Origin: Hyalangium ruber
Lineage (GTDB): Bacteria > Myxococcota > Myxococcia > Myxococcales > Myxococcaceae
Direction of reading: 5' to 3'
DNA: 64,000 nucleotides
NCBI RefSeq assembly: GCF_034259325.1
Contig: NZ_JAXIVS010000002.1
Coordinates: forward strand, 868,001-932,000
This document shows positions 1-64,000 of this stretch, piece by piece (positions within the stretch are counted from its first letter, which is position 1; each line of letters begins with the position of its first letter). The position numbers and the translations under genes are program-made. The notes beneath the pieces were generated by a model. It saw only the letters and a program-made list of their open reading frames with translations. It was not told the DNA's origin and ran no database searches.

Positions 1-258
1 CGAGCCCGTGGCGGCCTTCTCGGAGAACTCCCCCTGAAGCATCCCATCCATCCAGATGCCCTCCCCCAGGTCCGCCTGGATGTCCGGGTGCTCGCGGAGG
101 AACGCCTGCGCCGCCTGGCTGGGCGCCGAATCCAGAATCCACCCGTAGATGGCCCAGGTCCCCGCCCCTACCAACAGCGTCACACCTACAACTACACCCA
201 CCCCTAACAGCACCAGGGTGCGGCGCGCGAAATCCCCGCTCGGCTTCGATGGATTCAT
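1..258 (-). CDS. Coa1-like membrane protein, 3' end cut by window edge
   Basis: Open frame from an ATG at 258 running off the left edge; 86 codons are visible. After a short basic N-terminus there is one strong membrane segment (about residues 14-35), then an extracytoplasmic start reading roughly AQAFLREHPDIQADLG and LQGEFSEKAATGS. This layout (one TM helix, then a conserved 'hP.i...LG' stretch) resembles the bacterial cytochrome c oxidase assembly factor Coa1 family. The family name is an inference from a short fragment. It diverges from the kinase gene that starts at 322. Confidence 0.55.
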   Translation of the reverse strand, partial: MNPSKPSGDFARRTLVLLGVGVVVGVTLLVGAGTWAIYGWILDSAPSQAAQAFLREHPDIQADLGEGIWMDGMLQGEFSEKAATGS

Positions 259-321
259 GCCAAAGCAGTCTACCGGGTGCCCGAAGGTGTCGCTCCCCGG
301 CGGCAATGTAGAGTTCTGAAC

Positions 322-2919
322 ATGACTGGTCCGCCGCCCACCGGGCTCCATGACCTCCGTTTCCCGGAAGAGGCGCTGACCTTGGGCAAGCCCGCTCCCG
401 CCGGGCCCCTCCCCGCCGGAGCCTCCACCGAGACCCAGCCCCTGGACCCCACCAGCCCGGAGGCCGCGCTCCCCGCACCGCCTCCCGGCCGCGTCCTGGC
501 CGAGCGCTACACCGTGCTCGACCTGCTGGGACACGGCGGCATGGGCCAGGTGCTCGCCGTGTATGACGCGCGCCTCAACCGCCGCGTGGCCCTCAAGCTG
601 CTGCGCCCCCGCTGGAGCCTCGACGACAGCGACTCCCAGGTGCGCCTGCTGCGCGAGGCCCAGGCCATGGCCCAGCTCAACCACCCCAACGTGGTGCAGG
701 TGTACGACTCAGGCCGGCTGGAGGACGACTCCGTCTTCGTCGCCATGGAGTACGTGGAGGGGCAGACGCTGCGGCAGTGGCTCCAGCAAGCCCCGCGCAC
801 CTGGAGCCAGATTCTCCGCGCCTTCCTCGGCGCGGGCCAGGGCCTGGCGGCCGCCCACGCGGCCGGACTGGTCCACCGCGACTTCAAGCCAGACAACGTG
901 CTGCTCGGCCAGGACGGCCGCGCGCGGGTGACGGACTTCGGCGTGGCGCAGGCCCTCTCCACTCCCGACGCGGACACGGGGCTGCCCCGGGAAGAGTGTC
1001 CCCTGCCCAGGACATGGGTCGAGCCGCTCACCGAGTCCGGCAGGCTCATGGGCACCCCGCGCTACATGGCCCCCGAGCAGCTCCAGGGCCAGGCCGTCGG
1101 TGTCCGGGGGGACTTGTTCTCCTTCTGCGTGGCCCTCTACGAGGCCCTCTACGGCCAGCCCCCCTTCCCCGGCGACAGCTTCAGCGCGCTGCTCGAGGCC
1201 CGCCTGGCGGGCCGAATCACTCCTCCCCCTCCCCAGGCCCAGGTGCCCGCGTGGGTGGGGCGCGCGGTGCTGCGCGGGCTCAAGGCGGATCCGCTCCAGC
1301 GCCCCGGCTCCATGCGGGAGCTGCTGGCGGAGCTGGAGAACGACCCCGCGCAGCGGCGACGAGCCTGGGTACGCGCGGGAGCGCTCTCGGGCGCGGTGGC
1401 GCTGCTGCTGGTCACCTCCCTCTGGGGCTGGACGCGCCAGCCTGCGCCCGGCTCCTCCTGCGAGGACATGGACCGGAGGCTGGCCGGCATCTGGGATGAA
1501 GGAACCAAGGCACGGCTGGAGAGGGCGCTGATGGACAGCGGGACGCCGTATGCCCGGGACACCTTCGAGCGCGCCTCCCGGCTGCTGGACACCTATTCTC
1601 AGGGCTGGGTGCGGCAGCGCACCGCGGTGTGTGAGCTGGCCCGCCAGGACGGAGCGGCCCCGTTCCCGCGGCTGGCGGCGATGCGGGAGTTCTGCCTGGA
1701 ACGACGGCTCGGCAAGCTCGAGGCGCTCACCGAGCTGCTCACCCGCGCGCCGGATCCCACCCTGGTGGACGACGCGGTGCAGGCCGTGCAGTCCCTGCCT
1801 CCCTTGAGCGACTGCGCGGATGAGGGCGCGCTCCAGACCGTGGTGCCTCCGCCCGAGGCCGCCTCGGCACGGGCCCAGGCCGAGGCGCTCATGCACCAGC
1901 TGGACTGGCTGGAGACGTTCCACCGCACGGGCAGGTTCAAGGAGGGCCTGGCGCTCGCCGAGGGGCTGCGGCCCCAGGTGGCGGCCCTGGGCTACCCGCC
2001 GCTGCACGGGCGCTTCCTCTACTGGAGCGCCATGCTGCTGGACGGGGACGGCGACTACACGCGCGCCGAGGCGCAGCTGCGCGAGGGCCTGGAGCAGTCG
2101 GCCCTGGGCAAGGATGCGGTGCAGGAGGCGCGCAGCTGGAACCTGCTCGTCACCGTGGTGGGCGTGCGGCAGTCCCGCCATGCCGAGGCCCTGTGGCTGG
2201 AGCTGCCCCTGCGCGCCGCCGCGGAGCGCCTGGGGGACGCGCGGCACCTGGCCCTGGCGCAAGAGACGCTGGGCAACGTGCGCTGGATGAAGGGCGAATA
2301 CGCACAGGGCCGTGAGCACTACGCGCGCGCGCTGGCCCTGCTGGAGAAGGCCGTGGGCCCCGAGCACCTCGAGACGGCGCGCCTGCACCACAGCCTGGGC
2401 AAGGTACACACCGCCCTGGAACAGGACGCGAAGGCGCGGGTGGAGTTCGAGCGGGCCCTGGCCATTCACGAGAAGGCCCAGGGCGCCGAGCACGTGGACA
2501 CCGCCCAGGTGCGCGCGCTGCTGGGCCGGACGCTGGTGCGGCTCGGGGAGTGGGACGCGGCCCAGCGCGCCCTGGAGCAGGCCCAAACCCGGGGCGAGCA
2601 GCTCTCCGACACGAGCCCCTGGCTGCTGGCGCACGCGCTGCTCGGGCTGGGCGAGCTGCACCTGACCCAGCACCAGCCCACCCTGGCCGTTCCGCTGCTC
2701 GAGCGCTCCCACGCGCTCGGCGGCGTCACCTGCCGGGCCGAGGTGGAGTGGGCCCTGGCGCGGGCCCTGTGGGAGTCGGGCTCCGAGAGAGCGCGCGCAC
2801 GAGCGCTGGCCCTCCAGGCGCAGGTGTACTACCGAGAGGCCGGCCAGGAGCGAAAGCTCGCCCGAGTGTCCCAGTGGCTGACAGCACACCCCGTGTGGGA
2901 AGGCCCAGAATCCTGGTGA
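322..2919 (+). CDS. Ser/Thr protein kinase with C-terminal TPR repeats
   Basis: 865-residue Hanks-type kinase. The kinase domain (about residues 58-340) has a glycine loop (LLGHGGMGQV), the VALKLL lysine, the HRDFKPDNVLL catalytic loop, DFG and the APEQL segment, so it should be active. One transmembrane helix follows (about 352-372). The rest is helical and ends in TPR-like units (about 577-850) of the kind that bind partner proteins. I chose the ATG at 322; an in-frame upstream start at 277 adds 15 unremarkable residues. It is first in a tightly packed + strand cluster with a sigma-54 activator and two-component genes, so it may phosphorylate one of those proteins (inference). Confidence 0.92.
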   Translation: MTGPPPTGLHDLRFPEEALTLGKPAPAGPLPAGASTETQPLDPTSPEAALPAPPPGRVLAERYTVLDLLGHGGMGQVLAVYDARLNRRVALKLLRPRWSLDDSDSQVRLLREAQAMAQLNHPNVVQVYDSGRLEDDSVFVAMEYVEGQTLRQWLQQAPRTWSQILRAFLGAGQGLAAAHAAGLVHRDFKPDNVLLGQDGRARVTDFGVAQALSTPDADTGLPREECPLPRTWVEPLTESGRLMGTPRYMAPEQLQGQAVGVRGDLFSFCVALYEALYGQPPFPGDSFSALLEARLAGRITPPPPQAQVPAWVGRAVLRGLKADPLQRPGSMRELLAELENDPAQRRRAWVRAGALSGAVALLLVTSLWGWTRQPAPGSSCEDMDRRLAGIWDEGTKARLERALMDSGTPYARDTFERASRLLDTYSQGWVRQRTAVCELARQDGAAPFPRLAAMREFCLERRLGKLEALTELLTRAPDPTLVDDAVQAVQSLPPLSDCADEGALQTVVPPPEAASARAQAEALMHQLDWLETFHRTGRFKEGLALAEGLRPQVAALGYPPLHGRFLYWSAMLLDGDGDYTRAEAQLREGLEQSALGKDAVQEARSWNLLVTVVGVRQSRHAEALWLELPLRAAAERLGDARHLALAQETLGNVRWMKGEYAQGREHYARALALLEKAVGPEHLETARLHHSLGKVHTALEQDAKARVEFERALAIHEKAQGAEHVDTAQVRALLGRTLVRLGEWDAAQRALEQAQTRGEQLSDTSPWLLAHALLGLGELHLTQHQPTLAVPLLERSHALGGVTCRAEVEWALARALWESGSERARARALALQAQVYYREAGQERKLARVSQWLTAHPVWEGPESW

Positions 2920-2969
2920 GCCGCATGATGTAGACTGTGGGGCCGCTACCGCAGGCATTGGGACTCCCC

Positions 2970-4583
2970 ATGCAGCAGAAGATCTCTGATCAGCTGTCCA
3001 CGACCGCGGAGCGCCCGAGCGGCCGGCAAGCGTCCTCCCCACGCGCCGTGCCAGTCCTGACACTGGTCTCCCATCCCCAGCCCCAGCGCATCGGTGAGCG
3101 GCTGCTGCTCGAGACGCTGGCCAACACCGGCAGGACGGCCTCCCTCTCACGCAGTGCGCCGGAGTTCTCCCGCCCCGGCCTTCCCCCGGGCCAGCCCCTG
3201 GCGGACCCCTTCCTCAGCCGCACCCCGGTGCAGTTCGCGCCCGGCACGCGCGGGCGCCTGCGGTTGCTCGTCCCGAAGGATGGCACCCCGGTGCGGGTGG
3301 CGGAGGAGCCCGCCCGAGGAGCGAGGGAGTTCCTGCCCGAGGAGCTGATCGCCGGCGTGCCGCTCGTGCTCGCCGAGCGCGTGGTGCTGCTGCTCCACCT
3401 GACGCGCGTCCCCGAGGCGCCCGTCACGCAGGAGCTGGGCATGGTGGGCCAGAGCGAGAGCCTGCGCCGCGTGCGCGAGGACATCTCCCGCGTGGCCGAC
3501 CTGGACGTGCCGGTGCTGATCCGCGGCGAGACGGGTACGGGCAAGGAGCTGGTGGCCCGCGCCATCCACCAGCAGAGCCCACGCCGGGAGGGGCCCTTCA
3601 TCAGCATCAACCTGAGCGCCATTCCCCGGGAGCTGGCCGCCTCCGAGCTCTTTGGCGTACAGCGGGGGGCCTACACGAACGCCATCCAGGACCGCTTGGG
3701 CCTCTTCCGCGCCGCCCAAGGGGGCACCCTCTTCCTCGACGAGGTGGGCGAGGCGCCCCCCGAGGTGCAGGTGGCGCTGCTGCGGGTGCTGGAGACGCGG
3801 GAGGTGTACCCCGTGGGAGGCAACACCCCGGTGCCCGTCGACGTGCGGCTGCTCACCGCCACGGACGCCAACCTGGAGGAGCGCATCCAGCGCGAGCTCT
3901 TCCGCGCGCCCCTGCTGCACCGGCTGGCCGGCTTCGAGATCCGCATGCCCCCCCTGCGCGAGCGCCGCGAGGATATCGGCCCGCTCTTCCTCCACTTCGC
4001 CCGCCAGGAGCTGGAGGCCATCGGCGAGGCCCACCGGCTGACGGTCACCGACCCCCGCGCCGAGCCGTGGCTGCCGGCCGCGCTCGCCGTGCGCCTGCTG
4101 CGCTACGCCTGGCCCGGCAACGTGCGCCAGCTGCGCAACATCACCCGGCAGCTCATCATCGGCAGCCGAGGCCTGCCCCACCTGCGCATCGGCGATCGGC
4201 TGGAGCAGGAGCTGACCGTGGATCCCCAGTCGGCGGGCTCACCGCACATCTCCGGCTTCGAGGACACGGCGGATCCCGATGAGCTGTCCCCTTCGCGGCG
4301 CAGGCCCGCGGACGTGGGAGAACAGGAGCTGCTGCAGGCCCTGCGCGCCAGCGCCTGGGACCTGAAGGCGACCTCCGAGCGGCTGAGCATCTCGCGCGCC
4401 TCCGTGTACCTGCTCATCGACAAGAGTTCCCTGCTGCGCACCGCGGGGAACTTGAGCCCGGAGGAGATCACCCGCTGCTTCCACGAGTGCCAGGGCAACC
4501 TGGACAAGATGGTGCAGCGGCTCGAGGTCTCCCGGCGCGCGCTCCAGCGCCGCGTGCGCGAGCTGGGCCTGGGCGGGCCCTGA
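2970..4583 (+). CDS. sigma-54-type enhancer-binding protein with FHA-like N-domain and tandem C-terminal HTHs
   Basis: 537 residues. The N-terminal region (about 30-145) looks like a degenerate FHA domain: LADPFLSRTPVQF sits where a typical FHA has L.DP.vSR.H, with the histidine lost. The AAA+ domain has Walker A GETGTGKE (186-193), Walker B TLFLDEVGE (about 252-260) and an RERREDI sensor-side segment. The sigma-54 contact loop reads GAYTNA (233-238) rather than GAFTGA. Two Fis-like helix-turn-helix units follow (about 449-485 and 500-535). The start is the ATG at 2970, 50 bp after the kinase gene; the upstream in-frame start at 2937 lacks support. An FHA-like domain beside a Ser/Thr kinase suggests control by phosphothreonine binding (inference). 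Its ability to activate sigma-54 is uncertain because of the altered loop. Confidence 0.88.
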   Translation: MQQKISDQLSTTAERPSGRQASSPRAVPVLTLVSHPQPQRIGERLLLETLANTGRTASLSRSAPEFSRPGLPPGQPLADPFLSRTPVQFAPGTRGRLRLLVPKDGTPVRVAEEPARGAREFLPEELIAGVPLVLAERVVLLLHLTRVPEAPVTQELGMVGQSESLRRVREDISRVADLDVPVLIRGETGTGKELVARAIHQQSPRREGPFISINLSAIPRELAASELFGVQRGAYTNAIQDRLGLFRAAQGGTLFLDEVGEAPPEVQVALLRVLETREVYPVGGNTPVPVDVRLLTATDANLEERIQRELFRAPLLHRLAGFEIRMPPLRERREDIGPLFLHFARQELEAIGEAHRLTVTDPRAEPWLPAALAVRLLRYAWPGNVRQLRNITRQLIIGSRGLPHLRIGDRLEQELTVDPQSAGSPHISGFEDTADPDELSPSRRRPADVGEQELLQALRASAWDLKATSERLSISRASVYLLIDKSSLLRTAGNLSPEEITRCFHECQGNLDKMVQRLEVSRRALQRRVRELGLGGP

Positions 4584-4595
4584 CGCGTGGCCTCC

Positions 4596-6773
4596 ATGAG
4601 ACTCCTGGCCCGCCGGCTGCTGCTGCTGCTCGCGACCGCCGCGCCGTTCCTCGCCTGCTGGCTCTTCATCGACGCGTACCTGCTGCCCGCGCGCCTGGTG
4701 CCCCAGGTGCTGAACCTGGGCGGGACCTGGAAGGTCCAGGAGGGCGACGCGCCGGGCTGGGAAGCGCCGGAGCTCGACGACACGCGGTGGAGGGAGTTCC
4801 AGCTGCCCGGGGGCTACAGCGCCCAGGGCTTCCGGGCGGACCGGGCCTGGGCCCGCAAGCGCTTCGAGCTGCCGCCCGCGCTGCAAGGACAGCCGCTGCT
4901 GTTCACCCTGGGCGGTGTGCGCACCGGCCGCGCGACCGTCTTCCTCAACGGCCACGCCGTCGGGCAGACGGATGAGTTCGCCCGGGGACCGAAGGCGGAC
5001 ATCGAGGGGCTGGATGCGTGGAAGGTCGACCCGAGAGACCTACGGCCGGGCGAGAACGTGCTCGCCCTGCGCTTCGAGTGGGCGCTCATCGGAGATGACG
5101 GGGTGGTCGACGCGCGGGTGCTGCTCGGAACGTTCGAGCAGCTGACGCCCTACTACCTGCGCGGGAGCGACCTGCGCCGCTTCGTCCAGTCCGGCGCGCT
5201 CGTCCTCTTCTTGTTCATGCTGGTGCTGCTGGGCACGTTCCTGCGCCAGGAGGCGGACCCCGCCCGGCGCGCGCTGCAGCGCGCGACCTTCTTCCTGATC
5301 GGCGCGGCGGCCTTCTACCTGTGCGTGCTGACGGGGAGCTTTGCCTTCCTGAGTCAGGCCTCCGCGTTCACCTATACGTGCCTCATCAGCTCGGTGACCA
5401 TCATGGCCTGGGCGCTGCTGGAGTTCTGCGAGCAGTACTGCTTGGAGCGCCCCTCCCGCCTGCGCAAGGTCCACCGCGTCATCTGCGTCGGGGTCCTCCT
5501 CACCCTGGCCAGCTCCTACGCCTTCGCCCAGGCGGCCTGGTCACCCACGGTCTACCAGCTCTTCGCCCCGTACCTCTTCTTCCTGCTGCCGTATGTGGTG
5601 GTGCTCACCACCCGGGCGCTGATGCGCCGCAAGCGCGCGGCGGATCTCGTCGTCACCGCGACGCTGTTCTGCATCTTCGGCGCCGGCATCATAGACTTGC
5701 TCACGGACTTGTACGTGGTGCATGCCCCCCGCCTGTTCGGGCTGGCGGTCGTCAACATGGGGCTCTGCGCGGGAGCCATCCTCATCGCCGACTTCATCCA
5801 GCTCAGCTACGTCAACAAGCGGCTCTCGGCGAGCCTGGCGGGCACCAACGTGGAGCTCGGGGAGGCGCTCCGGCGCGCCGAGGACGTCGCCCGCATCAAG
5901 GGCGAGCTGCTGGCGAACGTCTCGCACGAGCTGCGCACGCCCCTCAACGCCATCATCAACCTTCCGCAAGGGCTGCTCTCCAGCTTCGTCGAGCAACCCG
6001 CGGTCCGCTGCCACGCGTGCGCCGCGGGCTTCGAGCTCGAGGCCGGAGAGTCCGTGGGCCCCGACACCGCGTGTCCGTCCTGCGGGGCCCAGAGCACGCT
6101 GGAGGCCACCCCGCTGTGCCGCTTCGACGGGGACCTCGCGGAGGTGCCCCGGCACCTGCGGACCATCTCCCGGAGCGGCACCCACCTCATGCGGCTGATC
6201 AACGACGTGCTCGACTTCAGCCACCTCGAGTCGGGCAAGGGGCGGCTGCGCCTGGAGCCGCTGTCCGTCTCCCAGCTCTGGAGCGAGCTGCACGAGACGA
6301 TGGGCCCCCTGGCGCGCGTCCACGACCTGGAGCTGCGCTTCGCGCCCGTGGACTCCGAGCTGGGCCTGCGGGCCGACCCCATCAAGCTCACGCAGATCCT
6401 CGTCAACCTGCTGGGCAACGCCATCAAGTTCTCCCCGCCCGGCGGCACCGTGGAGCTCACCGTGGCGGAGGAGCCCGGCAACCTCGTGTTCTGTGTGCGA
6501 GACCAGGGCATCGGCATTGCCCCCGAGCACCACCAGCTCATCTTCGAGAGCTTTCGCCAGGTCGATGGCAGCCACACCCGGAAGTTCGGAGGCTCGGGGC
6601 TGGGCTTGTCCATCACCCGGAAGCTGGTCGAGCTGCATCAGGGTAACCTCTGGCTGGAGAGCGCGCTCGGCCAGGGCAGCGCGTTCTTCGTCCGCCTGCC
6701 ACGGGAAGGCCCCGTGGAAGCCGCGCCAGGAGCTCCCTCCCCTTCGGATCGTCACCCCCGGACCGGTTCATGA
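4596..6773 (+). CDS. 7TM sensor histidine kinase with zinc ribbon inside the DHp domain
   Basis: 725 residues from ATG 4596; a GTG at 4587 is also possible. Order: N-terminal TM helix; extracytoplasmic jelly-roll-like sensor (about 35-200) resembling glycosidase/7TMR-DISM sensor domains; about seven TM helices (205-400); short coiled coil; HisKA with NVSHELRTPLNA (H444); HATPase with N, G1 (DQGIGIAP) and G2 (GGSGLGLS) boxes. Between HisKA helix 1 and helix 2 there is an insertion of about 45 residues with C472-x2-C475 and C493-x2-C496, a zinc-ribbon pattern. Helix 2 resumes near HLRTISRSGTHLMRLINDVLDFS. It lacks a receiver, but a lone receiver gene overlaps its end by 4 bp and is the obvious partner. 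Confidence 0.9.
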   Translation: MRLLARRLLLLLATAAPFLACWLFIDAYLLPARLVPQVLNLGGTWKVQEGDAPGWEAPELDDTRWREFQLPGGYSAQGFRADRAWARKRFELPPALQGQPLLFTLGGVRTGRATVFLNGHAVGQTDEFARGPKADIEGLDAWKVDPRDLRPGENVLALRFEWALIGDDGVVDARVLLGTFEQLTPYYLRGSDLRRFVQSGALVLFLFMLVLLGTFLRQEADPARRALQRATFFLIGAAAFYLCVLTGSFAFLSQASAFTYTCLISSVTIMAWALLEFCEQYCLERPSRLRKVHRVICVGVLLTLASSYAFAQAAWSPTVYQLFAPYLFFLLPYVVVLTTRALMRRKRAADLVVTATLFCIFGAGIIDLLTDLYVVHAPRLFGLAVVNMGLCAGAILIADFIQLSYVNKRLSASLAGTNVELGEALRRAEDVARIKGELLANVSHELRTPLNAIINLPQGLLSSFVEQPAVRCHACAAGFELEAGESVGPDTACPSCGAQSTLEATPLCRFDGDLAEVPRHLRTISRSGTHLMRLINDVLDFSHLESGKGRLRLEPLSVSQLWSELHETMGPLARVHDLELRFAPVDSELGLRADPIKLTQILVNLLGNAIKFSPPGGTVELTVAEEPGNLVFCVRDQGIGIAPEHHQLIFESFRQVDGSHTRKFGGSGLGLSITRKLVELHQGNLWLESALGQGSAFFVRLPREGPVEAAPGAPSPSDRHPRTGS

Positions 6774-7270
6774 AGAAAATCGAGCTGCCCCAGTCCCCCT
6801 CGCCCGCGCAGCCCCCCCGGGAGCTGCCCTGGGTGGTGTACGTAGAGGACGAGGAGGACAATTGGATCGTCACCGAGCTGCAGCTTCGCCGGCGCTTTCA
6901 CCTCGCGTGGGCGAAGGACGACCGGGCCGCCTTTGAGCTGCTACGCCAGCCGCCTCGGCCCCTCCACGCCATCTTGATGGACATCCAGCTGCGGGGCGCG
7001 GGCATGGACGGCATCCAGCTCACCCGGGCTCTGCGGGGGATGACTCCGGCGGCGGAGCTTCCGGAGTACGCCCGCGCGCTCACGCCCGTCGTCGCTCCCA
7101 TCATCTTCGTCACCGCCTACGGCTCCCGGTACTCCGAGGCGGAGTTGCTGGCCGCGGGAGGCAGCAGCGTCATTCCCAAGCCGGTCGACTTCGTGGCGCT
7201 GTCGCTGGCGCTCACCAGCGCGCACCTCCAGCGCATCCACGAGAACCTCCAGCCGCTGCCCCGGCCGTAA
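6770..7270 (+). CDS. single-domain response regulator (receiver)
   Basis: 166 residues, a receiver domain with no output domain. The acidic pair lies in VEDEED near the N-terminus, the phosphoacceptor is D71 in ILMDIQLRG, and FVTAYGS and PKPVD supply the switch threonine and the conserved lysine. The ATG overlaps the stop of the preceding histidine kinase (ATGA) and its own stop overlaps the next histidine kinase start (TAATG), so the three are translationally coupled. With no DNA-binding domain it probably acts by protein contact or in a phosphorelay between the two flanking kinases (inference). Confidence 0.93.
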   Translation: MKKIELPQSPSPAQPPRELPWVVYVEDEEDNWIVTELQLRRRFHLAWAKDDRAAFELLRQPPRPLHAILMDIQLRGAGMDGIQLTRALRGMTPAAELPEYARALTPVVAPIIFVTAYGSRYSEAELLAAGGSSVIPKPVDFVALSLALTSAHLQRIHENLQPLPRP

Positions 7271-8850
7271 TGACTTCCGCCAAGTCACCGCACCTGGAGA
7301 CTCCCGTGAGCGAGCGCTCGGGCTACCTGGAAGCCGCCGTGGAAGCCGCCCCCCTGGTCATCATCGGCCTGGGCGAGGCGGGGACGGTGCTGCAGTGGAA
7401 CGGCGCCGCCGAACAGGTGCTCGGGTGGGCGGCCTCGGAGGTGCTGGGGCAGGTGCCTCCCCCGGCGCTGTGGGGGCCCGACAAGCAGCTGACCCTCGCG
7501 CACACGCAGGCGCTTCGGGGCCACACCTGGCGCTCCGTGGAGCTGGAGCTGGAGCGCAGGGACGGCTCCCTCGCCGTGCTGTCCCTGTCCGCCACGCGCG
7601 TGCCCCGACAGGAGGGCGGCACCTGGGGTGTCACCTTCATCGCCCAGGACATCACCCTTCAGCAGAACACCCTCGACACCCTGGTGCTCCAGGTGGATCA
7701 GCTCCTGCACGCCCACCGGGTGACGCTGGGGCGGCTCCAGAGCTCGGAGCTCAACTTCCGCAGCCTCATCGAACGCTCGCCCGAGGCGGTCGTCATCCGC
7801 CAGGGCGGGCGGATCGCCTACGTCAACCCGGCGGGGCTGCGCCTGCTGGGGTATGGGCAGGCTTCCGAGCTGCTCGGGACCGACTGGTCGGCGGTGCTGC
7901 CCTCCGAGGAGCGGGGGGCCCCGTCAGCGCTCCCGGGCTCGGCGGCGGCCCGGGAGCAGCGGCTGCGCCGGGCGGATGGGCGAACGGTGTGTACGGAGCT
8001 CACCGAGCTGGAGCTGGAGTTCGACGGGCAGCCCTCCACGGTGGTGCTCGCCCGGGACATCACCGAGCGCAAGGAGATGCAGGCGCGCCTGCTCCTGACG
8101 GACCGGCTCGTATCGGTGGGCACGCTGGCCACGGGCATCGCCCACGAAATCAACAACCCCATGGCGTATGTGACGGCGAACCTGTCGGAGCTGGCCGCCC
8201 AGCTCAACCAGCGGATCAGCGCCCTGGGCTCGCAGGCCCTGACTCGCGTGGAGCTGACGGAGCTGGTGGAGATCGCCTCGGAGGCCCTGGAGGGCGCGGG
8301 CCGCGTCAACAAGATCGTCCGGGAGCTGAAGCTCTTCGCCCGAGGCGGGGACGAGCGGCTGGAAGCGGTGGATCTGCACACCGTGGTGAAGAACTCGCTG
8401 AAGATCGCCCTGCACGAGCTCAGCCGCCGCGCCCGCATCGTCCTGGAGCTGGAGGAGATTCCCCGCGTGCTGGGCAACGAGTCACGCTTCGGCCAGCTTT
8501 GTCTCAACCTGCTGATCAACGCCGGACAGGCGATCGCCCCCGGGGACATCGACCGGAACCGGATCGTCGTCCGCACCCACCAGCGCGGGGATGGGTGGGT
8601 GCTGCTCGAGGTCTCCGACACGGGCGTGGGCATCTCCCCGGAGAACCAGCGGCGACTGTTCGACCCTTTCTTCACCACCAAGCCCATCGGAGAAGGTACC
8701 GGGCTGGGGCTCTCCATCTGCCATGGCATCGTCAAGCAGCTCGGCGGCACCATCGAGGTCGAGAGCGCGGTGGGGAAAGGCAGCGTGTTCCGGGTCGCCC
8801 TGCCCCCACACCGCGCTCGCGTCGCCGAGCACGAAAAGCTCACGGGGTGA
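7270..8850 (+). CDS. PAS-domain sensor histidine kinase, probably cytoplasmic
   Basis: 526 residues with no TM helix or signal peptide. Two PAS domains (about 17-125 and 155-265; the first has WNGAAEQVLGW, the second AVVIRQGGRIAYVNPAG) precede a HisKA with IAHEINNPMAYV (H292), then HATPase with N box (LINAGQA), DTGVGIS and GTGLGLS. It resembles the NtrB/AtoS-like class often paired with enhancer-binding proteins. The ATG overlaps the receiver gene stop by one base. The 3' end overlaps the convergent M3 peptidase gene by 11 bp. It could feed the neighbouring receiver, or the sigma-54 activator at 2970, although that protein lacks a receiver domain. Confidence 0.92.
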   Translation: MTSAKSPHLETPVSERSGYLEAAVEAAPLVIIGLGEAGTVLQWNGAAEQVLGWAASEVLGQVPPPALWGPDKQLTLAHTQALRGHTWRSVELELERRDGSLAVLSLSATRVPRQEGGTWGVTFIAQDITLQQNTLDTLVLQVDQLLHAHRVTLGRLQSSELNFRSLIERSPEAVVIRQGGRIAYVNPAGLRLLGYGQASELLGTDWSAVLPSEERGAPSALPGSAAAREQRLRRADGRTVCTELTELELEFDGQPSTVVLARDITERKEMQARLLLTDRLVSVGTLATGIAHEINNPMAYVTANLSELAAQLNQRISALGSQALTRVELTELVEIASEALEGAGRVNKIVRELKLFARGGDERLEAVDLHTVVKNSLKIALHELSRRARIVLELEEIPRVLGNESRFGQLCLNLLINAGQAIAPGDIDRNRIVVRTHQRGDGWVLLEVSDTGVGISPENQRRLFDPFFTTKPIGEGTGLGLSICHGIVKQLGGTIEVESAVGKGSVFRVALPPHRARVAEHEKLTG

Positions 8851-10882
8851 TGCCGAGCTCCTCGTAGAAGGCGTCGTAGCGCACGGGCCGGCCGAGGAAG
8901 TTTTCGAGCAGCGCCGCTGGCTCCTGCGTGGCGCCGGGCGCGAGGACCTCTCGCCGGTAGCGCTGGCCGACCTCGGGGCTCTCGAGCCCGCCCTTCTGGA
9001 ACGCCGTGAACATGTCCTGCGCGTAGACGCGGGACCAGACGTAGCCGTAGTAGCCCGCGTCATAGCCGCCCATGATGGGCAGGAAGCTCGCCTCCGGGAG
9101 CGTGTTCGTGGGCGGCGGCGGCAGCGGCGTGAGCGGGGGCATCAGCTCGAACCACAGCCGGTTCGCGTCGCGCTTGGGTCCGGAGCCGTGGAGCGTCATG
9201 TCATACATCGCGAGGAACACCTGGCGCGTCCAGAAGAGCCCGTCCGCGGCGTGCTTGCGCGCGATCAGCTTCTCGATGAGCGCGTCGGGCAAGGGCTGCC
9301 CCGTCTCCACGTGGCTCGATACCTTCTTCAGGATGGACGGCTGCCACATCCAGTTCTCGAGCATCTGCGAGGGGGCCTCGACGAAGTCGCCGCGCACGTT
9401 CGCGCCATGGAGCGAGGCGTAGGGCGCCGTGGACAACATGGCGTGCATCAGGTGGCCGAACTCGTGGAAGAACTCGATGGCATCCCGGTGGCTGAAGAGG
9501 GACGGCTTGCCGGGTTCGCTCGCCGGACCGTTGCCGATGATGGAGGAGATCGACGACCGGTAGTCCCCGCTCGGCAACTGACGCCCCAGGCGCGAGGTGA
9601 AGCTGGCGGGGCGCATGAACTTGCCCGAGCGCGGCGCGAGGTCGAGGTAGAAGTGGCCAATGGGCGCTCCGCTCGCGCTGTCGCTCATCGCATACCGCAG
9701 CACGCCCGGCGCCCAGGCCTCGGCGGGCTCGATGGCCTCGAACCTCACGCCGAGCAGGTGCTGGTAGATGTCCAGGACGGCGGGGACGACCTTGTCGATG
9801 GGGAAGTACTGCCGCAGGGCCTCGGTGTCGATGGCGTGGCGCGTCTGCTCCAGCTGCTCCTGGTAGTACGGGTAGTCCCAGGCGGCGAACGGTGTGGCAT
9901 CGCCCTGCTCGGCTTTCAGCGCCGCGAGCGCCGCGAGCTCGGCACGTGCTTTCGGCAGCAGCCGGGCATCGACGTCCCTCAGCAGCGCGAGCGCCCGCTC
10001 GGGCGTCTTCGCCATCCGCGTGTCGAGCTGGTAGGCCGCCCAGCTGTCGAAGCCCAGCTTGCGCGCGATGCGGTCCCGCAGCGCGACCGCCTCCCGCACC
10101 CGCTTCGCGTTCGCCGCGCCACCGATGTGGAAGTAGGCCTGGAGGTAGCGCTTGCGCGCGGCGCCCGAGGCCGTGCTCCTCATGAAGCGCTCGTAGGAGC
10201 TGAGCCCGACCGGAACGACATACCCGTTGCCGCGCGCCTTGAGCGTGGCGACGAAGGCGGCAGGCAGCGACGCGGCCTCGGCTTTCGAGAGCGTCACCGT
10301 CGCCTGGTCGCTGATGAGCGCCTGCATGTACTCGCTCTGCAGCGTGGTGAGCCTGTCGAACCACCGGGTCACCTCGGCGCGCGCCGCCGCATCGAGGTGG
10401 GCTCCCACGCGTCGGCCGGCTTCGCGGTAGACGGTGGCCAGCTGCTTGTCCGCTGGTGTCGTCGCCCGCGCCTGGGCCGCCTGAGCCAGTGCGTAGACCG
10501 TGGGACTGGCCGACACCTCGACCGTGAAGGCGGAGACGTCGTCGTTGCACTTCGCCGAGGCCTCGCGCACCGCCTTGTCCGACGAGACGCTCGCGAGGAG
10601 CTTCTGCGCCACGAGCGCGTCATGCATGTCGGCGATGGCCGTCTCGACCGAGACGAGGGCCTCGGCGGCCGGCGCCTCCTCCGCGCGCGGTGGGACGAGC
10701 GCCTTGACGCGAGCGCGCGCCTTCTGAAGCTCCGCCTTGCAGCTCGAGGCGATGCGCTCCGGCGACAGCTTCCAGTCGATCTCCGCAGGCGCCACGGGTG
10801 CGGTGGGCGGCGGGGCAGCGAGGGACACGGACGCGAGCGACACCGCCACGGCCATCAGCGGCGTACGTAGTCTTGCGAGCAC
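8840..10882 (-). CDS. M3-family zinc metallopeptidase, exported
   Basis: 680 residues, the normal size for oligopeptidase A / thimet-like M3 enzymes. The zinc site HEFGH is in EFFHEFGHLMHAM, and the downstream glutamate lies in the FVEAPSQMLENW region typical of the family. The N-terminus (about 1-25) is a hydrophobic signal sequence ending near SLAAP, so it probably acts in the periplasm or outside on short peptides. The start is a GTG at 10882, with GGAG about 8 bases upstream; an ATG at residue 10 is the alternative. It runs convergent to the PAS histidine kinase and overlaps it by 11 bp. Confidence 0.92.
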   Translation of the reverse strand: MLARLRTPLMAVAVSLASVSLAAPPPTAPVAPAEIDWKLSPERIASSCKAELQKARARVKALVPPRAEEAPAAEALVSVETAIADMHDALVAQKLLASVSSDKAVREASAKCNDDVSAFTVEVSASPTVYALAQAAQARATTPADKQLATVYREAGRRVGAHLDAAARAEVTRWFDRLTTLQSEYMQALISDQATVTLSKAEAASLPAAFVATLKARGNGYVVPVGLSSYERFMRSTASGAARKRYLQAYFHIGGAANAKRVREAVALRDRIARKLGFDSWAAYQLDTRMAKTPERALALLRDVDARLLPKARAELAALAALKAEQGDATPFAAWDYPYYQEQLEQTRHAIDTEALRQYFPIDKVVPAVLDIYQHLLGVRFEAIEPAEAWAPGVLRYAMSDSASGAPIGHFYLDLAPRSGKFMRPASFTSRLGRQLPSGDYRSSISSIIGNGPASEPGKPSLFSHRDAIEFFHEFGHLMHAMLSTAPYASLHGANVRGDFVEAPSQMLENWMWQPSILKKVSSHVETGQPLPDALIEKLIARKHAADGLFWTRQVFLAMYDMTLHGSGPKRDANRLWFELMPPLTPLPPPPTNTLPEASFLPIMGGYDAGYYGYVWSRVYAQDMFTAFQKGGLESPEVGQRYRREVLAPGATQEPAALLENFLGRPVRYDAFYEELGITP

Positions 10883-10997
10883 GGAAGGACTCCGAAGCAG
10901 GACGCGGCAACGGGGACAGCGCGCAGACCGCGACGGTGAGCGCGCCCAGTCTACGGCTGGCCAGAAGCTCCTTGCACGCGACTTGGCCCGCGTGCGG

Positions 10998-11603
10998 TCA
11001 GCTCACCCTCGGGTGTCCGGTCGCCAGCGTCCCCTGCTCCCGCTCTTGCGTGAGCCCCGTCGAGCTGGACAGCTTCGTGTCCCCGTGCGGGTTGTCCGCT
11101 CGCGCCACCGAGTGGGTGTGCGCTCGCTCGGGCCGGGCCTCGGACAAGGGGTGGCGGCTGCCGGGACGGCCCTCCGCAAGCGTGCGGCGGCTCGGGTCGA
11201 GGTGGACGTGCTCGAAGCGTCGGCCCGTCTCGCGGGGCGTGAAGAGCGCTCCCAGGGACTCGGGCAGCTCCGCGCGCAGCCGGTGCAGCAGCGCGGGCGA
11301 GAGCGCCTCCGTCACCACCTGGCAGACGATTCCCGTGTGCTCCAGGGCGAACCCTGGCCGGACTCCCTCCCGGCGCGCGACACGCCCGTAGAACTCCACG
11401 AGGTCGAAGTCCTGAGCGGGCCCCACGCTGCGCAGGCTCTGGGACAGCGGCGCGGGCAGCTCCTCCGCCAGGGACTGGAGGGCTGACCTGCTCAACCGCT
11501 CGCGGAGGACTCCGAGCACCGCGCGAACGGTGCGCTCCGCCTCCTCCATGCCCGCCAACCCGGAGCGCTCGGCCACCTGGGACAGGAGTTCTTCGTGGGT
11601 CAT
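10998..11603 (-). CDS. DUF2267 domain protein
   Basis: 201 residues starting at ATG 11603, preceded by GGAGGGA about 7 bases upstream. The first 130 residues (MTHEELLSQVAERSG, RTVRAVLGVLRERLS, ALQSLAEELPAPL, then a second similar half) match the two-repeat helical DUF2267 family, whose molecular function is unknown. The last 65 residues are polar, histidine- and arginine-rich and probably disordered. Longer frames reaching 12653 are artefacts overlapping the oxidoreductase gene. It diverges from the oxidoreductase at 11739. Confidence 0.8.
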   Translation of the reverse strand: MTHEELLSQVAERSGLAGMEEAERTVRAVLGVLRERLSRSALQSLAEELPAPLSQSLRSVGPAQDFDLVEFYGRVARREGVRPGFALEHTGIVCQVVTEALSPALLHRLRAELPESLGALFTPRETGRRFEHVHLDPSRRTLAEGRPGSRHPLSEARPERAHTHSVARADNPHGDTKLSSSTGLTQEREQGTLATGHPRVS

Positions 11604-11738
11604 CGCGGCGTCCCTCCTTCCCTCGAGTTTGTGCATGCGACTTTCGCCTCGCAGACGGGCGCTCCATGCGTCGGGCCCTGGACGCTCGCTCCCCTCCGCG
11701 CTTGTTGTGGTGGGCCCGTGCGCGCTACTGCCGCACCC

Positions 11739-12692
11739 ATGAAAGCCATGGTCCTTCCCCGCTTCGGCGGGCCCGAGCTGTTCGAAGTCCGCGACATCCC
11801 CACGCCCACCCCCGGCCCGGGTCAGGTGCTCGTGCGCGTCATCGCCTCGGGCACCAACCCGGTCGACGCCAAGCTGCGCCAGGATGGTTCCTGGGCAGGG
11901 CTGCAGACACCGGTCGTCATCGGCTACGACGCCTCGGGCGTCATCGAGCAGGTGGGCCCCGGCGTCACCGACTTCAAGCCGGGAGACGAGGTCTTCTACA
12001 CCCCCGAAATCTTCCACAACCCCCACGGCACCTATGCCGAGCTGAACCTCGTGCCCGCCAGCATCATCGCGCGCAAGCCCGCGAGCCTCTCCCACGAGGA
12101 GGCGGCCGCCGTGCCGCTGGCCGCCGGCACCGCCTGGGACGCGCTCGTGCGCCGGCTCCAGGTGCGGGTCGGAGAAACTGTCCTCATCCACGGGGGCGCC
12201 GGAGGCGTGGGCTCGTTCGCCGTGCAGATCGCCAAGGCCCTGGGCGCGCGGGTGCTCGCCACCTCCGGCCCCGACAACCTGGAGACGCTGCGCAAGCTCG
12301 GCGCCGACGTCGCCATCAACTACCGGGGCGAGGAGCCCGCCCAGGTGGCCCTCCGGGAGACGGGCGGCCAGGGTGTGGACGCCGTCTTCGACACGGTGGG
12401 CCAGAACGTCATCCCCAGCATCCCCGCCACCCGGCCCTTCGGGCGCATCGCCACCATCCTGGGCTTCAGCGGAGATGTGAGCGCCTTCTACCCGCGCAAC
12501 CTGACGCTGCACGGGGTGTTCCTCACGCGCGAGCGGCGCCGGCTCGAGGAGCTGACGCCCCTGCTCGAGCGCAAGCAGGTGCGGCCCCTCGTCGAGCGCG
12601 TGCTGCCGCTCGACAAGGTGGCCGAGGCCCACCGCCAGCTCGACTCGGGCCACGGACGCGGAAAGCTGGTGCTGTCCGTGGGCCGCAAGTAG
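11739..12692 (+). CDS. zinc-independent quinone oxidoreductase / MDR-family reductase
   Basis: 317 residues, the usual length for NADPH:quinone oxidoreductase-like medium-chain reductases. The start MKAMVLPRFGGPELF is characteristic. The nucleotide-binding loop is HGGAGGVGSFAVQIAKALGA, and there is no structural-zinc cysteine cluster. Typical enzymes reduce quinones or enones with NADPH; the substrate here cannot be told. I chose ATG 11739; an upstream in-frame start adds 48 residues unlike the family. It converges on the glycerophosphodiesterase gene with 24 bp between stops. Confidence 0.9.
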   Translation: MKAMVLPRFGGPELFEVRDIPTPTPGPGQVLVRVIASGTNPVDAKLRQDGSWAGLQTPVVIGYDASGVIEQVGPGVTDFKPGDEVFYTPEIFHNPHGTYAELNLVPASIIARKPASLSHEEAAAVPLAAGTAWDALVRRLQVRVGETVLIHGGAGGVGSFAVQIAKALGARVLATSGPDNLETLRKLGADVAINYRGEEPAQVALRETGGQGVDAVFDTVGQNVIPSIPATRPFGRIATILGFSGDVSAFYPRNLTLHGVFLTRERRRLEELTPLLERKQVRPLVERVLPLDKVAEAHRQLDSGHGRGKLVLSVGRK

Positions 12693-12716
12693 CGGGGGCC
12701 CGGCTTCGGGGACGGC

Positions 12717-13859
12717 TCAGTCCTCCTTGAAGCCATCCACCGCCCGACGGCCCACCGCCGGGTCGTCGGTGAAGAAGCCGTCGAGGCCGGCCTCGAGGTA
12801 CTTCTGGATCTCGGTGACCGAACCGGCCTCACTGCGCGTGCTCTCCGCCCCCTCCGCCTTGAGCGGCGCGGGCAGGAAGGCGTTCTCCGGACGGAAGGTC
12901 CACGAGTGGACCACCAGGTCGTTGTCGTGGGCGATGCGAATCACGTCGGTCGGCGTCTGGAACGCTCCGGCGGCGTCCACGCTGATGAGGTTGAGCTTGT
13001 AGGGGCTGACGCCGTCGGCGTAGGTGGCGATCTCCTTGATGCCCGCCTCGGTCAGCAAGTCCCGGTAGATGCGCGAGTCGCCGGCCTTGACCAGGTCGTA
13101 GGGCGCCTTCTCCGCCGCGTCGATCAACTGCATCAGCTTCCAGTTGTCCTGGGAGGAGCCGATCTTCTCCCGGATGTACTTCAGGTTCGTGGTCTCGAAG
13201 GACTGGATGTACACCGAGGCCTCGCTCTTGCTGAAGTCGTTCGCCTGCAGCTCGGTGATGAGCCGGTCCTCCAGCGCCAGGTTGATGCCCTGGAAGTAGG
13301 TCGGGTGCTTGGTCTCCGGGGCGATGTGGATCGTCCGGCCGGTCGAGTCGGACAGCTCCTTGGCCAGGTTGATGACCTCGGCGAGCGTGGGGATCTCGAA
13401 CTGGTCATTGTACTGCACGTTGCCCGGGCGCTGCGCCGGGATGCGCTCACGCGCCCGGAGCTCCTTGAGCTCGGCCAGCGTGAAGTCCTCGGTGAACCAG
13501 CCGGTGACCGACACCCCGTCGATCATCTTGGTGGCCTTGCGGCCCTCGAACTTCGCCAACGTCGACACGTTCGTGGTGCCGGAGATCTCGTTCTCGTGAC
13601 GGGCCACGAGCACGCCGTCCTTCGTCGGCACGAGGTCCGGCTCGATGACGTCCGCGCCGTCCTCGACTGCCTTGCGGTAGGACGCCAGCGTGTGCTCGGG
13701 GCGCAGCGCGCTGGCGCCGCGGTGGCCGATCACCATCACCTTGTCCTCCTCACCGCAGCCGATCAGGGTGAGGGAGCTCCCCGCCACGAGCGGCAGCACG
13801 GCGGACAGGCGGAGGAAGCGGGTGAGCGACGAACGGCGCGAGGGGGATGATACGTGCAA
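12717..13859 (-). CDS. lipoprotein glycerophosphodiester phosphodiesterase
   Basis: 380 residues. GDPD catalytic motifs are clear: GHRGASALRPEHT, then EPDLVPTKDGVLVARHE, giving the H, E-x-D and H residues that bind metal and act as acid/base. It cleaves glycerophosphodiesters to glycerol-3-phosphate and an alcohol. The N-terminus is a signal peptide with lipobox LIGC, so it should be a lipoprotein at the cell envelope. I chose a TTG start at 13859 because AAGGAG sits exactly 6 bases upstream; a GTG at 13931 would add 24 residues ahead of the signal peptide. Later residues match periplasmic GlpQ-like enzymes. Confidence 0.9.
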   Translation of the reverse strand: MHVSSPSRRSSLTRFLRLSAVLPLVAGSSLTLIGCGEEDKVMVIGHRGASALRPEHTLASYRKAVEDGADVIEPDLVPTKDGVLVARHENEISGTTNVSTLAKFEGRKATKMIDGVSVTGWFTEDFTLAELKELRARERIPAQRPGNVQYNDQFEIPTLAEVINLAKELSDSTGRTIHIAPETKHPTYFQGINLALEDRLITELQANDFSKSEASVYIQSFETTNLKYIREKIGSSQDNWKLMQLIDAAEKAPYDLVKAGDSRIYRDLLTEAGIKEIATYADGVSPYKLNLISVDAAGAFQTPTDVIRIAHDNDLVVHSWTFRPENAFLPAPLKAEGAESTRSEAGSVTEIQKYLEAGLDGFFTDDPAVGRRAVDGFKED

Positions 13860-13865
13860 GAGAGA

Positions 13866-13871
13866 CTCCTT
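13866..13871 (-). promoter_or_regulatory. ribosome binding site deciding a TTG start
   Basis: AAGGAG on the minus strand, 6 bases before the TTG at 13859. It places the start of the glycerophosphodiesterase gene directly ahead of its lipoprotein signal peptide. Confidence 0.6.
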
Positions 13872-13974
13872 GGGTGTGACGAAGGGGGTTCCCGGAAAGG
13901 CCGGGGGCGTAGCAAGTGCGTCTGACACCACGGTGACGCCCGGGGAAACTTCCGGTCAAGACGCAGGGCGTCGG

Positions 13975-14358
13975 CTACCCCTTGGGCGCTCCGGACGGGC
14001 TGCCCTTGCGCATGAGAGTGAAGAGGGTGGCGATGCCATGGAAGAGGCCGGCGAGGAGGAGTGCGCAGAGCGGCACGGTGTACATGGGCACGGAGCCGAT
14101 GAAGCCGATCGACACGCCGGGGGCGGAGTACTGCTCCACCAGGATGATGTGCGCGATGTACTCGGCGATGCGCCCGCCCGGGAAGGCCAGGGCGAAGAGG
14201 CCCCCCAGCAGCAGGCCCTTGCGCGCGGAGGGCAGCGGCGCGCGGAGCACCCGCGCCATCAACAGGCCGAACACGATCGCCGCGAGCGCGATGGAGAGGG
14301 CGATGGTGGGGTTGTCGAGGTCCCCGCCCATGTCCGCATTGACTAGAGGGAAGTCCAT
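13975..14358 (-). CDS. small integral membrane protein, function unknown
   Basis: 127 residues from ATG 14358, with GGAG 5 bases upstream. It has three to four hydrophobic helices (about 20-40, 52-70, 85-110) with GGRIAEYIAHI and FIGSVPMYTVPL between them. I do not recognise a family. The gene lies 115 bp upstream of the glycerophosphodiesterase on the same strand, so the two may be co-transcribed. No signal peptide cleavage site is evident. Confidence 0.65.
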   Translation of the reverse strand: MDFPLVNADMGGDLDNPTIALSIALAAIVFGLLMARVLRAPLPSARKGLLLGGLFALAFPGGRIAEYIAHIILVEQYSAPGVSIGFIGSVPMYTVPLCALLLAGLFHGIATLFTLMRKGSPSGAPKG

Positions 14359-14532
14359 GGAACTCCACAACCGGGGTAATCGGGGGAAGCCGAAGTTGAG
14401 CCGTTGGCGCTCGGACCGTCAACCGCCAGCATGAGCGTGACGCCTGGCCTGACGTTACGACGGCCACTGGACGCATGGGCACTGCCACCTCTTGGTGCGC
14501 TCCACGCGAGGGCTTAGGCTCCTTGTAGCACC

Positions 14533-15366
14533 ATGCCCGTTACTCCCTACAGCATCGACCCGGACGACCCCCGTGCGCCGCCTCAGGAGGTATGGGAGCG
14601 GATGACGCCCGAGGAGCGGGCTCGCATCGTCGCCAGCCTGCCCTCCGAGTTTCCCGTCTCCGAGGCTTCGCCTCCCGAAGGCGACCCGCACTTCGAGGCC
14701 AAGGCGCGCACGCGAGAGGTGCTGGGGAGCTTCTTCTCCCGCATCGGCCGGAAGGTGTACCTGGCGTGTGAGCTCCCCATCTACTACCCGGGTGAGCCCA
14801 TGTTCGCCCCGGATGTCATCGCCGTGGTGGATGTGGAGACGCACTCCCGCATGCGCTGGGTGGTGAGCGCCGAGGGCAAGGGGATCGACCTCGCCCTGGA
14901 GGTCCATGTCGCGGGCGAGCGGCGCAAGGACCTGGAGAAGAACGTGGAGCGCTACGCGCGGATGGGCATCCGCGAGTACTTCCTGTTCGACCGTGGGCGC
15001 TTGCGGCTGTTGGGCTGGCGCCTGGATGAGGCGCGGCGCAGCTACCGCCCCGTCCTGCCGCAGCATGGGTTCTATACCTCGGAGGTGCTGGGGCTGGAGC
15101 TGCAACTCGAGGGGGAAAAGCTGCGCTTCTACCACGGCCGGGCGCCGCTGCCCGAGGCGGACGAGATGATCGTCACCCTGGAGCGGATGGTGGAGGGCGT
15201 GGAACAGCGCCGTGCGGAGCTCGAACAGCAGCTCGCCGAAGAAGCCCGGCTGCGCACCGAGGAAGCCCGGCTGCGCGCTGAGGAGACCCAGCGCCGTGAA
15301 GAAGCTGAACGCCGGCTGGCCGAGGCACTCTCGGAGCTGGAGCGGCTGCGCGGCGGCCGAAGCTGA
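14533..15366 (+). CDS. Uma2-family (DUF820) putative endonuclease with C-terminal coiled coil
   Basis: 277 residues. The core (about 45-185) matches the Uma2 fold, a PD-(D/E)xK nuclease relative: FAPDVIAVVD, LALEVHVAGERRKDLEKN and GIREYFLFD. In Uma2 the second motif is normally E-x-K/S; here it reads EVHV, so catalytic competence is uncertain. The last 70 residues form a charged coiled coil with near-repeats of EEARLRTEEARLRAEE. Such proteins are abundant in myxobacteria and cyanobacteria with no settled role. There is a weak RBS; ATG 14533 is the first start. Confidence 0.75.
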   Translation: MPVTPYSIDPDDPRAPPQEVWERMTPEERARIVASLPSEFPVSEASPPEGDPHFEAKARTREVLGSFFSRIGRKVYLACELPIYYPGEPMFAPDVIAVVDVETHSRMRWVVSAEGKGIDLALEVHVAGERRKDLEKNVERYARMGIREYFLFDRGRLRLLGWRLDEARRSYRPVLPQHGFYTSEVLGLELQLEGEKLRFYHGRAPLPEADEMIVTLERMVEGVEQRRAELEQQLAEEARLRTEEARLRAEETQRREEAERRLAEALSELERLRGGRS

Positions 15367-15505
15367 GGCCTGACGGGCACCCGGGGTGAGCGGGTCGTCC
15401 AGTGCCCCGGCGGAGTGACCGCGCTTCTGGACGCAGCAATCCTCCGCACCCTGGCGGCCGCCGAAGTATCATGCCGGCCACTTCGACGGACCTGCCTGGA
15501 GCGTC

Positions 15506-18500
15506 ATGGCCACCCTCGCCATCGGCAACATCGAGAAGGTACGTGCCCTCGCGGCCAACGGTCGTGTGCTCCTGCTGGGCGGTGCGCGCGCCGCCAGCGC
15601 CAGCCGGCTCACCGCGTACGACTTCTCCTCTAATAAGGTGTTGTGGAGCGTGGAGCTGCCCTCCGCCGTGCTCGCCCTGGCGCTCGCTGGAGAGCGCTGG
15701 GTGGCGGCCGGGGCCGACGGCACCGTGCGCGTGGGCACCCTGGGCGAGGGCAAGCTGGAGCGCGAGCTGTCTGGCGCACACCCAGGTGGCTGCACCGGCC
15801 TGGCGCTCAGCCCGGACGGGCAGCGGCTCTACACCGTGGGCGTGGATGGCGCCCTGCGCGGCTGGGCGCTGGACTCGGGCAAGAAGCTCCACGAGTGGCA
15901 GGCCTCCCCGCAGCCCCTGCGCGCCGTGGCGGTGGACCCGGGCCATACCTTCGCCGCGTGCGCTGGCGATGACGGCGTGGTGCGCTCCTTCACTCTGGCC
16001 ACCGGCGCCCGGCGCGACATGGCGGGCCACGAGGGAGCCGTGCGCGCCCTGGCCTTCACCCCTCGCGATGGGCGGCTCGCCTCCGCGGGCGATGATGGCC
16101 GCATCCGCATCTGGTACCTCGTCGGCGCCGTCGAGTTCGAGGTGCGCGGCGACAAGGACTCCGGACACGCCGGGCCGGTGCTGGCGCTCCTCTTCCCTCC
16201 CACTCCCACGACCGAGCCCAGCGCCGAGCCGAGCGATCGCTTCTGGACCGCCGGCGCCGATGGCAAGGTGAAGGTGTGGCGCCTGGACGAGCGCCGCAAG
16301 CCGCGCACCCTCGACTGTGGCAGCAAGCCGCTGCACGCGCTCGCCTTCGCGCCTCCGCCCAACGCGCGGCAGGCCAAGGTGATGCTCGGCCACCTCTTCA
16401 CCGGTGGCGACGAGCGCCGCGTGTACCGCTTCACCGCGGAGCCGGACGGCAAGCCCGGAGAGGAGCAGCACGACTACGCCCACGGCTTCGACGCGCTCAC
16501 CGAGGCGCTGGGCGCGGGCCGCCCCAAGCGCGAGGCCGCCGTGCGCGAGGCCGCCGCCCTGGAGGAGCCCGAGGCGCTGGACTTCGTCCTCAAGGTGCTC
16601 TCCACGGACCGCGAGGCGGAGGTGCGCAAGCTGGCCGCCTCCGAGCTGGCCACCCACCGCCGCGTGAGCGCGCGCCCCAAGCTGCGCGAGCGGCTGGATG
16701 ACGACCACCCCTCCGTCCGCCTCTCCGCGCTGGAGGCGCTCACCCAGCTGGAGGAGTCTCCCCTGTCCGCGCCGCGCAGCGCGCTCGACTCGCGCTTCGC
16801 GGACGTGCGCACCCAGGGCCTGCGGCGGCTCGCCCGGCTCGCGGGCACCTCGCCGCTGGTGCCGGGCCTCATCGCCGGCAAGCTCACGGATGGCGACGCC
16901 AACGTGGGCCTCGCCGCGCTGGATGCCCTCACCGAGGCCTCCCCTTCCGGCGGCACCGAGTCACTGAAGACGGCCTTCGAGCGCGGCCCCGCGCATATAA
17001 AGGTAGAGGTGCTCATCCGCGCCGCCAGCGCGGGGCAGCTCGGCGCCGCGCAGCTCCAGCCGCTGGTGGCCCGCGCGCTGGACGACGCGGACGCGGACGT
17101 GCGCCGCGTGGCCTTCACCGTGCGCGTGCTGGAGCGCCAGCCGCTCGCCCAGGTGCTGGAGAAGAAGGACGAGGACTTCGGCCTCGCCGTGCGCGATGTG
17201 GCCCGCAGGATGGCGCTGTCCGCCCGGCGCCTGAGCCCCGAGGGCCAGGCGGGGAAGTTCACCACCGAGGGCGAGGTGACGGCGGCCCGCGACAAGCTCC
17301 TCCGGGAGAAGCTGCTCGGCCCGGCCACCTCCGGGGCGACGCCCACCGAGGCCGACCTGGAGCCGCTGCTGGCCGCCATGGCCTGCCGCACGCCCGACAC
17401 GGCGGTGCGCGGTGCCCGGGGGCTGGCGCAGCTCGGAGACACCCGGGCTCTGGGCGCTCTGTTGCAGCTCTCGCGCGAGGCGGAGGCTCCCATCCGCCGA
17501 CAGGCGGCCACCGCGCTCCAGGCGTTGCAGGATGCGCGCGCCCGCGAGCGGCTGGTGTGGATGCTGGATGACGCGGACGCGGACGTGCGGGCCTCGGCGC
17601 TGGAGGCCGTGGTGGCGCTGGACGCGGACACGCCGCTGTCCAGCGCGGAGGCCGCGCTGCGCTCGGGCTTCGAGGACGTGCGCGTGCGCGGCCTGGACCG
17701 GCTGGTGAAGCTGGGCGCGGAGGGCAAGCGGCCCGAGGGCGCGGAGACGCTGCTCGGCGATGCGCTGGAGGACGAGGGCGCCAAGGTGCGCGGCGAGGCC
17801 TTCCGCACCCTGTGGGCCTGGAACGAGAAGCAGCCGCAGAAGGCGCTGGACCGCGCCCTGGCCGGCCGCTTCCCGGACCTGCGCCTGCGCGCCGTGGAGG
17901 AACTGACCTCGCGCCTCAAGGAGGACTGGGCGCTGGAGCGGCTGAAGGGGGCCGTGCAGGACCGCGACGCGGGCGTGGCCACCGCCGCCTACGAGGCGTG
18001 GGTGAAGCACGCCGGCAAGGAGAAAGCCGAGCCCCACCTCGCGGCGCTGGACACGGCGCACGCCTCGCTCCGGGCCCTGGCGGCGAAGAACGCCGTCCAC
18101 GCTCCCGTCGAGGCGCTGCGCTCGCCGCTGCTCAAGCTCATCCAGGACGAGGAGCCTTCCGTCCACCTGCAGGCGCTGGAGTCGCTCGACAAGCTCGTCC
18201 CCAACGAGAACGGCCCGCTGCTGGCCGGCCTGCTCTCCGCCGCCCTGCCCCTCAAGGTGCGCGCCGCGGAGCTGCTCGCCGCGCGCGGCGCCGAGGACAT
18301 CATCGAGCCCATGCGGGTGCTCCTCACCGATAAGGAGCTGGAGCGCCGCTACCCGCCTCCGCTCCTCAACCCGCTGCGGGCCCGCGCCGCCAGCGCGCTG
18401 GCCACGCTGGGCTCTCGCCGGCTGCTCTCCTTCCACGCCACCACGCTGCTCAAGCACGAGCAGAGCGAGGTGCGCGAGCAGGGCGGCCGGGGCCTCGCCA

Positions 18501-21500
18501 CCGCCAGCCGCCGTGGGGACGAGGGCTACCTGCTGGATGCGCTCGGCCACGCGGACGTGGCGGTGCGCTCCTGGGCCGCCGATGGCCTGTCGCGCCTCGG
18601 GGATGCGCGCGCGCTGCCCGTGCTCACCGGCACGCTGCGCCATGACCACCTGCCCATCCGCCTGGGCGCCATCCTCTCCTTCGCCGCGCTCGGTGCCGAG
18701 GGCGAGGGCGGCATGCTCCACGGCCTGGAGGACCGCGCTCGCGAGGTGCAGGAGATGGTGTTCGCCATCATCCTCGCTCGGGACCTGCGCGCCTCGCGCC
18801 GGGGAGAGCCTCCCGACTTGCTGATCAGCGCCCTGTCCAGCGCCCGGCCCGAGGTGCGCTACGCCGCCGCGCGCGCGCTGGAGCTGCGGGCCGACCCCGC
18901 CGCGTACCAGGCCCACCTGGTGGAGGCGCTGCTGCCCCCCAAGCCGGAGAAGGCCGGGGACATGAAGGAGTGGCCCGCCGAGGACGAGCGCGCCCGCCGC
19001 ATGGTGGGGCTGGCCGAGGCGCTCGCCAGCGACGTGTCCGAGCAGCGCTACGCGGCCGCCCAGGTGCTCAACCTGCGCCACAAGCCGCTGGACTACTTCC
19101 GCGAGGCCCAGAAGGTGGCCCGCCCCCGCTCGCTGGAGGCACCGTGGAAGCCGGAGACCACGCCCAAGCCCGGCCCGGAGAAGCCCGCCAAGAGCTGGCT
19201 GCGGCGCCTGTTCGCCACCGGCAAGGAGGCCGCGCCCTCGCCCGAGGCGCTGGCCTCCGCCGAGCGTCAGCACCTGCGCCGGCTCGCCTTCGGCGCCTAC
19301 GTGGGCCTGCTGCGGCAGGTGTCCGCTGGGGATGACGAGGGCCACCGCGTGCGCCGTGACGCCGTGGACCGCGTGGTGAAGCTCACCCAGGAGGGCTTCG
19401 CCGGACAGCCCGCCGCCGTGGCCGCGCTCCTGCGAGCCCTGGAGGATCCGCACCAGTTGGTGCGCAAGGCCGCGCTCGCGGGCCTCAAGGAGCTGTACCC
19501 CGCCGGCTCGGACGAGCCGCTGTCCCTGGCCCTCGCCTCGCTCGCGCCGGACGTGGCCCGCGCGGCGCTGGAGGAGCTGGCCGCGCGGGGAGATTCCTCC
19601 CGGCCGCGCATCACCGCCGCGCTCAACTCGCCGCTGGCGGACGTGCGCAAGTACGCCTTCGAGCTGCTGGAGAAGCTCAGCCCCGCCGGCAGCCTGGAGC
19701 CGCTGCTGGCCGCGCTCTCCAGCGAGCACGCGGACCTGCGCATCGGCGTAATCGAGCGGCTGGCCGGCGCCAATGACTCGCGCGTCACCGAGGCGCTGGG
19801 CCGTGCCATGGCCAGCGAGCACGAGGACCTGCGGATGCGCGCCTCGGAGCTGCTCGCCTGGCGCAAGGATGACCGTGCCGTGGAGGTGCTCGGCACCTTC
19901 CTGCGCTCGGAGAATGCCGCCAACGCCAAGCGCGCCATGGAGGCGCTGTCCCGACTGTCCTCCCCCGCCGCCGTGGCCGCGCTTGCCAGCCGGCTGCGTA
20001 CCGCGACGGCCCTGGAGGAGCGCACCCAGCTCGTGAAGGCGCTGGGCCGCACCCGCAACCCCGAAGCGGTGGAGGTGCTGGCGCGGCAGGTGTTGGAGGA
20101 CGAAGCCCCGAGCGTGCGTCTGGCCTGCATCGCCGCCGCCATGGAGGTGGCGGACCGAGACGTGAAGCCACTGCCCGATGGCACCCCGGACCTGAAGAAG
20201 CGGGACGCCGCGTTGGCGGTGCGTTTCCTGAGCTCCGCCGCGCGCTCTGCGGACGCCGCCGTCCGGGTGGCCATTCCCCGCGAGCTGGAGCACGGCGCCG
20301 ACGCCGGACAGGACGCGCTGCTCCTGAGCCTCTTCGCGGACCGGGACGTGACGGTGCGCCGGGAGGCGGTGGCCCGCTACGCCCAGCGCGTCGTCCACCA
20401 GGGCGCGAAGGTGGAGCCCCTCGAGGAGGTGCTGCGCGCGGGTGCCCGCGAGCTGATGCTGCCCGCCGCCGAGGCCGCTGCCTTCAAGCGGCTCCCCAGT
20501 GCGCTGCGCCCGCTGCTGCTGTACTCGCGCGCCGGCGAGGTGGGCGAACGCGAGCGGGCGCTGCTGGCGCTCGGCTCGCTGGGAGACGCCCGCGCGCTGG
20601 CCGAGCTGGAGACGGTGGCCGCCGGAGGAACACCCGAGGCTCCCTCCGAGCCAAGCATGGTGGTGGCCGCCATCGAGGGCCTGGGCCGGCTGGCCGCGAA
20701 GCTCCCCGAGGGCGAGGACCGCAAGCGCATCGAGGAGAAGGTGGAGGCCGCCGCGACCGAGTCGGAAGCCCACGAGCAGCAGCAGGCCGGCGTGCGCGGG
20801 CTGCGCTACATCGGCGGCGAGCGGGCGCGGGTGAAGATCGAAGCGCTGCTCACCGACGACGACGCCTCCAGCCTCGTGCGCACCACCGCCGCGACCGAGC
20901 TGGGCAAGCTGGGCGATGGGGAGTCCGAGGCCGCCCTGGCCTCGGTGCTCGACCACTACGACTTCGGGCTGCGCAAGGAGGCCCGCAAGGCGCTGGACGC
21001 GCTCTTCCCGAAGGACCGGGTGCGGGTGGAGTTCCTCGCCGTGGCGAGCCGGTTCGCGGACATCTCCCAGCCGGCGGCCACCTACCTCGCGGACGAGGCC
21101 GAGCCCTCGCAGCTCGTCCCCCGACTGGCCACGCTTAAGGACGAGGCGCTGCGTCGGCGGATCCGCCGGGGAATCATTCGCCGAGGCACCCTGCCCATCG
21201 CCGAGCTGGTCACGCTGCTCGCCCACGAGCAGCCCCTGGCCCGCGAGGAGGCCGCCCTCGTCATCGGCTCATGGACTGGAGAGCCACGCGCACCGCTGCC
21301 TGCCTCGGACACGGCGAAGCTCGCCGGAGCGGTGGCGGCCGCCGAGCGCCGCACCTCCTCCGAGTGGGCCGCGGCGCCGGGGCCGAAGCGGCCTCCGTTG
21401 TCCCTCGCGTGGCAGCGGCTGCTGTGGGCAGGCTCCCGGCTGGGTGTCGCGGAGCTGGCCACGGGGGCTCGCGCCATCCTCCAAGGCGGCGAGGCCGGAG

Positions 21501-22057
21501 CTCCGGCGGAGGTTCGCCAGGAGGCGGCCCGCGCGCTGGGTACGCTGGGCACGGCGCAGGCGGGAGCCAAGGCCGTGCTCTCCGCCGAGAAGGAGCGCGC
21601 CAGCGCGGCCGAGGCGCTCCGCACGCGGCTGTCAGACCCAGACGCCCGGGTGCGCGCCGCCGCGGCGGACTCCCTGGCGCGGCTGGCCCCGGAGCGCGCC
21701 GAGTGGGCGCTGGCGGTCAAGCCGTTCGACCCCGTGGCCGTGGGCCCCATGGCCGCGGGGCTGCGCGCCCCCGAGCCGCTGAAGTCCTCCGAGGGACGCC
21801 GAGCGGCGCTGCCCGGCGTCATCGCCGAGCACCAGCTCGCGCCGCTGCGCCCGCTGGCCACCGGAGGCTCGACCGAGGTGAAGCAGGACGCCTGGGCCGC
21901 GCTGGGACGCCTGGGTGGAGATGACGCGGCGGAGCTGCTGCGCGGCCTCGCCTTCGACAAGGGCCAGTCGGAAGAGCTGCGCAAGGCGGCCTACCGCGCC
22001 CACAAACGAGCACGCCGGGCCGCCGAGCGCGCCCGGAAGGAAGGAACCCCGTCGTGA
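15506..22057 (+). CDS. giant WD40/HEAT-repeat protein, retron-associated
   Basis: 2183 residues. The first 330 or so form a WD40-like beta-propeller, with blades such as LALSPDGQRLYTVGVDG and LASAGDDGRIRIWYL. From about 345 to the end it is built of dozens of HEAT-like helical pairs with the recurrent pattern 'D.DVRRVA..AL..L', broken by a proline/lysine linker near 1210-1250. No enzymatic motif was found, so it is likely a scaffold or ligand-binding solenoid. The start is ATG 15506 with GGAG 5 bases upstream. Its stop overlaps the SWIM gene start by 4 bp (GTGA), and the retron RNA and reverse transcriptase lie just beyond. As I recall, HEAT plus WHSWIM partners define one class of myxobacterial retrons. 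A long minus-strand open frame inside it (16961-21226) is a high-GC shadow. Confidence 0.9.
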   Translation: MATLAIGNIEKVRALAANGRVLLLGGARAASASRLTAYDFSSNKVLWSVELPSAVLALALAGERWVAAGADGTVRVGTLGEGKLERELSGAHPGGCTGLALSPDGQRLYTVGVDGALRGWALDSGKKLHEWQASPQPLRAVAVDPGHTFAACAGDDGVVRSFTLATGARRDMAGHEGAVRALAFTPRDGRLASAGDDGRIRIWYLVGAVEFEVRGDKDSGHAGPVLALLFPPTPTTEPSAEPSDRFWTAGADGKVKVWRLDERRKPRTLDCGSKPLHALAFAPPPNARQAKVMLGHLFTGGDERRVYRFTAEPDGKPGEEQHDYAHGFDALTEALGAGRPKREAAVREAAALEEPEALDFVLKVLSTDREAEVRKLAASELATHRRVSARPKLRERLDDDHPSVRLSALEALTQLEESPLSAPRSALDSRFADVRTQGLRRLARLAGTSPLVPGLIAGKLTDGDANVGLAALDALTEASPSGGTESLKTAFERGPAHIKVEVLIRAASAGQLGAAQLQPLVARALDDADADVRRVAFTVRVLERQPLAQVLEKKDEDFGLAVRDVARRMALSARRLSPEGQAGKFTTEGEVTAARDKLLREKLLGPATSGATPTEADLEPLLAAMACRTPDTAVRGARGLAQLGDTRALGALLQLSREAEAPIRRQAATALQALQDARARERLVWMLDDADADVRASALEAVVALDADTPLSSAEAALRSGFEDVRVRGLDRLVKLGAEGKRPEGAETLLGDALEDEGAKVRGEAFRTLWAWNEKQPQKALDRALAGRFPDLRLRAVEELTSRLKEDWALERLKGAVQDRDAGVATAAYEAWVKHAGKEKAEPHLAALDTAHASLRALAAKNAVHAPVEALRSPLLKLIQDEEPSVHLQALESLDKLVPNENGPLLAGLLSAALPLKVRAAELLAARGAEDIIEPMRVLLTDKELERRYPPPLLNPLRARAASALATLGSRRLLSFHATTLLKHEQSEVREQGGRGLATASRRGDEGYLLDALGHADVAVRSWAADGLSRLGDARALPVLTGTLRHDHLPIRLGAILSFAALGAEGEGGMLHGLEDRAREVQEMVFAIILARDLRASRRGEPPDLLISALSSARPEVRYAAARALELRADPAAYQAHLVEALLPPKPEKAGDMKEWPAEDERARRMVGLAEALASDVSEQRYAAAQVLNLRHKPLDYFREAQKVARPRSLEAPWKPETTPKPGPEKPAKSWLRRLFATGKEAAPSPEALASAERQHLRRLAFGAYVGLLRQVSAGDDEGHRVRRDAVDRVVKLTQEGFAGQPAAVAALLRALEDPHQLVRKAALAGLKELYPAGSDEPLSLALASLAPDVARAALEELAARGDSSRPRITAALNSPLADVRKYAFELLEKLSPAGSLEPLLAALSSEHADLRIGVIERLAGANDSRVTEALGRAMASEHEDLRMRASELLAWRKDDRAVEVLGTFLRSENAANAKRAMEALSRLSSPAAVAALASRLRTATALEERTQLVKALGRTRNPEAVEVLARQVLEDEAPSVRLACIAAAMEVADRDVKPLPDGTPDLKKRDAALAVRFLSSAARSADAAVRVAIPRELEHGADAGQDALLLSLFADRDVTVRREAVARYAQRVVHQGAKVEPLEEVLRAGARELMLPAAEAAAFKRLPSALRPLLLYSRAGEVGERERALLALGSLGDARALAELETVAAGGTPEAPSEPSMVVAAIEGLGRLAAKLPEGEDRKRIEEKVEAAATESEAHEQQQAGVRGLRYIGGERARVKIEALLTDDDASSLVRTTAATELGKLGDGESEAALASVLDHYDFGLRKEARKALDALFPKDRVRVEFLAVASRFADISQPAATYLADEAEPSQLVPRLATLKDEALRRRIRRGIIRRGTLPIAELVTLLAHEQPLAREEAALVIGSWTGEPRAPLPASDTAKLAGAVAAAERRTSSEWAAAPGPKRPPLSLAWQRLLWAGSRLGVAELATGARAILQGGEAGAPAEVRQEAARALGTLGTAQAGAKAVLSAEKERASAAEALRTRLSDPDARVRAAAADSLARLAPERAEWALAVKPFDPVAVGPMAAGLRAPEPLKSSEGRRAALPGVIAEHQLAPLRPLATGGSTEVKQDAWAALGRLGGDDAAELLRGLAFDKGQSEELRKAAYRAHKRARRAAERARKEGTPS

Positions 22058-23895
22058 CGACCGCCGCCCCCCGTCACCCCGTCGAGCTGCGCTACGCCAC
22101 CGCGAGCGAGGTGGAGGCCCGCGCCGAGGCCTCGCGCGTGCTGCTGGCCCTGGAGGGCTCTCGCGGCACCGTGGGCCTGCGCGGCCGGGTGCGCGAGCCC
22201 GCCCTCTTCCGTGACGCCCTGGCCGCCACCCTCGGGGTGCTCGCCAGCGACCTGCGCTACCGGGGCCGGGACCGCACCGCGTACCTCGCCTACCTCATGA
22301 AGCAGGGCAAGCGCGCCACCGCGCAGATCTGGGAGGCGCAGAAGGCGTTCCTGGACGCCTCGCTCCAGAGCGAGGAGCAGAAGGACACGGTGCTGGACCC
22401 CGTGCTCACGGTGGATCCGGATCAGGTGTCCCTGGAGGTCTTCTCCCGAGACGAGAGCGCCTACGCGCGCCTGGCCTTCGACAACAGCCTGTTCGACGGG
22501 CGCGAGGTGGCGCACGGCTCCACCTTCCTGGACGTGCCAGCGGACCTGCTCGCCAAGGTGGACCGGCTGCGCACCTACGTGCCGCTGTCTCTGGAGGCGC
22601 ACGTGGCGCTGCCCGCGCAGCAGGCCCGGGCCCCGCGCAACGTGGAGGTGCCTCACGCGTGGCTGCGCGGCTTCCTCCAGGTGCAGTCGGCGGCCACGCT
22701 GCCGGCGAACACCTGCACGCTGGCCCCCATCGACCTGTACAACCTGCTCTTCGCCCTGCGCACCCGGAAGGCGAAGAAGGCCCCGCGCGCGTTGCGCTTC
22801 GAGCTGGTGCCCGGCGCCCCGCCGCGCATGGTGGTGGAGCCTTGGGAGCTGGTGCTGGAGTGCCACGCCTCGGTGTACACGGGCACCACGCCGGCGGTGG
22901 TGCGCACCTTCGGCCGGCAGCGGCTGTCGGCCCTGGCGCGCCTGCTGCCCCACGCGCAGAGCGTGCGGGTGCAATTGCTGGGCGCGGGCCTGCCGGTGTT
23001 CTGGGTGGTGGACATGGGCGCGGCCACGCTGACGCTGGCGCTCACCGGGTGGACGGAGAGCGGCTGGTCCAGCGCGGCGGCCTTCGACGTGCTCATGCCG
23101 CGCGCGGTGCCGGAGGGGCTCTCGGAGCGGCTGCGCAACCGCCTGCGCGCCGAAGGTCCCCTCTCCTTCGAGACGCTGGTGGCGGGCGCGGGAGCTCCCA
23201 AGGACGCGGTGCGCGCGGCGTTGCAGCTCGAGTGCCTGCGCGGGCGCATCCTCTATGACATCGCCCGGGGCGCGTACCGGCCGCGCGAGCTGATGGCCAC
23301 GCCGGTGGACGAGGCCGTCATCCGCTACGGCAGCGAGCGCGAGGCACGGGCGCACCGGCTGCTGGGCGACGGCGGGGCAGGCGCGGGCGAAGTCAAAGTC
23401 ACCAAGGTGCATGAGGTGGTGGGCGAAGGCACGCGCATCCACGGCGAGGTGGTGGACCGGGAGGCGGTGCGCAGCTTCTTCCCCGTCTTCACGCTGGACC
23501 TGGAGGGCCGGGTAAAGGAGGCGAGCTGCGGCTGCCCGCACTTCCGCCGCTCGGGGATGCGCGAGGGCCCGTGCGAGCACATGATGGCGCTGCGGCTGGC
23601 GTACGCGCGGCGGCGCGCGGAGGAAGAGGCGCTGCGGCAGACGCCGGAGGGCCGTCAGCTCATCCGCGCGGAGACACGGGCGTACGTGCGGCGTGAGGCC
23701 ACCGGGCAGGAGCAGGTGTACCGCGTCTCCCTGGACGGCAAGGTGGTGGCGGTGGAGTGGGGCCCGCGCCTGGGCGAGCCGCGCCGCCAGAAGCTGTGGT
23801 TCGACTCGGATGCCGAGGCGCGCGGGGCCTATTTCGCGCGCCTGGAGGCGTTGGCCTCTGAGGGATACATCGACGCGGCTTCGCTGCTGGTGTAG
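22054..23895 (+). CDS. WHSWIM protein: winged helix plus SWIM zinc finger, retron partner
   Basis: 613 residues from a GTG overlapping the WD40/HEAT gene stop. A long N-terminal region (about 1-350) has no motif I recognise. Residues about 354-410 look like a winged helix (LSFETLVAGAGAPKDAVRAA, then LECLRGRILYDI). A SWIM zinc finger follows with C492-x-C494-x12-C507-x-H509, the signature CxCx(n)CxH. SWIM fingers bind DNA or proteins. The order winged helix then SWIM is the 'WHSWIM' arrangement I recall from retron class XIII. The gene ends 69 bp before the retron a1 repeat. It is a candidate effector or nucleic-acid-binding adaptor of the retron (inference). Confidence 0.88.
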   Translation: MTTAAPRHPVELRYATASEVEARAEASRVLLALEGSRGTVGLRGRVREPALFRDALAATLGVLASDLRYRGRDRTAYLAYLMKQGKRATAQIWEAQKAFLDASLQSEEQKDTVLDPVLTVDPDQVSLEVFSRDESAYARLAFDNSLFDGREVAHGSTFLDVPADLLAKVDRLRTYVPLSLEAHVALPAQQARAPRNVEVPHAWLRGFLQVQSAATLPANTCTLAPIDLYNLLFALRTRKAKKAPRALRFELVPGAPPRMVVEPWELVLECHASVYTGTTPAVVRTFGRQRLSALARLLPHAQSVRVQLLGAGLPVFWVVDMGAATLTLALTGWTESGWSSAAAFDVLMPRAVPEGLSERLRNRLRAEGPLSFETLVAGAGAPKDAVRAALQLECLRGRILYDIARGAYRPRELMATPVDEAVIRYGSEREARAHRLLGDGGAGAGEVKVTKVHEVVGEGTRIHGEVVDREAVRSFFPVFTLDLEGRVKEASCGCPHFRRSGMREGPCEHMMALRLAYARRRAEEEALRQTPEGRQLIRAETRAYVRREATGQEQVYRVSLDGKVVAVEWGPRLGEPRRQKLWFDSDAEARGAYFARLEALASEGYIDAASLLV

Positions 23896-23964
23896 AAAAC
23901 CGGATTATCTGGCCGCTTGCCCCACGGCCGACCAAGGCGGGTGCGACAGGACAAAGACTTCACA

Positions 23965-23986
23965 GCGAGCGATTGAGAGAGGTCCT
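23965..23986 (+). repeat. retron inverted repeat a1
   Basis: 22-nt repeat containing TTGAGAGAGGTCCT at its 3' end. It pairs with a2 at 24221-24242 and would bring the msr 5' end against the msd 3' end, as required for reverse transcriptase priming. Confidence 0.85.
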
Positions 23987-24078
23987 AAAAGTATCAGCCT
24001 CAGCGCCTCGAGCGCGGGAGCGGCGTTGCGCCGCTCTGGAAGCAATGCAGGACACTCTCCGCAAGGTAGCCTGTTCTT

Positions 24079-24180
24079 GGCTCTCTTCCTACGGCCGTAC
24101 TGCTAGCGCGCCAGGGAGCTGAACCAACGACGCAACCGCCGTTTCCCTAGCGCGCTAGCAGTACGGCCGTAGGGAGAGCC
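24079..24180 (+). other. msd long hairpin
   Basis: Arms 24079-24117 and 24144-24180 are complementary over about 37 bp, with one 2-nt bulge (TT) and one mismatch. The loop is 26 nt (24118-24143). The base is extended by GGTAGCC (24065-24071) pairing with GGCTACC (24186-24192). This is the double-stranded part of the predicted msDNA. Confidence 0.85.
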
Positions 24181-24220
24181 GGTGAGGCTACCGTGCCCCA
24201 GGTGAGCAGGTGGTGCCTTC

Positions 24221-24242
24221 AGGGCCTCTCTCGACCGCTCGC
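24221..24242 (+). repeat. retron inverted repeat a2
   Basis: Partner of a1 at 23965-23986. It contains AGGGCCTCTCTCGACC and ends 48 bp before the reverse transcriptase start codon. Confidence 0.85.
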
Positions 24243-24290
24243 GCCTGTCGCCCCCGCCCGACGCCGCCGCACCCGACGCCCGGAGCTGCC

Positions 24291-25748
24291 ATGACCGCCA
24301 AGCTGGAGTCGCACGTCCCCGCCGCGCCGCCGCAGCCCGCCACCGCTCCGACGCCCACCCCGCCCTCGCCCGCCGCGCTCGCGCAGCGCGAGGCCCGCCG
24401 CCAGCAGCACGAGGCGCTCCTGGCGCGGTGGAAGGGCATCGAGGAGGCGGGCGGCACGGACGCGTGGGTGCAGCAGCAGCTCGTGGCCAAGGGCGTGGCG
24501 GCCGAGGAGGTGGAGTTCGAGGAGCTGTCCGAGAAGCAGAAGGCGGCCTGGAAGGAGAAGAAGAAGGCGGAGGCCGGCGAGCGGCGCGCGCTGAAGCGCC
24601 AGGCGTGGGAGGCGTGGAAGGCCACCCACATCCACCACCTGGGCGCGGGGGTGCATTGGGAGGAGTCGCAAGGGCCGGACAAGTTCGACGTGCCGGAGCG
24701 CGAGGAGCGGGCCAAGGCCAACGGGCTGCCGGACTGGGACTCGGTGGAGGCGCTGGCCAAGGCGCTAGGGGTGTCGGTGGCGCGGCTGCGCTGGTTCGCC
24801 TTCCACCGCGAGGTGGACACGGGTACGCACTACCAGAGCTGGGAGATTCCGAAGCGGGATGGGGGCAAGCGCACCATCACCGCGCCCAAGCGGGAGCTGA
24901 AGGCGGCGCAGCGTTGGGTGTTGTCCAATGTGGTGGAGCGGCTGCCGGTACACGGGGCGGCGCACGGCTTCGTGGCAGGGCGCTCCATCCTCACCAACGC
25001 GCTGGCGCACCGGGGCGCGGACGTGCTGGTGAAGGTGGACATGAAGGACTTCTTCCCCTCGGTGACGTGGCGCCGGGTGAAGGGGCTGCTGCGCAAGGGC
25101 GGGCTGCAAGAGAACGCGGCGACGCTGCTGGCGCTGCTGTCCACGGAGGCGCCGCGCGAGGTGATGCAGTTCCGCGGCAAGACGCTGTACGTGGCCAAGG
25201 GGCCCCGGGCGCTGCCGCAGGGGGCGCCCACCTCTCCGGCGCTGACGAACGCGCTGTGCTTGCGGCTGGACAAGCGGGTGTCGGCGATGGCGAAGCGGCT
25301 GGGCTTCACCTACACGCGCTACGCGGATGACCTGACGTTCTCGTGGCGGCGAGCCAAGGGGGCCAAGGGGAAGAAGCAGGCGGACGCGCCGGTGGCGACG
25401 CTGCTGGCGCGGGTGAAGAGCATCCTCGAGGCGGAGGGCTTCACGGTACACCCGGACAAGACGCGGGTGCTGCGCAAGGGCGGCAAGCAGCGGGTGACGG
25501 GGCTGGTGGTGAACGAGGCTCCGAACGGAGTGCCCGGAGCGCGCGTGCCCCGCGAGGTGGTGCGGCGGTTGCGCGCGGCGATCCACAACCGCGAGCAGGG
25601 TAAGCCGGGCCGCGAGGGCGAGTCGCTGGAGCAGCTCAAGGGGATGGCGGCCTTCATCCACATGACGGACCCGGCCCGGGGCCGCGCCTTCCTGCAACAG
25701 CTCGAGGCGCTCGAGGCGAAACAAGCCCCTGGGCCCGCCGCGCCCTGA
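24291..25748 (+). CDS. retron-type reverse transcriptase
   Basis: 485 residues, the length I recall for the Mx162 enzyme. An N-terminal charged extension of about 150 residues precedes the RT core. Visible marks: retron-specific NAxxH motif (NALAH within ILTNALAHRG), VDMKDFFPSV (first catalytic Asp), PQGAPTSPALTN, the catalytic YADD box at 344-347 (RYADDLTFSW), and the VTG motif (QRVTGLVVN). It uses the upstream RNA as template and the 2'-OH of a branch G as primer to make msDNA. I chose ATG 24291, preceded by GGAG 5 bases upstream; a GTG at 24210 would begin inside the RNA and overlap a2. The stop directly abuts the convergent neighbour's stop. Confidence 0.96.
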   Translation: MTAKLESHVPAAPPQPATAPTPTPPSPAALAQREARRQQHEALLARWKGIEEAGGTDAWVQQQLVAKGVAAEEVEFEELSEKQKAAWKEKKKAEAGERRALKRQAWEAWKATHIHHLGAGVHWEESQGPDKFDVPEREERAKANGLPDWDSVEALAKALGVSVARLRWFAFHREVDTGTHYQSWEIPKRDGGKRTITAPKRELKAAQRWVLSNVVERLPVHGAAHGFVAGRSILTNALAHRGADVLVKVDMKDFFPSVTWRRVKGLLRKGGLQENAATLLALLSTEAPREVMQFRGKTLYVAKGPRALPQGAPTSPALTNALCLRLDKRVSAMAKRLGFTYTRYADDLTFSWRRAKGAKGKKQADAPVATLLARVKSILEAEGFTVHPDKTRVLRKGGKQRVTGLVVNEAPNGVPGARVPREVVRRLRAAIHNREQGKPGREGESLEQLKGMAAFIHMTDPARGRAFLQQLEALEAKQAPGPAAP

Positions 25749-27218
25749 CTACTCCACCGGGAGTTCGGAGCACTGGCTCCCTGGAAGGACTGGCAGGACC
25801 CACAGCTCCTCGCCGCCCGAGGCCTCCGTCGCGGTGAAGAAGACCTTCGAGCTGACCCGGACGAACCCGGTGGGATTCGAGGAAGCACTCCCCGGAGCAA
25901 TCTCCGCCAGTGGCAGCGTGCCGGCCGCCGTGCCGTCGCTCACCCAGGGCTCGCGGCCACGGCCTTCCGTCTCCGCCGAGAAGAACAGCGTGCCCGCGAT
26001 GACCGTGAGTCCCTGCGGCGACGAGCTCCCGGGCCCCGGCCTCAACTCACTCATCAGCAGCGTGCCCTTGCCGGTGCCGTTGCTGACCCACAGCTCACGG
26101 CCCCGTGAGCCATCGTCCGCGGCGAAGTAGAGCAGCCCGTTCATCGCCGCGAATGCGCCCGGCGCCGAGCTCTCCGGACCGGGCCGAATGTCCTTCACCT
26201 TCACCGTGCCCCCCGCCGTGCCGTCGCTGCGCCACAGCTCCTCGCCGGCCGCGTCCCCCGGCAGCCCTGCCTCACCCCCTCCAGCGGTGAAGAAGAGCGT
26301 CTCGCCCACGGGGGTCAACTCATGCGGGTAGAAGCCGGGAAACGAGCGCAGCGGCTGCGTCTGCGCGCCCTGTCCCCACCACAGGCTGGCCTGGCCCTGC
26401 TGTTCATCGAGCAGGAAGAAGAGCTCCGGGCCCGCCGCGGTGAACGAGAGCAGGAAGCTGTCCTCGGCGGTGGCCAGCAGGGAAGTCGCGCCGGGCACTC
26501 CCTCGCTGCGCCACACCCGCAGGGAGTTGCCCGCCTGGGCCACGAAGTAGAACGCGTCTCCAGCCTGCGTCAGACGGCGAGGGCTGGAGCTGCCCGGAGC
26601 GCCCGGGCTGGAGAGGTCCTCGCCAGCGTAGAGGTCCTCGACGAGGAAGGTGCCCTCGGGCGTCCCATCACTGCGCCACAGCTCCGTCCCGCGCGTCCCA
26701 TCGTTCGCGGCGAAATAGAGGACCCCTCCGAAGGCGAGCAGCTGATCGGGCGCCGAGCCCAGGGGCCCGGGGAAGATGTCCTTCACCATCACCGTGCCCG
26801 CCTGGGTGCCATCGCTGACCCACAGCTCGCGGCCGTGGACCCCATCCTCCGCGGTGAAGAAGAGCTTGTTCCCCGCCACGGTGAGGCGACGCGGATTCGA
26901 GGTCGCCGTGCCGGGCCGCGCATCCTTCACCAGTGCAGGCCCCGCCCCCTGAGGGCCACCGCTGATCCACAGCTCGCGGCCATGCACCCCATCCTCCGCC
27001 GTGAAGAAGAGCGCGCCCTGGGCGTGGATCAGCTCACGGGGCTTGGAGCCCGTGGTGCCCGGGCGGATGTCCGCCACCCGCGAGGCGGAGAGGTTGCACA
27101 GCCTTCCCGCGACCTCGGCTTCCACGGGAGCGGGCTCCTCCGGGTAACCCTCCTCTGGAGGAGCAGCACAGGCAGCGGAAAACGCCAACACCACCCCGAG
27201 CGAACGCCAGGTTCCCAT
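25749..27218 (-). CDS. ELWxxDGT-repeat lipoprotein
   Basis: 489 residues. A short signal peptide ends in FSAAC, a plausible lipobox. The rest is about nine tandem units of roughly 48 residues with the recurring core LFFTAEDGVHGRELWVSDGT, ending in 'G...VKDI.PG..SS.P..L'. This is the myxobacterial/bacteroidete ELWxxDGT repeat, presumed to form a beta-propeller; its function is unknown. The start is ATG 27218 with AGGGG about 8 bases upstream; an ATG at 27248 is in frame but would put 10 basic residues before the signal peptide. Middle units (around 'WGQGAQTQPL') are degenerate. Confidence 0.85.
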   Translation of the reverse strand: MGTWRSLGVVLAFSAACAAPPEEGYPEEPAPVEAEVAGRLCNLSASRVADIRPGTTGSKPRELIHAQGALFFTAEDGVHGRELWISGGPQGAGPALVKDARPGTATSNPRRLTVAGNKLFFTAEDGVHGRELWVSDGTQAGTVMVKDIFPGPLGSAPDQLLAFGGVLYFAANDGTRGTELWRSDGTPEGTFLVEDLYAGEDLSSPGAPGSSSPRRLTQAGDAFYFVAQAGNSLRVWRSEGVPGATSLLATAEDSFLLSFTAAGPELFFLLDEQQGQASLWWGQGAQTQPLRSFPGFYPHELTPVGETLFFTAGGGEAGLPGDAAGEELWRSDGTAGGTVKVKDIRPGPESSAPGAFAAMNGLLYFAADDGSRGRELWVSNGTGKGTLLMSELRPGPGSSSPQGLTVIAGTLFFSAETEGRGREPWVSDGTAAGTLPLAEIAPGSASSNPTGFVRVSSKVFFTATEASGGEELWVLPVLPGSQCSELPVE

Positions 27219-27415
27219 CGACCGACCCCTTCCCACGAAACGCGCCACCAGCCCCGAGTGGAGGTGCAGTCGATTCTCACGCCGTGGGAGAGGCCCCCCT
27301 TACGCGGGAGGCCGAAACTGGCGCCTGGCCGACACTGCTGGACCTGTCGTCCAAGGCAGATGTGAAGTCCTCATCCATCCCCGTGAGCGCCACTGAACGT
27401 CTACACTGCGCCCCC

Positions 27416-28723
27416 GTGAACATCCCCCGGAGTGCCCGTTCGCTGGCGCAGTGGCTCCTGCTGGGAGCGCTCGTCGGTGGGGTGTGCGGCGTGGCCTCGG
27501 CGGTCTTTCTCTTCCTCCTCGAGAAAGCCACCGCGCTGCGGGAGCTGCACCCGGGCCTCGTCTACACGCTGCCGCTGGCCGGGCTCGTCATCGGCGCGCT
27601 GTACGCGAAGTGGGGAGCTCCCATCCGAGGCGGCAACAACCTGATCATCGACACGGTACACGAGGGAGACCGACAGGTGCCGCTGCGCATGGCGCCCATG
27701 GTGCTGCTGGGCACGGTGCTCACCCACCTCTTCGGAGGCAGCGCTGGCCGCGAAGGCACCGCCGTGCAGATGGGAGGCAGCCTCGCGGACGCACTCGCCC
27801 ACCGCCTGCGCGTCTCGCCGGAAACGCGCCGCGAGCTGCTCGCCGCGGGAATCGCCGGAGGGTTCGGCTCGGTGTTCGGCACACCCATCGCGGGCGCCGT
27901 CTTCGGGCTGGAGGTGGTCGTCGTGGGGCGCCTGGGCTACGAGGCGCTGCTTCCGGCGCTGGTGGCCTCGGTGGTGGGCGACCTGGTGACGCGCGGGCTG
28001 GGAATCGACCACACAGTGTACCCGACGCCCACGGCCTTGCCGCTCTCGGCGGGTGTGCTGGCGAAGTGGCTGGTCTTCGCGGTGGCGGTCGCGGGGGTGG
28101 CGATCCTCTTCGTGGAGGGGACACACCGGCTGAAGAAGCTGCTGGAGGGCCGCATTCCCTCACTGCCGCTGCGCATGGCCGTGGGAGGGCTGGCGGTGGT
28201 GGGGCTGTGGAAGCTCGTGGGGACGGACGCATACCTGGGGCTGGGCGTGCCCACCATCGTCCGCGCCTTCGTGGACCCGGCGCTGCCCGAGTCGGCCTTC
28301 GCGTGGAAGCTGCTCTTCACGGCCGTCACGCTGGGAGCGGGCTTTCTGGGCGGAGAGGTGACGCCGCTGTTCTTCGTCGGCGCGGCGCTGGGCAACGTGC
28401 TGGCTCGGCTGCTGGGGCTCCCGGTGGACCTGGGGGCGGCGGTGGGCATGGCGGCGCTGTTCGCCGCCGCGGCCAATACGCCGCTGGCCCTCTCCATCAT
28501 GGCGGTAGAGCTGGTGGGCGCGAGTGTCCTGCCCCACGTGGCCATCGTCGCCACGATGGCGTACCTGCTCACGGGTCAGCGCGGCATCTACCCAGCGCAG
28601 CGCATCGCCCGGCTCAAGCATGGCGGACCGCTGCTGGCCCGGCTCATGCCGCTGCGCGAGCTGCCCTCGGAGCCCCCGGAATCGAAGGGCGAGCCCGAGC
28701 CAAAGGAACCCTCACGAGACTGA
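27416..28723 (+). CDS. CLC-family channel/antiporter, possibly fluoride type
   Basis: About 435 residues with 10-12 hydrophobic segments. CLC motifs: GSAGREGTAVQMGG (helix F region), GFGSVFGTPIAGAVFGLE, and GAGFLGGEVTPLFFVGAALG (helix N region). The first selectivity-filter position reads GGNNLIID instead of GSGIPE. GNNL together with GREGxAVQ is what I recall for the fluoride/proton antiporter branch (CLC-F), so fluoride export is a reasonable but unproven role. I chose GTG 27416, just before the first TM helix; other in-frame starts at 27284 and 27383 are possible, and no strong RBS is seen. Confidence 0.85.
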   Translation: MNIPRSARSLAQWLLLGALVGGVCGVASAVFLFLLEKATALRELHPGLVYTLPLAGLVIGALYAKWGAPIRGGNNLIIDTVHEGDRQVPLRMAPMVLLGTVLTHLFGGSAGREGTAVQMGGSLADALAHRLRVSPETRRELLAAGIAGGFGSVFGTPIAGAVFGLEVVVVGRLGYEALLPALVASVVGDLVTRGLGIDHTVYPTPTALPLSAGVLAKWLVFAVAVAGVAILFVEGTHRLKKLLEGRIPSLPLRMAVGGLAVVGLWKLVGTDAYLGLGVPTIVRAFVDPALPESAFAWKLLFTAVTLGAGFLGGEVTPLFFVGAALGNVLARLLGLPVDLGAAVGMAALFAAAANTPLALSIMAVELVGASVLPHVAIVATMAYLLTGQRGIYPAQRIARLKHGGPLLARLMPLRELPSEPPESKGEPEPKEPSRD

Positions 28724-28742
28724 GGCAGCGCCTCCCAGCGCC

Positions 28743-29660
28743 CTACCGCGAGGGATTCAGGGCGAAGTCGACGGGAATGACGAACTCGGCGGTGGGGCTC
28801 GGGTGGCCTACGGGCAGGGGCTCGAAGGGAGCGGCGGCCTCGACCATGCGCAGCGCCTCGGTGTCGAGCACGGAATGGCCAGAGGAGCGCGCGAGCATGG
28901 GCGCTCCGGCGAGCGAGCCGTCCCGGTTGACGCGGAACTGGATCCGGGCCGTGCCCTGCATGCCGAGCCGAACCGCGCTCGCCGGGTAGCGCCGCTGCCG
29001 GGTCACTCCCGAGAACAGGCGCCGCGAATAGGCCCGAAGCTCACCCGAGGAAGCCCCCGCGCCACGTGGAGCGCTCGTGCTCCCTTGCGTGCCCATGTTC
29101 AGCCCTGAAACCCCCGCCAGGGCGGCAGCGGACACGGCCCACGCGCGGGTATCCACCGCATCCTCGGAAGCCCCCTGGGAGGCGCCCTCCTCTCCTGAGA
29201 AATCTCCCCCGGAGGCCCCCGGCTCGGAATCCAACGAGGGAATCTCCCCCGTGGCGGAATCGGAAACCGCCCCCGTCTCCTCGGGACGAGCCACCCCAGG
29301 TGCCTTCTTCGGGAAAGGAATCACGACCACCTTCCGGGGCCGGTTCACGCTACGAGGAACACGCTCGGGCGGACGCTCCGGCACGGCCTCGACGGGAGCC
29401 GCCGCGCCCACCGGGCGCGAAGCGGAAGCAACCTGCCCGGCACCCGGGACGTCACCCGCCCCCTCGAACCAGATGATCGGCGCGACATCGGAAGGAGCCC
29501 CCCGAGCCACGCGGCTCTCCGACATCCGCGCGGATCCGTCTCCCTGGAGGAGCAGCGCCAGGAAGCCATGCAGCGCCACGGAAGCGCCCAGAAAGAGCAG
29601 CAGGCGCCCGGGGCCGCCCCGCCTCTCAGCGCTCCCAGCTCTGGCGGCCTCCCATGGCAT
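28743..29660 (-). CDS. TonB-like energy transducer family protein
   Basis: About 305 residues. One TM helix lies near the N-terminus (LLLFLGASVALHGFLALLL), then a long low-complexity Pro/Ala/Glu-rich stretch, then a C-terminal TonB domain (QRRYPASAVRLGMQGTARI, FRVNRDGSL, FVIPVDF). TonB proteins couple inner-membrane proton motive force to outer-membrane transporters; no ExbB/ExbD gene is adjacent. I chose ATG 29660; GTG and TTG codons a few residues upstream are alternatives, with no clear RBS. It ends 20 bp after the convergent CLC gene and lies 31 bp downstream of the AbiEi-like gene. Confidence 0.82.
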   Translation of the reverse strand: MPWEAARAGSAERRGGPGRLLLFLGASVALHGFLALLLQGDGSARMSESRVARGAPSDVAPIIWFEGAGDVPGAGQVASASRPVGAAAPVEAVPERPPERVPRSVNRPRKVVVIPFPKKAPGVARPEETGAVSDSATGEIPSLDSEPGASGGDFSGEEGASQGASEDAVDTRAWAVSAAALAGVSGLNMGTQGSTSAPRGAGASSGELRAYSRRLFSGVTRQRRYPASAVRLGMQGTARIQFRVNRDGSLAGAPMLARSSGHSVLDTEALRMVEAAAPFEPLPVGHPSPTAEFVIPVDFALNPSR

Positions 29661-29691
29661 CGCCACGATGTATTGCAAAGGCGCCGAGCCA

Positions 29692-30468
29692 TCAACCCGG
29701 CCCCTCCTGATAAGCAGGCAGCCAGTCCGTGTCCTCTAACTCCGTGCCCGGATCATCTTCCCAGTTCCAGTCGAAACCTGGCTGTGGCGATTCGGCAATC
29801 CTCGGTTCTGGCACCGGGCGATTCCGCGCCTCGAGGGCCCTCCGGATGTCGGCTCCCTGCCGAGCCATGAGCAGCTCCACATATGGCGTGAGGGTCTTCG
29901 TGACACGGCAGATGGCCGCGAAGCGGAGGACCTCCTCCGGTGAGCAACACCCAGCCAGCAGGGCCGTCTTGAGCGCACGAACCGCTACCGGATAGCCGAG
30001 TTTATTGCGGTACTTGAAGAGGTCCGCCACGGTCTTTGCCACGCTGTAGACACGCACTGGCACACCGCGATCCGCATGATGTTCGATGCCCTCGGAAAGC
30101 GCCGGCCCAGAGAAGCGGACAATGCGCAGCGAAGGTTGCTGTCGGCGTGGGCGACGGGCCTTCTCTCCGATAGCGAGGCACACCTCCACGGGCTCCTCGG
30201 TCAGCAAGCCATGGAAGTAGAGCGCCGAAGAGAGACACACCACCCCCTGCGGGACGCATTTGGCCGCGATGGTCGTCCTGCAAAATGGGCGATGGGACCA
30301 CCCCCAGACACCGGGTGCCACCTGCCTCAACATCAACCGCAGCCATGGCAGGGGCACACCTCGATGCGCCAGATCGCGTGGCCGAAGCAGTCCCAGCTGA
30401 TCCGCCAGCTCTGCTACCGAAGGCCTCGTCAACCGGTCTGCTCGTGGCTTCAGTCTGTTGCTCGCCAT
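29692..30468 (-). CDS. AbiEi-type antitoxin / transcriptional regulator, orphan
   Basis: 258 residues. An N-terminal winged-helix-like region (RPSVAELADQLGLLRPRDL, then PWLRLMLRQVAPGVWGW) is followed by the AbiEi core (VPQGVVCLSSALYFHGLL, GVPVRVYSVAKTVADLFKYR). In type IV toxin-antitoxin systems AbiEi represses the operon and counteracts the nucleotidyltransferase AbiEii. No AbiEii-like gene is present on either side, so this copy is an orphan or a free-standing regulator. The start is ATG 30468 with GGGAGGTGGAGG immediately upstream. The acidic C-terminal tail (EDDPGTELEDTDW) is unusual. Confidence 0.75.
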   Translation of the reverse strand: MASNRLKPRADRLTRPSVAELADQLGLLRPRDLAHRGVPLPWLRLMLRQVAPGVWGWSHRPFCRTTIAAKCVPQGVVCLSSALYFHGLLTEEPVEVCLAIGEKARRPRRQQPSLRIVRFSGPALSEGIEHHADRGVPVRVYSVAKTVADLFKYRNKLGYPVAVRALKTALLAGCCSPEEVLRFAAICRVTKTLTPYVELLMARQGADIRRALEARNRPVPEPRIAESPQPGFDWNWEDDPGTELEDTDWLPAYQEGPG

Positions 30469-30573
30469 CCTCCACCTCCCCCAACCCATGCAGCGCGGTG
30501 CTCTCCCTACCTGGAGGGGCTGACACGCGGGTTGAGGGGATAGGCCACGCTTCCGAGCCACTGCTGCGCGGCA

Positions 30574-30629
30574 CTGTTCGAAAATGTCGGGACTTTTGCG
30601 ACCCCAAAACCCCCGACATTTCCGAACAG
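30574..30629. repeat. near-perfect 18-bp inverted repeat upstream of the AbiEi-like gene
   Basis: Arms 30574-30591 (CTGTTCGAAAATGTCGGG) and 30612-30629 match as an inverted repeat with a single mismatch, separated by 20 bp. There is no T-run on either strand. It lies 106 bp upstream of the AbiEi-like start and 82 bp past the CapA-like stop. It could be an operator for the AbiEi-like protein, a transcription stop for the CapA-like gene, or a mobile-element remnant. Confidence 0.6.
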
Positions 30630-30710
30630 CGAGTTCCCAGGCTCCCCTGGGGGTCCGTGACGCCTGTGCGCCTACTGCCCCATGGCATCGGTTGCTTTAC
30701 CGAGCGGACC

Positions 30711-32060
30711 TCAGGGCGCGCCTTGGACCGCCACGCCACCGGCCGGCGCTTCCGGGGTGCGCGGCGTCGGCGTGGCCACTGTGACGCCCTCGGGCAACAT
30801 CTTCAGGATGCGCTCGCGCCGCAGCTTCTGCATCGCCAGGCGCCGCTCCAGCGCGGTCCGCTCCACCTTCGCCGCGGCCTTGGCCGCCTTCGCCTTGCGA
30901 CCCTCGGGCAGCGGCTGCGCATCCAGCTGTGCCACGCGCCCGACGACGGCCTCCACCTCCCGGTCGAGCAACAACGGCTGGATGTTGCGCAGCTCCTTGC
31001 GCTTGCGCGTGAGCGCGTTGTTCTCGATCCACACCGGCAGCGCCGACACCGCGTCCAGCTCCACCGGGCCGCCCGCCTCGCGCCGCACCCACGCCACGCG
31101 CAGCAGCATCGAGTCCCGCACGTCCCCGTCCTTGCCCGGGCCGCCCGGCTTGTACGTGTAGAAGCGCCCCTGGTTCGCCACCAGGTTACCCAGTGAGTAC
31201 GCGATGAGCGCCTTGCGCCCCTCTGGCGTCGTGTACTGCTCCAGCGGCTGCAGCACGTGCGGGTGGTGGCCAATCACCGCCCCCGCCCCCGCATCGATGA
31301 GAGCGCGCGCCAGCTGCTGGTCCTCCGGGTGGGGCTGCTCGGCGTACTCCGCCCCCCAATGCACCATCACGAAGAGCACGTCACACTGGCCCGCCGCCAG
31401 GCGCACCTGCTCCACCAGCTGCTCCACGCTCACCTCGCGCTCCTGGTCCTCCACCTTGTACGGCACATAGGCGACGTGCGGGCCCTCGAGGTCCTCCGGG
31501 TTGGTGAAGCCATTCATCCACCGCGTGAAGGACAGGAAGCCCAGCCGCATCCCTTTGACGTCCATCACCACCGGCTCCCATGCCGGCGAGAGCGAGACGC
31601 CCGTGCCCACGTGCTGGATGCCCGCCGCGTCCAGGTGCCGCAGCGTCTCGACCATCCCCGGCAGGTTCTGATCCCGAGCGTGGTTGTTGGCGGTGGAGAC
31701 CAGCTTCACGCCCGCCGCGGCCAGCGCGCGCACCATCGCCGAGGGCGCGTTGAACAAGAACTGCCGCGTCACCGCCTTCTTGTTGTCGGTGACGGGCGTC
31801 TCCAGGTTCACCACCGCCACGTCCACGGCGCGCAGCTCGCCCGCGATGGGCTCGAACACGTGGTCCCATCCCTCGTTGTTGAGGGAGCGAGGGGGCTCGC
31901 CCTTCACCTCCGGCGGTGCGCTGAGCGCGTGGGCCTGGGCTGCCTTCTTCAACTCGCCATGAGGAATCACATCTCCGCCGAAGACGAGCTCCACGCGCGT
32001 GGCGGGTGCGGGAGTCGTGGCGTAAAGCAGGGGGGCGAGCAGGAGGACGGGGGAGAACAC
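30711..32060 (-). CDS. CapA-family (poly-gamma-glutamate synthesis-like) metallophosphatase-fold protein
   Basis: 449 residues. A signal peptide (1-18) is followed by the PGA_cap domain: VFGGDVIPHG, DVAVVNLETPVTD, STANNHARDQN, VMVHWGAEYAEQPH and GAVIGHHPHVLQPLE, the metal-binding set of this family. The C-terminal 110 residues are basic and helical, outside the domain. Relatives take part in capsule or poly-glutamate synthesis, but many environmental homologues have no known substrate. The start is GTG 32060, giving a clean signal peptide. No other capsule genes are adjacent. Confidence 0.87.
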   Translation of the reverse strand: MFSPVLLLAPLLYATTPAPATRVELVFGGDVIPHGELKKAAQAHALSAPPEVKGEPPRSLNNEGWDHVFEPIAGELRAVDVAVVNLETPVTDNKKAVTRQFLFNAPSAMVRALAAAGVKLVSTANNHARDQNLPGMVETLRHLDAAGIQHVGTGVSLSPAWEPVVMDVKGMRLGFLSFTRWMNGFTNPEDLEGPHVAYVPYKVEDQEREVSVEQLVEQVRLAAGQCDVLFVMVHWGAEYAEQPHPEDQQLARALIDAGAGAVIGHHPHVLQPLEQYTTPEGRKALIAYSLGNLVANQGRFYTYKPGGPGKDGDVRDSMLLRVAWVRREAGGPVELDAVSALPVWIENNALTRKRKELRNIQPLLLDREVEAVVGRVAQLDAQPLPEGRKAKAAKAAAKVERTALERRLAMQKLRRERILKMLPEGVTVATPTPRTPEAPAGGVAVQGAP

Positions 32061-32156
32061 GCCCTGCAGCTTAGTTCACTCCCTGATGATCTCGGAAAGA
32101 GGCCAGAATTCGGCCTCGCCCGAGCCCAGCCGAGCAGGCGACCGCCAGAGGCCCTC

Positions 32157-33329
32157 CTAGGTCGTCAGCACGAGCTTGAGGAGTTCGGGTGGACTGCCCA
32201 CGCGCATGGGAGGCCCCCAGAAGCCGCAGCCCCGGCTCACGTACAGATGCGAGCCGCCATGCTGATAGAGCCCCGCGGAGTGCTCCCAGCTCAGCCCGAT
32301 GAAGAGGGTCATCGGAAAGAGCTGCCCGCCATGGGTGTGGCCGGAGAGCTGGACATCCACGCCTCGCTCGGCGGCGACCTTGAAGTTCGCGGGCTGGTGC
32401 GCCAACAGCACCGAAGCACGGTCCGGATCCCGCCCCATGAGCGCCTGGTCGAGGTCATAGCCTGGCCTGCCGCGCCGCCTCCCGCCGCTCCAGTCGTCCA
32501 CGCCCACCAGGTCCAGCGAGCCGCCCGCATCCCCGACGCTCATGTGGCGGTTGCGCAGCACTTGGAGGCCCAGCTTCTCCAGGAACCCCGTCCAGGCCAC
32601 CTCCCCCGAGAAGTACTCGTGGTTGCCGGTGACGAAGAAGCTCCCGAAGCGAGACTTCAGGTTGCCGAGCGCCGCGACGGCCCCACCCAGCGTCGCCACA
32701 TCCCCATCCACCAGGTCCCCGGTAATCGCCACGAGGTCCGGCCGGAGCGCGTTGGCTCGGCGGACCAGCTCGTCCATGAACCGGCGCTCGATGAACGGGC
32801 CCACGTGGATGTCCGTGAGCTGGACGATGCTGAGTCCGTCCAAAGCCTTGGGCAACTTCGGCACCCGGACCGAAATCTCCGTCACCTCGGGCGCCGCGAA
32901 GGCCCGCCAGCGCCCATAAGCGGCCACTCCGCCCCCGGTGACCACGGCCGTGCCCGCCACCGCCCGGGCCAGGAAGTGTCGCCGCGCCTCGTCCACCGGA
33001 GGCGCCGAGGGCACACGGAGCCGTTTGCCCAGCACCACCAGCCCTCGAGTGAGGTCCAGGAAGAGGAGCGCGAGCACCAGGAAGAGCGCCAGGCCCATCC
33101 AGGTATACGTCGCCACCGCGAGCACGCCGGCGACACTTGCCGGGAATAAGTCCTCCAGCGAGCGCCGGTACATCAGCAGAGCCGACAGGAGGACCAGCAC
33201 CGCCATCGCCAACAGCCGGGGCACGCGGCCTCGCACCAGCGGCCGCACCAGGCGCCGGTACAGGTACAGGTGTCCCAGCACGGCGCCGGTCGCGATGAGC
33301 AGCGAGAAGGAGAAGAACCGGAACGGCAT
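32157..33329 (-). CDS. membrane-anchored metallophosphoesterase (YkuE/YaeI-like)
   Basis: 390 residues. Four N-terminal TM segments and a further short hydrophobic patch are followed by a calcineurin-like phosphoesterase domain with LTDIHVG, ITGDLVDGD, VTGNHEYFSG, LLAHQP and LSGHTHGGQLFP, which is the full dinuclear metal site. YaeI/YkuE relatives act on lipid or nucleotide phosphoesters at the membrane. The start is ATG 33329, with GAAGG about 6 bases upstream; a GTG at 33341 is also in frame. It is preceded by the dehydrogenase gene on the same strand, with 79 bp between. Confidence 0.9.
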   Translation of the reverse strand: MPFRFFSFSLLIATGAVLGHLYLYRRLVRPLVRGRVPRLLAMAVLVLLSALLMYRRSLEDLFPASVAGVLAVATYTWMGLALFLVLALLFLDLTRGLVVLGKRLRVPSAPPVDEARRHFLARAVAGTAVVTGGGVAAYGRWRAFAAPEVTEISVRVPKLPKALDGLSIVQLTDIHVGPFIERRFMDELVRRANALRPDLVAITGDLVDGDVATLGGAVAALGNLKSRFGSFFVTGNHEYFSGEVAWTGFLEKLGLQVLRNRHMSVGDAGGSLDLVGVDDWSGGRRRGRPGYDLDQALMGRDPDRASVLLAHQPANFKVAAERGVDVQLSGHTHGGQLFPMTLFIGLSWEHSAGLYQHGGSHLYVSRGCGFWGPPMRVGSPPELLKLVLTT

Positions 33330-33408
33330 GAATGCCTTCACCCTCGGGACTACTTCGGGCCGAAGAGGCGGTCTCCCGCCTCGCCCAGCCCCGGCACGTT
33401 GGGACGGC

Positions 33409-34899
33409 TCAGCTCATCCACGAGCCGTCGGTGCGCGCCGTCCACTTGCGCGTCACCTTCTTGAGGTAGCTCCAGAACTCCACGCCACCCTGGCCGGTGA
33501 TGTCGCCATGGCCGAAGCGCGACTCGTTGATTCCACCAAAGGAGAATGGCTCGCGCGGAACGGGCACGCCTACGTTGACGCCCACCATGCCCGCCTTGGC
33601 GTTGTCCACCACATGCTGAGCCACGATGCCGTTGGTGGTGAAGACCGAGGCCGCGTTCCCGTAGGGCGAGGAGTTCTGCAGCTCGATGGCCGCCGTGAGC
33701 GTGGGCACGCGCACGATGGAGATGAGCGGGCCGAACAGCTCCTTGGTGTGGGCCTCGGAGCCCGGACGCACGTGGTCCAGGATGGTGGGGCCCAGCCAGT
33801 TGCCGCCCCCGTACGCCGCGCCCGAGGGCTTCTTGCCGCGCCCGTCCACCAGCACCTTGGCGCCGTCCGCCTCGGCCCGGGCGATGGCGGCCTCCAGGCG
33901 CTCCTGCGCCGCGCGGTCGATGAGCGCGCCCATGCCGGGGCCCATCTCGATGGCGGCGGCGCGGCGCGCCATCTCGTCGATGATGTGCTGCACATCGCCC
34001 ACCGCCACCATCACGCTGGCGGCCATGCAGCGCTGGCCCGCGCACCCGGTGAACGAGTCCACCACCGCCTGCGGGGTGAACACGGGGTCCGCGTCCGGCA
34101 CGACGATGAGGTGGTTCTTCGCGCCGCCCAGGGCGAGCACGCGCTTACCGCGCGCGGTGCCCTCCGCGTACACGCGCCGGGCGATGTTCGTGGAGCCCAC
34201 GAAGCCCACCGCTTGGATGTCCGGGTGCTCGAGGATGCCGTCCACGGCCTCCTTGCCACCGTGAACGATGGAGAAGACGCCGGGGGGAACGCCCGCCTCC
34301 AGCATCAGCTCGCCCAGCAGCAGCGAGGTGAGCGGCACCTTCTCCGAGGGCTTGAGGATGAAGGCATTGCCCAGGGTGATGGCGGTGGGAATCATCCACA
34401 GCGGCACCATGGCCGGGAAGTTGAACGGAGCGATGCCAGCCACCACGCCGAGCGGCTCGCGCTTGAACTCGCAAGTCACTCCGCGGCTCACCTCGAGCGC
34501 GCCGCCCGTGTCCAGGTTCTGGACGGACAGGGCGTAGTCACACACCTCGATGCCCTTGAGCAGCCCGGCGCGCGCCTCGGCGATCGTCTTTCCCGCCTCG
34601 CTGGCGGCGAGGTTGGCAAGCCGCTCGATGTGCTGCTCCAGCAGCATGCGGAAGCGGAACATGCGCGAGGTGCGGTCACGCAGGGCGGTGGCGCGCCAGC
34701 CCTCGGCGGCCTTCTTCGCCGCCTCTACTACGGGCGCCACGCCCGCGGCGGGAGTCAGGGGAACGCGGCCGATGACGGTGCCCGTGTAGGGACTGCGCAC
34801 GTCGAGCATCGCGGCGCCGGCGGGGGTTACCCACTCGCCACCCACGAGGTTGCGGCCAATGATCGGAGTTTCAGGAAGCTGAACGTAAGTAGCAGACAC
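33409..34899 (-). CDS. mmsA: methylmalonate-semialdehyde dehydrogenase (CoA-acylating)
   Basis: 496 residues, typical for the family. Catalytic cysteine in FTGCAGQRCMA; the MGPGMGALID stretch; and the C-terminal hallmark PREPFSFGGINESRFG then EFWSYLKKVTRKW, which separates MMSDH from other aldehyde dehydrogenases. It converts methylmalonate semialdehyde to propionyl-CoA in valine catabolism, or malonate semialdehyde to acetyl-CoA in inositol breakdown. No other valine or inositol genes are near. The start is GTG 34899 with GGGGGGT about 5 bases upstream; GTG 34923 is possible. The 185 bp upstream, to the sheath-like gene, show no other feature. Confidence 0.93.
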   Translation of the reverse strand: MSATYVQLPETPIIGRNLVGGEWVTPAGAAMLDVRSPYTGTVIGRVPLTPAAGVAPVVEAAKKAAEGWRATALRDRTSRMFRFRMLLEQHIERLANLAASEAGKTIAEARAGLLKGIEVCDYALSVQNLDTGGALEVSRGVTCEFKREPLGVVAGIAPFNFPAMVPLWMIPTAITLGNAFILKPSEKVPLTSLLLGELMLEAGVPPGVFSIVHGGKEAVDGILEHPDIQAVGFVGSTNIARRVYAEGTARGKRVLALGGAKNHLIVVPDADPVFTPQAVVDSFTGCAGQRCMAASVMVAVGDVQHIIDEMARRAAAIEMGPGMGALIDRAAQERLEAAIARAEADGAKVLVDGRGKKPSGAAYGGGNWLGPTILDHVRPGSEAHTKELFGPLISIVRVPTLTAAIELQNSSPYGNAASVFTTNGIVAQHVVDNAKAGMVGVNVGVPVPREPFSFGGINESRFGHGDITGQGGVEFWSYLKKVTRKWTARTDGSWMS

Positions 34900-35084
34900 G
34901 TGGACCCCCCAAGGGTTCGTCACGGGAAGAAGCAGATCCTAACAGGGCGGCGCCAGGGATCCGCAACCGATGCACCCTGGGGGTGCGACGCGGTGCGACA
35001 TGGGCGGATCTCTTCGCTTGGTGTTGTCAGGCTCCAGGCTAACGTACGCCCCCTCGATTCGTTGGAAGCTCTACAGGAGAGCGC

Positions 35085-36749
35085 ATGAGCCAGAGCGTGA
35101 GTCCAGAAGGTGCCCGGGTACGTTGGCTGGTGGCGGGGGCGGTGACGGCCTCGCCCACGGGTCGCCGGTTCCTCCTCAAGCCGGACACCTTCGCCGAGGA
35201 GCTGGCCAAGGCCGCCTCCGGGCTGCGCGTCAGCGTGCCGGACCGGCTTGGCGGGGCCGAGCAGCGCACCTTCGAGCTGTCCTTCGACAAGCTGCGCTCC
35301 TTCGGGGTGATGGAGCTGCTGGGCGCGGTGCCCGAGCTGAAGAAGCTCCAGGGGCTCACCGAGGGCTTCATGAAGGCCGACCCCTCCCGTCCGCTCACTC
35401 CGGACGAGGGCGCCGCGCGTGTGGCGGAGGTGGTGGGCGCCGGCCGGCTGTCGGCCGCGGTCTCCGCGGCGCTGGGGGGCACGCCTCCCGCGGCGGCTCC
35501 GACTCCCGCGAGCGCTCCGGCGGCGGCCTCCTCGGGTGGGGATGACCTCGTCGGCGAGCTGCTGGCCAAGGCGGAGGCCACCTCTCCCTCGGCGACGGCG
35601 AAGGCGGGGGTGGATGCGTTCGTGCGCGCCATGGCGCCCAAGGGCGCGGGCCCGGCGAAGATGACGCCGGATGCGCGCCGGGCGGTGCGGGATGCCATCG
35701 AGCTGGCGTTGATCCAGACGGGCAAGGACCTGCTGGCCGCCGAGCCGGTGGCGCGGCTGGAGTCCGCTTGGCGCGGGCTGAAGTTCCTGTTGGAGCAGTG
35801 CCCCACCGCCTCCGGCATCGCCGTCGAGGTGCTGGACGTGGAGCCCGCGCAGGTCCCCGATGCGCTGGAGAAGGCAGTGGAGGCCGAGCCGTTCGAGCGG
35901 CCGGACGTGTGCTTCGTCATCGACGCGACGGACGACGTGGCGCGGCTGCGCCGGCTGGCGGCGATCGGCGAGGAGTCCCAGGTGGCGGTGGTGGTGGCGG
36001 TGACGCCGGCGCTGCTGGGCACCACGCTGGCGGAGCTGCCCACGGCGCTGGAGGACGCGAAGCTGGGCACCACGGGAGACTGGGCAGAGCTGCGCAAGGA
36101 GGACTCCACGCGCTGGCTGAGCCCGGCGCTCAACCGAATCGTCCTGGCGAGCGAGAAGCGGGGGGTGCTCAACCGCGCGTGCTTCGCGAGCCCGGCGTTC
36201 GCGGTGGCGGCGATGATGTCGGCGAGCTTCCAGGCCACGGGCGGCTTCGCGCGCATCACCGGCAACGCGGGCGGATTGAGGGCTCCGGGGACGTGGGAGC
36301 CGCCGACCGGGAAGGACTCGGGCTCGGCCTATCCCACGGAGGCGTTCCTCTCCATCCGCGCGCAGACGCGGCTGTCGGAGCTGGGCGTGCTGGGCGTGGG
36401 CAGCGGGCGCAACACGGACATGTTGCTCTTGTCGGTGGCGCCGATGGCGTGCTCCAACGCGCACGTCATGCCGCTGCCGGCGCAGTTGCTCACTGGCCGA
36501 ATTGTTCGCTTCGCCCTGTGGGTGCGGGATCAGCTCCCGGCGGGCTCCAGCGCGAAGGACATGTCGGATCTCTTCTCGCAGGCCGCGCAGGTGTTCCTCT
36601 TCGGAGGCGCGGCGGACATCGGCAAGCTGGAGGCGCAGCTGGTGCCGGGCGAGGGCGGCAATCAGCTCATCCAGGTGGAGGCGGCGGTGAAGCCGGAGCA
36701 GGCGGGCACCCGCTTCCACCTCGCCTTCTCGCTGCCGCTGCGGCACTGA
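35085..36749 (+). CDS. single-chain TssB-TssC-like contractile sheath protein
   Basis: 554 residues. The N-terminal ~105 residues resemble TssB/VipA (RRFLLKPDTFAEEL, LRVSVPDRLGG, FELSFDKLRSF). An Ala/Pro-rich linker (about 135-165) leads to a TssC/VipB-like part: LESAWRGLKFLLEQC, SQVAVVVAVTPALLG, RWLSPALNRIVLA. In ordinary type VI systems these are two separate proteins. No other T6SS gene (TssJKLM, Hcp, VgrG, ClpV) lies within the window. The start ATG 35085 follows an AGGAG-like sequence. A hairpin (36762-36803) follows the stop. It could be a sheath-like structural protein of a divergent contractile machine or a regulatory homologue. Confidence 0.8.
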   Translation: MSQSVSPEGARVRWLVAGAVTASPTGRRFLLKPDTFAEELAKAASGLRVSVPDRLGGAEQRTFELSFDKLRSFGVMELLGAVPELKKLQGLTEGFMKADPSRPLTPDEGAARVAEVVGAGRLSAAVSAALGGTPPAAAPTPASAPAAASSGGDDLVGELLAKAEATSPSATAKAGVDAFVRAMAPKGAGPAKMTPDARRAVRDAIELALIQTGKDLLAAEPVARLESAWRGLKFLLEQCPTASGIAVEVLDVEPAQVPDALEKAVEAEPFERPDVCFVIDATDDVARLRRLAAIGEESQVAVVVAVTPALLGTTLAELPTALEDAKLGTTGDWAELRKEDSTRWLSPALNRIVLASEKRGVLNRACFASPAFAVAAMMSASFQATGGFARITGNAGGLRAPGTWEPPTGKDSGSAYPTEAFLSIRAQTRLSELGVLGVGSGRNTDMLLLSVAPMACSNAHVMPLPAQLLTGRIVRFALWVRDQLPAGSSAKDMSDLFSQAAQVFLFGGAADIGKLEAQLVPGEGGNQLIQVEAAVKPEQAGTRFHLAFSLPLRH

Positions 36750-36761
36750 GACGCACGCCCT

Positions 36762-36803
36762 CCCGTACACGTTCGGCCCTCTGGGGTTGAACGTGTACGC
36801 GGG
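36762..36803 (+). terminator. hairpin after the sheath-like gene
   Basis: GTACACGTTC (36765-36774) pairs with GAACGTGTAC (36789-36798), extended by CCC/GGG across a 2-nt bulge, with a 14-nt loop. It lies 13 bp past the stop of the sheath-like gene and before the toxin gene, so it probably ends transcription or separates the two units. There is no T-run. Confidence 0.5.
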
Positions 36804-36867
36804 CTCCGGGTTCCATGGGCGTCACACCGTGGTGCGTGGCGCGCCTGATGGGTGCATGCTGACAGTC

Positions 36868-38250
36868 ATGACGAGCGTCCCTGCACTGGTGCGTGTGGTC
36901 CTGCTCCTGTGCCTCACGGTCCATGTCGCATGCGCCACCTCGCAAGCGGGCATTGCGGACGGTGCCTCGCCCACGCCGGTGAAGACGAGTTCGCTGCCTG
37001 GAGGCCGCCTGCGCCTCTCCTTCGCCCCGACATCCGCCAACTCCGCTCAGGAGGTGCTGTGCTGGGAGGAGACCCAGGAGATGCTCACGCTCTTCCAAGC
37101 GGCCTTTCTGACGGATCGGCCTCAGATCCGAGTGATGTCACCCGCGTGGTCTGGACGCTCGGGTGAAGTTCCCACTGCAAAGTGGGAGGCGCGGCTGCGC
37201 GACCAGTTCTTGTCTCGCTTCGGTCCGACGCTGTTGCCACTCCCAGAGCGATTGGAACAGAGCCCGTTGTTCCAAGCGCTGAAGCTCTCGCCCCGCTATA
37301 TGGGGGCCGGGGTACGCGAGGCGGCCCGAGAGATGTTCGACTCTCCCGTCTTCGTTGCCAGCGTCTGCCTCTCGGTGCTGGTGTACTTCGCTGCATGGAT
37401 CGCGCCCGAGCCTCTCTTCACCAAGGCACTCGCGGCGACCGTGACGACGGTGCTGGCCATCACCGTGGGAATCCTGGAGCTGACGAACCTGGCGCTGGCT
37501 TGCCTGAAGCTCTATCGAGAGTCCGAGGCGGCCAGGACAGAAGACGAGCTGGAAGCGGCCGCGGAACACTTTGGCAAGGCCGTGGGAGGCACGACCCTCC
37601 GGGTGTTGATGTTGGTGGCAAGCTTTGGAGTGGCCAAGGGACTTCCGCCAGTGCCTCCGGGGAGTGCATGGACAGTGCTCGGGCCGCCTCGCTACGCGGT
37701 GGAAGGTGGACTGGCGCTAGGAGCTACGAGCACGGCGCACCTCGTCGCCGATGGCAGCCTCATCCTCAGCGGGGTTGCGACGGGTGAGGTGGCTCAGCGG
37801 CTCTGCGGAGGCCTCGCCGTCTGCGCGACGATGGAGGAGGTAGGCGGCGCACCCAAGCTGTCCACGCGGTATGGCCCACCCCACACGCGGCAGAACGCAG
37901 CACACAATGAGGCCATCGAGCGGGAGCTGGCCGCCCGCGAAGTGGCAGGACATACCGACCTGCGCAAGAACAAGGCGCAACTAAAGGCCAACGGCGACCC
38001 TGTTTTCGACTCCGACCCGGTGGATGGAACCCACTTTCGCAGACCCGATGTGTCCTCGCTCAGACCCGATGGGATACGGCACAACACCAACTATGTCTCC
38101 AACCCCAGGGACCTGAAGCGTGAGCTGGATGCCTTCGAGGCGATGAAACGCGCAGACCCCAAGGCGATTCAGGACCTGTACCTCCTGGATGGAACATTGC
38201 TTCGTCGACACGTGCCTCCCGGCGTGGCCTCCGCACTGGCGGGAGGCTAG
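36868..38250 (+). CDS. SitA-like polymorphic lipoprotein toxin
   Basis: 460 residues. The N-terminus has a lipoprotein-like signal (VVLLLCLTVHVAC). A conserved central part carries SPRYMGAGVREAAREMF and two hydrophobic segments (about 160-178 and 188-212), ending in ALGATSTAHLVADGSLI. I recognise this arrangement from myxobacterial SitA (SitA5-like) toxins, which move between kin by TraA/TraB outer-membrane exchange. The C-terminal ~125 residues (from YGPPHTRQNAAHNEAI) differ in style and hold DLRKNKAQ, FRRPDVSS and YVSNPRDLKRELDAF, suggestive of a restriction-like nuclease fold. The start is ATG 36868 (ATG 36856 possible). The gene sits 7 bp upstream of a putative immunity gene. Base composition looks less GC-rich than its neighbours (by eye). 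Confidence 0.72.
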   Translation: MTSVPALVRVVLLLCLTVHVACATSQAGIADGASPTPVKTSSLPGGRLRLSFAPTSANSAQEVLCWEETQEMLTLFQAAFLTDRPQIRVMSPAWSGRSGEVPTAKWEARLRDQFLSRFGPTLLPLPERLEQSPLFQALKLSPRYMGAGVREAAREMFDSPVFVASVCLSVLVYFAAWIAPEPLFTKALAATVTTVLAITVGILELTNLALACLKLYRESEAARTEDELEAAAEHFGKAVGGTTLRVLMLVASFGVAKGLPPVPPGSAWTVLGPPRYAVEGGLALGATSTAHLVADGSLILSGVATGEVAQRLCGGLAVCATMEEVGGAPKLSTRYGPPHTRQNAAHNEAIERELAAREVAGHTDLRKNKAQLKANGDPVFDSDPVDGTHFRRPDVSSLRPDGIRHNTNYVSNPRDLKRELDAFEAMKRADPKAIQDLYLLDGTLLRRHVPPGVASALAGG

Positions 38251-38257
38251 GCGAGCG

Positions 38258-39232
38258 ATGGCGCTAAAGCCCGACATGGCCCAGCTACAAGACGAGCTGA
38301 TCACGGTGTTCCATCAAGGCGACGAAGGCCGGGCACGCGCGCTCGTGTCGCGGCTTGGCGCGGAGCCCCGGCAAGCGAGGGCCGTGCTGGAAGCCATGCT
38401 GGAGAACCCCGAGGCCCGAGTGAGGCAAGCAGCGGCGTTCGGGCTCGGCGAGCTAGGAGGATCGGCCAGCGCACGGCGCCTGGAGCAGCAACTCGCCCTT
38501 GAAGAGACCCGGGGTGATTACGACGGGGAATCCGTCGCAGAGGTCATCACCCAGGCGCTGAGCCGCATCAAGGAGACGGGCGCACGGGCAACTCTGGTGC
38601 GGAGACTGAAGCGACTGGTGACTGGCTCGCCGCAGCCCTCGGAGGTCACTCTGCTGGCACGCGCGCTGTGGAGAAACAGGCACCCCGAGCTGCTGCCTGC
38701 CGTGCAGCAAAGCATGGAGCAGCTCTCTCTCCCTGCGCCGAGTTCCTTGCACGGACTGAGGGTGCTCCTAGAGAAACCGCCGGAAGCGCTGGGTGCGTGG
38801 GCCCGAGAGCCAGCGATCCCCGTGGAGTACAAGACACGTGTGCTCACGGTTCTGGAGGAGGACGTGCCAGAGCACTGGGCCTCCACGCTGACGGCGTTCA
38901 TCGCCACGGCCCGGATGCTCCTTCCCCAGGCGGTGAGCCAGGAGGGCGAAGCGGCAGACTACTGCGAGCGTCTGTTCAGCCTGCTGCTCCTGCATCGAGA
39001 GCGTCTCCTGGGGGCCCTACCGGCAGAGGCCCGCACGGAACTGCACGCAGTCGCTCGGGCTTTGGTGGCGGCAACCTCCATGGGCTGTGCCGTCCGAGCC
39101 GCGGTCATGCTCAAGCTCGTGGGACGAGAGGAAGACGCAGCACTCCTCGAGGCCCATCGCCCCGGCGATGCCACCTTCGCCAAGGTCTTCGATGACGCCG
39201 CGCACGCGCTGCGCGGCCCTCGAAGGAGCTGA
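38258..39232 (+). CDS. putative SitI-like immunity protein, HEAT-like repeats
   Basis: 324 residues, cytoplasmic, all-helical, with HEAT-like units at the start (EARVRQAAAFGLGELGG, ALSRIKETGARATLVRRL). It begins 7 bp after the toxin stop, preceded by GGGAGG, so it is co-expressed with the toxin. Position immediately downstream of a polymorphic toxin and lack of enzymatic motifs argue for an immunity role (inference from context). It shares no evident sequence with the giant retron-linked HEAT protein beyond the repeat type. Confidence 0.65.
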   Translation: MALKPDMAQLQDELITVFHQGDEGRARALVSRLGAEPRQARAVLEAMLENPEARVRQAAAFGLGELGGSASARRLEQQLALEETRGDYDGESVAEVITQALSRIKETGARATLVRRLKRLVTGSPQPSEVTLLARALWRNRHPELLPAVQQSMEQLSLPAPSSLHGLRVLLEKPPEALGAWAREPAIPVEYKTRVLTVLEEDVPEHWASTLTAFIATARMLLPQAVSQEGEAADYCERLFSLLLLHRERLLGALPAEARTELHAVARALVAATSMGCAVRAAVMLKLVGREEDAALLEAHRPGDATFAKVFDDAAHALRGPRRS

Positions 39233-39265
39233 CCTGCCTCTCACTCATGTTTCGCTGGAGCCTGC

Positions 39266-39703
39266 TCAGTGCCGCGCGAGCAGTTGCTGGTGCCGCTCGG
39301 AGAGCAGCGAGGGCGCCACCCTGCGCCGCAGCCCCTCGAACACCCGGGCGTCCTCGCCCGCCAGACTCGCGCCCAGCTCCCGCGCCTCCAGGAAGAGCTC
39401 CAGCGCCAGGCCCCACCGCAGCCCCGCCCGCGCTCCCTCGCCCTGCTCGCTCAGCAGCTCTCCCTCTTCGGCCACCAGCCGCGCCAGCACCACCACCCGC
39501 TGGGGATGACCCAACAGCCGGGCTGTCGAGGCCGCGTCCGCCATCGTCAGCACGCTGTACTCCATGCCCAGCGTCGCCAGCGCCGTCTCCCGGATGAGCC
39601 GATGGGCCTCCTCGGGCCGCTGTTCCTGCCGCGCCTTCAGCAGGGCCTTGAGGGCCTGGGCGAACTGCTCGATGAGGCGCTCGATGTAGTCCTTGGTGAT
39701 CAT
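39266..39703 (-). CDS. DUF6483-like small helical protein
   Basis: 145 residues from ATG 39703, which overlaps the stop of the membrane-protein gene upstream (ATGA). The opening MITKDYIERLIEQFAQALKA and the following helical pattern resemble DUF6483, of unknown function. The rest is helical with many Leu, Ala and Glu. It is last in a three-gene minus-strand operon with overlapping stops and starts. It converges on the immunity gene with 33 bp between. Confidence 0.7.
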   Translation of the reverse strand: MITKDYIERLIEQFAQALKALLKARQEQRPEEAHRLIRETALATLGMEYSVLTMADAASTARLLGHPQRVVVLARLVAEEGELLSEQGEGARAGLRWGLALELFLEARELGASLAGEDARVFEGLRRRVAPSLLSERHQQLLARH

Positions 39704-40248
39704 GCGGAAGTCGTCGGCCACGGCCAGTGGCCCTTGGGGAGCTGCAACGCCGCGTACAAGTCCCTTGCTCCCGAGCCGAGCACACCCACCGCCATGAGGC
39801 TGAGCGTGACACGCAGCGCTTGCGGCACGGGAGCGGGCTCGGCCAAGAACTCCGTGGGCAGCCGCCACCACGCGAGCAGTACGGGCACGAGGTATGCCAG
39901 CGCCGCGCCATAGATGATGGCCATCACCGTGTGCATGCAGCGCTCGCCCGGGAACACTCCGCCGAGCGGTCGCCGCACCGCGTCCTCCACCACGAAGTCA
40001 GCCAGGGTGATAACGATCTCCGCGGCGATGAGGAGCGCGAGCACCGCCGCCCAGGCCCCTCGCCACGCCACCCACGGCAGGCTCCCGAAGAGAATCGAGT
40101 AGAGGAAGTCGCGCGCGGCGTGGAGCAGCAACTCGGGCCGGCTACCGGGGACTCCCGCGGGCAGCCGCGCCCGCCACTCGTGGTAGTAGAGCGTGTCGAG
40201 CGCCCCCAGCGCTCCCTGGGTAGCGAGCAGCCACAGCGCGATGCTCAT
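39700..40248 (-). CDS. integral membrane protein, function unknown
   Basis: 182 residues, ATG 40248, with four or five TM segments (MSIALWLLATQGALGALDT; AVLALLIAAEIVITLADF; VMAIIYGAALAYLVPVLLAW; LRVTLSLMAVGVLGSGA). A conserved-looking cytoplasmic LYYHEWRARLP and PGERCMHTVMAI lie between. I do not recognise a named family. Start and stop overlap both neighbours by 4 bp, so it is translationally coupled to the DUF4166-like and DUF6483-like genes. Confidence 0.75.
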   Translation of the reverse strand: MSIALWLLATQGALGALDTLYYHEWRARLPAGVPGSRPELLLHAARDFLYSILFGSLPWVAWRGAWAAVLALLIAAEIVITLADFVVEDAVRRPLGGVFPGERCMHTVMAIIYGAALAYLVPVLLAWWRLPTEFLAEPAPVPQALRVTLSLMAVGVLGSGARDLYAALQLPKGHWPWPTTSA

Positions 40249-40805
40249 GACGCCTGCTCCTCGGGACGGACGAGGCCCTCGTAGGTGAGCAGCCAGTCCG
40301 TGAAGGCGGTGCCGATCCGCACCCGGACGCGCATGCCTCCCGGGGCTTCGGTGGCCAGGCCTTCCACGCGGGGCGCCAGCACCCGAGGCATCCGCAGACG
40401 CCAGGGCCCCAGGCAGAGCCACGCTCCCACCTGCTCGTAGGCCAGGCCCCCCTCCACCGCGCTCAACTGGAAGACACACTCCACGGGGCCGAAGCGCTCC
40501 CCCATCCGCCCTCCCTCCCAGGCGCGCTGCACCGTGGAGAGCGCATGGCCTCCGAAGGTGCGCTCCCAGCATTGGGTGTCCCGCTCCCGCCGGACGCTCA
40601 GGCGGGTGGGCACGTCCTCTCCCGGGGCGGGGAAGCGGCACAGCCACCCCACGAGCGCGGACAGCGCGCCCTCGCCCCGGCGAATGACGAAGCGCCCCGT
40701 GGCGCTCCCCTCCTCGTGCATGCGACGGACGAGGGGCGGCAGGGTCTCCCAGTGGGCTCCGAGCATCCCCGCATAGAGCGAGGGAGCCGGCACGGACGTG
40801 AGCAA
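40245..40805 (-). CDS. DUF4166-like protein
   Basis: About 186 residues. The pattern SLYAGMLGAHWETLPPLVRR, then MHEEGSATGRFVIRRGEG, RDTQCWERTFGG and RMPRVLAPRVE fits DUF4166, often found beside or fused to saccharopine-dehydrogenase-like or membrane proteins; its function is unknown. I chose a TTG start at 40805 because GGAGG lies 4 bases upstream; a GTG at 40793 is the alternative. Longer frames upstream would overlap the acetyltransferase gene. First gene of the operon ending at 39266. Confidence 0.7.
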   Translation of the reverse strand: MLTSVPAPSLYAGMLGAHWETLPPLVRRMHEEGSATGRFVIRRGEGALSALVGWLCRFPAPGEDVPTRLSVRRERDTQCWERTFGGHALSTVQRAWEGGRMGERFGPVECVFQLSAVEGGLAYEQVGAWLCLGPWRLRMPRVLAPRVEGLATEAPGGMRVRVRIGTAFTDWLLTYEGLVRPEEQAS

Positions 40806-40891
40806 GGAACCTCCAGGAGCAGCGAGTGCCTCGCAGCATACGCCGCCGTCCCGGCGCGGAGCAGGGCCCGCTCCCTTGGCTCCCGGCAGGC

Positions 40892-41419
40892 TCAGCCCTT
40901 CAGCCGCAGCAGGTAGGCTTCCAGGAACACCGTGGGCATATCCAGGTCTCCCTCGGGCGTGCGCACATAGCCGCGCCGCTGGTACATGCGCGCCACGCCC
41001 TGCGCCCCCCGGCGCACGTGCAGCGCCACCGCGTCCACGCCCCACTGGCGCGCGAGTGCCTCCACCGCGTCCATCAGCGGGCGAGACAGGCCCTGCCCGT
41101 GGTAGCGCACCGCCGTGGCCAGGTGCCGCAGGTCCGCGGTGTTCGGCGTCCACGCCTCCGAGTCCGGTGCCCCTGGCGGAAAGAGCGCCACCGTGCCCAC
41201 CACCTCCCCGTCCACCTCCGCTACCAGCACCGTGGCCACCGCGCGCTTGCTCGCCACGTCCCGAAGCGTGCGCTTGCGCTCCTCGGTGTAGACCACCTCC
41301 GGCAGCTTCTGGGCGTATTGCGTCACGTACGCCTCGACGAGCAGCTCGCCGATGATGCCGTCATCCTCCGGGCGTGCCTCGCGGATGCGCACCCGGCCCA
41401 CCACGTCCGTCTCGCTCAT
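40892..41419 (-). CDS. GNAT-family N-acetyltransferase
   Basis: 175 residues from ATG 41419. GNAT pattern: VRIREARPEDDGII at the start, VLVAEVDGEVVGTVALF, the acetyl-CoA loop around RYHGQGLSRPLMDAVE, and VARMYQRRGYVRTPEGD. It transfers an acetyl group from acetyl-CoA to an amine; the substrate is unknown. It lies 86 bp upstream of the DUF4166-like gene on the same strand. Confidence 0.88.
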   Translation of the reverse strand: MSETDVVGRVRIREARPEDDGIIGELLVEAYVTQYAQKLPEVVYTEERKRTLRDVASKRAVATVLVAEVDGEVVGTVALFPPGAPDSEAWTPNTADLRHLATAVRYHGQGLSRPLMDAVEALARQWGVDAVALHVRRGAQGVARMYQRRGYVRTPEGDLDMPTVFLEAYLLRLKG

Positions 41420-41471
41420 GCGGCGCGCTCTACCAACGTTCGGGCATTGAACCAACCTCCTCGCCCATCGC

Positions 41472-41930
41472 TCAGCGCAGCAGCTTCAACGTGGACAGCG
41501 AGAGCTCCACCTTCGCCGAGCGCGGGCCGTAGTCCCGCTCGGGCGCGGTGAAGGTGAAGAGCAGGAAGCGGTCCGGGCGCGGCAGGAAGTACACCAGCGT
41601 GCGGTGGGTGCCCTCCTGGAACTCGTAGCGCGCCACGGGCCCCGCGGGGAGCGTCCCCTGCGAGGTGCTCACCCGCTTGCCCGGCACCGACACGCCCGCG
41701 GCGCCCAACACCGCCTCCGGCAGCGCCTCCAGCGCGGGCGGAGTGCCCGGCACCGAGCGTACCTCTACCCCACCCTCGAAGCGCGCCACCGCCGGCGGAC
41801 CTGGCTCCTCCGAGGAGAGCTTCACCCCCGAGGGTGGCTCGTACTCGAACCCCAGGGCCTGGGAGGAGACGGGGCGCGAGCACCCCACGGCGAGCAGCAC
41901 GGCCAGCAGCGACAGGCAGGAGCGACGCAT
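41472..41930 (-). CDS. small lipoprotein, function unknown
   Basis: 152 residues from ATG 41930: MRRSCLSLLAVLLAVGC gives a textbook lipoprotein signal (cleavage before the Cys of AVGC). The mature part is a single domain with alternating beta-like stretches (RTLVYFLPRPDRFLLFTFTAP) and resembles no family I can name with confidence. It diverges from the ECF sigma gene at 42012. Confidence 0.75.
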   Translation of the reverse strand: MRRSCLSLLAVLLAVGCSRPVSSQALGFEYEPPSGVKLSSEEPGPPAVARFEGGVEVRSVPGTPPALEALPEAVLGAAGVSVPGKRVSTSQGTLPAGPVARYEFQEGTHRTLVYFLPRPDRFLLFTFTAPERDYGPRSAKVELSLSTLKLLR

Positions 41931-42011
41931 GGGCCAGGACTCTGCCACAGCAGGAAGCGCTCCGGCCCCCCTAGGCACGACCAGGAGGCTCGTCTACATT
42001 CCGAATAGGAC

Positions 42012-42566
42012 ATGATGGGTCAGGCGTCAGCAAACCACCTTGAGGAGTTGTATCGGCGCTTCGCCCCCGCCATCAACCGGCGCGCCCTGGGCATGCTCCA
42101 GGACCCTGCCGAGGCCCATGACGTGATGCAGGACACCTTCCTCGCCTACATGGGCAACGAGGCCTCCCTGAGAGGAGAGGCCGATGTCTTCACCGTGCTC
42201 TACCAGATCGCCACCTACAAGGCCGTGGACCGCCTGCGCCGCAAGTCGCGCTGGTCCGGCGTCCTCGGCTCGCTCGACGTGAAGGAGGAGGAGGACTCCA
42301 ACCTCCCGGGCGCGTGGGCGCAGTCCTCGAACGAGGGAGGCATGACGCGCGTGGAGGCGCTCCGGGACCTGGCCCTGCTGACCCAGGACGAGGAGCCGCG
42401 CACGCTCACCGCCGCCGTCCTCTACTTCGTCGAGGGCCACACCCAGGAGGAGGTGGCGAGGATTCTCGGCTTCGAGGACCGCAAGCACGTCTCCCACCTG
42501 CTGCGTGACTTCGCCGCGAGGGCCCGCGAGCGCGGCGCCCGGCTCGGCAAGCGAGGGACGTCATGA
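42012..42566 (+). CDS. ECF-type RNA polymerase sigma factor
   Basis: 184 residues. Region 2 (HLEELYRRFAPAINRRAL, PAEAHDVMQDTFLAYM, YQIATYKAVDRLRRKSR) and region 4 (YFVEGHTQEEVARILGFED, then HLLRDFAARARE) are clear, with a short linker and no extra domain. It would direct RNA polymerase to an unknown promoter set. The stop overlaps the next gene by 4 bp; that gene is the likely anti-sigma factor. ATG 42012 or 42015 are equally possible starts, with AGGA just upstream. Confidence 0.9.
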   Translation: MMGQASANHLEELYRRFAPAINRRALGMLQDPAEAHDVMQDTFLAYMGNEASLRGEADVFTVLYQIATYKAVDRLRRKSRWSGVLGSLDVKEEEDSNLPGAWAQSSNEGGMTRVEALRDLALLTQDEEPRTLTAAVLYFVEGHTQEEVARILGFEDRKHVSHLLRDFAARARERGARLGKRGTS

Positions 42567-43306
42567 CGCCCGAGTCCCGGCGTATCCCCGACGCGCTGCT
42601 CGATCGCTACCTCTCGGGCGCGCTCGACCCGGAGGCGAAGCGCCAACTGGAGGCAACCCTGGCCCAGTCTCCCTGGGACAAGGCCCGGCTGGCGGAGTTG
42701 CGCGCGGACTCGGCCGCCTTCCTGCTGCAGCATCCCCCTGCTCCCTTCGTGGCGCGCGTCCAGAAAGCCGAGCGGCCAGCTTGGTGGCGAAGCTGGCCCG
42801 TACTGCTCGCCCCGGCGCTCGCGACGGCCATGCTGACGCTTCTGGTGTTCCAACCACAGATTGAGCAGCTACTCCAAACTCTGATTGAGGGTGACCCGTA
42901 CACCGTCAAGGGCTCGGTGATGCTGGTGCTGCACCGCAAGGTCGGCGAGAGCAGCGTCCAGGTCTCTTCGGGCGACACCCTCTCGCCCGGGGATGCCATC
43001 CGGTTCGAGGCGAAGGCCTCCAATAACGGCTTCCTCGCGGTGGTGGGCCGGGACGCGAAGGGCGTCATCACCGTCTATCACCCCTTCGGCGGCACGGCCG
43101 CGCACCCTTACGAGGCGAGCCAGCCGCTGCTACCGGAGGCCGTTGCGTTGGACGACACCCTCGGCCGCGAAGACGTGTACGCCTTGTTCTCGCAACAAGC
43201 CTTCGAGCTGGACTGGGCTGTGCGCGCTCTGGAGGAAGGCCGCTCGCTCCCGCAGGCTGCCCCCAAGGGCATCTCGGTGGGGCACACCTTCTTCGTGAAG
43301 AAATAA
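42563..43306 (+). CDS. putative membrane anti-sigma factor with DUF4384-like C-terminus
   Basis: 247 residues. The cytoplasmic N-terminal part (PDALLDRYLSGALDPEAKRQ) resembles zinc-finger-less anti-sigma domains, followed by one TM helix (about 76-96, PVLLAPALATAMLTLLVF). The periplasmic part (GDTLSPGDAIRFEAKASNNG, FLAVVGRDAKGVITVYHPFGG) matches the DUF4384-like fold. Overlap with the ECF sigma gene and one TM helix support an anti-sigma role (inference). A 114-bp gap separates it from the acyltransferase gene. Confidence 0.75.
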   Translation: MTPESRRIPDALLDRYLSGALDPEAKRQLEATLAQSPWDKARLAELRADSAAFLLQHPPAPFVARVQKAERPAWWRSWPVLLAPALATAMLTLLVFQPQIEQLLQTLIEGDPYTVKGSVMLVLHRKVGESSVQVSSGDTLSPGDAIRFEAKASNNGFLAVVGRDAKGVITVYHPFGGTAAHPYEASQPLLPEAVALDDTLGREDVYALFSQQAFELDWAVRALEEGRSLPQAAPKGISVGHTFFVKK

Positions 43307-43420
43307 TTCCCACGAAATTCGGGTCCGGCGACCAACTCCGTGAGGGCCACGGCGGGGGAGCCGTGCCTCATTCCGCACAATCCATCCACCGCCACATGTG
43401 CCCTCCCAAGGAGAGGACCC

Positions 43421-44227
43421 ATGACGACCCTGTATTGCCATGTCGCCACCACACAGCGCCAGTTGGACGACGCCCTGCGCGTCCGCTGGGCTGTCTTCGG
43501 AGAGGAGTTGCGCCTCATCGATGGACCGGGGCCCGCCGTGCCCCGGGAGGTGAACTGCTTCGACACCCTGGAGACGACTGTGCATCTCGTCGTCTACGCG
43601 GACCATCAGCCGGTGGCCACCACGCGCCTCTTGCTGCCCAACTCCGAGGTGGCCCACGCCATGGATGGGCGGTTGGGCATCGACCTGGAGCAGAAGCTCG
43701 ACCTGTCGGGCGTGGGAGGTCCCGGCCTCTGCTTCGCGGAGAGCACCCGCTTCTGCATCCTCAAGCCGTGGCGCAACTCGGAGGTGCTCTTGCGCTTGCA
43801 GGCCGGCCTCTACCAGGAGAGCTGGCGCCGGGGCGTGACGCATTGGATTGCCTCCGCCAACACGGAGACGGACTCGGTCGAGGATGTACACGTGCTCTAC
43901 CGGGTGGCAGCCCACCAGGGACTGGTGAGCCACCGCTGGAGAGTCCTGGGTCGCGCCTCCTCGAAGCCTCCCGCCATCGCCACCGCGCCCCTCTACACGC
44001 CCGCGGAGCGGGCCCGCGCCCGGCACGGGCTGCTCGAGGGCCTGCGGCTGCCTCGGACGCTCTCGCTGTTCGCCCACAAGATGGGCGCGCGCTTCATCGG
44101 CGAGCCGATCTACGACGCGCACTTCCGCCGCTTCTCGATGCCGCTGGTCGCCGCGCTGGCTGAGATTCCGAGCAGCACCCTGACGATGTTCTCCGCCGTG
44201 GAGTCGGGCGCGCACTCCGCCGTCTGA
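43421..44227 (+). CDS. FeeM-like N-acyl amino acid synthase / LuxI-type GNAT fold
   Basis: 268 residues from ATG 43421, with AAGGAGAGG about 6 bases upstream. The N-terminal half looks like autoinducer-synthase-type acyltransferases: LRVRWAVFGEELRLIDG, CFDTLETTVHLVVYADHQPVATTRLLLP, CFAESTRFCILKPWRNSEV. FeeM-like enzymes join a fatty acyl group from acyl-ACP to an amino acid. No LuxR-type AHL receptor is adjacent, though a LuxR-HTH protein lies at 46566. The downstream neighbour is a diiron-type oxidase, suggesting a short pathway that makes and then modifies an acylated metabolite (inference). Confidence 0.75.
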   Translation: MTTLYCHVATTQRQLDDALRVRWAVFGEELRLIDGPGPAVPREVNCFDTLETTVHLVVYADHQPVATTRLLLPNSEVAHAMDGRLGIDLEQKLDLSGVGGPGLCFAESTRFCILKPWRNSEVLLRLQAGLYQESWRRGVTHWIASANTETDSVEDVHVLYRVAAHQGLVSHRWRVLGRASSKPPAIATAPLYTPAERARARHGLLEGLRLPRTLSLFAHKMGARFIGEPIYDAHFRRFSMPLVAALAEIPSSTLTMFSAVESGAHSAV

Positions 44228-44300
44228 CCCGGGCACCTTTCCCCTTCACCTCTCACTCGCACCACCGGGACTCCCCAAGGGCCCCGCACAGGAGACGTAC

Positions 44301-44987
44301 ATGAACACGCGGACGCAGACGCAGACGGGCTGGACGGACATGCTGGAGCAGGAGGCGCGCACGCTGCTGGAGGAGCTGGATGCCCAGCCGGAGGCGCGAC
44401 GCCTCTTCCACGGCACCATCGACACGGAGGGCTACACGGCCTGGCTGGCCCAGACGTACCACTACGTGCGGTGGACGACGCCGCTGCTGGAGCGCGCGGG
44501 CCGGAGGATGAAGCGGCTGGGGCAGCACCCGGCGCTGGCCGAGCTGCTCTTGCACAAGGCGGCGGAGGAGCGAGGCCACGAGCGGTGGCTGCTGGCGGAC
44601 CTGAAGAACCTCGGGAGGAACCCCGAGGAGGTAGAGCGCACCGAGCCGTGCCCCGCGGTGGTCGCCTACGTGGCGTGGAACCGCTTCACCTCGGAGGCCG
44701 GCTCGCCCACCGCCTTCCTCGGCACGGCGTATGTGTTGGAGTACCTCTCCGTGTACCGCGCGGGCGCGGCGGTGGAGCAGCTGCTCGAGCGCGGCGCCAT
44801 TCCCAACATCCACAAGGCCGTCACCTTCCTGCGCGGGCACGCGGGAGAGGACATCTCCCACGTGGCCGAGCTCAACACGGTGCTGCTCGCGCTCACCGAG
44901 CCGAGCGAGCAGGCGGCCATCCTGCTCTCGGCCCGCGCCACGCGCGCGCTCTACCTGGGCCTCTTCCCAGGCGAGAGCGCCCGGTAG
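44301..44987 (+). CDS. heme-oxygenase-like diiron oxidase (HDO) family protein
   Basis: 228 residues from ATG 44301 with AGGAGA about 5 bases upstream. An all-helical TenA/PqqC/heme-oxygenase-like fold: QTYHYVRWTTPLL, LLHKAAEERGHERWLLADL, TAYVLEYLSVYRAGA and RGHAGEDISHVAEL place Glu and His residues where HDO enzymes bind two irons. HDO members oxidise fatty acids or amino-acid-derived substrates. It follows the FeeM-like gene by 73 bp, so the two probably share a substrate or product. Confidence 0.78.
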   Translation: MNTRTQTQTGWTDMLEQEARTLLEELDAQPEARRLFHGTIDTEGYTAWLAQTYHYVRWTTPLLERAGRRMKRLGQHPALAELLLHKAAEERGHERWLLADLKNLGRNPEEVERTEPCPAVVAYVAWNRFTSEAGSPTAFLGTAYVLEYLSVYRAGAAVEQLLERGAIPNIHKAVTFLRGHAGEDISHVAELNTVLLALTEPSEQAAILLSARATRALYLGLFPGESAR

Positions 44988-45099
44988 GGTGCCTCCAAAG
45001 TGGTACTGCCCCGGTGCCTACCAGCGTCTACAAAAAGAGCATCCGTTGCCCCGCCATCTGGCGTGGGCCACGGGCTCCGAAGGCAGGGGCGAGGCCACC

Positions 45100-46533
45100 A
45101 TGGGCACCTACCGACTCATCCAGAAGCTGGCCACGGGGGGCATGGCCGAGGTCTTCCTGGGCAAGGTGGTGGGTGTCGAAGGCTTCGAGAAGCCCGTGGC
45201 CATCAAGCGCATCCTGCCCGCCTACGCCCAGGACTCCGCCTTCGTGGAGCTCTTCCTGCGCGAGGCGCGGCTGTCGGTGGTGCTCCAGCACGCGAACCTG
45301 GTGCAGGTGCTGGACCTGGGCATCAGCCAAGGCCAGTACCACATGGTCCTGGAGTTCGTGGATGGAGAGAACCTGCGCGCGCTGCTCGCGGCCGCACGCT
45401 CGCGCAGGGCCTGCCTGGGGCTGCGAGAAGTGTGCCTCATCGTCCAGCAGGTGGCGGACGCGCTGGCCCATGCGCATTCCCGCACGGATGCGTTCGGCGC
45501 TTCGCTCGACATCGTCCATCGGGACATCAACCCTTCCAACGTCATGGTGAGCCGCAATGGCGAGGTGAAGCTCACCGACTTTGGCATCGCCGGCCTCACC
45601 CACGCGTCCCTCGGCGCACGCGCTGGAGCCCTGCGGGGAAAGATCCGCTATCTGTCGCCCGAACAGGCACGGAGCGAGCCAGTGGATCAGCGAAGCGACT
45701 TGTTCCTGCTGGGGCTGCTGCTCTACGAACTGCTCGCCGGCAGGCAGTTGTTGGACGGCACGGAGCGGCAGGTCCTTCACCAGCTGGGCAGCTTCAACGA
45801 ACGGACCCTGGAACCCATCCCTGGAGTGCCGACGGCACTGTGGCTCATCCTCACACGCGCCCTGAGCGCCTCGCTCGACAACCGTTTCAGCACCGCTCGG
45901 GAGTTCTCCGAGGCGCTGCAGGACTTCCTCTTCCATCACCGCCTCCGGGTAAGCCAGTACGACATCGCCTCCCTTTTCGCGCGGCTCCTCCCGGAGCGCC
46001 GCTCACCGTTGGAGCAACTGCACCGCACCGCGGGCGAGGAGCTCTGCCTGAACGAGAGCGCACCTCGCGCCCGCCCGGTCTTTCCTCCAGGGCTGCGGCT
46101 GCGGCAACCCGCGCCCTCCCTGTCAGCTCCTGAGCGCGGCGCGGAGCGAATGGTGTTCGCTGATGACCTGCTCCACGCGCTCTCCGAGCAGACGGGCCTT
46201 CCCCACATCACCGAAGAGAAGCTGCAGCGGATGCCCGTCCCGGAAGAGCTGATCCGGGTGGTGCCTTTGGCGCTATGCGAGCGACTGTGCGCGGTGCCGC
46301 TGATGCAGTGGGGGCAGGCGCTCTACTGCGCGGTGTTGGACGCGCGCGACCAGCCGGTGCTCGAGGCGCTCAGACAAGCCTCTCGCTCAGGCACCGCGTA
46401 CGGCATGTTCGCCACGGAGAGCGCCATCCGCCGCGCCATCCGCCGCTTCTATGGCCTGCCAGAGAACGAGGCAGGCACGCTCGAACCCTCGCTCCTGCGC
46501 GAGCGCCTCCTCCGGCTCACGGAGGGTCAATGA
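45100..46533 (+). CDS. Ser/Thr protein kinase fused to a partial MshEN (T2SSE N) domain
   Basis: 477 residues from ATG 45100, with GAGG about 6 bases upstream. The kinase domain has the P-loop LATGGMAEVFLGK, VAIKR lysine, HRDINPSNVM (about 140), DFG (about 160) and a normal activation segment (IRYLSPEQARS). It has no TM helix, so it is soluble. Residues about 347-457 match MshEN: LLHALSEQTGLPHI, LIRVVPLALCERLCAVPL, YCAVLDARDQPVLEALR, ATESAIRRAIRRFYG. The N-terminal c-di-GMP-binding segment of MshEN (RLGxxL...) is not visible, so nucleotide binding is doubtful. In type II secretion and pilus ATPases this domain docks to the platform. Confidence 0.88.
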   Translation: MGTYRLIQKLATGGMAEVFLGKVVGVEGFEKPVAIKRILPAYAQDSAFVELFLREARLSVVLQHANLVQVLDLGISQGQYHMVLEFVDGENLRALLAAARSRRACLGLREVCLIVQQVADALAHAHSRTDAFGASLDIVHRDINPSNVMVSRNGEVKLTDFGIAGLTHASLGARAGALRGKIRYLSPEQARSEPVDQRSDLFLLGLLLYELLAGRQLLDGTERQVLHQLGSFNERTLEPIPGVPTALWLILTRALSASLDNRFSTAREFSEALQDFLFHHRLRVSQYDIASLFARLLPERRSPLEQLHRTAGEELCLNESAPRARPVFPPGLRLRQPAPSLSAPERGAERMVFADDLLHALSEQTGLPHITEEKLQRMPVPEELIRVVPLALCERLCAVPLMQWGQALYCAVLDARDQPVLEALRQASRSGTAYGMFATESAIRRAIRRFYGLPENEAGTLEPSLLRERLLRLTEGQ

Positions 46534-46565
46534 CTCTCCAGCCCTCCCCGACTCATGACACGGGC

Positions 46566-47696
46566 TTACGTCTTATCCAGCCGGGTGGCCATGCTCTGCA
46601 CCATGGCCCGCGTGTCCGCACCCAGCTTGTCGAAGATGCGCTGCAGGTGCTTCTTCACCGTGGACTCCGTGCATCCCAGGTCCTCCGCGATGGTCAGGTT
46701 GCCCCAGCCCTTCAGCAGGCGCTCGACAACCTGCAGCTCCCGCCGGGTGAGCCGCCCTTGCCAGACTTTCGGCACCGGCACCGCGTCGGGGATCTCTTGC
46801 AGCATCAATGTCCACAAACGCCGACCGTTCGCCGCCAACAAGGGAATGAACGTCACCCGCAGCGACCGGCCCTCGTTCTCGCGCTCCCACACCTCTTGCT
46901 GGGATCCGACGGGCGCCACGCTGCCCGCAAGCTGCCTCAGGCGCTCCACCAACGGCTTGGGCAGCAGTCCCTCGAACTCGCTCGGAGCAAACCACCGCTC
47001 CAGCAGCTCCGTGACTCCGTCCGTGCGCATCATCTCCGTGGCGGGCTCCACCATCACCAGGGTCTTGGAGGAACTCCTGCTCAAGAGCTGCTCCAACACC
47101 CACCTTCGCTGGTGGGCCTCCATCAGCTGGCGCTGCGTCTCTCCCATCTGGCGTTGCACCTCCCCCATCATCCGGCAGTTGCGCACGGTGCTCGCCAGCA
47201 GCGACGCCAGCCGTTGCAACACCGCTCTTTCTCTATCCGAGAAGGGCGTGGGTCGACCTCGATACAGCATGAAGCCGCTGTGCCAGTCCTGATCGACCTG
47301 CAGCATCACCGCCATCATGTGCTCCGGCGGCATCCCCAGCTCATGGCTGCGCTGGCAGAAGGCGCTGCGCTTCAACTGCTCGCTGGAAACCATCTCCGTG
47401 TCCCGCAGCACCACGTTGGGCTGCTTGGCCATCGTGTGCCGAACGAAGTCCTCCGACGCCACCTCGCCGTAGTGCGCGAAGAACTCGGCCGGCATCTCCG
47501 CCACCAACCATTCATATTCGGTGGGGCTGCCTGGCTTGGGAATGCATATCGCCGCGTGGTCCGCCGCCAGCATCCGGGAGATGACCCCATACGCTCGCTT
47601 GAGCACCACCGACAAATCAAACGAGCCCATCAATGCCTCCATCAACATGAACGTCAGGTCTTGCTCAGCAGCGTCGAGGCTCAGCGAACTGGCCAT
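46566..47696 (-). CDS. GAF-like/LuxR-HTH transcriptional regulator
   Basis: 376 residues from ATG 47696 with GGAGG about 6 bases upstream. The N-terminal ~170 residues have a GAF-like sensor pattern (VLKRAYGVISRMLAADHAAI, MMAVMLQVDQDWHSGFMLY). A middle region reads like a second PAS-like module. The C-terminal LuxR/GerE helix-turn-helix reads LTRRELQVVERLLKGW, LTIAEDLGCTESTVKKHLQ, RIFDKLGA. It lies head-out from an intergenic region with two strong palindromes, possible autoregulatory sites. It converges on the kinase-MshEN gene. Confidence 0.9.
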   Translation of the reverse strand: MASSLSLDAAEQDLTFMLMEALMGSFDLSVVLKRAYGVISRMLAADHAAICIPKPGSPTEYEWLVAEMPAEFFAHYGEVASEDFVRHTMAKQPNVVLRDTEMVSSEQLKRSAFCQRSHELGMPPEHMMAVMLQVDQDWHSGFMLYRGRPTPFSDRERAVLQRLASLLASTVRNCRMMGEVQRQMGETQRQLMEAHQRRWVLEQLLSRSSSKTLVMVEPATEMMRTDGVTELLERWFAPSEFEGLLPKPLVERLRQLAGSVAPVGSQQEVWERENEGRSLRVTFIPLLAANGRRLWTLMLQEIPDAVPVPKVWQGRLTRRELQVVERLLKGWGNLTIAEDLGCTESTVKKHLQRIFDKLGADTRAMVQSMATRLDKT

Positions 47697-47805
47697 GGAG
47701 CACCTCCCCTCCCAGGCCTCGTTTCGTGAGCCCGGGTGAACACCCCGGGATGTGGTTGACTGTCACACCTGCAAACATTAGCAAGCCTAACAGGTTGGGT
47801 CCCCG

Positions 47806-47828
47806 GAGATTACCTCTTAGGTAATCTC
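47806..47828. promoter_or_regulatory. perfect palindrome, candidate operator 1
   Basis: GAGATTACCT (47806-47815), CTT spacer, AGGTAATCTC (47819-47828): 10-bp arms with no mismatch. It lies 110 bp upstream of the LuxR-HTH gene. Perfect AT-containing symmetry in such GC-rich DNA suggests a protein-binding site. Confidence 0.55.
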
Positions 47829-47854
47829 AATCAGTGTTCAGGAGTAGAGGGTCG

Positions 47855-47876
47855 CTGTACCACTTGAGTGGTACAG
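47855..47876. promoter_or_regulatory. perfect palindrome, candidate operator 2
   Basis: CTGTACCACT, TG centre, AGTGGTACAG: 10-bp arms, no mismatch, about 48 bp from the centre of operator 1. Its size and symmetry resemble a 20-bp lux-box-like site, so the adjacent LuxR-HTH protein is a candidate binder, though it need not be. Confidence 0.55.
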
Positions 47877-48151
47877 ACCGAGGGTGTCCTGATGGGTAGG
47901 GTTGCTCATGCCTCTGCAACGGAGGCTTCGGTGGCCGCCACACACAAGGGAAGGCGACTATCGGGTATGTCATTTCGGACCCCGACCCGAAAAGGCATAA
48001 CAAACCGGAGCGGCGGGTCGGGCCGAGGGATCCCGGCCCGCCGCTTCACTTGACGCGGGGGGCGAGGGAAGGCCACGTTCGGCTCCCTGCTCCCAGCGCT
48101 CCTCCCGGACCCCGAGGTACGCTAGGGGGACCTGTGGAGGAGACGCCGAGA
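47877..48151 (+). other. structured intergenic region, possible small RNA
   Basis: 275 bp with no convincing gene. A 61-codon frame at 47868-48053 has no RBS and atypical composition. It holds a smaller hairpin (TTTCGG/CCGAAA, 47973-47992) and a strong stem at 48009-48045. A terminator-like stem here, with the neighbouring genes diverging away on both sides, would fit an unannotated short + strand transcript (inference). Confidence 0.35.
48009..48045 (+). terminator. strong GC hairpin
   Basis: AGCGGCGGGTCGGG (48009-48022) pairs with 48032-48045 over 14 bp including one T-G pair, with a 9-nt loop. No T-run follows. It is too far upstream of the gene at 48152 to be its own leader stop, so it may end a short intergenic transcript. 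Confidence 0.45.
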
Positions 48152-49273
48152 ATGAGCCAGCGCGGCCCGCGGATGTTCCTGTTGCTGTGCCTCTTGCTGG
48201 GGGGCCATGCCCTGGCGCAGAGCCCCACTCCCAAGGCGGCGCCGCCCAAGCCCTCCGCCGTCGACGAGAGCCTCGCGAAGCTGCGCAAGGCGGGAAAAGG
48301 TCCGCTCGCCGACCAGCTGCTCGCCGCCATCCAGTCGGCCCGGAAGCAGCGCGAGGCCCATGGCTTGGGGCACGTGCTGGTGGGTCGCGTGAAACTCGGG
48401 GGGGGTCCCGGGAAACTCGAACAGCTCAACAGCCAGGTGTCGCTCGTGGGCGAGGGCTGGTTCGTGACGCTGGTGGAGAACCTGAGGAACCCCGTTCCCT
48501 TGCGCCTGCACGGGTATGACGCGGTGGACATCTCCACCCAGGGCCTGCCCGCCGAGGAGCTCCTCTCCGTGGGCGAGGTGACGCTGCGTCCGCTGCCTCC
48601 CGAGAAGCTCGGCGCGGTGAGGGGCCGCGTGGTGGCCACCGACCCGAAAGCGCCCATCCAGGCCTACGCGTACATCACCGCCGGAGACCTCAACACGCCC
48701 TCGGGCACCATCAACGAGGACCGGCCCGCCGTGCGGCTGGACATCAAACAAGACAAGGATGGCGTGTTCCAGCTCAGCGGCCTCACCCCCCGCCCTGCGC
48801 GCTATGAGCTCTGGTTCAAGGCGCCCGACCACGTCGCCCAGAGCCGCGTGGTGCTCGCCGCCGCCGGCACCACCCAGAACCTGGGGGAGGTCCGCCTGGA
48901 GAAGCCTCGCCAGCTGCGCGTGCGCTATGTGCTGTCCACCACCCCGCCCCCCTTCGTCGACCAGCCGGTCCAGGAGGCCGTGGTGGACGGCGGCCAGCCC
49001 TTCAAGGCCGACCCGCAGATGCAGGGCGCCACGTTCGTCCTGCAGCAGCGCCCCGGAATCCAGCGGCTGCGGTTCCAGACACAGCCGGCGCGCCTGGGAC
49101 AGCTCGGCAAGGGCAAGCTGGAGGAGTTCCGCTTCGTGGACCCGAACACGGTGCAGTTCGTCTCGCCCTTCGAGGTCGGCTTCGACCCCTCTCGCGTCTA
49201 CCTGCTGGACCACCGCGCCGTGGGGCAGTGGGTGCTCTTCCAAGTCGAGCCGGTGACGGGCGAGGCGAAGTAG
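48152..49273 (+). CDS. secreted protein with carboxypeptidase-regulatory-like beta domains
   Basis: 373 residues from ATG 48152. A signal peptide (MFLLLCLLLGGHALAQ) is preceded by 7 residues. The mature part is rich in beta-strand patterns; the middle (GRVVATDPKAPIQAYAYITAG, FQLSGLTPRPARYELWFKA) resembles carboxypeptidase regulatory-like/CNA-B-like domains. No catalytic motif was seen. GGAGGAG lies about 9 bases upstream of the ATG. In-frame GTG extensions back to 48050 would run through the hairpin region and are not supported. Confidence 0.72.
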   Translation: MSQRGPRMFLLLCLLLGGHALAQSPTPKAAPPKPSAVDESLAKLRKAGKGPLADQLLAAIQSARKQREAHGLGHVLVGRVKLGGGPGKLEQLNSQVSLVGEGWFVTLVENLRNPVPLRLHGYDAVDISTQGLPAEELLSVGEVTLRPLPPEKLGAVRGRVVATDPKAPIQAYAYITAGDLNTPSGTINEDRPAVRLDIKQDKDGVFQLSGLTPRPARYELWFKAPDHVAQSRVVLAAAGTTQNLGEVRLEKPRQLRVRYVLSTTPPPFVDQPVQEAVVDGGQPFKADPQMQGATFVLQQRPGIQRLRFQTQPARLGQLGKGKLEEFRFVDPNTVQFVSPFEVGFDPSRVYLLDHRAVGQWVLFQVEPVTGEAK

Positions 49274-49282
49274 CGCCGGGGC

Positions 49283-50437
49283 TCAGGGCTCGCGCGGGCT
49301 CGCCACCGCGCGCCACGCCTGGGCCAGCGCCGTGGCCGCCGCGTCCACGTCCTCCGCCGTGGTGCCGTGGCCCAGCGTCAGCCGCACCGCGCCCAGCGCC
49401 TCCTCCGCGGGCAGCCCCATGGCCAGCAGCACCGCGGAGGCGCTCTCCCCGCCCTCGTGGCACGCCGAGCCCGTGGACGCCGCCACCTCCGGTGCTCCCG
49501 CCAGCACCGCGCTGCCTCGCGCGCCCGGGAAGCGCACGTTGAGGGTGTTGGGCAGCCGCTCCGTGAGGTGGCCGTTGAGCCGCATGCCGGGCACCTCCGC
49601 CTGCAGCCGCCACCACAGCCGCTCTCGCAACTCCAGCAGCGCCGCGCTCTCGCGCTCCAGCCTCCCGCGCTCCAGCTCGCACGCCGCGCCCAGGCCCACC
49701 ACATACGGCACGTTCTCGGTGCCCGGCCGCAGCCCGTGCTCCTGCCCGCCTCCCAGCGTGAAGGGCCGCAGCGGCGTACCCGTGCGCACGTAGAGCGCTC
49801 CCACGCCCTTGGGCGCGTACAGCTTGTGCCCCACCACCGTCAGCAGATCCACCCCGAGCCGGTCCACGTCCACCGGCACCTTGCCCACCGACTGCGCCGC
49901 GTCCGTGTGGACCCACGCGCCATACCGGCGGGCCTGGGCCGCCAGCTCCGCCACCGGCTGCAGCACGCCCGTCTCGTTGTTGGCGTGCATCAGCGACACC
50001 AGCGCCGTGTCCTCCCGCAGCGCCGCGGTGGCCTCCTCCACGCGCACCCGCCCCTCCGAGTCCACCCCCGTCCAGGACACTGCCCAGCCCTGGCGCTCCA
50101 GGTAGCGGCACGGCTGCACCGTGGCCGGGTGCTCGACGGTGGAGGTCAGCACGTGCCGCCGCTCCGGGCGGGCCTCGGCCGCGCCACGGATGGCCAGGTT
50201 GTTGGCCTCGGTGCCGCTGCCCGTGAAGAAGATCTCCTCGGCGCGCGCGCCCAGGAGCGCCGCAACCTGTGCCCGCGCCCGCTCCACCGCCTCGCGCGCG
50301 CGCCGGCCGTAGGGGTGTCCGCTCGACGGGTTGCCGAACTCCTCGCGCAGGAAGGGCAGCATCGCCTCCAGCACCTCGGCGGCCACCGGCGTGGTGGCGT
50401 TGAAGTCGAGGTAGATGGGTCGCTCGGGGCTCGGCAT
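49283..50437 (-). CDS. cysteine desulfurase (NifS/IscS-like)
   Basis: 384 residues. A type V PLP enzyme: YLDFNATTPVAAEV at the start, FTGSGTEANNLAIRG, MHANNETGVLQP, HTDAAQSVGKVPVD, GHKLYAPKGVGALYV (PLP lysine in HKLYAPKG), GTENVPYVVGLG, and the active-site cysteine in STGSACHEG. It provides sulfur from cysteine for Fe-S clusters or thiolation. No IscU or thiI-like gene is adjacent; the small carbonic-anhydrase-like gene 12 bp upstream on the same strand is the only likely operon partner. Confidence 0.93.
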   Translation of the reverse strand: MPSPERPIYLDFNATTPVAAEVLEAMLPFLREEFGNPSSGHPYGRRAREAVERARAQVAALLGARAEEIFFTGSGTEANNLAIRGAAEARPERRHVLTSTVEHPATVQPCRYLERQGWAVSWTGVDSEGRVRVEEATAALREDTALVSLMHANNETGVLQPVAELAAQARRYGAWVHTDAAQSVGKVPVDVDRLGVDLLTVVGHKLYAPKGVGALYVRTGTPLRPFTLGGGQEHGLRPGTENVPYVVGLGAACELERGRLERESAALLELRERLWWRLQAEVPGMRLNGHLTERLPNTLNVRFPGARGSAVLAGAPEVAASTGSACHEGGESASAVLLAMGLPAEEALGAVRLTLGHGTTAEDVDAAATALAQAWRAVASPREP

Positions 50438-50449
50438 GGCGGCGCGATG

Positions 50450-50908
50450 CTACGTGGAGGAGATGGGCTCGAAGTGGATCTTCTCGCCCTCGGGGCGGAC
50501 CCTATAGGTGTGGACGGTAAGGCCCGGGTACGCCTTCACGAGCTCCGCGGCGGCCTCCTGGAGGTCCTTGAGCTGCTGCTCGGCGATGAACTCCGCGCCC
50601 AGCGCGCCGTGGCGGGCCTTGTAGTAACCGCAGCCCTCGTGGGCCAGCAGCAGCACCTCCGCGATGTCGTGGCCCTTGATGAGGAAGTGGGCCGCGCGGG
50701 AGACGACATCGCTCTCCAGGTAGTCGGCGGACCAGCGGTTGAGCAGCCCTGGCCCCCCCGGCAGGGTGAGCGTGTCGATGCGCTCGTGCCCCAGGTGCTG
50801 CGCCAGCTCCTCCACCGCGTCCGTGAAGCGCCCGTCCGAGCAGTACACGGCGAGCACCGGGGGATGGCTGGCGTCGTAGGGGACCTTGGCGATGAAGGAC
50901 TTGGGCAT
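50450..50908 (-). CDS. mini beta-carbonic-anhydrase-like protein
   Basis: 152 residues from ATG 50908. Beta-CA signatures: AVYCSDGRFTDAVEEL contains the CxDxR motif (zinc Cys plus the Asp-Arg dyad), and LAHEGCGYYKAR has HxxC, the other two zinc ligands. It is shorter than the usual 190-220 residues and lacks a recognisable C-terminal extension. Whether it hydrates CO2 is uncertain; small relatives include non-CA zinc proteins. It is upstream of, and probably co-transcribed with, the cysteine desulfurase. Confidence 0.72.
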   Translation of the reverse strand: MPKSFIAKVPYDASHPPVLAVYCSDGRFTDAVEELAQHLGHERIDTLTLPGGPGLLNRWSADYLESDVVSRAAHFLIKGHDIAEVLLLAHEGCGYYKARHGALGAEFIAEQQLKDLQEAAAELVKAYPGLTVHTYRVRPEGEKIHFEPISST

Positions 50909-51040
50909 GGAGGACCAGCCTAGGCGCCCCCGTCGCCCCGCCCAAGGGGCAGGCGGCCAGCCGCGACTCTCGGGAGGCTTGCACCACCAGGTAGGTGCGC
51001 TGAGCACCCCTCCGTCCCCAGCTTCCCCGCATCCTTATAT

Positions 51041-52783
51041 ATGGACCCCGCTTCCGCCATGGCTCCGCCGGCCGCAGCCCTCCCTGCCTTCACCCGCTCC
51101 CAGAAGGGCTTCACCCTGGCGGGGGCGCTGCTGGGGCTGCTGCTGGCCGCGTTGGATCAAACCATCGTCGCCACCGCCGGCCCCGCCATCCAAGTGGACC
51201 TGGGCATCCCCGCCTCGCTCTACCCGTGGCTCACCACCGCGTACCTGGTGGCCTCCACGGTGATGGTGCCGCTGTGGGGCAAGCTGTCGGACCTGTTCGG
51301 GCGCAAGGCCACGCTCGCGGCGGGCATCCTCATCTTCCTGACGGGCAGCTTCCTGTGCGGCGTGGCGTGGAACACGCTGAGCCTCATCATCTTCCGCGCG
51401 GTGCAGGGGCTGGGCAGCGCGGCGCTCTTCACCAGCGCCTTCGCCGTGGTGGCCGACCTGTTCCCTCCCGCCGAGCGCGGCAAGTACCAGGGCCTGTTCG
51501 GCGCCGTGTTCGGCATCTCCAGCGTGGTGGGGCCGCTGGTGGGCGGATTTCTCACGGACCACTTCGGCTGGCACTGGGTCTTCTTCGTGAACCTGCCCGT
51601 GGGCGCGCTGGCGCTCGGTGTCATCTTCCTGCGCATGCCCGCGCTGCGGCCGCCGGGCACGGGCAAGCCTCGGTTGGACCTGGCGGGCGCGGCGTGTCTG
51701 GTGCTGGTGGTGGTGCCGTTGCTGCTGGCCCTCAGCCTGGGGCGGAGCCACGTGGCGCCGGGCGAGCCGGGCTTCGCGTGGAGCTCGTGGCAGGTGCTGG
51801 GCCTGTTCGCGCTGTCGGCCGTGGGCGTGGGGCTCTTCCTCATGGCCGAGGCCCGCGCCGCCGAGCCCGTGCTGGACTTGCGGCTGTTCCGGGACCGGAC
51901 GTTCGCGATGGGCAACCTGGCGGTGTTCATCATCGGCGCGGCGTTCCTCTCGGCCTTCACGTTCCTGCCGCTCTACATGGTGAACGTGCTGGAGCTGTCG
52001 GCCACGCGCTCGGGGCTCACCATCACCCCGCTGACGCTGGGCGTGGTGGCGGGCAATGTGCTGTCCGGGCAGTTGGTGGCGCGCGTGGGTCGCTACCGGG
52101 TGCTGATGCTGGCCTCGCTCGCGGTGCTCAGCGGGGCGTTCACGCTCATGGGCTTCACGCTGTCGCCGGACTCCTCGCAGTCGACGGTGACGGCGAAGAT
52201 GGTGCTCATGGGGCTGGGGATGGGCCCTTCCATCCCGCTCTACACGCTGGCGATTCAGAACTCGGTGCAGCCGAGGCAGATGGGGGTGGCCACGGCCTCG
52301 GCGACGTTCTTCCGACAGCTCGGCATGACGGTGGGGGTGGCGCTGATGGGCATGGTGTTCGCGAGTTCGCTCTCCAGCGGGCTGCGCGCTGGCACCGCCC
52401 AGGCCCTGGAGGGAGCGCCCGCGGAACTGCGCGCGCAGTTGCCCCTGCACACTCCGGGAGCCGTGGGCGAAGGCGCCACACCCGGGCAGGTGTTCCACGC
52501 GGGAGAGGTGAAGACGCGGCTGCGCGCCTCCTTCGAGGCCCGGCGGCAACAGGCTGTCGGGGAGGGCACGGAGGCACGCGCGCGGCTCGAGACAGAGGAG
52601 CAACAAGCGCTGGCCACGGTGGAGCGAGTGGGCCGGGCCATCAAGGAGGCGTTCACCCGGGCCACCTCGTCGGTGTACCGGGTGTGCATCCTCGTGGCGC
52701 TGCTGGCTCTCGCGGTGACGGTGCTGCTGCCGGAGCGTCCGTTGCGCAAGGGCCATGCGCCCCCTGCGCCCGTGAGCGAATAG
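51041..52783 (+). CDS. EmrB/QacA-family (DHA2, 14-TM) MFS drug exporter
   Basis: 580 residues. Fourteen TM segments are predictable. MFS motif A-like GKLSDLFGRKATLAAG follows TM2 and LDQTIVATAGPAIQVDLG is the characteristic DHA2 TM1. Motif C-like VVGPLVGGFLTDHFGWHWVFF is in TM5. A charged cytoplasmic loop of about 80 residues (FEARRQQAVGEGTEARARLE) lies near the C-terminus before the last TM. DHA2 proteins export drugs or lipids using the proton gradient. The start is ATG 51041; an ATG at 51059 is possible. Confidence 0.92.
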   Translation: MDPASAMAPPAAALPAFTRSQKGFTLAGALLGLLLAALDQTIVATAGPAIQVDLGIPASLYPWLTTAYLVASTVMVPLWGKLSDLFGRKATLAAGILIFLTGSFLCGVAWNTLSLIIFRAVQGLGSAALFTSAFAVVADLFPPAERGKYQGLFGAVFGISSVVGPLVGGFLTDHFGWHWVFFVNLPVGALALGVIFLRMPALRPPGTGKPRLDLAGAACLVLVVVPLLLALSLGRSHVAPGEPGFAWSSWQVLGLFALSAVGVGLFLMAEARAAEPVLDLRLFRDRTFAMGNLAVFIIGAAFLSAFTFLPLYMVNVLELSATRSGLTITPLTLGVVAGNVLSGQLVARVGRYRVLMLASLAVLSGAFTLMGFTLSPDSSQSTVTAKMVLMGLGMGPSIPLYTLAIQNSVQPRQMGVATASATFFRQLGMTVGVALMGMVFASSLSSGLRAGTAQALEGAPAELRAQLPLHTPGAVGEGATPGQVFHAGEVKTRLRASFEARRQQAVGEGTEARARLETEEQQALATVERVGRAIKEAFTRATSSVYRVCILVALLALAVTVLLPERPLRKGHAPPAPVSE

Positions 52784-52802
52784 GCGCAGAGGGAGCGGGA
52801 CC

Positions 52803-54251
52803 TCAGTGTCCCGAGGACTTCACGGGCCCGGCCGCGGGCGCGGCGGGCGCCGGAGGAGCGGGGGGACGGGGCAGCACGCCGGGCATCTCCGCCATCACGT
52901 AGGCCATCCAGGCCACCGCCGCAGTGCTCTTCGCCAGGGCCTCTGGCTCCACCTTGTCCAGCGTGTCCGCGTGGGTGTGGTGGACGTCGAAGTAGTGGGT
53001 GCCGTCCTGCCGCACGCCGAAGAAGGGCACGCGCGCGGGGAGCAGCGGCGTCAGGTCCGCGCCACCCGCCTCCTGCGCGAGCAGGTTCCCCGAGCCCACG
53101 CCCACCAGCGGGCTCAACCAGGGCCGCACCAGCTCCGCGGCACCCTCACCGGCTCGGAGCGACACCCCGAGGGGCTTGCCTCCGCCCGCGTCCATCTCCA
53201 GCGCGGCCACGTGGCGCGGCAGCTCGGCGGCGTGCGCCTCGGCATAGGCCTTCGCGCCGCGCAGCCCGTTCTCCTCGTTCATGAAGAGCACCACCCGCAC
53301 CGTGCGCCGGGGCGCGGGCTTCTGCTTCGCCAGCAGCCGCGCCGCCTCCATCACCATCACCACGCCGGCACCATCGTCATGCGCGCCCGTGCCCACGTCC
53401 CACGAGTCCAGGTGCGCGCCGAGCAGGATGATCTCCTCGGGCTTCTCGCGGCCCTTCACCTCGGCCACCACGTTGAAGGAGTCCGCCTCGGGCAACTCCT
53501 TGCAGCCCAGCACCAGCTTCACTCGGACTGGGCCGCCTCCGGCGAGCAGCCGGTGCAGCAGCTCGGCATCCTCCACGGTGACGGAGGCGGCGGGGATGGG
53601 CGCGATCCCATCCTCGAAGCGGGTGGCGCCCGTGTGCGGCGTGTTCAGCGAGGCGGTGGCCAGCGAGCGCACCAACGTCGCCACTGCTCCGGCCTTGGCC
53701 GCCAGTGCGGGGCCTCGCGAGCGCAGGGAGGCGAAGCGCCCGTAGTCCTCGGGCTTCTCCATGGTGTGGTTGAAGAGGACGATGCGGCCCTTCACGCGCT
53801 CTCCCAGCGTGGCCAGCTCCTCGAGGGAGAACACCTCCACCACCTCGCCGGTGACACCCTCCACGGGGGTGGCTCCGCTGCCGCCCAGCGCCATCACCGT
53901 GAGCGGTCGGCCCCGGAAGCGCTCGGAGGAGAGCAGCTCGGCGCGCTCCTCACCGCGCACCCAGCGGGGGACCTTCACGGGCTCGGTCCACGCCTTCACG
54001 CCATCGGCCTTGAAGGAGCGGAGGGCCCACTGCACGGCGGCCTCGGCTCCCTCGGAGCCGGACAGACGCGGGCCGATGCCGTCGGTGATTTCGGCGAGGC
54101 GGGTCCAGGCATGGCCCTCGGAGAGCGCCGGGCCCACGAGCCGCTCGGCGACCTGGAGTTGCGCCGCGGTGGGTGCGCTTGCCGGGGAAGGCTGAGGGGT
54201 GGCGGCCAGGAGGCTCGCCATCAACGTGGAGGGCAGGAGGAAGGTGGACAT
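52803..54251 (-). CDS. M28-family zinc aminopeptidase, exported
   Basis: 482 residues with a short signal peptide. M28 metal site: GAHLDSWDVGTGAHDDGAGV (His and bridging Asp), NEENGLRGAKAYAE (catalytic Glu plus metal Glu), ALEMDAGGG (Asp) and FDVHHTHADTLDKV (His). An inserted PA-like domain precedes the catalytic part. It resembles carboxypeptidase Q / plasma glutamate carboxypeptidase relatives. The gene follows the amidohydrolase by 4 bp on the same strand, so the two are co-transcribed and likely act together on peptides outside the cell. Confidence 0.92.
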   Translation of the reverse strand: MSTFLLPSTLMASLLAATPQPSPASAPTAAQLQVAERLVGPALSEGHAWTRLAEITDGIGPRLSGSEGAEAAVQWALRSFKADGVKAWTEPVKVPRWVRGEERAELLSSERFRGRPLTVMALGGSGATPVEGVTGEVVEVFSLEELATLGERVKGRIVLFNHTMEKPEDYGRFASLRSRGPALAAKAGAVATLVRSLATASLNTPHTGATRFEDGIAPIPAASVTVEDAELLHRLLAGGGPVRVKLVLGCKELPEADSFNVVAEVKGREKPEEIILLGAHLDSWDVGTGAHDDGAGVVMVMEAARLLAKQKPAPRRTVRVVLFMNEENGLRGAKAYAEAHAAELPRHVAALEMDAGGGKPLGVSLRAGEGAAELVRPWLSPLVGVGSGNLLAQEAGGADLTPLLPARVPFFGVRQDGTHYFDVHHTHADTLDKVEPEALAKSTAAVAWMAYVMAEMPGVLPRPPAPPAPAAPAAGPVKSSGH

Positions 54252-54255
54252 GGCC

Positions 54256-57630
<3,375 letters not shown>

Positions 57631-57736
57631 AGAGAGTGGTCCTGGGGTTTTTGAGGCGGGCGGATACTAGGGCAACGGTTGGCGGCACTCACCATTCCAC
57701 GGAGACGTCTCGGCACAGCGGAGCCAACGCCATGCG

Positions 57737-59089
57737 TCATCCATGGGCGGCGATGGCGGCTTGGGCCTCTGAAACGCGCCGCCGGCCCGAGAGCAGCTCG
57801 GGGATCAGGGTGTCCCGCAAAGCCTCGAAAACCACGCGCGCGTCCAGCTCCTTCCACACGCGCTGGTCGAGCGGCGCCACACGGGCGGCGAACGCGTCCT
57901 GCACGGTGCGCGAAGGCACGAGAAAGGGCAGGGCCTCGAGTAGCGCGGTATTCAGGGAAGGCCGTGTCGTGCCCAGGGCATAGCCCTCCACCTGGGAGAG
58001 GAAGGCGTCCTGCCGGTACACCTGCGCGAGGTAGCGCGGGTGCAGGGGTCCATGCGTCGGCAGGCGCACGCGCAGCATCTGCCCGGAGATCATCCATCCG
58101 GCCTGGTGCGCCGGCACATGGGCGGACCTGCCCACCGCGCCCACGCGGGTGAAGACGAGGTCCCCCTCGCGCAGCCGATAGCGCTCCAGCGCGGGGACCT
58201 TGTGGGCACCCACGCGAAGCAGCCCCTGGCCCCGCACGCGACCGTCGTTCACGTCCCCCACCTGGATGAGGGGCACGCCCTCCGCGCGGTAATCCGAGGC
58301 GTGCAAGAGACTGCCGAACGGACCTGTCAGCACGCAGTTGGCGCCCGGGAGCAGTCCTCCCAGGCTGTTGCGACTCCACCCCACTGGCAGGCCGTGGGCG
58401 GTGAGGGCCGCCGGGAACAGCTTCGCCAGCTCGGGGCTCGGGAGCTCGGGTCCCTGGCCCGCGGCCCGGGCGCGCACCGGCTCGAAGTCCACGAACCAGT
58501 ACCGGAAAAGGGCCTGGATCATGGACTCCAGGGTGTGGATCAACCGCTGCCCCACGAGGATTCGGTCATCGAGGGTGCCCAGGATCTCCGCGATGGCGCG
58601 CTGCTCGGCCAAGGGCGGCAGCGTGAGGTGCATCCGCCGCTGCTCCTTCAGACTCACGTAGTCGGTGATATCCGTCTGGCCTTTGACGGCGTCCACCTGC
58701 CGGGAGAACTCCTCGCCCCGCATCCAATAGAAGAGGAACCGGCTGTCGAGTACGCGCGGCTCCTTCACGCGCCAGAAGCACAGCTGCGGCGAGTAGACGA
58801 AGCGCGGCGTCTCCGGCCGCACGAACGCCAGCCGTCCCACGGTCCCCTTGGAGGTGAAGACGACATCTCCGGGCCGGGACCCCTTCTCGCCCACGCGGGA
58901 GAGGTGCTCCTCGCGCAGGCAGTCCGCGTCGGAGAAGTCGAAGCCCTGGTCGATGTTGCCCGCGCGCGCGAAGGGTACCCCCGGCTCGCCCAGCTCGAGG
59001 TTCTTCGCGCGGTACCCGTCGTTGATGGCGAGCGCACCGGCACGCACGAGCTGCTCGACGGTGGTGCGCTTCCAGGCCTCAGCCGCCAT
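57737..59089 (-). CDS. hsdS: type I restriction-modification specificity subunit (HsdS)
   Basis: 450 residues with two target recognition domains and conserved spacer helices: [20 protein letters not shown] and [12 protein letters not shown] (first TRD), then [20 protein letters not shown] (spacer helix), and a second TRD ending [20 protein letters not shown]. It sets the DNA sequence read by the HsdM methylase. It overlaps hsdM by 11 bp. No HsdR endonuclease gene is seen on either side, since the neighbours are unrelated hydrolase and glycosyltransferase genes. Confidence 0.93.
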
Positions 59090-60545
59090 GTCCCAGCCTC
59101 CGCAGGCTCTCGCGGATCTCCTGCTCCAGCTGGTGGGCCTCGGTGATGTGCCGCTCCATCTCGGAGACGAGTCGGGGCATCAGCTCCGAGAACGGCTCTC
59201 GCCCCGACTCGCTCGCGCCTTCCTCCGCGCCCACGTAGCGCCCGGGGTTGAGGGAGGAGTCCTGGGCGAAGATCTCCTCCCGTGACACGGCCCGGCAGAA
59301 CCCGGGCACGTCCGCGTACCGCGCAGCTCCCGGCTCGCCGCGCCAGGCGTGATAGCTACCCACCACGCGTTGGACGTCCGCGTCGGTGAGCTCCAGGTGG
59401 GTCCGGTCCACCCGGTGCCCCAGCCGGCGCCCGTCGATGAAGAGCACCTCGCCCTGGCGCGCGCGGCCCCGCCCCCGTCCGCTCTTGTCACGCGTCAGCA
59501 GCCACACACAGGCCGGAATCTGCGTCGCGTAGAAGAGCTGGCCCGGCAGCGCCACCATGCAGTCCACCACGTCCGCCTCGACGAGGGCCTTGCGAATCTC
59601 CCCCTCGCCCGACTGGTTCGAGGACATCGAGCCATTGGCCAGCACGAAGCCCGCCATGCCCTGGGGAGACAGGTGGTGGAGGAAGTGCTGCACCCACGCG
59701 AAGTTCGCGTTGCCCACCGGCGGCACCCCGTACGCCCAGCGTGCGTCCTCGCGCAGCCGCTCTCCGCCCCAGTCGCTCACGTTGAACGGGGGGTTGGCCA
59801 GGATGTAGTCCGCCTTCAACTCCGGGTGCAGGTCCTCGTGCAGGCTGTCAGCGGGCTTCGGGCCCAGGTCGTGCTCCAGCCCCCGGTGGGTCAGGTTCAT
59901 CCTCGCCAGCCGCCACGTCGTCGGGTTCGACTCCTGCCCGTAGACGGAGATGTCTCCCCGCTTGCCGCCGTGCTCCTCCAGGAACCGCTCGCTCTGCACG
60001 AACATCCCGCCCGAGCCACAGCACGGGTCATAGACCCGCCCCTGATACGGGGCCAGCAGCTCCACCAGCAGTTTCACCACCGACTTGGGCGTGTAGAACT
60101 GTCCACCGTTCTTGCCCTCCGCGCGGGCGAACCTGGACAGGAAGAACTCGTACACGCGGCCGAGGATGTCCTTGCCCCGGCTCTCCGAGTCTCCCAGGCC
60201 GATGGTGTCCACCAGCTCCACGAGCGCTCCCAGCGTCCGAGGCTCGAGCGTCGGCCGCGCATAGCCCTGTGGCAGCGCGCCCTGGAGGTTCGAGTGGTGC
60301 CGCTCGAGGGCCGCCATCGCCGCGTCCACCCGCGCGCCGATGTCGGGTTGCCGCGCGCCCTGGGCCAGCTCCCGCCAGCGCGCCTCCTGAGGCACCTGGT
60401 CCGCATCGAAGGCCTCGCCGATGGACTTGAGGAAGACGAGCCCCAGGACGACGTGCTTGTACTCGGCCGCGTCCAGATTGTTGCGCAGCTTGTCCGCCGC
60501 CTCCCAGAGTGTGTCCTCGAAGCTCCGCTCGCCCCGGTTCGCCAT
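59079..60545 (-). CDS. hsdM: type I DNA N6-adenine methyltransferase (HsdM)
   Basis: 488 residues. The N-terminal helical domain ([32 protein letters not shown]) precedes the methylase core: [32 protein letters not shown] (SAM-binding motif I) and [12 protein letters not shown] (catalytic NPPF). It adds methyl groups to adenine at sites set by HsdS. The start is ATG 60545. It is upstream of, and overlaps, hsdS. Confidence 0.94.
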
Positions 60546-60597
60546 GGTGGCCCCACCCTAGAACCTGCCGTGGGATTCTCAACCGCTACCTATCTCC

Positions 60598-62136
60598 ATG
60601 CTCCTCCCGGCTCCCCCTTCTCCCCTCCCTGCCCGCGTGCCCTGGGTGCTGCCCGTACTGGCCCTGGGCACCGTGGCTCTCCACCTGCTCTTCGCCGGGC
60701 GGTATGGCTACTTCCGCGATGAGCTGTACTTCCTCGTCTGCGGCCAGCGCCTCGACTGGGGCTATGTGGACCAGCCGCCCCTCATCGCCGTGGCGGCGCG
60801 ACTGGCCGCCTCGCTCTTCGGAGAGTCGCTCGTCGGCATCCGCACCCTGCCCGCGCTCGCCGCGGGAGGACTGGTGGCGCTCACCGGGTGGCTCACGCGC
60901 AGGCTCGGAGGCGGCACGTTCGCCATGGCGCTGGCGGGGGTGGCCGTGGCGCTGGCCCCCTTCAATCTCTTCGCCGGGCACACGCTGACGATGAACGCCT
61001 TCGAGCCCCTGTTCTGGATGGGGTGCGCCGCCCTGTTGGTGGAGATGATCCGCACGGACGCGCGGCGACCGTGGCTCGCCATGGGCGCGCTCATCGGAGT
61101 GGGGGTGCTCAACAAGCACTCCATGGGCTTCTTCGCCGTGAGCCTGGCCCTCGGGCTGTTGCTCACTCCCGAGCGACGGCTGATGCGCAGCCGCTGGCTC
61201 GCATTCGGCGCGGTGCTGGCCACCGTACACGTGCTGCCCCATGTCCTCTGGCAGTGGCGCCACGGCCTGCCCATGCTCGAGCTGCTGCGCAACGGACAGC
61301 TCTACAAGAACGCCCCGTTCGCGCTGGGAGAGTTCCTCTCCGGGCAGGTGCTGCTGCTCCACCCGCTCTTCTTCGCGCTGAGCCTCGTGGGGCTCCTCGC
61401 CCTGGTCTTCTCCCGAGCGCTGCGGCCCTACCGCGCGCTGGGGCTCGGCTTCCTCGTACTGCTGGGGCTGTACATCCTCATGAAGGCCAAGGCGTATTAC
61501 ATGGCGCCCGCCTACCCCATGCTGGTCGCCGCGGGCGCGGGAGTGCTCGAGCGCGCCGTGCGCCGTCCCCTGCCCCGAGCGGCGGTGCTTACGGGCGCTC
61601 TGGCCGGAGGGGCCTTGCTCCTGCCGCTGACGCTGCCGGTGCTCCCCGTGGAGCGCTTCATCGCCTACCAACGGGCGCTGGGCCTGGAGCCTCCCCGCAC
61701 CGAGCGCCATCGGATGGGCGTGCTGCCCCAGCACTACGCGGATCAACACGGATGGCGTGAACTCGTCGCGGCGGTGGCCGAGGTGTACCACCGCCTGTCA
61801 CCCGAGGAGCAGGCGCGGACGATGATCTTCGCGCAGAACTACGGCGAGGCCGGAGCGGTGGACTGGCTGGGACGCGCCCATGGCCTGCCGCCGGCCCGCT
61901 CCGGGCACAACCACTACTTCCTCTGGGGCCCTGGGGACACAGAGCCCGAGGTGCTGATCATCATCGGCGGTGACGCGGAGGACCACGCCCAGGCGTGCTC
62001 CCAGCTGGAGGTGGCCTCGCGTCTGGCGCCCAACCCCTACGTCATGCCGTACGAGGACCAGCTGCCGCTCTACCTCTGCCGAGGGCTCAAGGCCCCCATG
62101 GCCACGCTCTGGCCCAAGGTGAAGCACTACCAGTGA
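60598..62136 (+). CDS. GT39/ArnT-like membrane glycosyltransferase
   Basis: 512 residues with about 10-12 TM helices. The N-terminal FAGRYGYFRDELYFLVCGQ contains the periplasmic acidic dyad (DE) typical of ArnT/PMT-type enzymes; GYVDQPPLIAVAARLA follows. The later part (KAKAYYMAPAYPMLVAAGAG) and a periplasmic C-terminal domain fit the family. These transfer sugars from polyprenyl-phosphate donors to lipids or proteins; acceptor and donor are unknown. The start is ATG 60598, with no strong RBS. Confidence 0.88.
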   Translation: MLLPAPPSPLPARVPWVLPVLALGTVALHLLFAGRYGYFRDELYFLVCGQRLDWGYVDQPPLIAVAARLAASLFGESLVGIRTLPALAAGGLVALTGWLTRRLGGGTFAMALAGVAVALAPFNLFAGHTLTMNAFEPLFWMGCAALLVEMIRTDARRPWLAMGALIGVGVLNKHSMGFFAVSLALGLLLTPERRLMRSRWLAFGAVLATVHVLPHVLWQWRHGLPMLELLRNGQLYKNAPFALGEFLSGQVLLLHPLFFALSLVGLLALVFSRALRPYRALGLGFLVLLGLYILMKAKAYYMAPAYPMLVAAGAGVLERAVRRPLPRAAVLTGALAGGALLLPLTLPVLPVERFIAYQRALGLEPPRTERHRMGVLPQHYADQHGWRELVAAVAEVYHRLSPEEQARTMIFAQNYGEAGAVDWLGRAHGLPPARSGHNHYFLWGPGDTEPEVLIIIGGDAEDHAQACSQLEVASRLAPNPYVMPYEDQLPLYLCRGLKAPMATLWPKVKHYQ

Positions 62137-62148
62137 GCCGCTGGCTGC

Positions 62149-62454
62149 TCACTTCTGGACGACGACGCGGTACACCGTGCGCGTCTCGTCGGTCCAGACG
62201 ATGAGGGTGGTCTCCCCAGCCTTCCGTCCCTCGATGCGCAGGACGTCATCGCCGGTGACTTCGACATCGCCCACGTCGGGGTCACCCAGCGCCACGCGCG
62301 TCACCCCCGGAACCTTCAGGGCCTTCGCGTTGCCCGCGCGAACGGTGATGGTGTCATCCACCTTCACGGGCCCCCCCTTGGCGGGTGGCTCGGCAAACGC
62401 GGGCACGGAGAGCAGGGACAGGACCACCAGGGTGCCTCGAACGAAGTGCCGCAT
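62149..62454 (-). CDS. secretin N-terminal-like (pilus assembly) small exported protein
   Basis: 101 residues from ATG 62454, with GGAGG about 8 bases upstream. The signal peptide (VRGTLVVLSLLSVPAFAE) is followed by a beta-rich domain: DDTITVRAGNAKALKVPGVT, RVALGDPDVGDVEVTGDDVL, GRKAGETTLIVWTDE. This pattern is the 'pilus assembly N-terminal' domain normally at the start of CpaC/RcpA secretins. Here it is stand-alone. It converges on the GT39 gene with 12 bp between. Confidence 0.8.
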   Translation of the reverse strand: MRHFVRGTLVVLSLLSVPAFAEPPAKGGPVKVDDTITVRAGNAKALKVPGVTRVALGDPDVGDVEVTGDDVLRIEGRKAGETTLIVWTDETRTVYRVVVQK

Positions 62455-62787
62455 GGGTGCTTCCTCCATTTCGCCCGTGCCCTCCTCGGAGACCAGGCAG
62501 GCAAGCGATGCCCGAGGACTATTCCACCAGCGCGGAGGCGAGTCACCCCAGGGGCCGAGACGAGCGTCGGCCAACGGAATCGCCGCGCTGATCGGACGCT
62601 GAGAATCCCTTTCCTTGTTACAGCGCGGTTTTGGCTGCTTCTACAGTGTGGAGCGCTGCTCCGAGGTAGACCGCACGGATCCAGCCGCTGCTCCAGGGTG
62701 CATTGGAGCGATCGGTGGACGACACAGCCCCGGCCTCGGAGCCCGATCGCCGCCCAGCATTGAACCCTTCGCGGGAGTCCACTCGTC

Positions 62788-62801
62788 GGCACATTGAATG
62801 C
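62788..62801 (+). promoter_or_regulatory. candidate sigma-54 (-24/-12) promoter
   Basis: GGCACATTGAATGC: GG and GC separated by exactly 10 bases, the spacing of sigma-54 promoters, 49 bp before the ATG of the gene at 62851. The match outside GG/GC is partial, so this is tentative. The rest of the 396-bp intergenic region (62455-62850) shows no gene. Confidence 0.35.
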
Positions 62802-62850
62802 TTGTGCAGACGTGGCGCGTCCGGGGGTGGGACGCCGGGGAAGGTCGTCC

Positions 62851-64000
62851 ATGGGGTTGAGGGAGCTGAAGGAAACGGCACACCAACAGTACGTCCGGGG
62901 GAAGTTCGCGCAGTGCGCGCAGACGTACCATCAGATCCTCCGGCTGGCTCCGAGGGACCCGAACATGCGCGTGCGCCACGCGGAGGCCTGTCGGCGCGCG
63001 GGAGAGCGACTGCAGGCCATCGCCTCGTACCGAGCGGCGGCGGATCTGCTGCTGGAGCTGGGCTGCGAGTCCCGGGCACGAGGGGCGCTCAAGGCCGCGC
63101 TCGAGCTGGACCCGAATGATGTGCTGTTGCAGGCGGAGGTCGCGCGCCTGGATCCGCTGGCCTGCGCCGAGGACATGCCGACGGGCTTCCAGGAGCGCGA
63201 CGAGCTGCCCCTGCTGCCGCCGCTGGAGTCCGGGCTCGACCCTGTGCCGCCACCTTCGTCCACTCCGCGTCAGGTACACCTGATGCGCGGCGTGCCGAAC
63301 CGGACGCCGGCCCTGCCGCCGATTCAGCGCGCGCTGCCCGCCGCGCCGTCGATTCCACCGCTCCTGCCGCCGGTGCTGCTGCCCGCGCCGGGCATGCCTT
63401 CCACGCCCGCGTCCGGCTCGCCCACGAAGGCGCAGCTAGCGACCACGCTGCCGCCGCGCTCGGCGACGGCGGGTGGACGGGCACTGCCTGCTCGGGCGGC
63501 GACCTCGCCGCTGCCGCCGCGTTCCGGGACGCGGCCCTTTGCGCCTCCGGTCCTTCAGCCGGTGTCGGCGTCCACGCCGCCCCAGGGCCAGGCGACAGCT
63601 GGGAGCCCGGCGCCGCGAGTCACGGCCGCGTCCACGCTGCCGCCGCGCTCGATGACGCAGGGAGTGCAGGCTTCGGCGGCTCGGCCCATGGTTCCGCCGC
63701 CTCTGCCGCCGCGCACTCGGACGGCGAGCTATCAGGCTCCTCCGCCGCCTCCCAAGGAGGCCCTCCTCGGAGAGCGACACACGGTGCCCTTGGTTCAGAC
63801 GGCTCCCGCGTTGCCGGCGCCCACGTCCACGGAGGCGCCACGTCCTCGGCTGGAGGTGCGGCGCCTGTCGCCCAACGCGCTCGCCTTCCGCTGCTCGCCC
63901 ACGGACAGCTGGGCGCTCATCCGCTCGCGCACCCCGCTCGAGATGCACCTGGTGGATGATCCGGAGCAGCTGCCGCCCGAGCTGCGCGACTTCACGCTCG
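62851..64000 (+). CDS. TPR plus proline-rich protein, 3' end cut by window edge
   Basis: Open from ATG 62851 (AAGG about 6 bases upstream) to the right edge: 383 codons and no stop. The first ~95 residues have TPR-like helices (FAQCAQTYHQILRLAPRDPN, ALKAALELDPNDVLLQAE). Residues about 130-325 are a proline/alanine-rich low-complexity stretch with at least four near-repeats of the kind TLPPRS. After it a folded-looking part begins (LEVRRLSPNALAFRCSPTDS, then MHLVDDPEQLPPELRDF). I cannot name the C-terminal domain from this fragment. It probably interacts with other proteins through the TPRs. Confidence 0.8.
   Translation, partial: MGLRELKETAHQQYVRGKFAQCAQTYHQILRLAPRDPNMRVRHAEACRRAGERLQAIASYRAAADLLLELGCESRARGALKAALELDPNDVLLQAEVARLDPLACAEDMPTGFQERDELPLLPPLESGLDPVPPPSSTPRQVHLMRGVPNRTPALPPIQRALPAAPSIPPLLPPVLLPAPGMPSTPASGSPTKAQLATTLPPRSATAGGRALPARAATSPLPPRSGTRPFAPPVLQPVSASTPPQGQATAGSPAPRVTAASTLPPRSMTQGVQASAARPMVPPPLPPRTRTASYQAPPPPPKEALLGERHTVPLVQTAPALPAPTSTEAPRPRLEVRRLSPNALAFRCSPTDSWALIRSRTPLEMHLVDDPEQLPPELRDFTL

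Follow-up and report, generated by a model that had tools for sequence, protein, structure and literature searches.

A retron locus of Hyalangium ruber carries an msd hairpin whose middle stem is kept at a fixed length and in near-perfect pairing, with an almost free sequence, next to a SWIM protein predicted to contain a clamp fold like that of PCNA. The rare mismatches of the stem seem to follow what selection on the DNA copy would predict. We lean slightly towards reading the locus as a retron that makes a DNA duplex of selected fixed length, which the SWIM clamp would bind independently of sequence and the giant WD40-HEAT protein would hold. The constancy of length across phyla, the DNA-side mismatch pattern, the tandem RNAs and the clamp fold appear to be new here: none of them (constant stem length included) was found among the open-licence papers listed, nor was anything relevant on type XIII, SWIM, WGR or a sliding clamp in connection with a retron.

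The locus and its assignment to type XIII

The first retrons were discovered in 1984 in myxobacteria, and the RNA described here belongs to that original kind. Judged by its sequence, the locus in the window (the whole 64,000-nt stretch of DNA analysed) is a type XIII retron of the Mx162/Sa163 lineage, and membership of both is ordinary, of an already known kind. Its order is HEAT-SWIM-RNA-RT (Table 1). The reverse transcriptase (RT) belongs to the retron group: it scores 75.6 bits against RVT_1 of Pfam, is homologous to the solved Ec86 RT (E 3e-38) and is 87% identical to the RT of Hyalangium versicolor. Beside it lie an msr-msd with a1/a2 repeats and a branch G, the latter assigned by motif only, and the SWIM and HEAT genes that mark type XIII (WGR may stand for HEAT). 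The gene content does not differ from that of the PADLOC type XIII retron (RT, SWIM, HEAT-ARM or WGR). No toxin, nuclease or NAD-cleaving domain was among the families listed for the three window proteins.

The original prediction had placed the RNA in the Mx162/Sa163 class, and the PADLOC matches and the shared RNA layout bear this out. The likeness, judged from published descriptions and from Myxococcus xanthus AM003 (locus L065), includes the CAGC branch motif and the N-terminal RT extension given for Retron-Mxa1 (Mx162) and Retron-Sau1 (Sa163) in passages of a 2019 review (PMC6868368). The M. xanthus RT is 75% identical to that of the window, and the RNA has the same layout, with the same msr and msd borders. 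A covariance model of the msr and the 5' msd strand (R1), built from 13 relatives with the window included, scores 117.4 bits in the window and 117.1 bits in M. xanthus. Passages of the same review give 162 nt for the Mx162 msd and 241 nt for the Mx162 transcript, against an a1-to-a2 span of 278 nt in the window. The middle-stem sequence differs as well.

Table 1. Features of the retron locus in the window, with RNA copies of two Enhygromyxa loci (positions of those loci)
Feature	Position	Strand	Basis or remark
Giant WD40 beta-propeller and HEAT-repeat protein, 2183 aa	15506..22057	+	HEAT-ARM_XIII, 1611 bits (PADLOC)
SWIM_XIII protein, 613 aa	22054..23895	+	535 bits (PADLOC); predicted clamp, winged-helix-like part, SWIM finger, WGR-like C-terminus
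Part of SWIM gene coding for PCNA-like clamp fold, residues 41-340	22174..23073	+	predicted structure
Complete msr-msd	23965-24242	+	between SWIM gene and retron RT gene
a1 repeat of msr	23965..23986	+	sequence read, fold, inverted-repeat search
Predicted branch G	23997	+	in CAGC 23995-23998; by motif only
msr hairpin 1	24003..24015	+	RNAalifold consensus (13 relatives); absent from single-sequence fold
msr hairpin 2	24018..24036	+	single-sequence fold and RNAalifold consensus
msd stem, conserved base, 5' strand	24065..24072	+	partner 24185-24192
msd hairpin segment, 102 nt	24079..24180	+	7 bp, TT bulge, 29-bp middle stem, 28-nt loop
Variable middle stem, 5' arm	24088..24116	+	
Conserved loop with tip hairpin	24117..24144	+	
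Variable middle stem, 3' arm	24145..24173	+	
a2 repeat	24221..24242	+	sequence read, fold, inverted-repeat search
Retron reverse transcriptase, 485 aa	24291..25748	+	RT_XIII, 537 bits (PADLOC)
Enhygromyxa msr-msd copies downstream of RT	L102 11428-11811; L089 11422-11820		

Layout and fold of the msr-msd RNA

The main structural claims of the original prediction were recovered. The a1 and a2 repeats pair over 22 nt, including one A.C mismatch and two G.U wobbles, and an inverted-repeat search found a longer arm pair on the a1/a2 side (32 nt at 78%). Of the two msr hairpins expected after a1, hairpin 2 was present in the single fold and hairpin 1 in the consensus of relatives. The near-perfect msd stem of about 37 bp with a 26-nt loop corresponds to an inverted repeat, 24083-24117 with 24144-24178, whose arms are 94% complementary and 26 nt apart. 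Within the msd segment, 7 bp are followed by a 2-nt bulge (24086-24087) and then by 29 bp plus a loop-closing A-T, with a single C.A mismatch in the middle stem (24112/24149). The element folded better than all dinucleotide shuffles both as RNA (z = -11.2; 0 of 200 as good) and as the msd DNA strand (z = -9.9; 0 of 200).

The position of the branch G and the conserved borders are consistent with a predicted msDNA of about 160 nt. CAGC is present in those relatives whose alignment rows show the msr (the rows of L075, L077, L078 and L092 do not), and more distant relatives have TAGC. An Rfam search of the whole window gave 0 families at gathering score. An extra 15-nt inverted repeat (93%) lies outside a1/a2, at 23936-23950 and 24244-24258; by eye, close relatives retain part of it, so the transcript may have an additional stem around a1/a2.

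The msd stem is constant in length and variable in sequence

Segments of msd were taken between two conserved flanking motifs, which fix the borders of a segment and leave its length and pairing free. This gave 74 distinct segments, one of which (L087) is N-masked and was excluded from all counts; no length was taken for loci lacking the exact flanking motif (e.g. L103, L110, L160, L165). All 73 measured segments, from myxobacteria to Competibacteraceae, are 101 nt (46) or 102 nt (27) long. Two further segments, found later, are also 101 nt.

A fixed register of 7 bp, a 1-2 nt bulge, 29 bp and a 28-nt loop was imposed on the elements without fitting; L076, with two copies, no bulge and another register, was excluded. 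In the 71 remaining elements, 2017 of 2059 middle-stem cells were Watson-Crick, 11 were G.T and 31 were other combinations. Ten of the 11 G.T cells were at position 1, where the bulge can shift. Mismatches were limited to positions 1 and 21-29, and positions 2-20 showed 0 non-Watson-Crick cells in 1349. Slid registers gave 30-36% Watson-Crick pairs and column shuffles 44%. Among 35 less-related elements, 25 of the 29 positions showed all four Watson-Crick pairs. Parsimony on the RT tree (70 elements, without L139, which has no RT in its locus, and L076, both also left out of distance counts) gave 383 two-sided changes from one Watson-Crick pair to another and 16 changes into a non-Watson-Crick state; cells and events alike include relatives and are not fully independent. 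Compensatory changes among relatives, whose absence the original prediction had named as evidence against it, are therefore strongly present. A compensated stem was probably already noticed in older comparative work on myxobacterial msDNA.

Divergence of the middle stem tracked or exceeded the rate at RT four-fold sites. Stem distance was 0.12 at RT four-fold-site distances of 0.05-0.10 (5 pairs), 0.15 at 0.10-0.15 (11 pairs), 0.25 at 0.15-0.20 (40 pairs), 0.24 at 0.20-0.25 (84 pairs), 0.37 at 0.25-0.30 (197 pairs) and 0.52 at 0.3-0.4 (540 pairs). The msr differed by 0.7-7% up to a four-fold distance of 0.3. As a change in the stem always involves both arms, this rate implies frequent paired point mutations or a contribution from template switching in the genomic hairpin.

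The arms also have a compositional bias. In 35 less-related arms, TA steps numbered 50 against 20 expected (2.5 times the shuffle mean) on a GC-rich background. CTAG occurred at 10.8/kb in stem arms and 0.25/kb in the window, which is not above dinucleotide shuffles, and palindromic 4-mers numbered 114 against 89 expected from such shuffles. With stricter thinning of relatives the TA excess persisted and that of palindromes became marginal (0.019 at 17 arms, 0.044 at 13). Enrichment of CTAG and palindromes was accordingly dropped as a strong signal, and the TA excess alone was retained.

Tandem RNAs with different stems

Several loci carry two complete RNAs in line, with different stems: L004 (genome G081), L006/L049 (Hyalangium versicolor), L033/L082, L038/L086, L076 and L089. 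In L089 both lie 3' of the RT; L102 has three RNAs, two 3' of the RT and one upstream. In genome G132 a complete copy is accompanied by a truncated one with another stem, and G185 has three R1 matches. Genome G045 was dropped as a two-RNA genome because its contig ends inside the hairpin, and extra R1 matches of G052 and G133, at contig ends, were not counted as tandem copies.

Between the copies of L004, L006, L033 and L038, 61-64% of stem positions and 1-8% of msr positions are different (msr compared position by position without gaps). The copies of L089 differ by 64% in the stem and 11% in the msr. The three pairs of L102 differ by 7-43% in the stem and 12-13% in the msr; its two downstream copies, at 7% against 12%, go against the pattern. 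Inspection of L004 and L049 by eye shows leftover sequence from the 3' end of SWIM between the copies, so the duplication probably took in the tail of that gene together with the RNA. In the window there is a single copy, the only one in its 10.8-Mb genome, and its stem is closest to that of the first H. versicolor copy (25% different), which suggests that the window lineage may have lost one RNA.

Apparent selection on the DNA copy and competing explanations

RNA helices generally tolerate G.U pairs. A fold-based census of G.U pairs in all 73 elements counted 221 against 2770 Watson-Crick pairs in the outer helix on the a1/a2 side, 83 against 1045 in the msr hairpins and 1 against 2149 in the middle stem. 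The conserved base stem, with 135 against 1152 and present in 73 of 73 elements, is an exception within the msd. The outer helix also holds 119 A.C or C.A mismatches, so C.A alone is not peculiar to the stem, and the contrast lies in the missing G.U. By parsimony, the 16 mismatch events of the middle stem comprised 10 C.A or A.C, 1 G.U and 5 others. A C.A or A.C in RNA becomes G.T in the DNA copy, and G.U in RNA becomes A.C. Ten against one gives about 0.01 in a two-sided sign test, on a small count. The mismatch pattern thus seems to match the prediction of selection on the DNA strand. Such a pattern could offer a general way, using sequence alone, to tell hairpins that act as RNA from those that act as a DNA copy.

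These counts bear most directly on the idea that the stem is kept as RNA because RT initiation or termination needs the folded template, with the DNA copy as a by-product. The transcript fold is very stable, the msr and outer helices are conserved RNA structures and the conserved msd base retains G.U pairs, but the tolerance for G.U seen in the outer helix and msr hairpins is missing from the middle stem, and the rare mismatches there are mostly those that become G.T in DNA; we regard this explanation as very improbable. Pairing of mostly mutational origin is less far-fetched, if still unlikely: template switching in the hairpin would copy changes to the other arm, and the palindrome would drift without strong selection. 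Consistent with this, the middle stem changes at or above the RT four-fold-site rate though every change is double (0.12 at 0.05-0.10; 0.25 at 0.15-0.20), neighbouring pairs often change together (by eye) and stem intermediates are nearly absent. The msd length nevertheless stays at 101 or 102 nt, mismatches keep to positions 1 and 21-29 and TA steps are enriched; template switching may also add to selection without replacing it.

The variable stem could instead be bait for phage methylases or nucleases, diversified in an arms race, with tandem copies widening the repertoire. The TA, CTAG and palindrome counts and the divergent stems beside similar msr in the tandem copies of four loci would fit, and the msDNA stem of Ec86 is a target of a phage methyltransferase, according to passages of PMC13158370. 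However, CTAG is not above dinucleotide shuffles, the palindrome excess weakens under stricter thinning, the stem rate is near synonymous and not clearly faster, and two copies of L102 differ less in stem than in msr. We doubt this explanation as much as the mutational one. Slightly more doubtful still is a retron that serves as a myxobacterial housekeeping element and not as a defence system. All three of RT, RNA and HEAT are present in 65 of 147 class genomes, persisting even where RT and HEAT lie far apart, and vertical inheritance is the view taken in passages of the 2019 review (PMC6868368); other retron types, on the other hand, act in phage defence, as passages of PMC13158370 report.

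A predicted clamp fold in the SWIM protein

A model of the SWIM protein built from a 25-sequence alignment reached a pLDDT of 84.2 and a pTM of 0.85. The predicted structure of residues 41-340 matched PCNA in Foldseek (E 1.2e-6); almost all of the best 50 matches listed had a target TM-score in the range 0.58-0.68. Compared with PCNA by VIA, the same residues gave Z 15.8 and an rmsd of 2.7 A over 213 residues, and Z was at least 8 in 528 of 1000 chains. A homologue model made from 15 distant sequences (Nannocystis first, the window left out) had a pLDDT of 76.5 and gave Z 15.1 over 215 residues. In a BFVD search most top matches were viral clamp proteins. The SWIM protein is thus predicted to contain the two-domain fold shared by PCNA and DNA sliding clamps.

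At the level of sequence, the PCNA family was absent from the 23 Pfam families listed for 25 SWIM members at E up to 10 (a search in which the HMMER filters drop most matches above E of about 0.1), and PDB sequences searched with a profile (E up to 1) yielded three other proteins and no clamp. We therefore use the term clamp-like fold and do not call the protein PCNA. Unlike PCNA, to which no sequence similarity was found, the clamp part is joined to further parts. Secondary structure and weak Pfam matches past the clamp (DprA_WH in 5 of 25 members, a SWIM finger in 21 of 25, a WGR-like end in 2 of 25 with a best E of 0.09) point to a winged helix, a SWIM finger and a WGR-like end. A PHROGs search with the SWIM proteins of the window and two relatives gave weak matches alone (E 0.12 or worse).

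A possible mechanism

We know of no function or phenotype for type XIII retrons. Passages of the 2019 review (PMC6868368) call retron function poorly understood. In passages of PMC13158370, known retrons hold an effector through the msDNA stem-loop and release it when phage factors modify, degrade or bind the msDNA; in Ec86 (Eco1), Eco8 and Ec83 the stem-loop contacts the effector. The window RT is homologous to that of Ec86, whereas the partner proteins of these three systems differ from those of the window.

In the reading we favour, a fixed-length DNA duplex held by a clamp, the RT would prime at G23997, as the family suggests, and synthesise about 160 nt of msDNA, which would form a rigid hairpin. 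From the present analysis, selection on the middle of the hairpin would preserve a DNA duplex that is perfectly paired and constant in length, with little regard to its sequence. The PCNA-like domain of SWIM would bind or close on this duplex without reading it, probably as a ring of several SWIM copies, and the conserved base and tip may delimit the duplex on either side. The complex would be held by the giant WD40-HEAT protein, which would then act itself or recruit an effector. Damage, modification or removal of the msDNA by phage might release the effector, by analogy to other retrons only.

A protein that surrounds a duplex needs a perfect helix of given length and reads no sequence, which is the reason for proposing a clamp on a measured duplex. 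That the SWIM clamp in fact encircles a length-calibrated, sequence-free duplex as holder or sensor of the msDNA, with tandem RNAs giving several hairpins, is a more tentative proposal, which we make with some reserve. The suggestion of the original prediction that the partner proteins may recognise the long duplex is indirectly supported, because the stem appears to be kept as a near-perfect, fixed-length DNA duplex and a clamp fold is predicted for SWIM. The predicted clamp and the putatively DNA-selected stem provide a concrete candidate binding partner for this retron type, and the old question of its function becomes directly testable through them.

Distribution and co-occurrence

The RT served as query against 147 class genomes, and HEAT-ARM_XIII and R1 against 195 genomes of the phylum; co-occurrence was counted by hand from the search tables, the genome of the window included. 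The RT scored above 500 bits in 65 of the 147 class genomes. HEAT-ARM_XIII reached at least 513 bits in the same 65, the match being divided between contigs in G068, G082, G095 and G133; the best score among the remaining class genomes was 93 bits. The R1 RNA was also matched in the same 65. Outside the class, the HEAT protein was present in four genomes (G151, G161, G162 and G185), three of which also had R1.

The named-genome scan covered 80 loci, the best 80 of 137 relatives, among them Sorangium, Enhygromyxa, Nannocystis, Competibacteraceae, and planctomycete and Verrucomicrobia bins. SWIM presence, counted by tblastn in these named loci, was seen in 68 of 80. Eleven of the 12 misses had fewer than 720 bases before the RT match; the remaining one, Archangium violaceum (L067), lacked both SWIM and HEAT over the 10 kb preceding the RT. 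In genus g3 the RT and RNA are displaced from HEAT, by 5-7 kb in G043, G047 and G048 and by 62 kb in G044 (2.2 kb between RT and HEAT in the window), and in G043 (locus L043) SWIM was seen beside HEAT. Phage records searched with the SWIM protein and with the RNA gave no match.

In five Competibacteraceae loci (L088, L090, L095, L098 and L101) HEAT follows the RT, at a distance of several kb, instead of preceding it. A distant branch (Nannocystis, Planctomycetes and others: L112-L114, L116, L117, L119, L121-L128) has a gap of 14-119 nt between SWIM and the RT match. An R1-like RNA was not found by the covariance model or a de novo hairpin search in the distant-branch loci examined. Repeats in L075 and L077, considered as candidate RNA, were taken for mobile sequence.

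Other retrons in the genome and a neighbouring gene

The genome of the window carries a second type XIII retron (L046 5234-13245, contig C4), with scores of 625 bits for RT_XIII, 783 for SWIM_XIII and 1126 for WGR_XIII. It encodes a WGR beta-propeller protein and has its own msr-msd with a shorter compensated stem. We dropped the view that the stem of this WGR-type paralogue is conserved in sequence, as the alignment shows compensated changes there too. Its SWIM protein is of the same family, yet its msd stem is shorter and less perfect, with an indel among relatives; such a protein alone therefore does not demand a perfect stem of fixed length. A third retron-like RT (G000:C12:248838-249770, in L047) is 44% identical over about 330 residues. 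In the window, a Uma2-family gene (a putative restriction endonuclease in Pfam) lies at 14533-15366, directly 5' of the HEAT gene.
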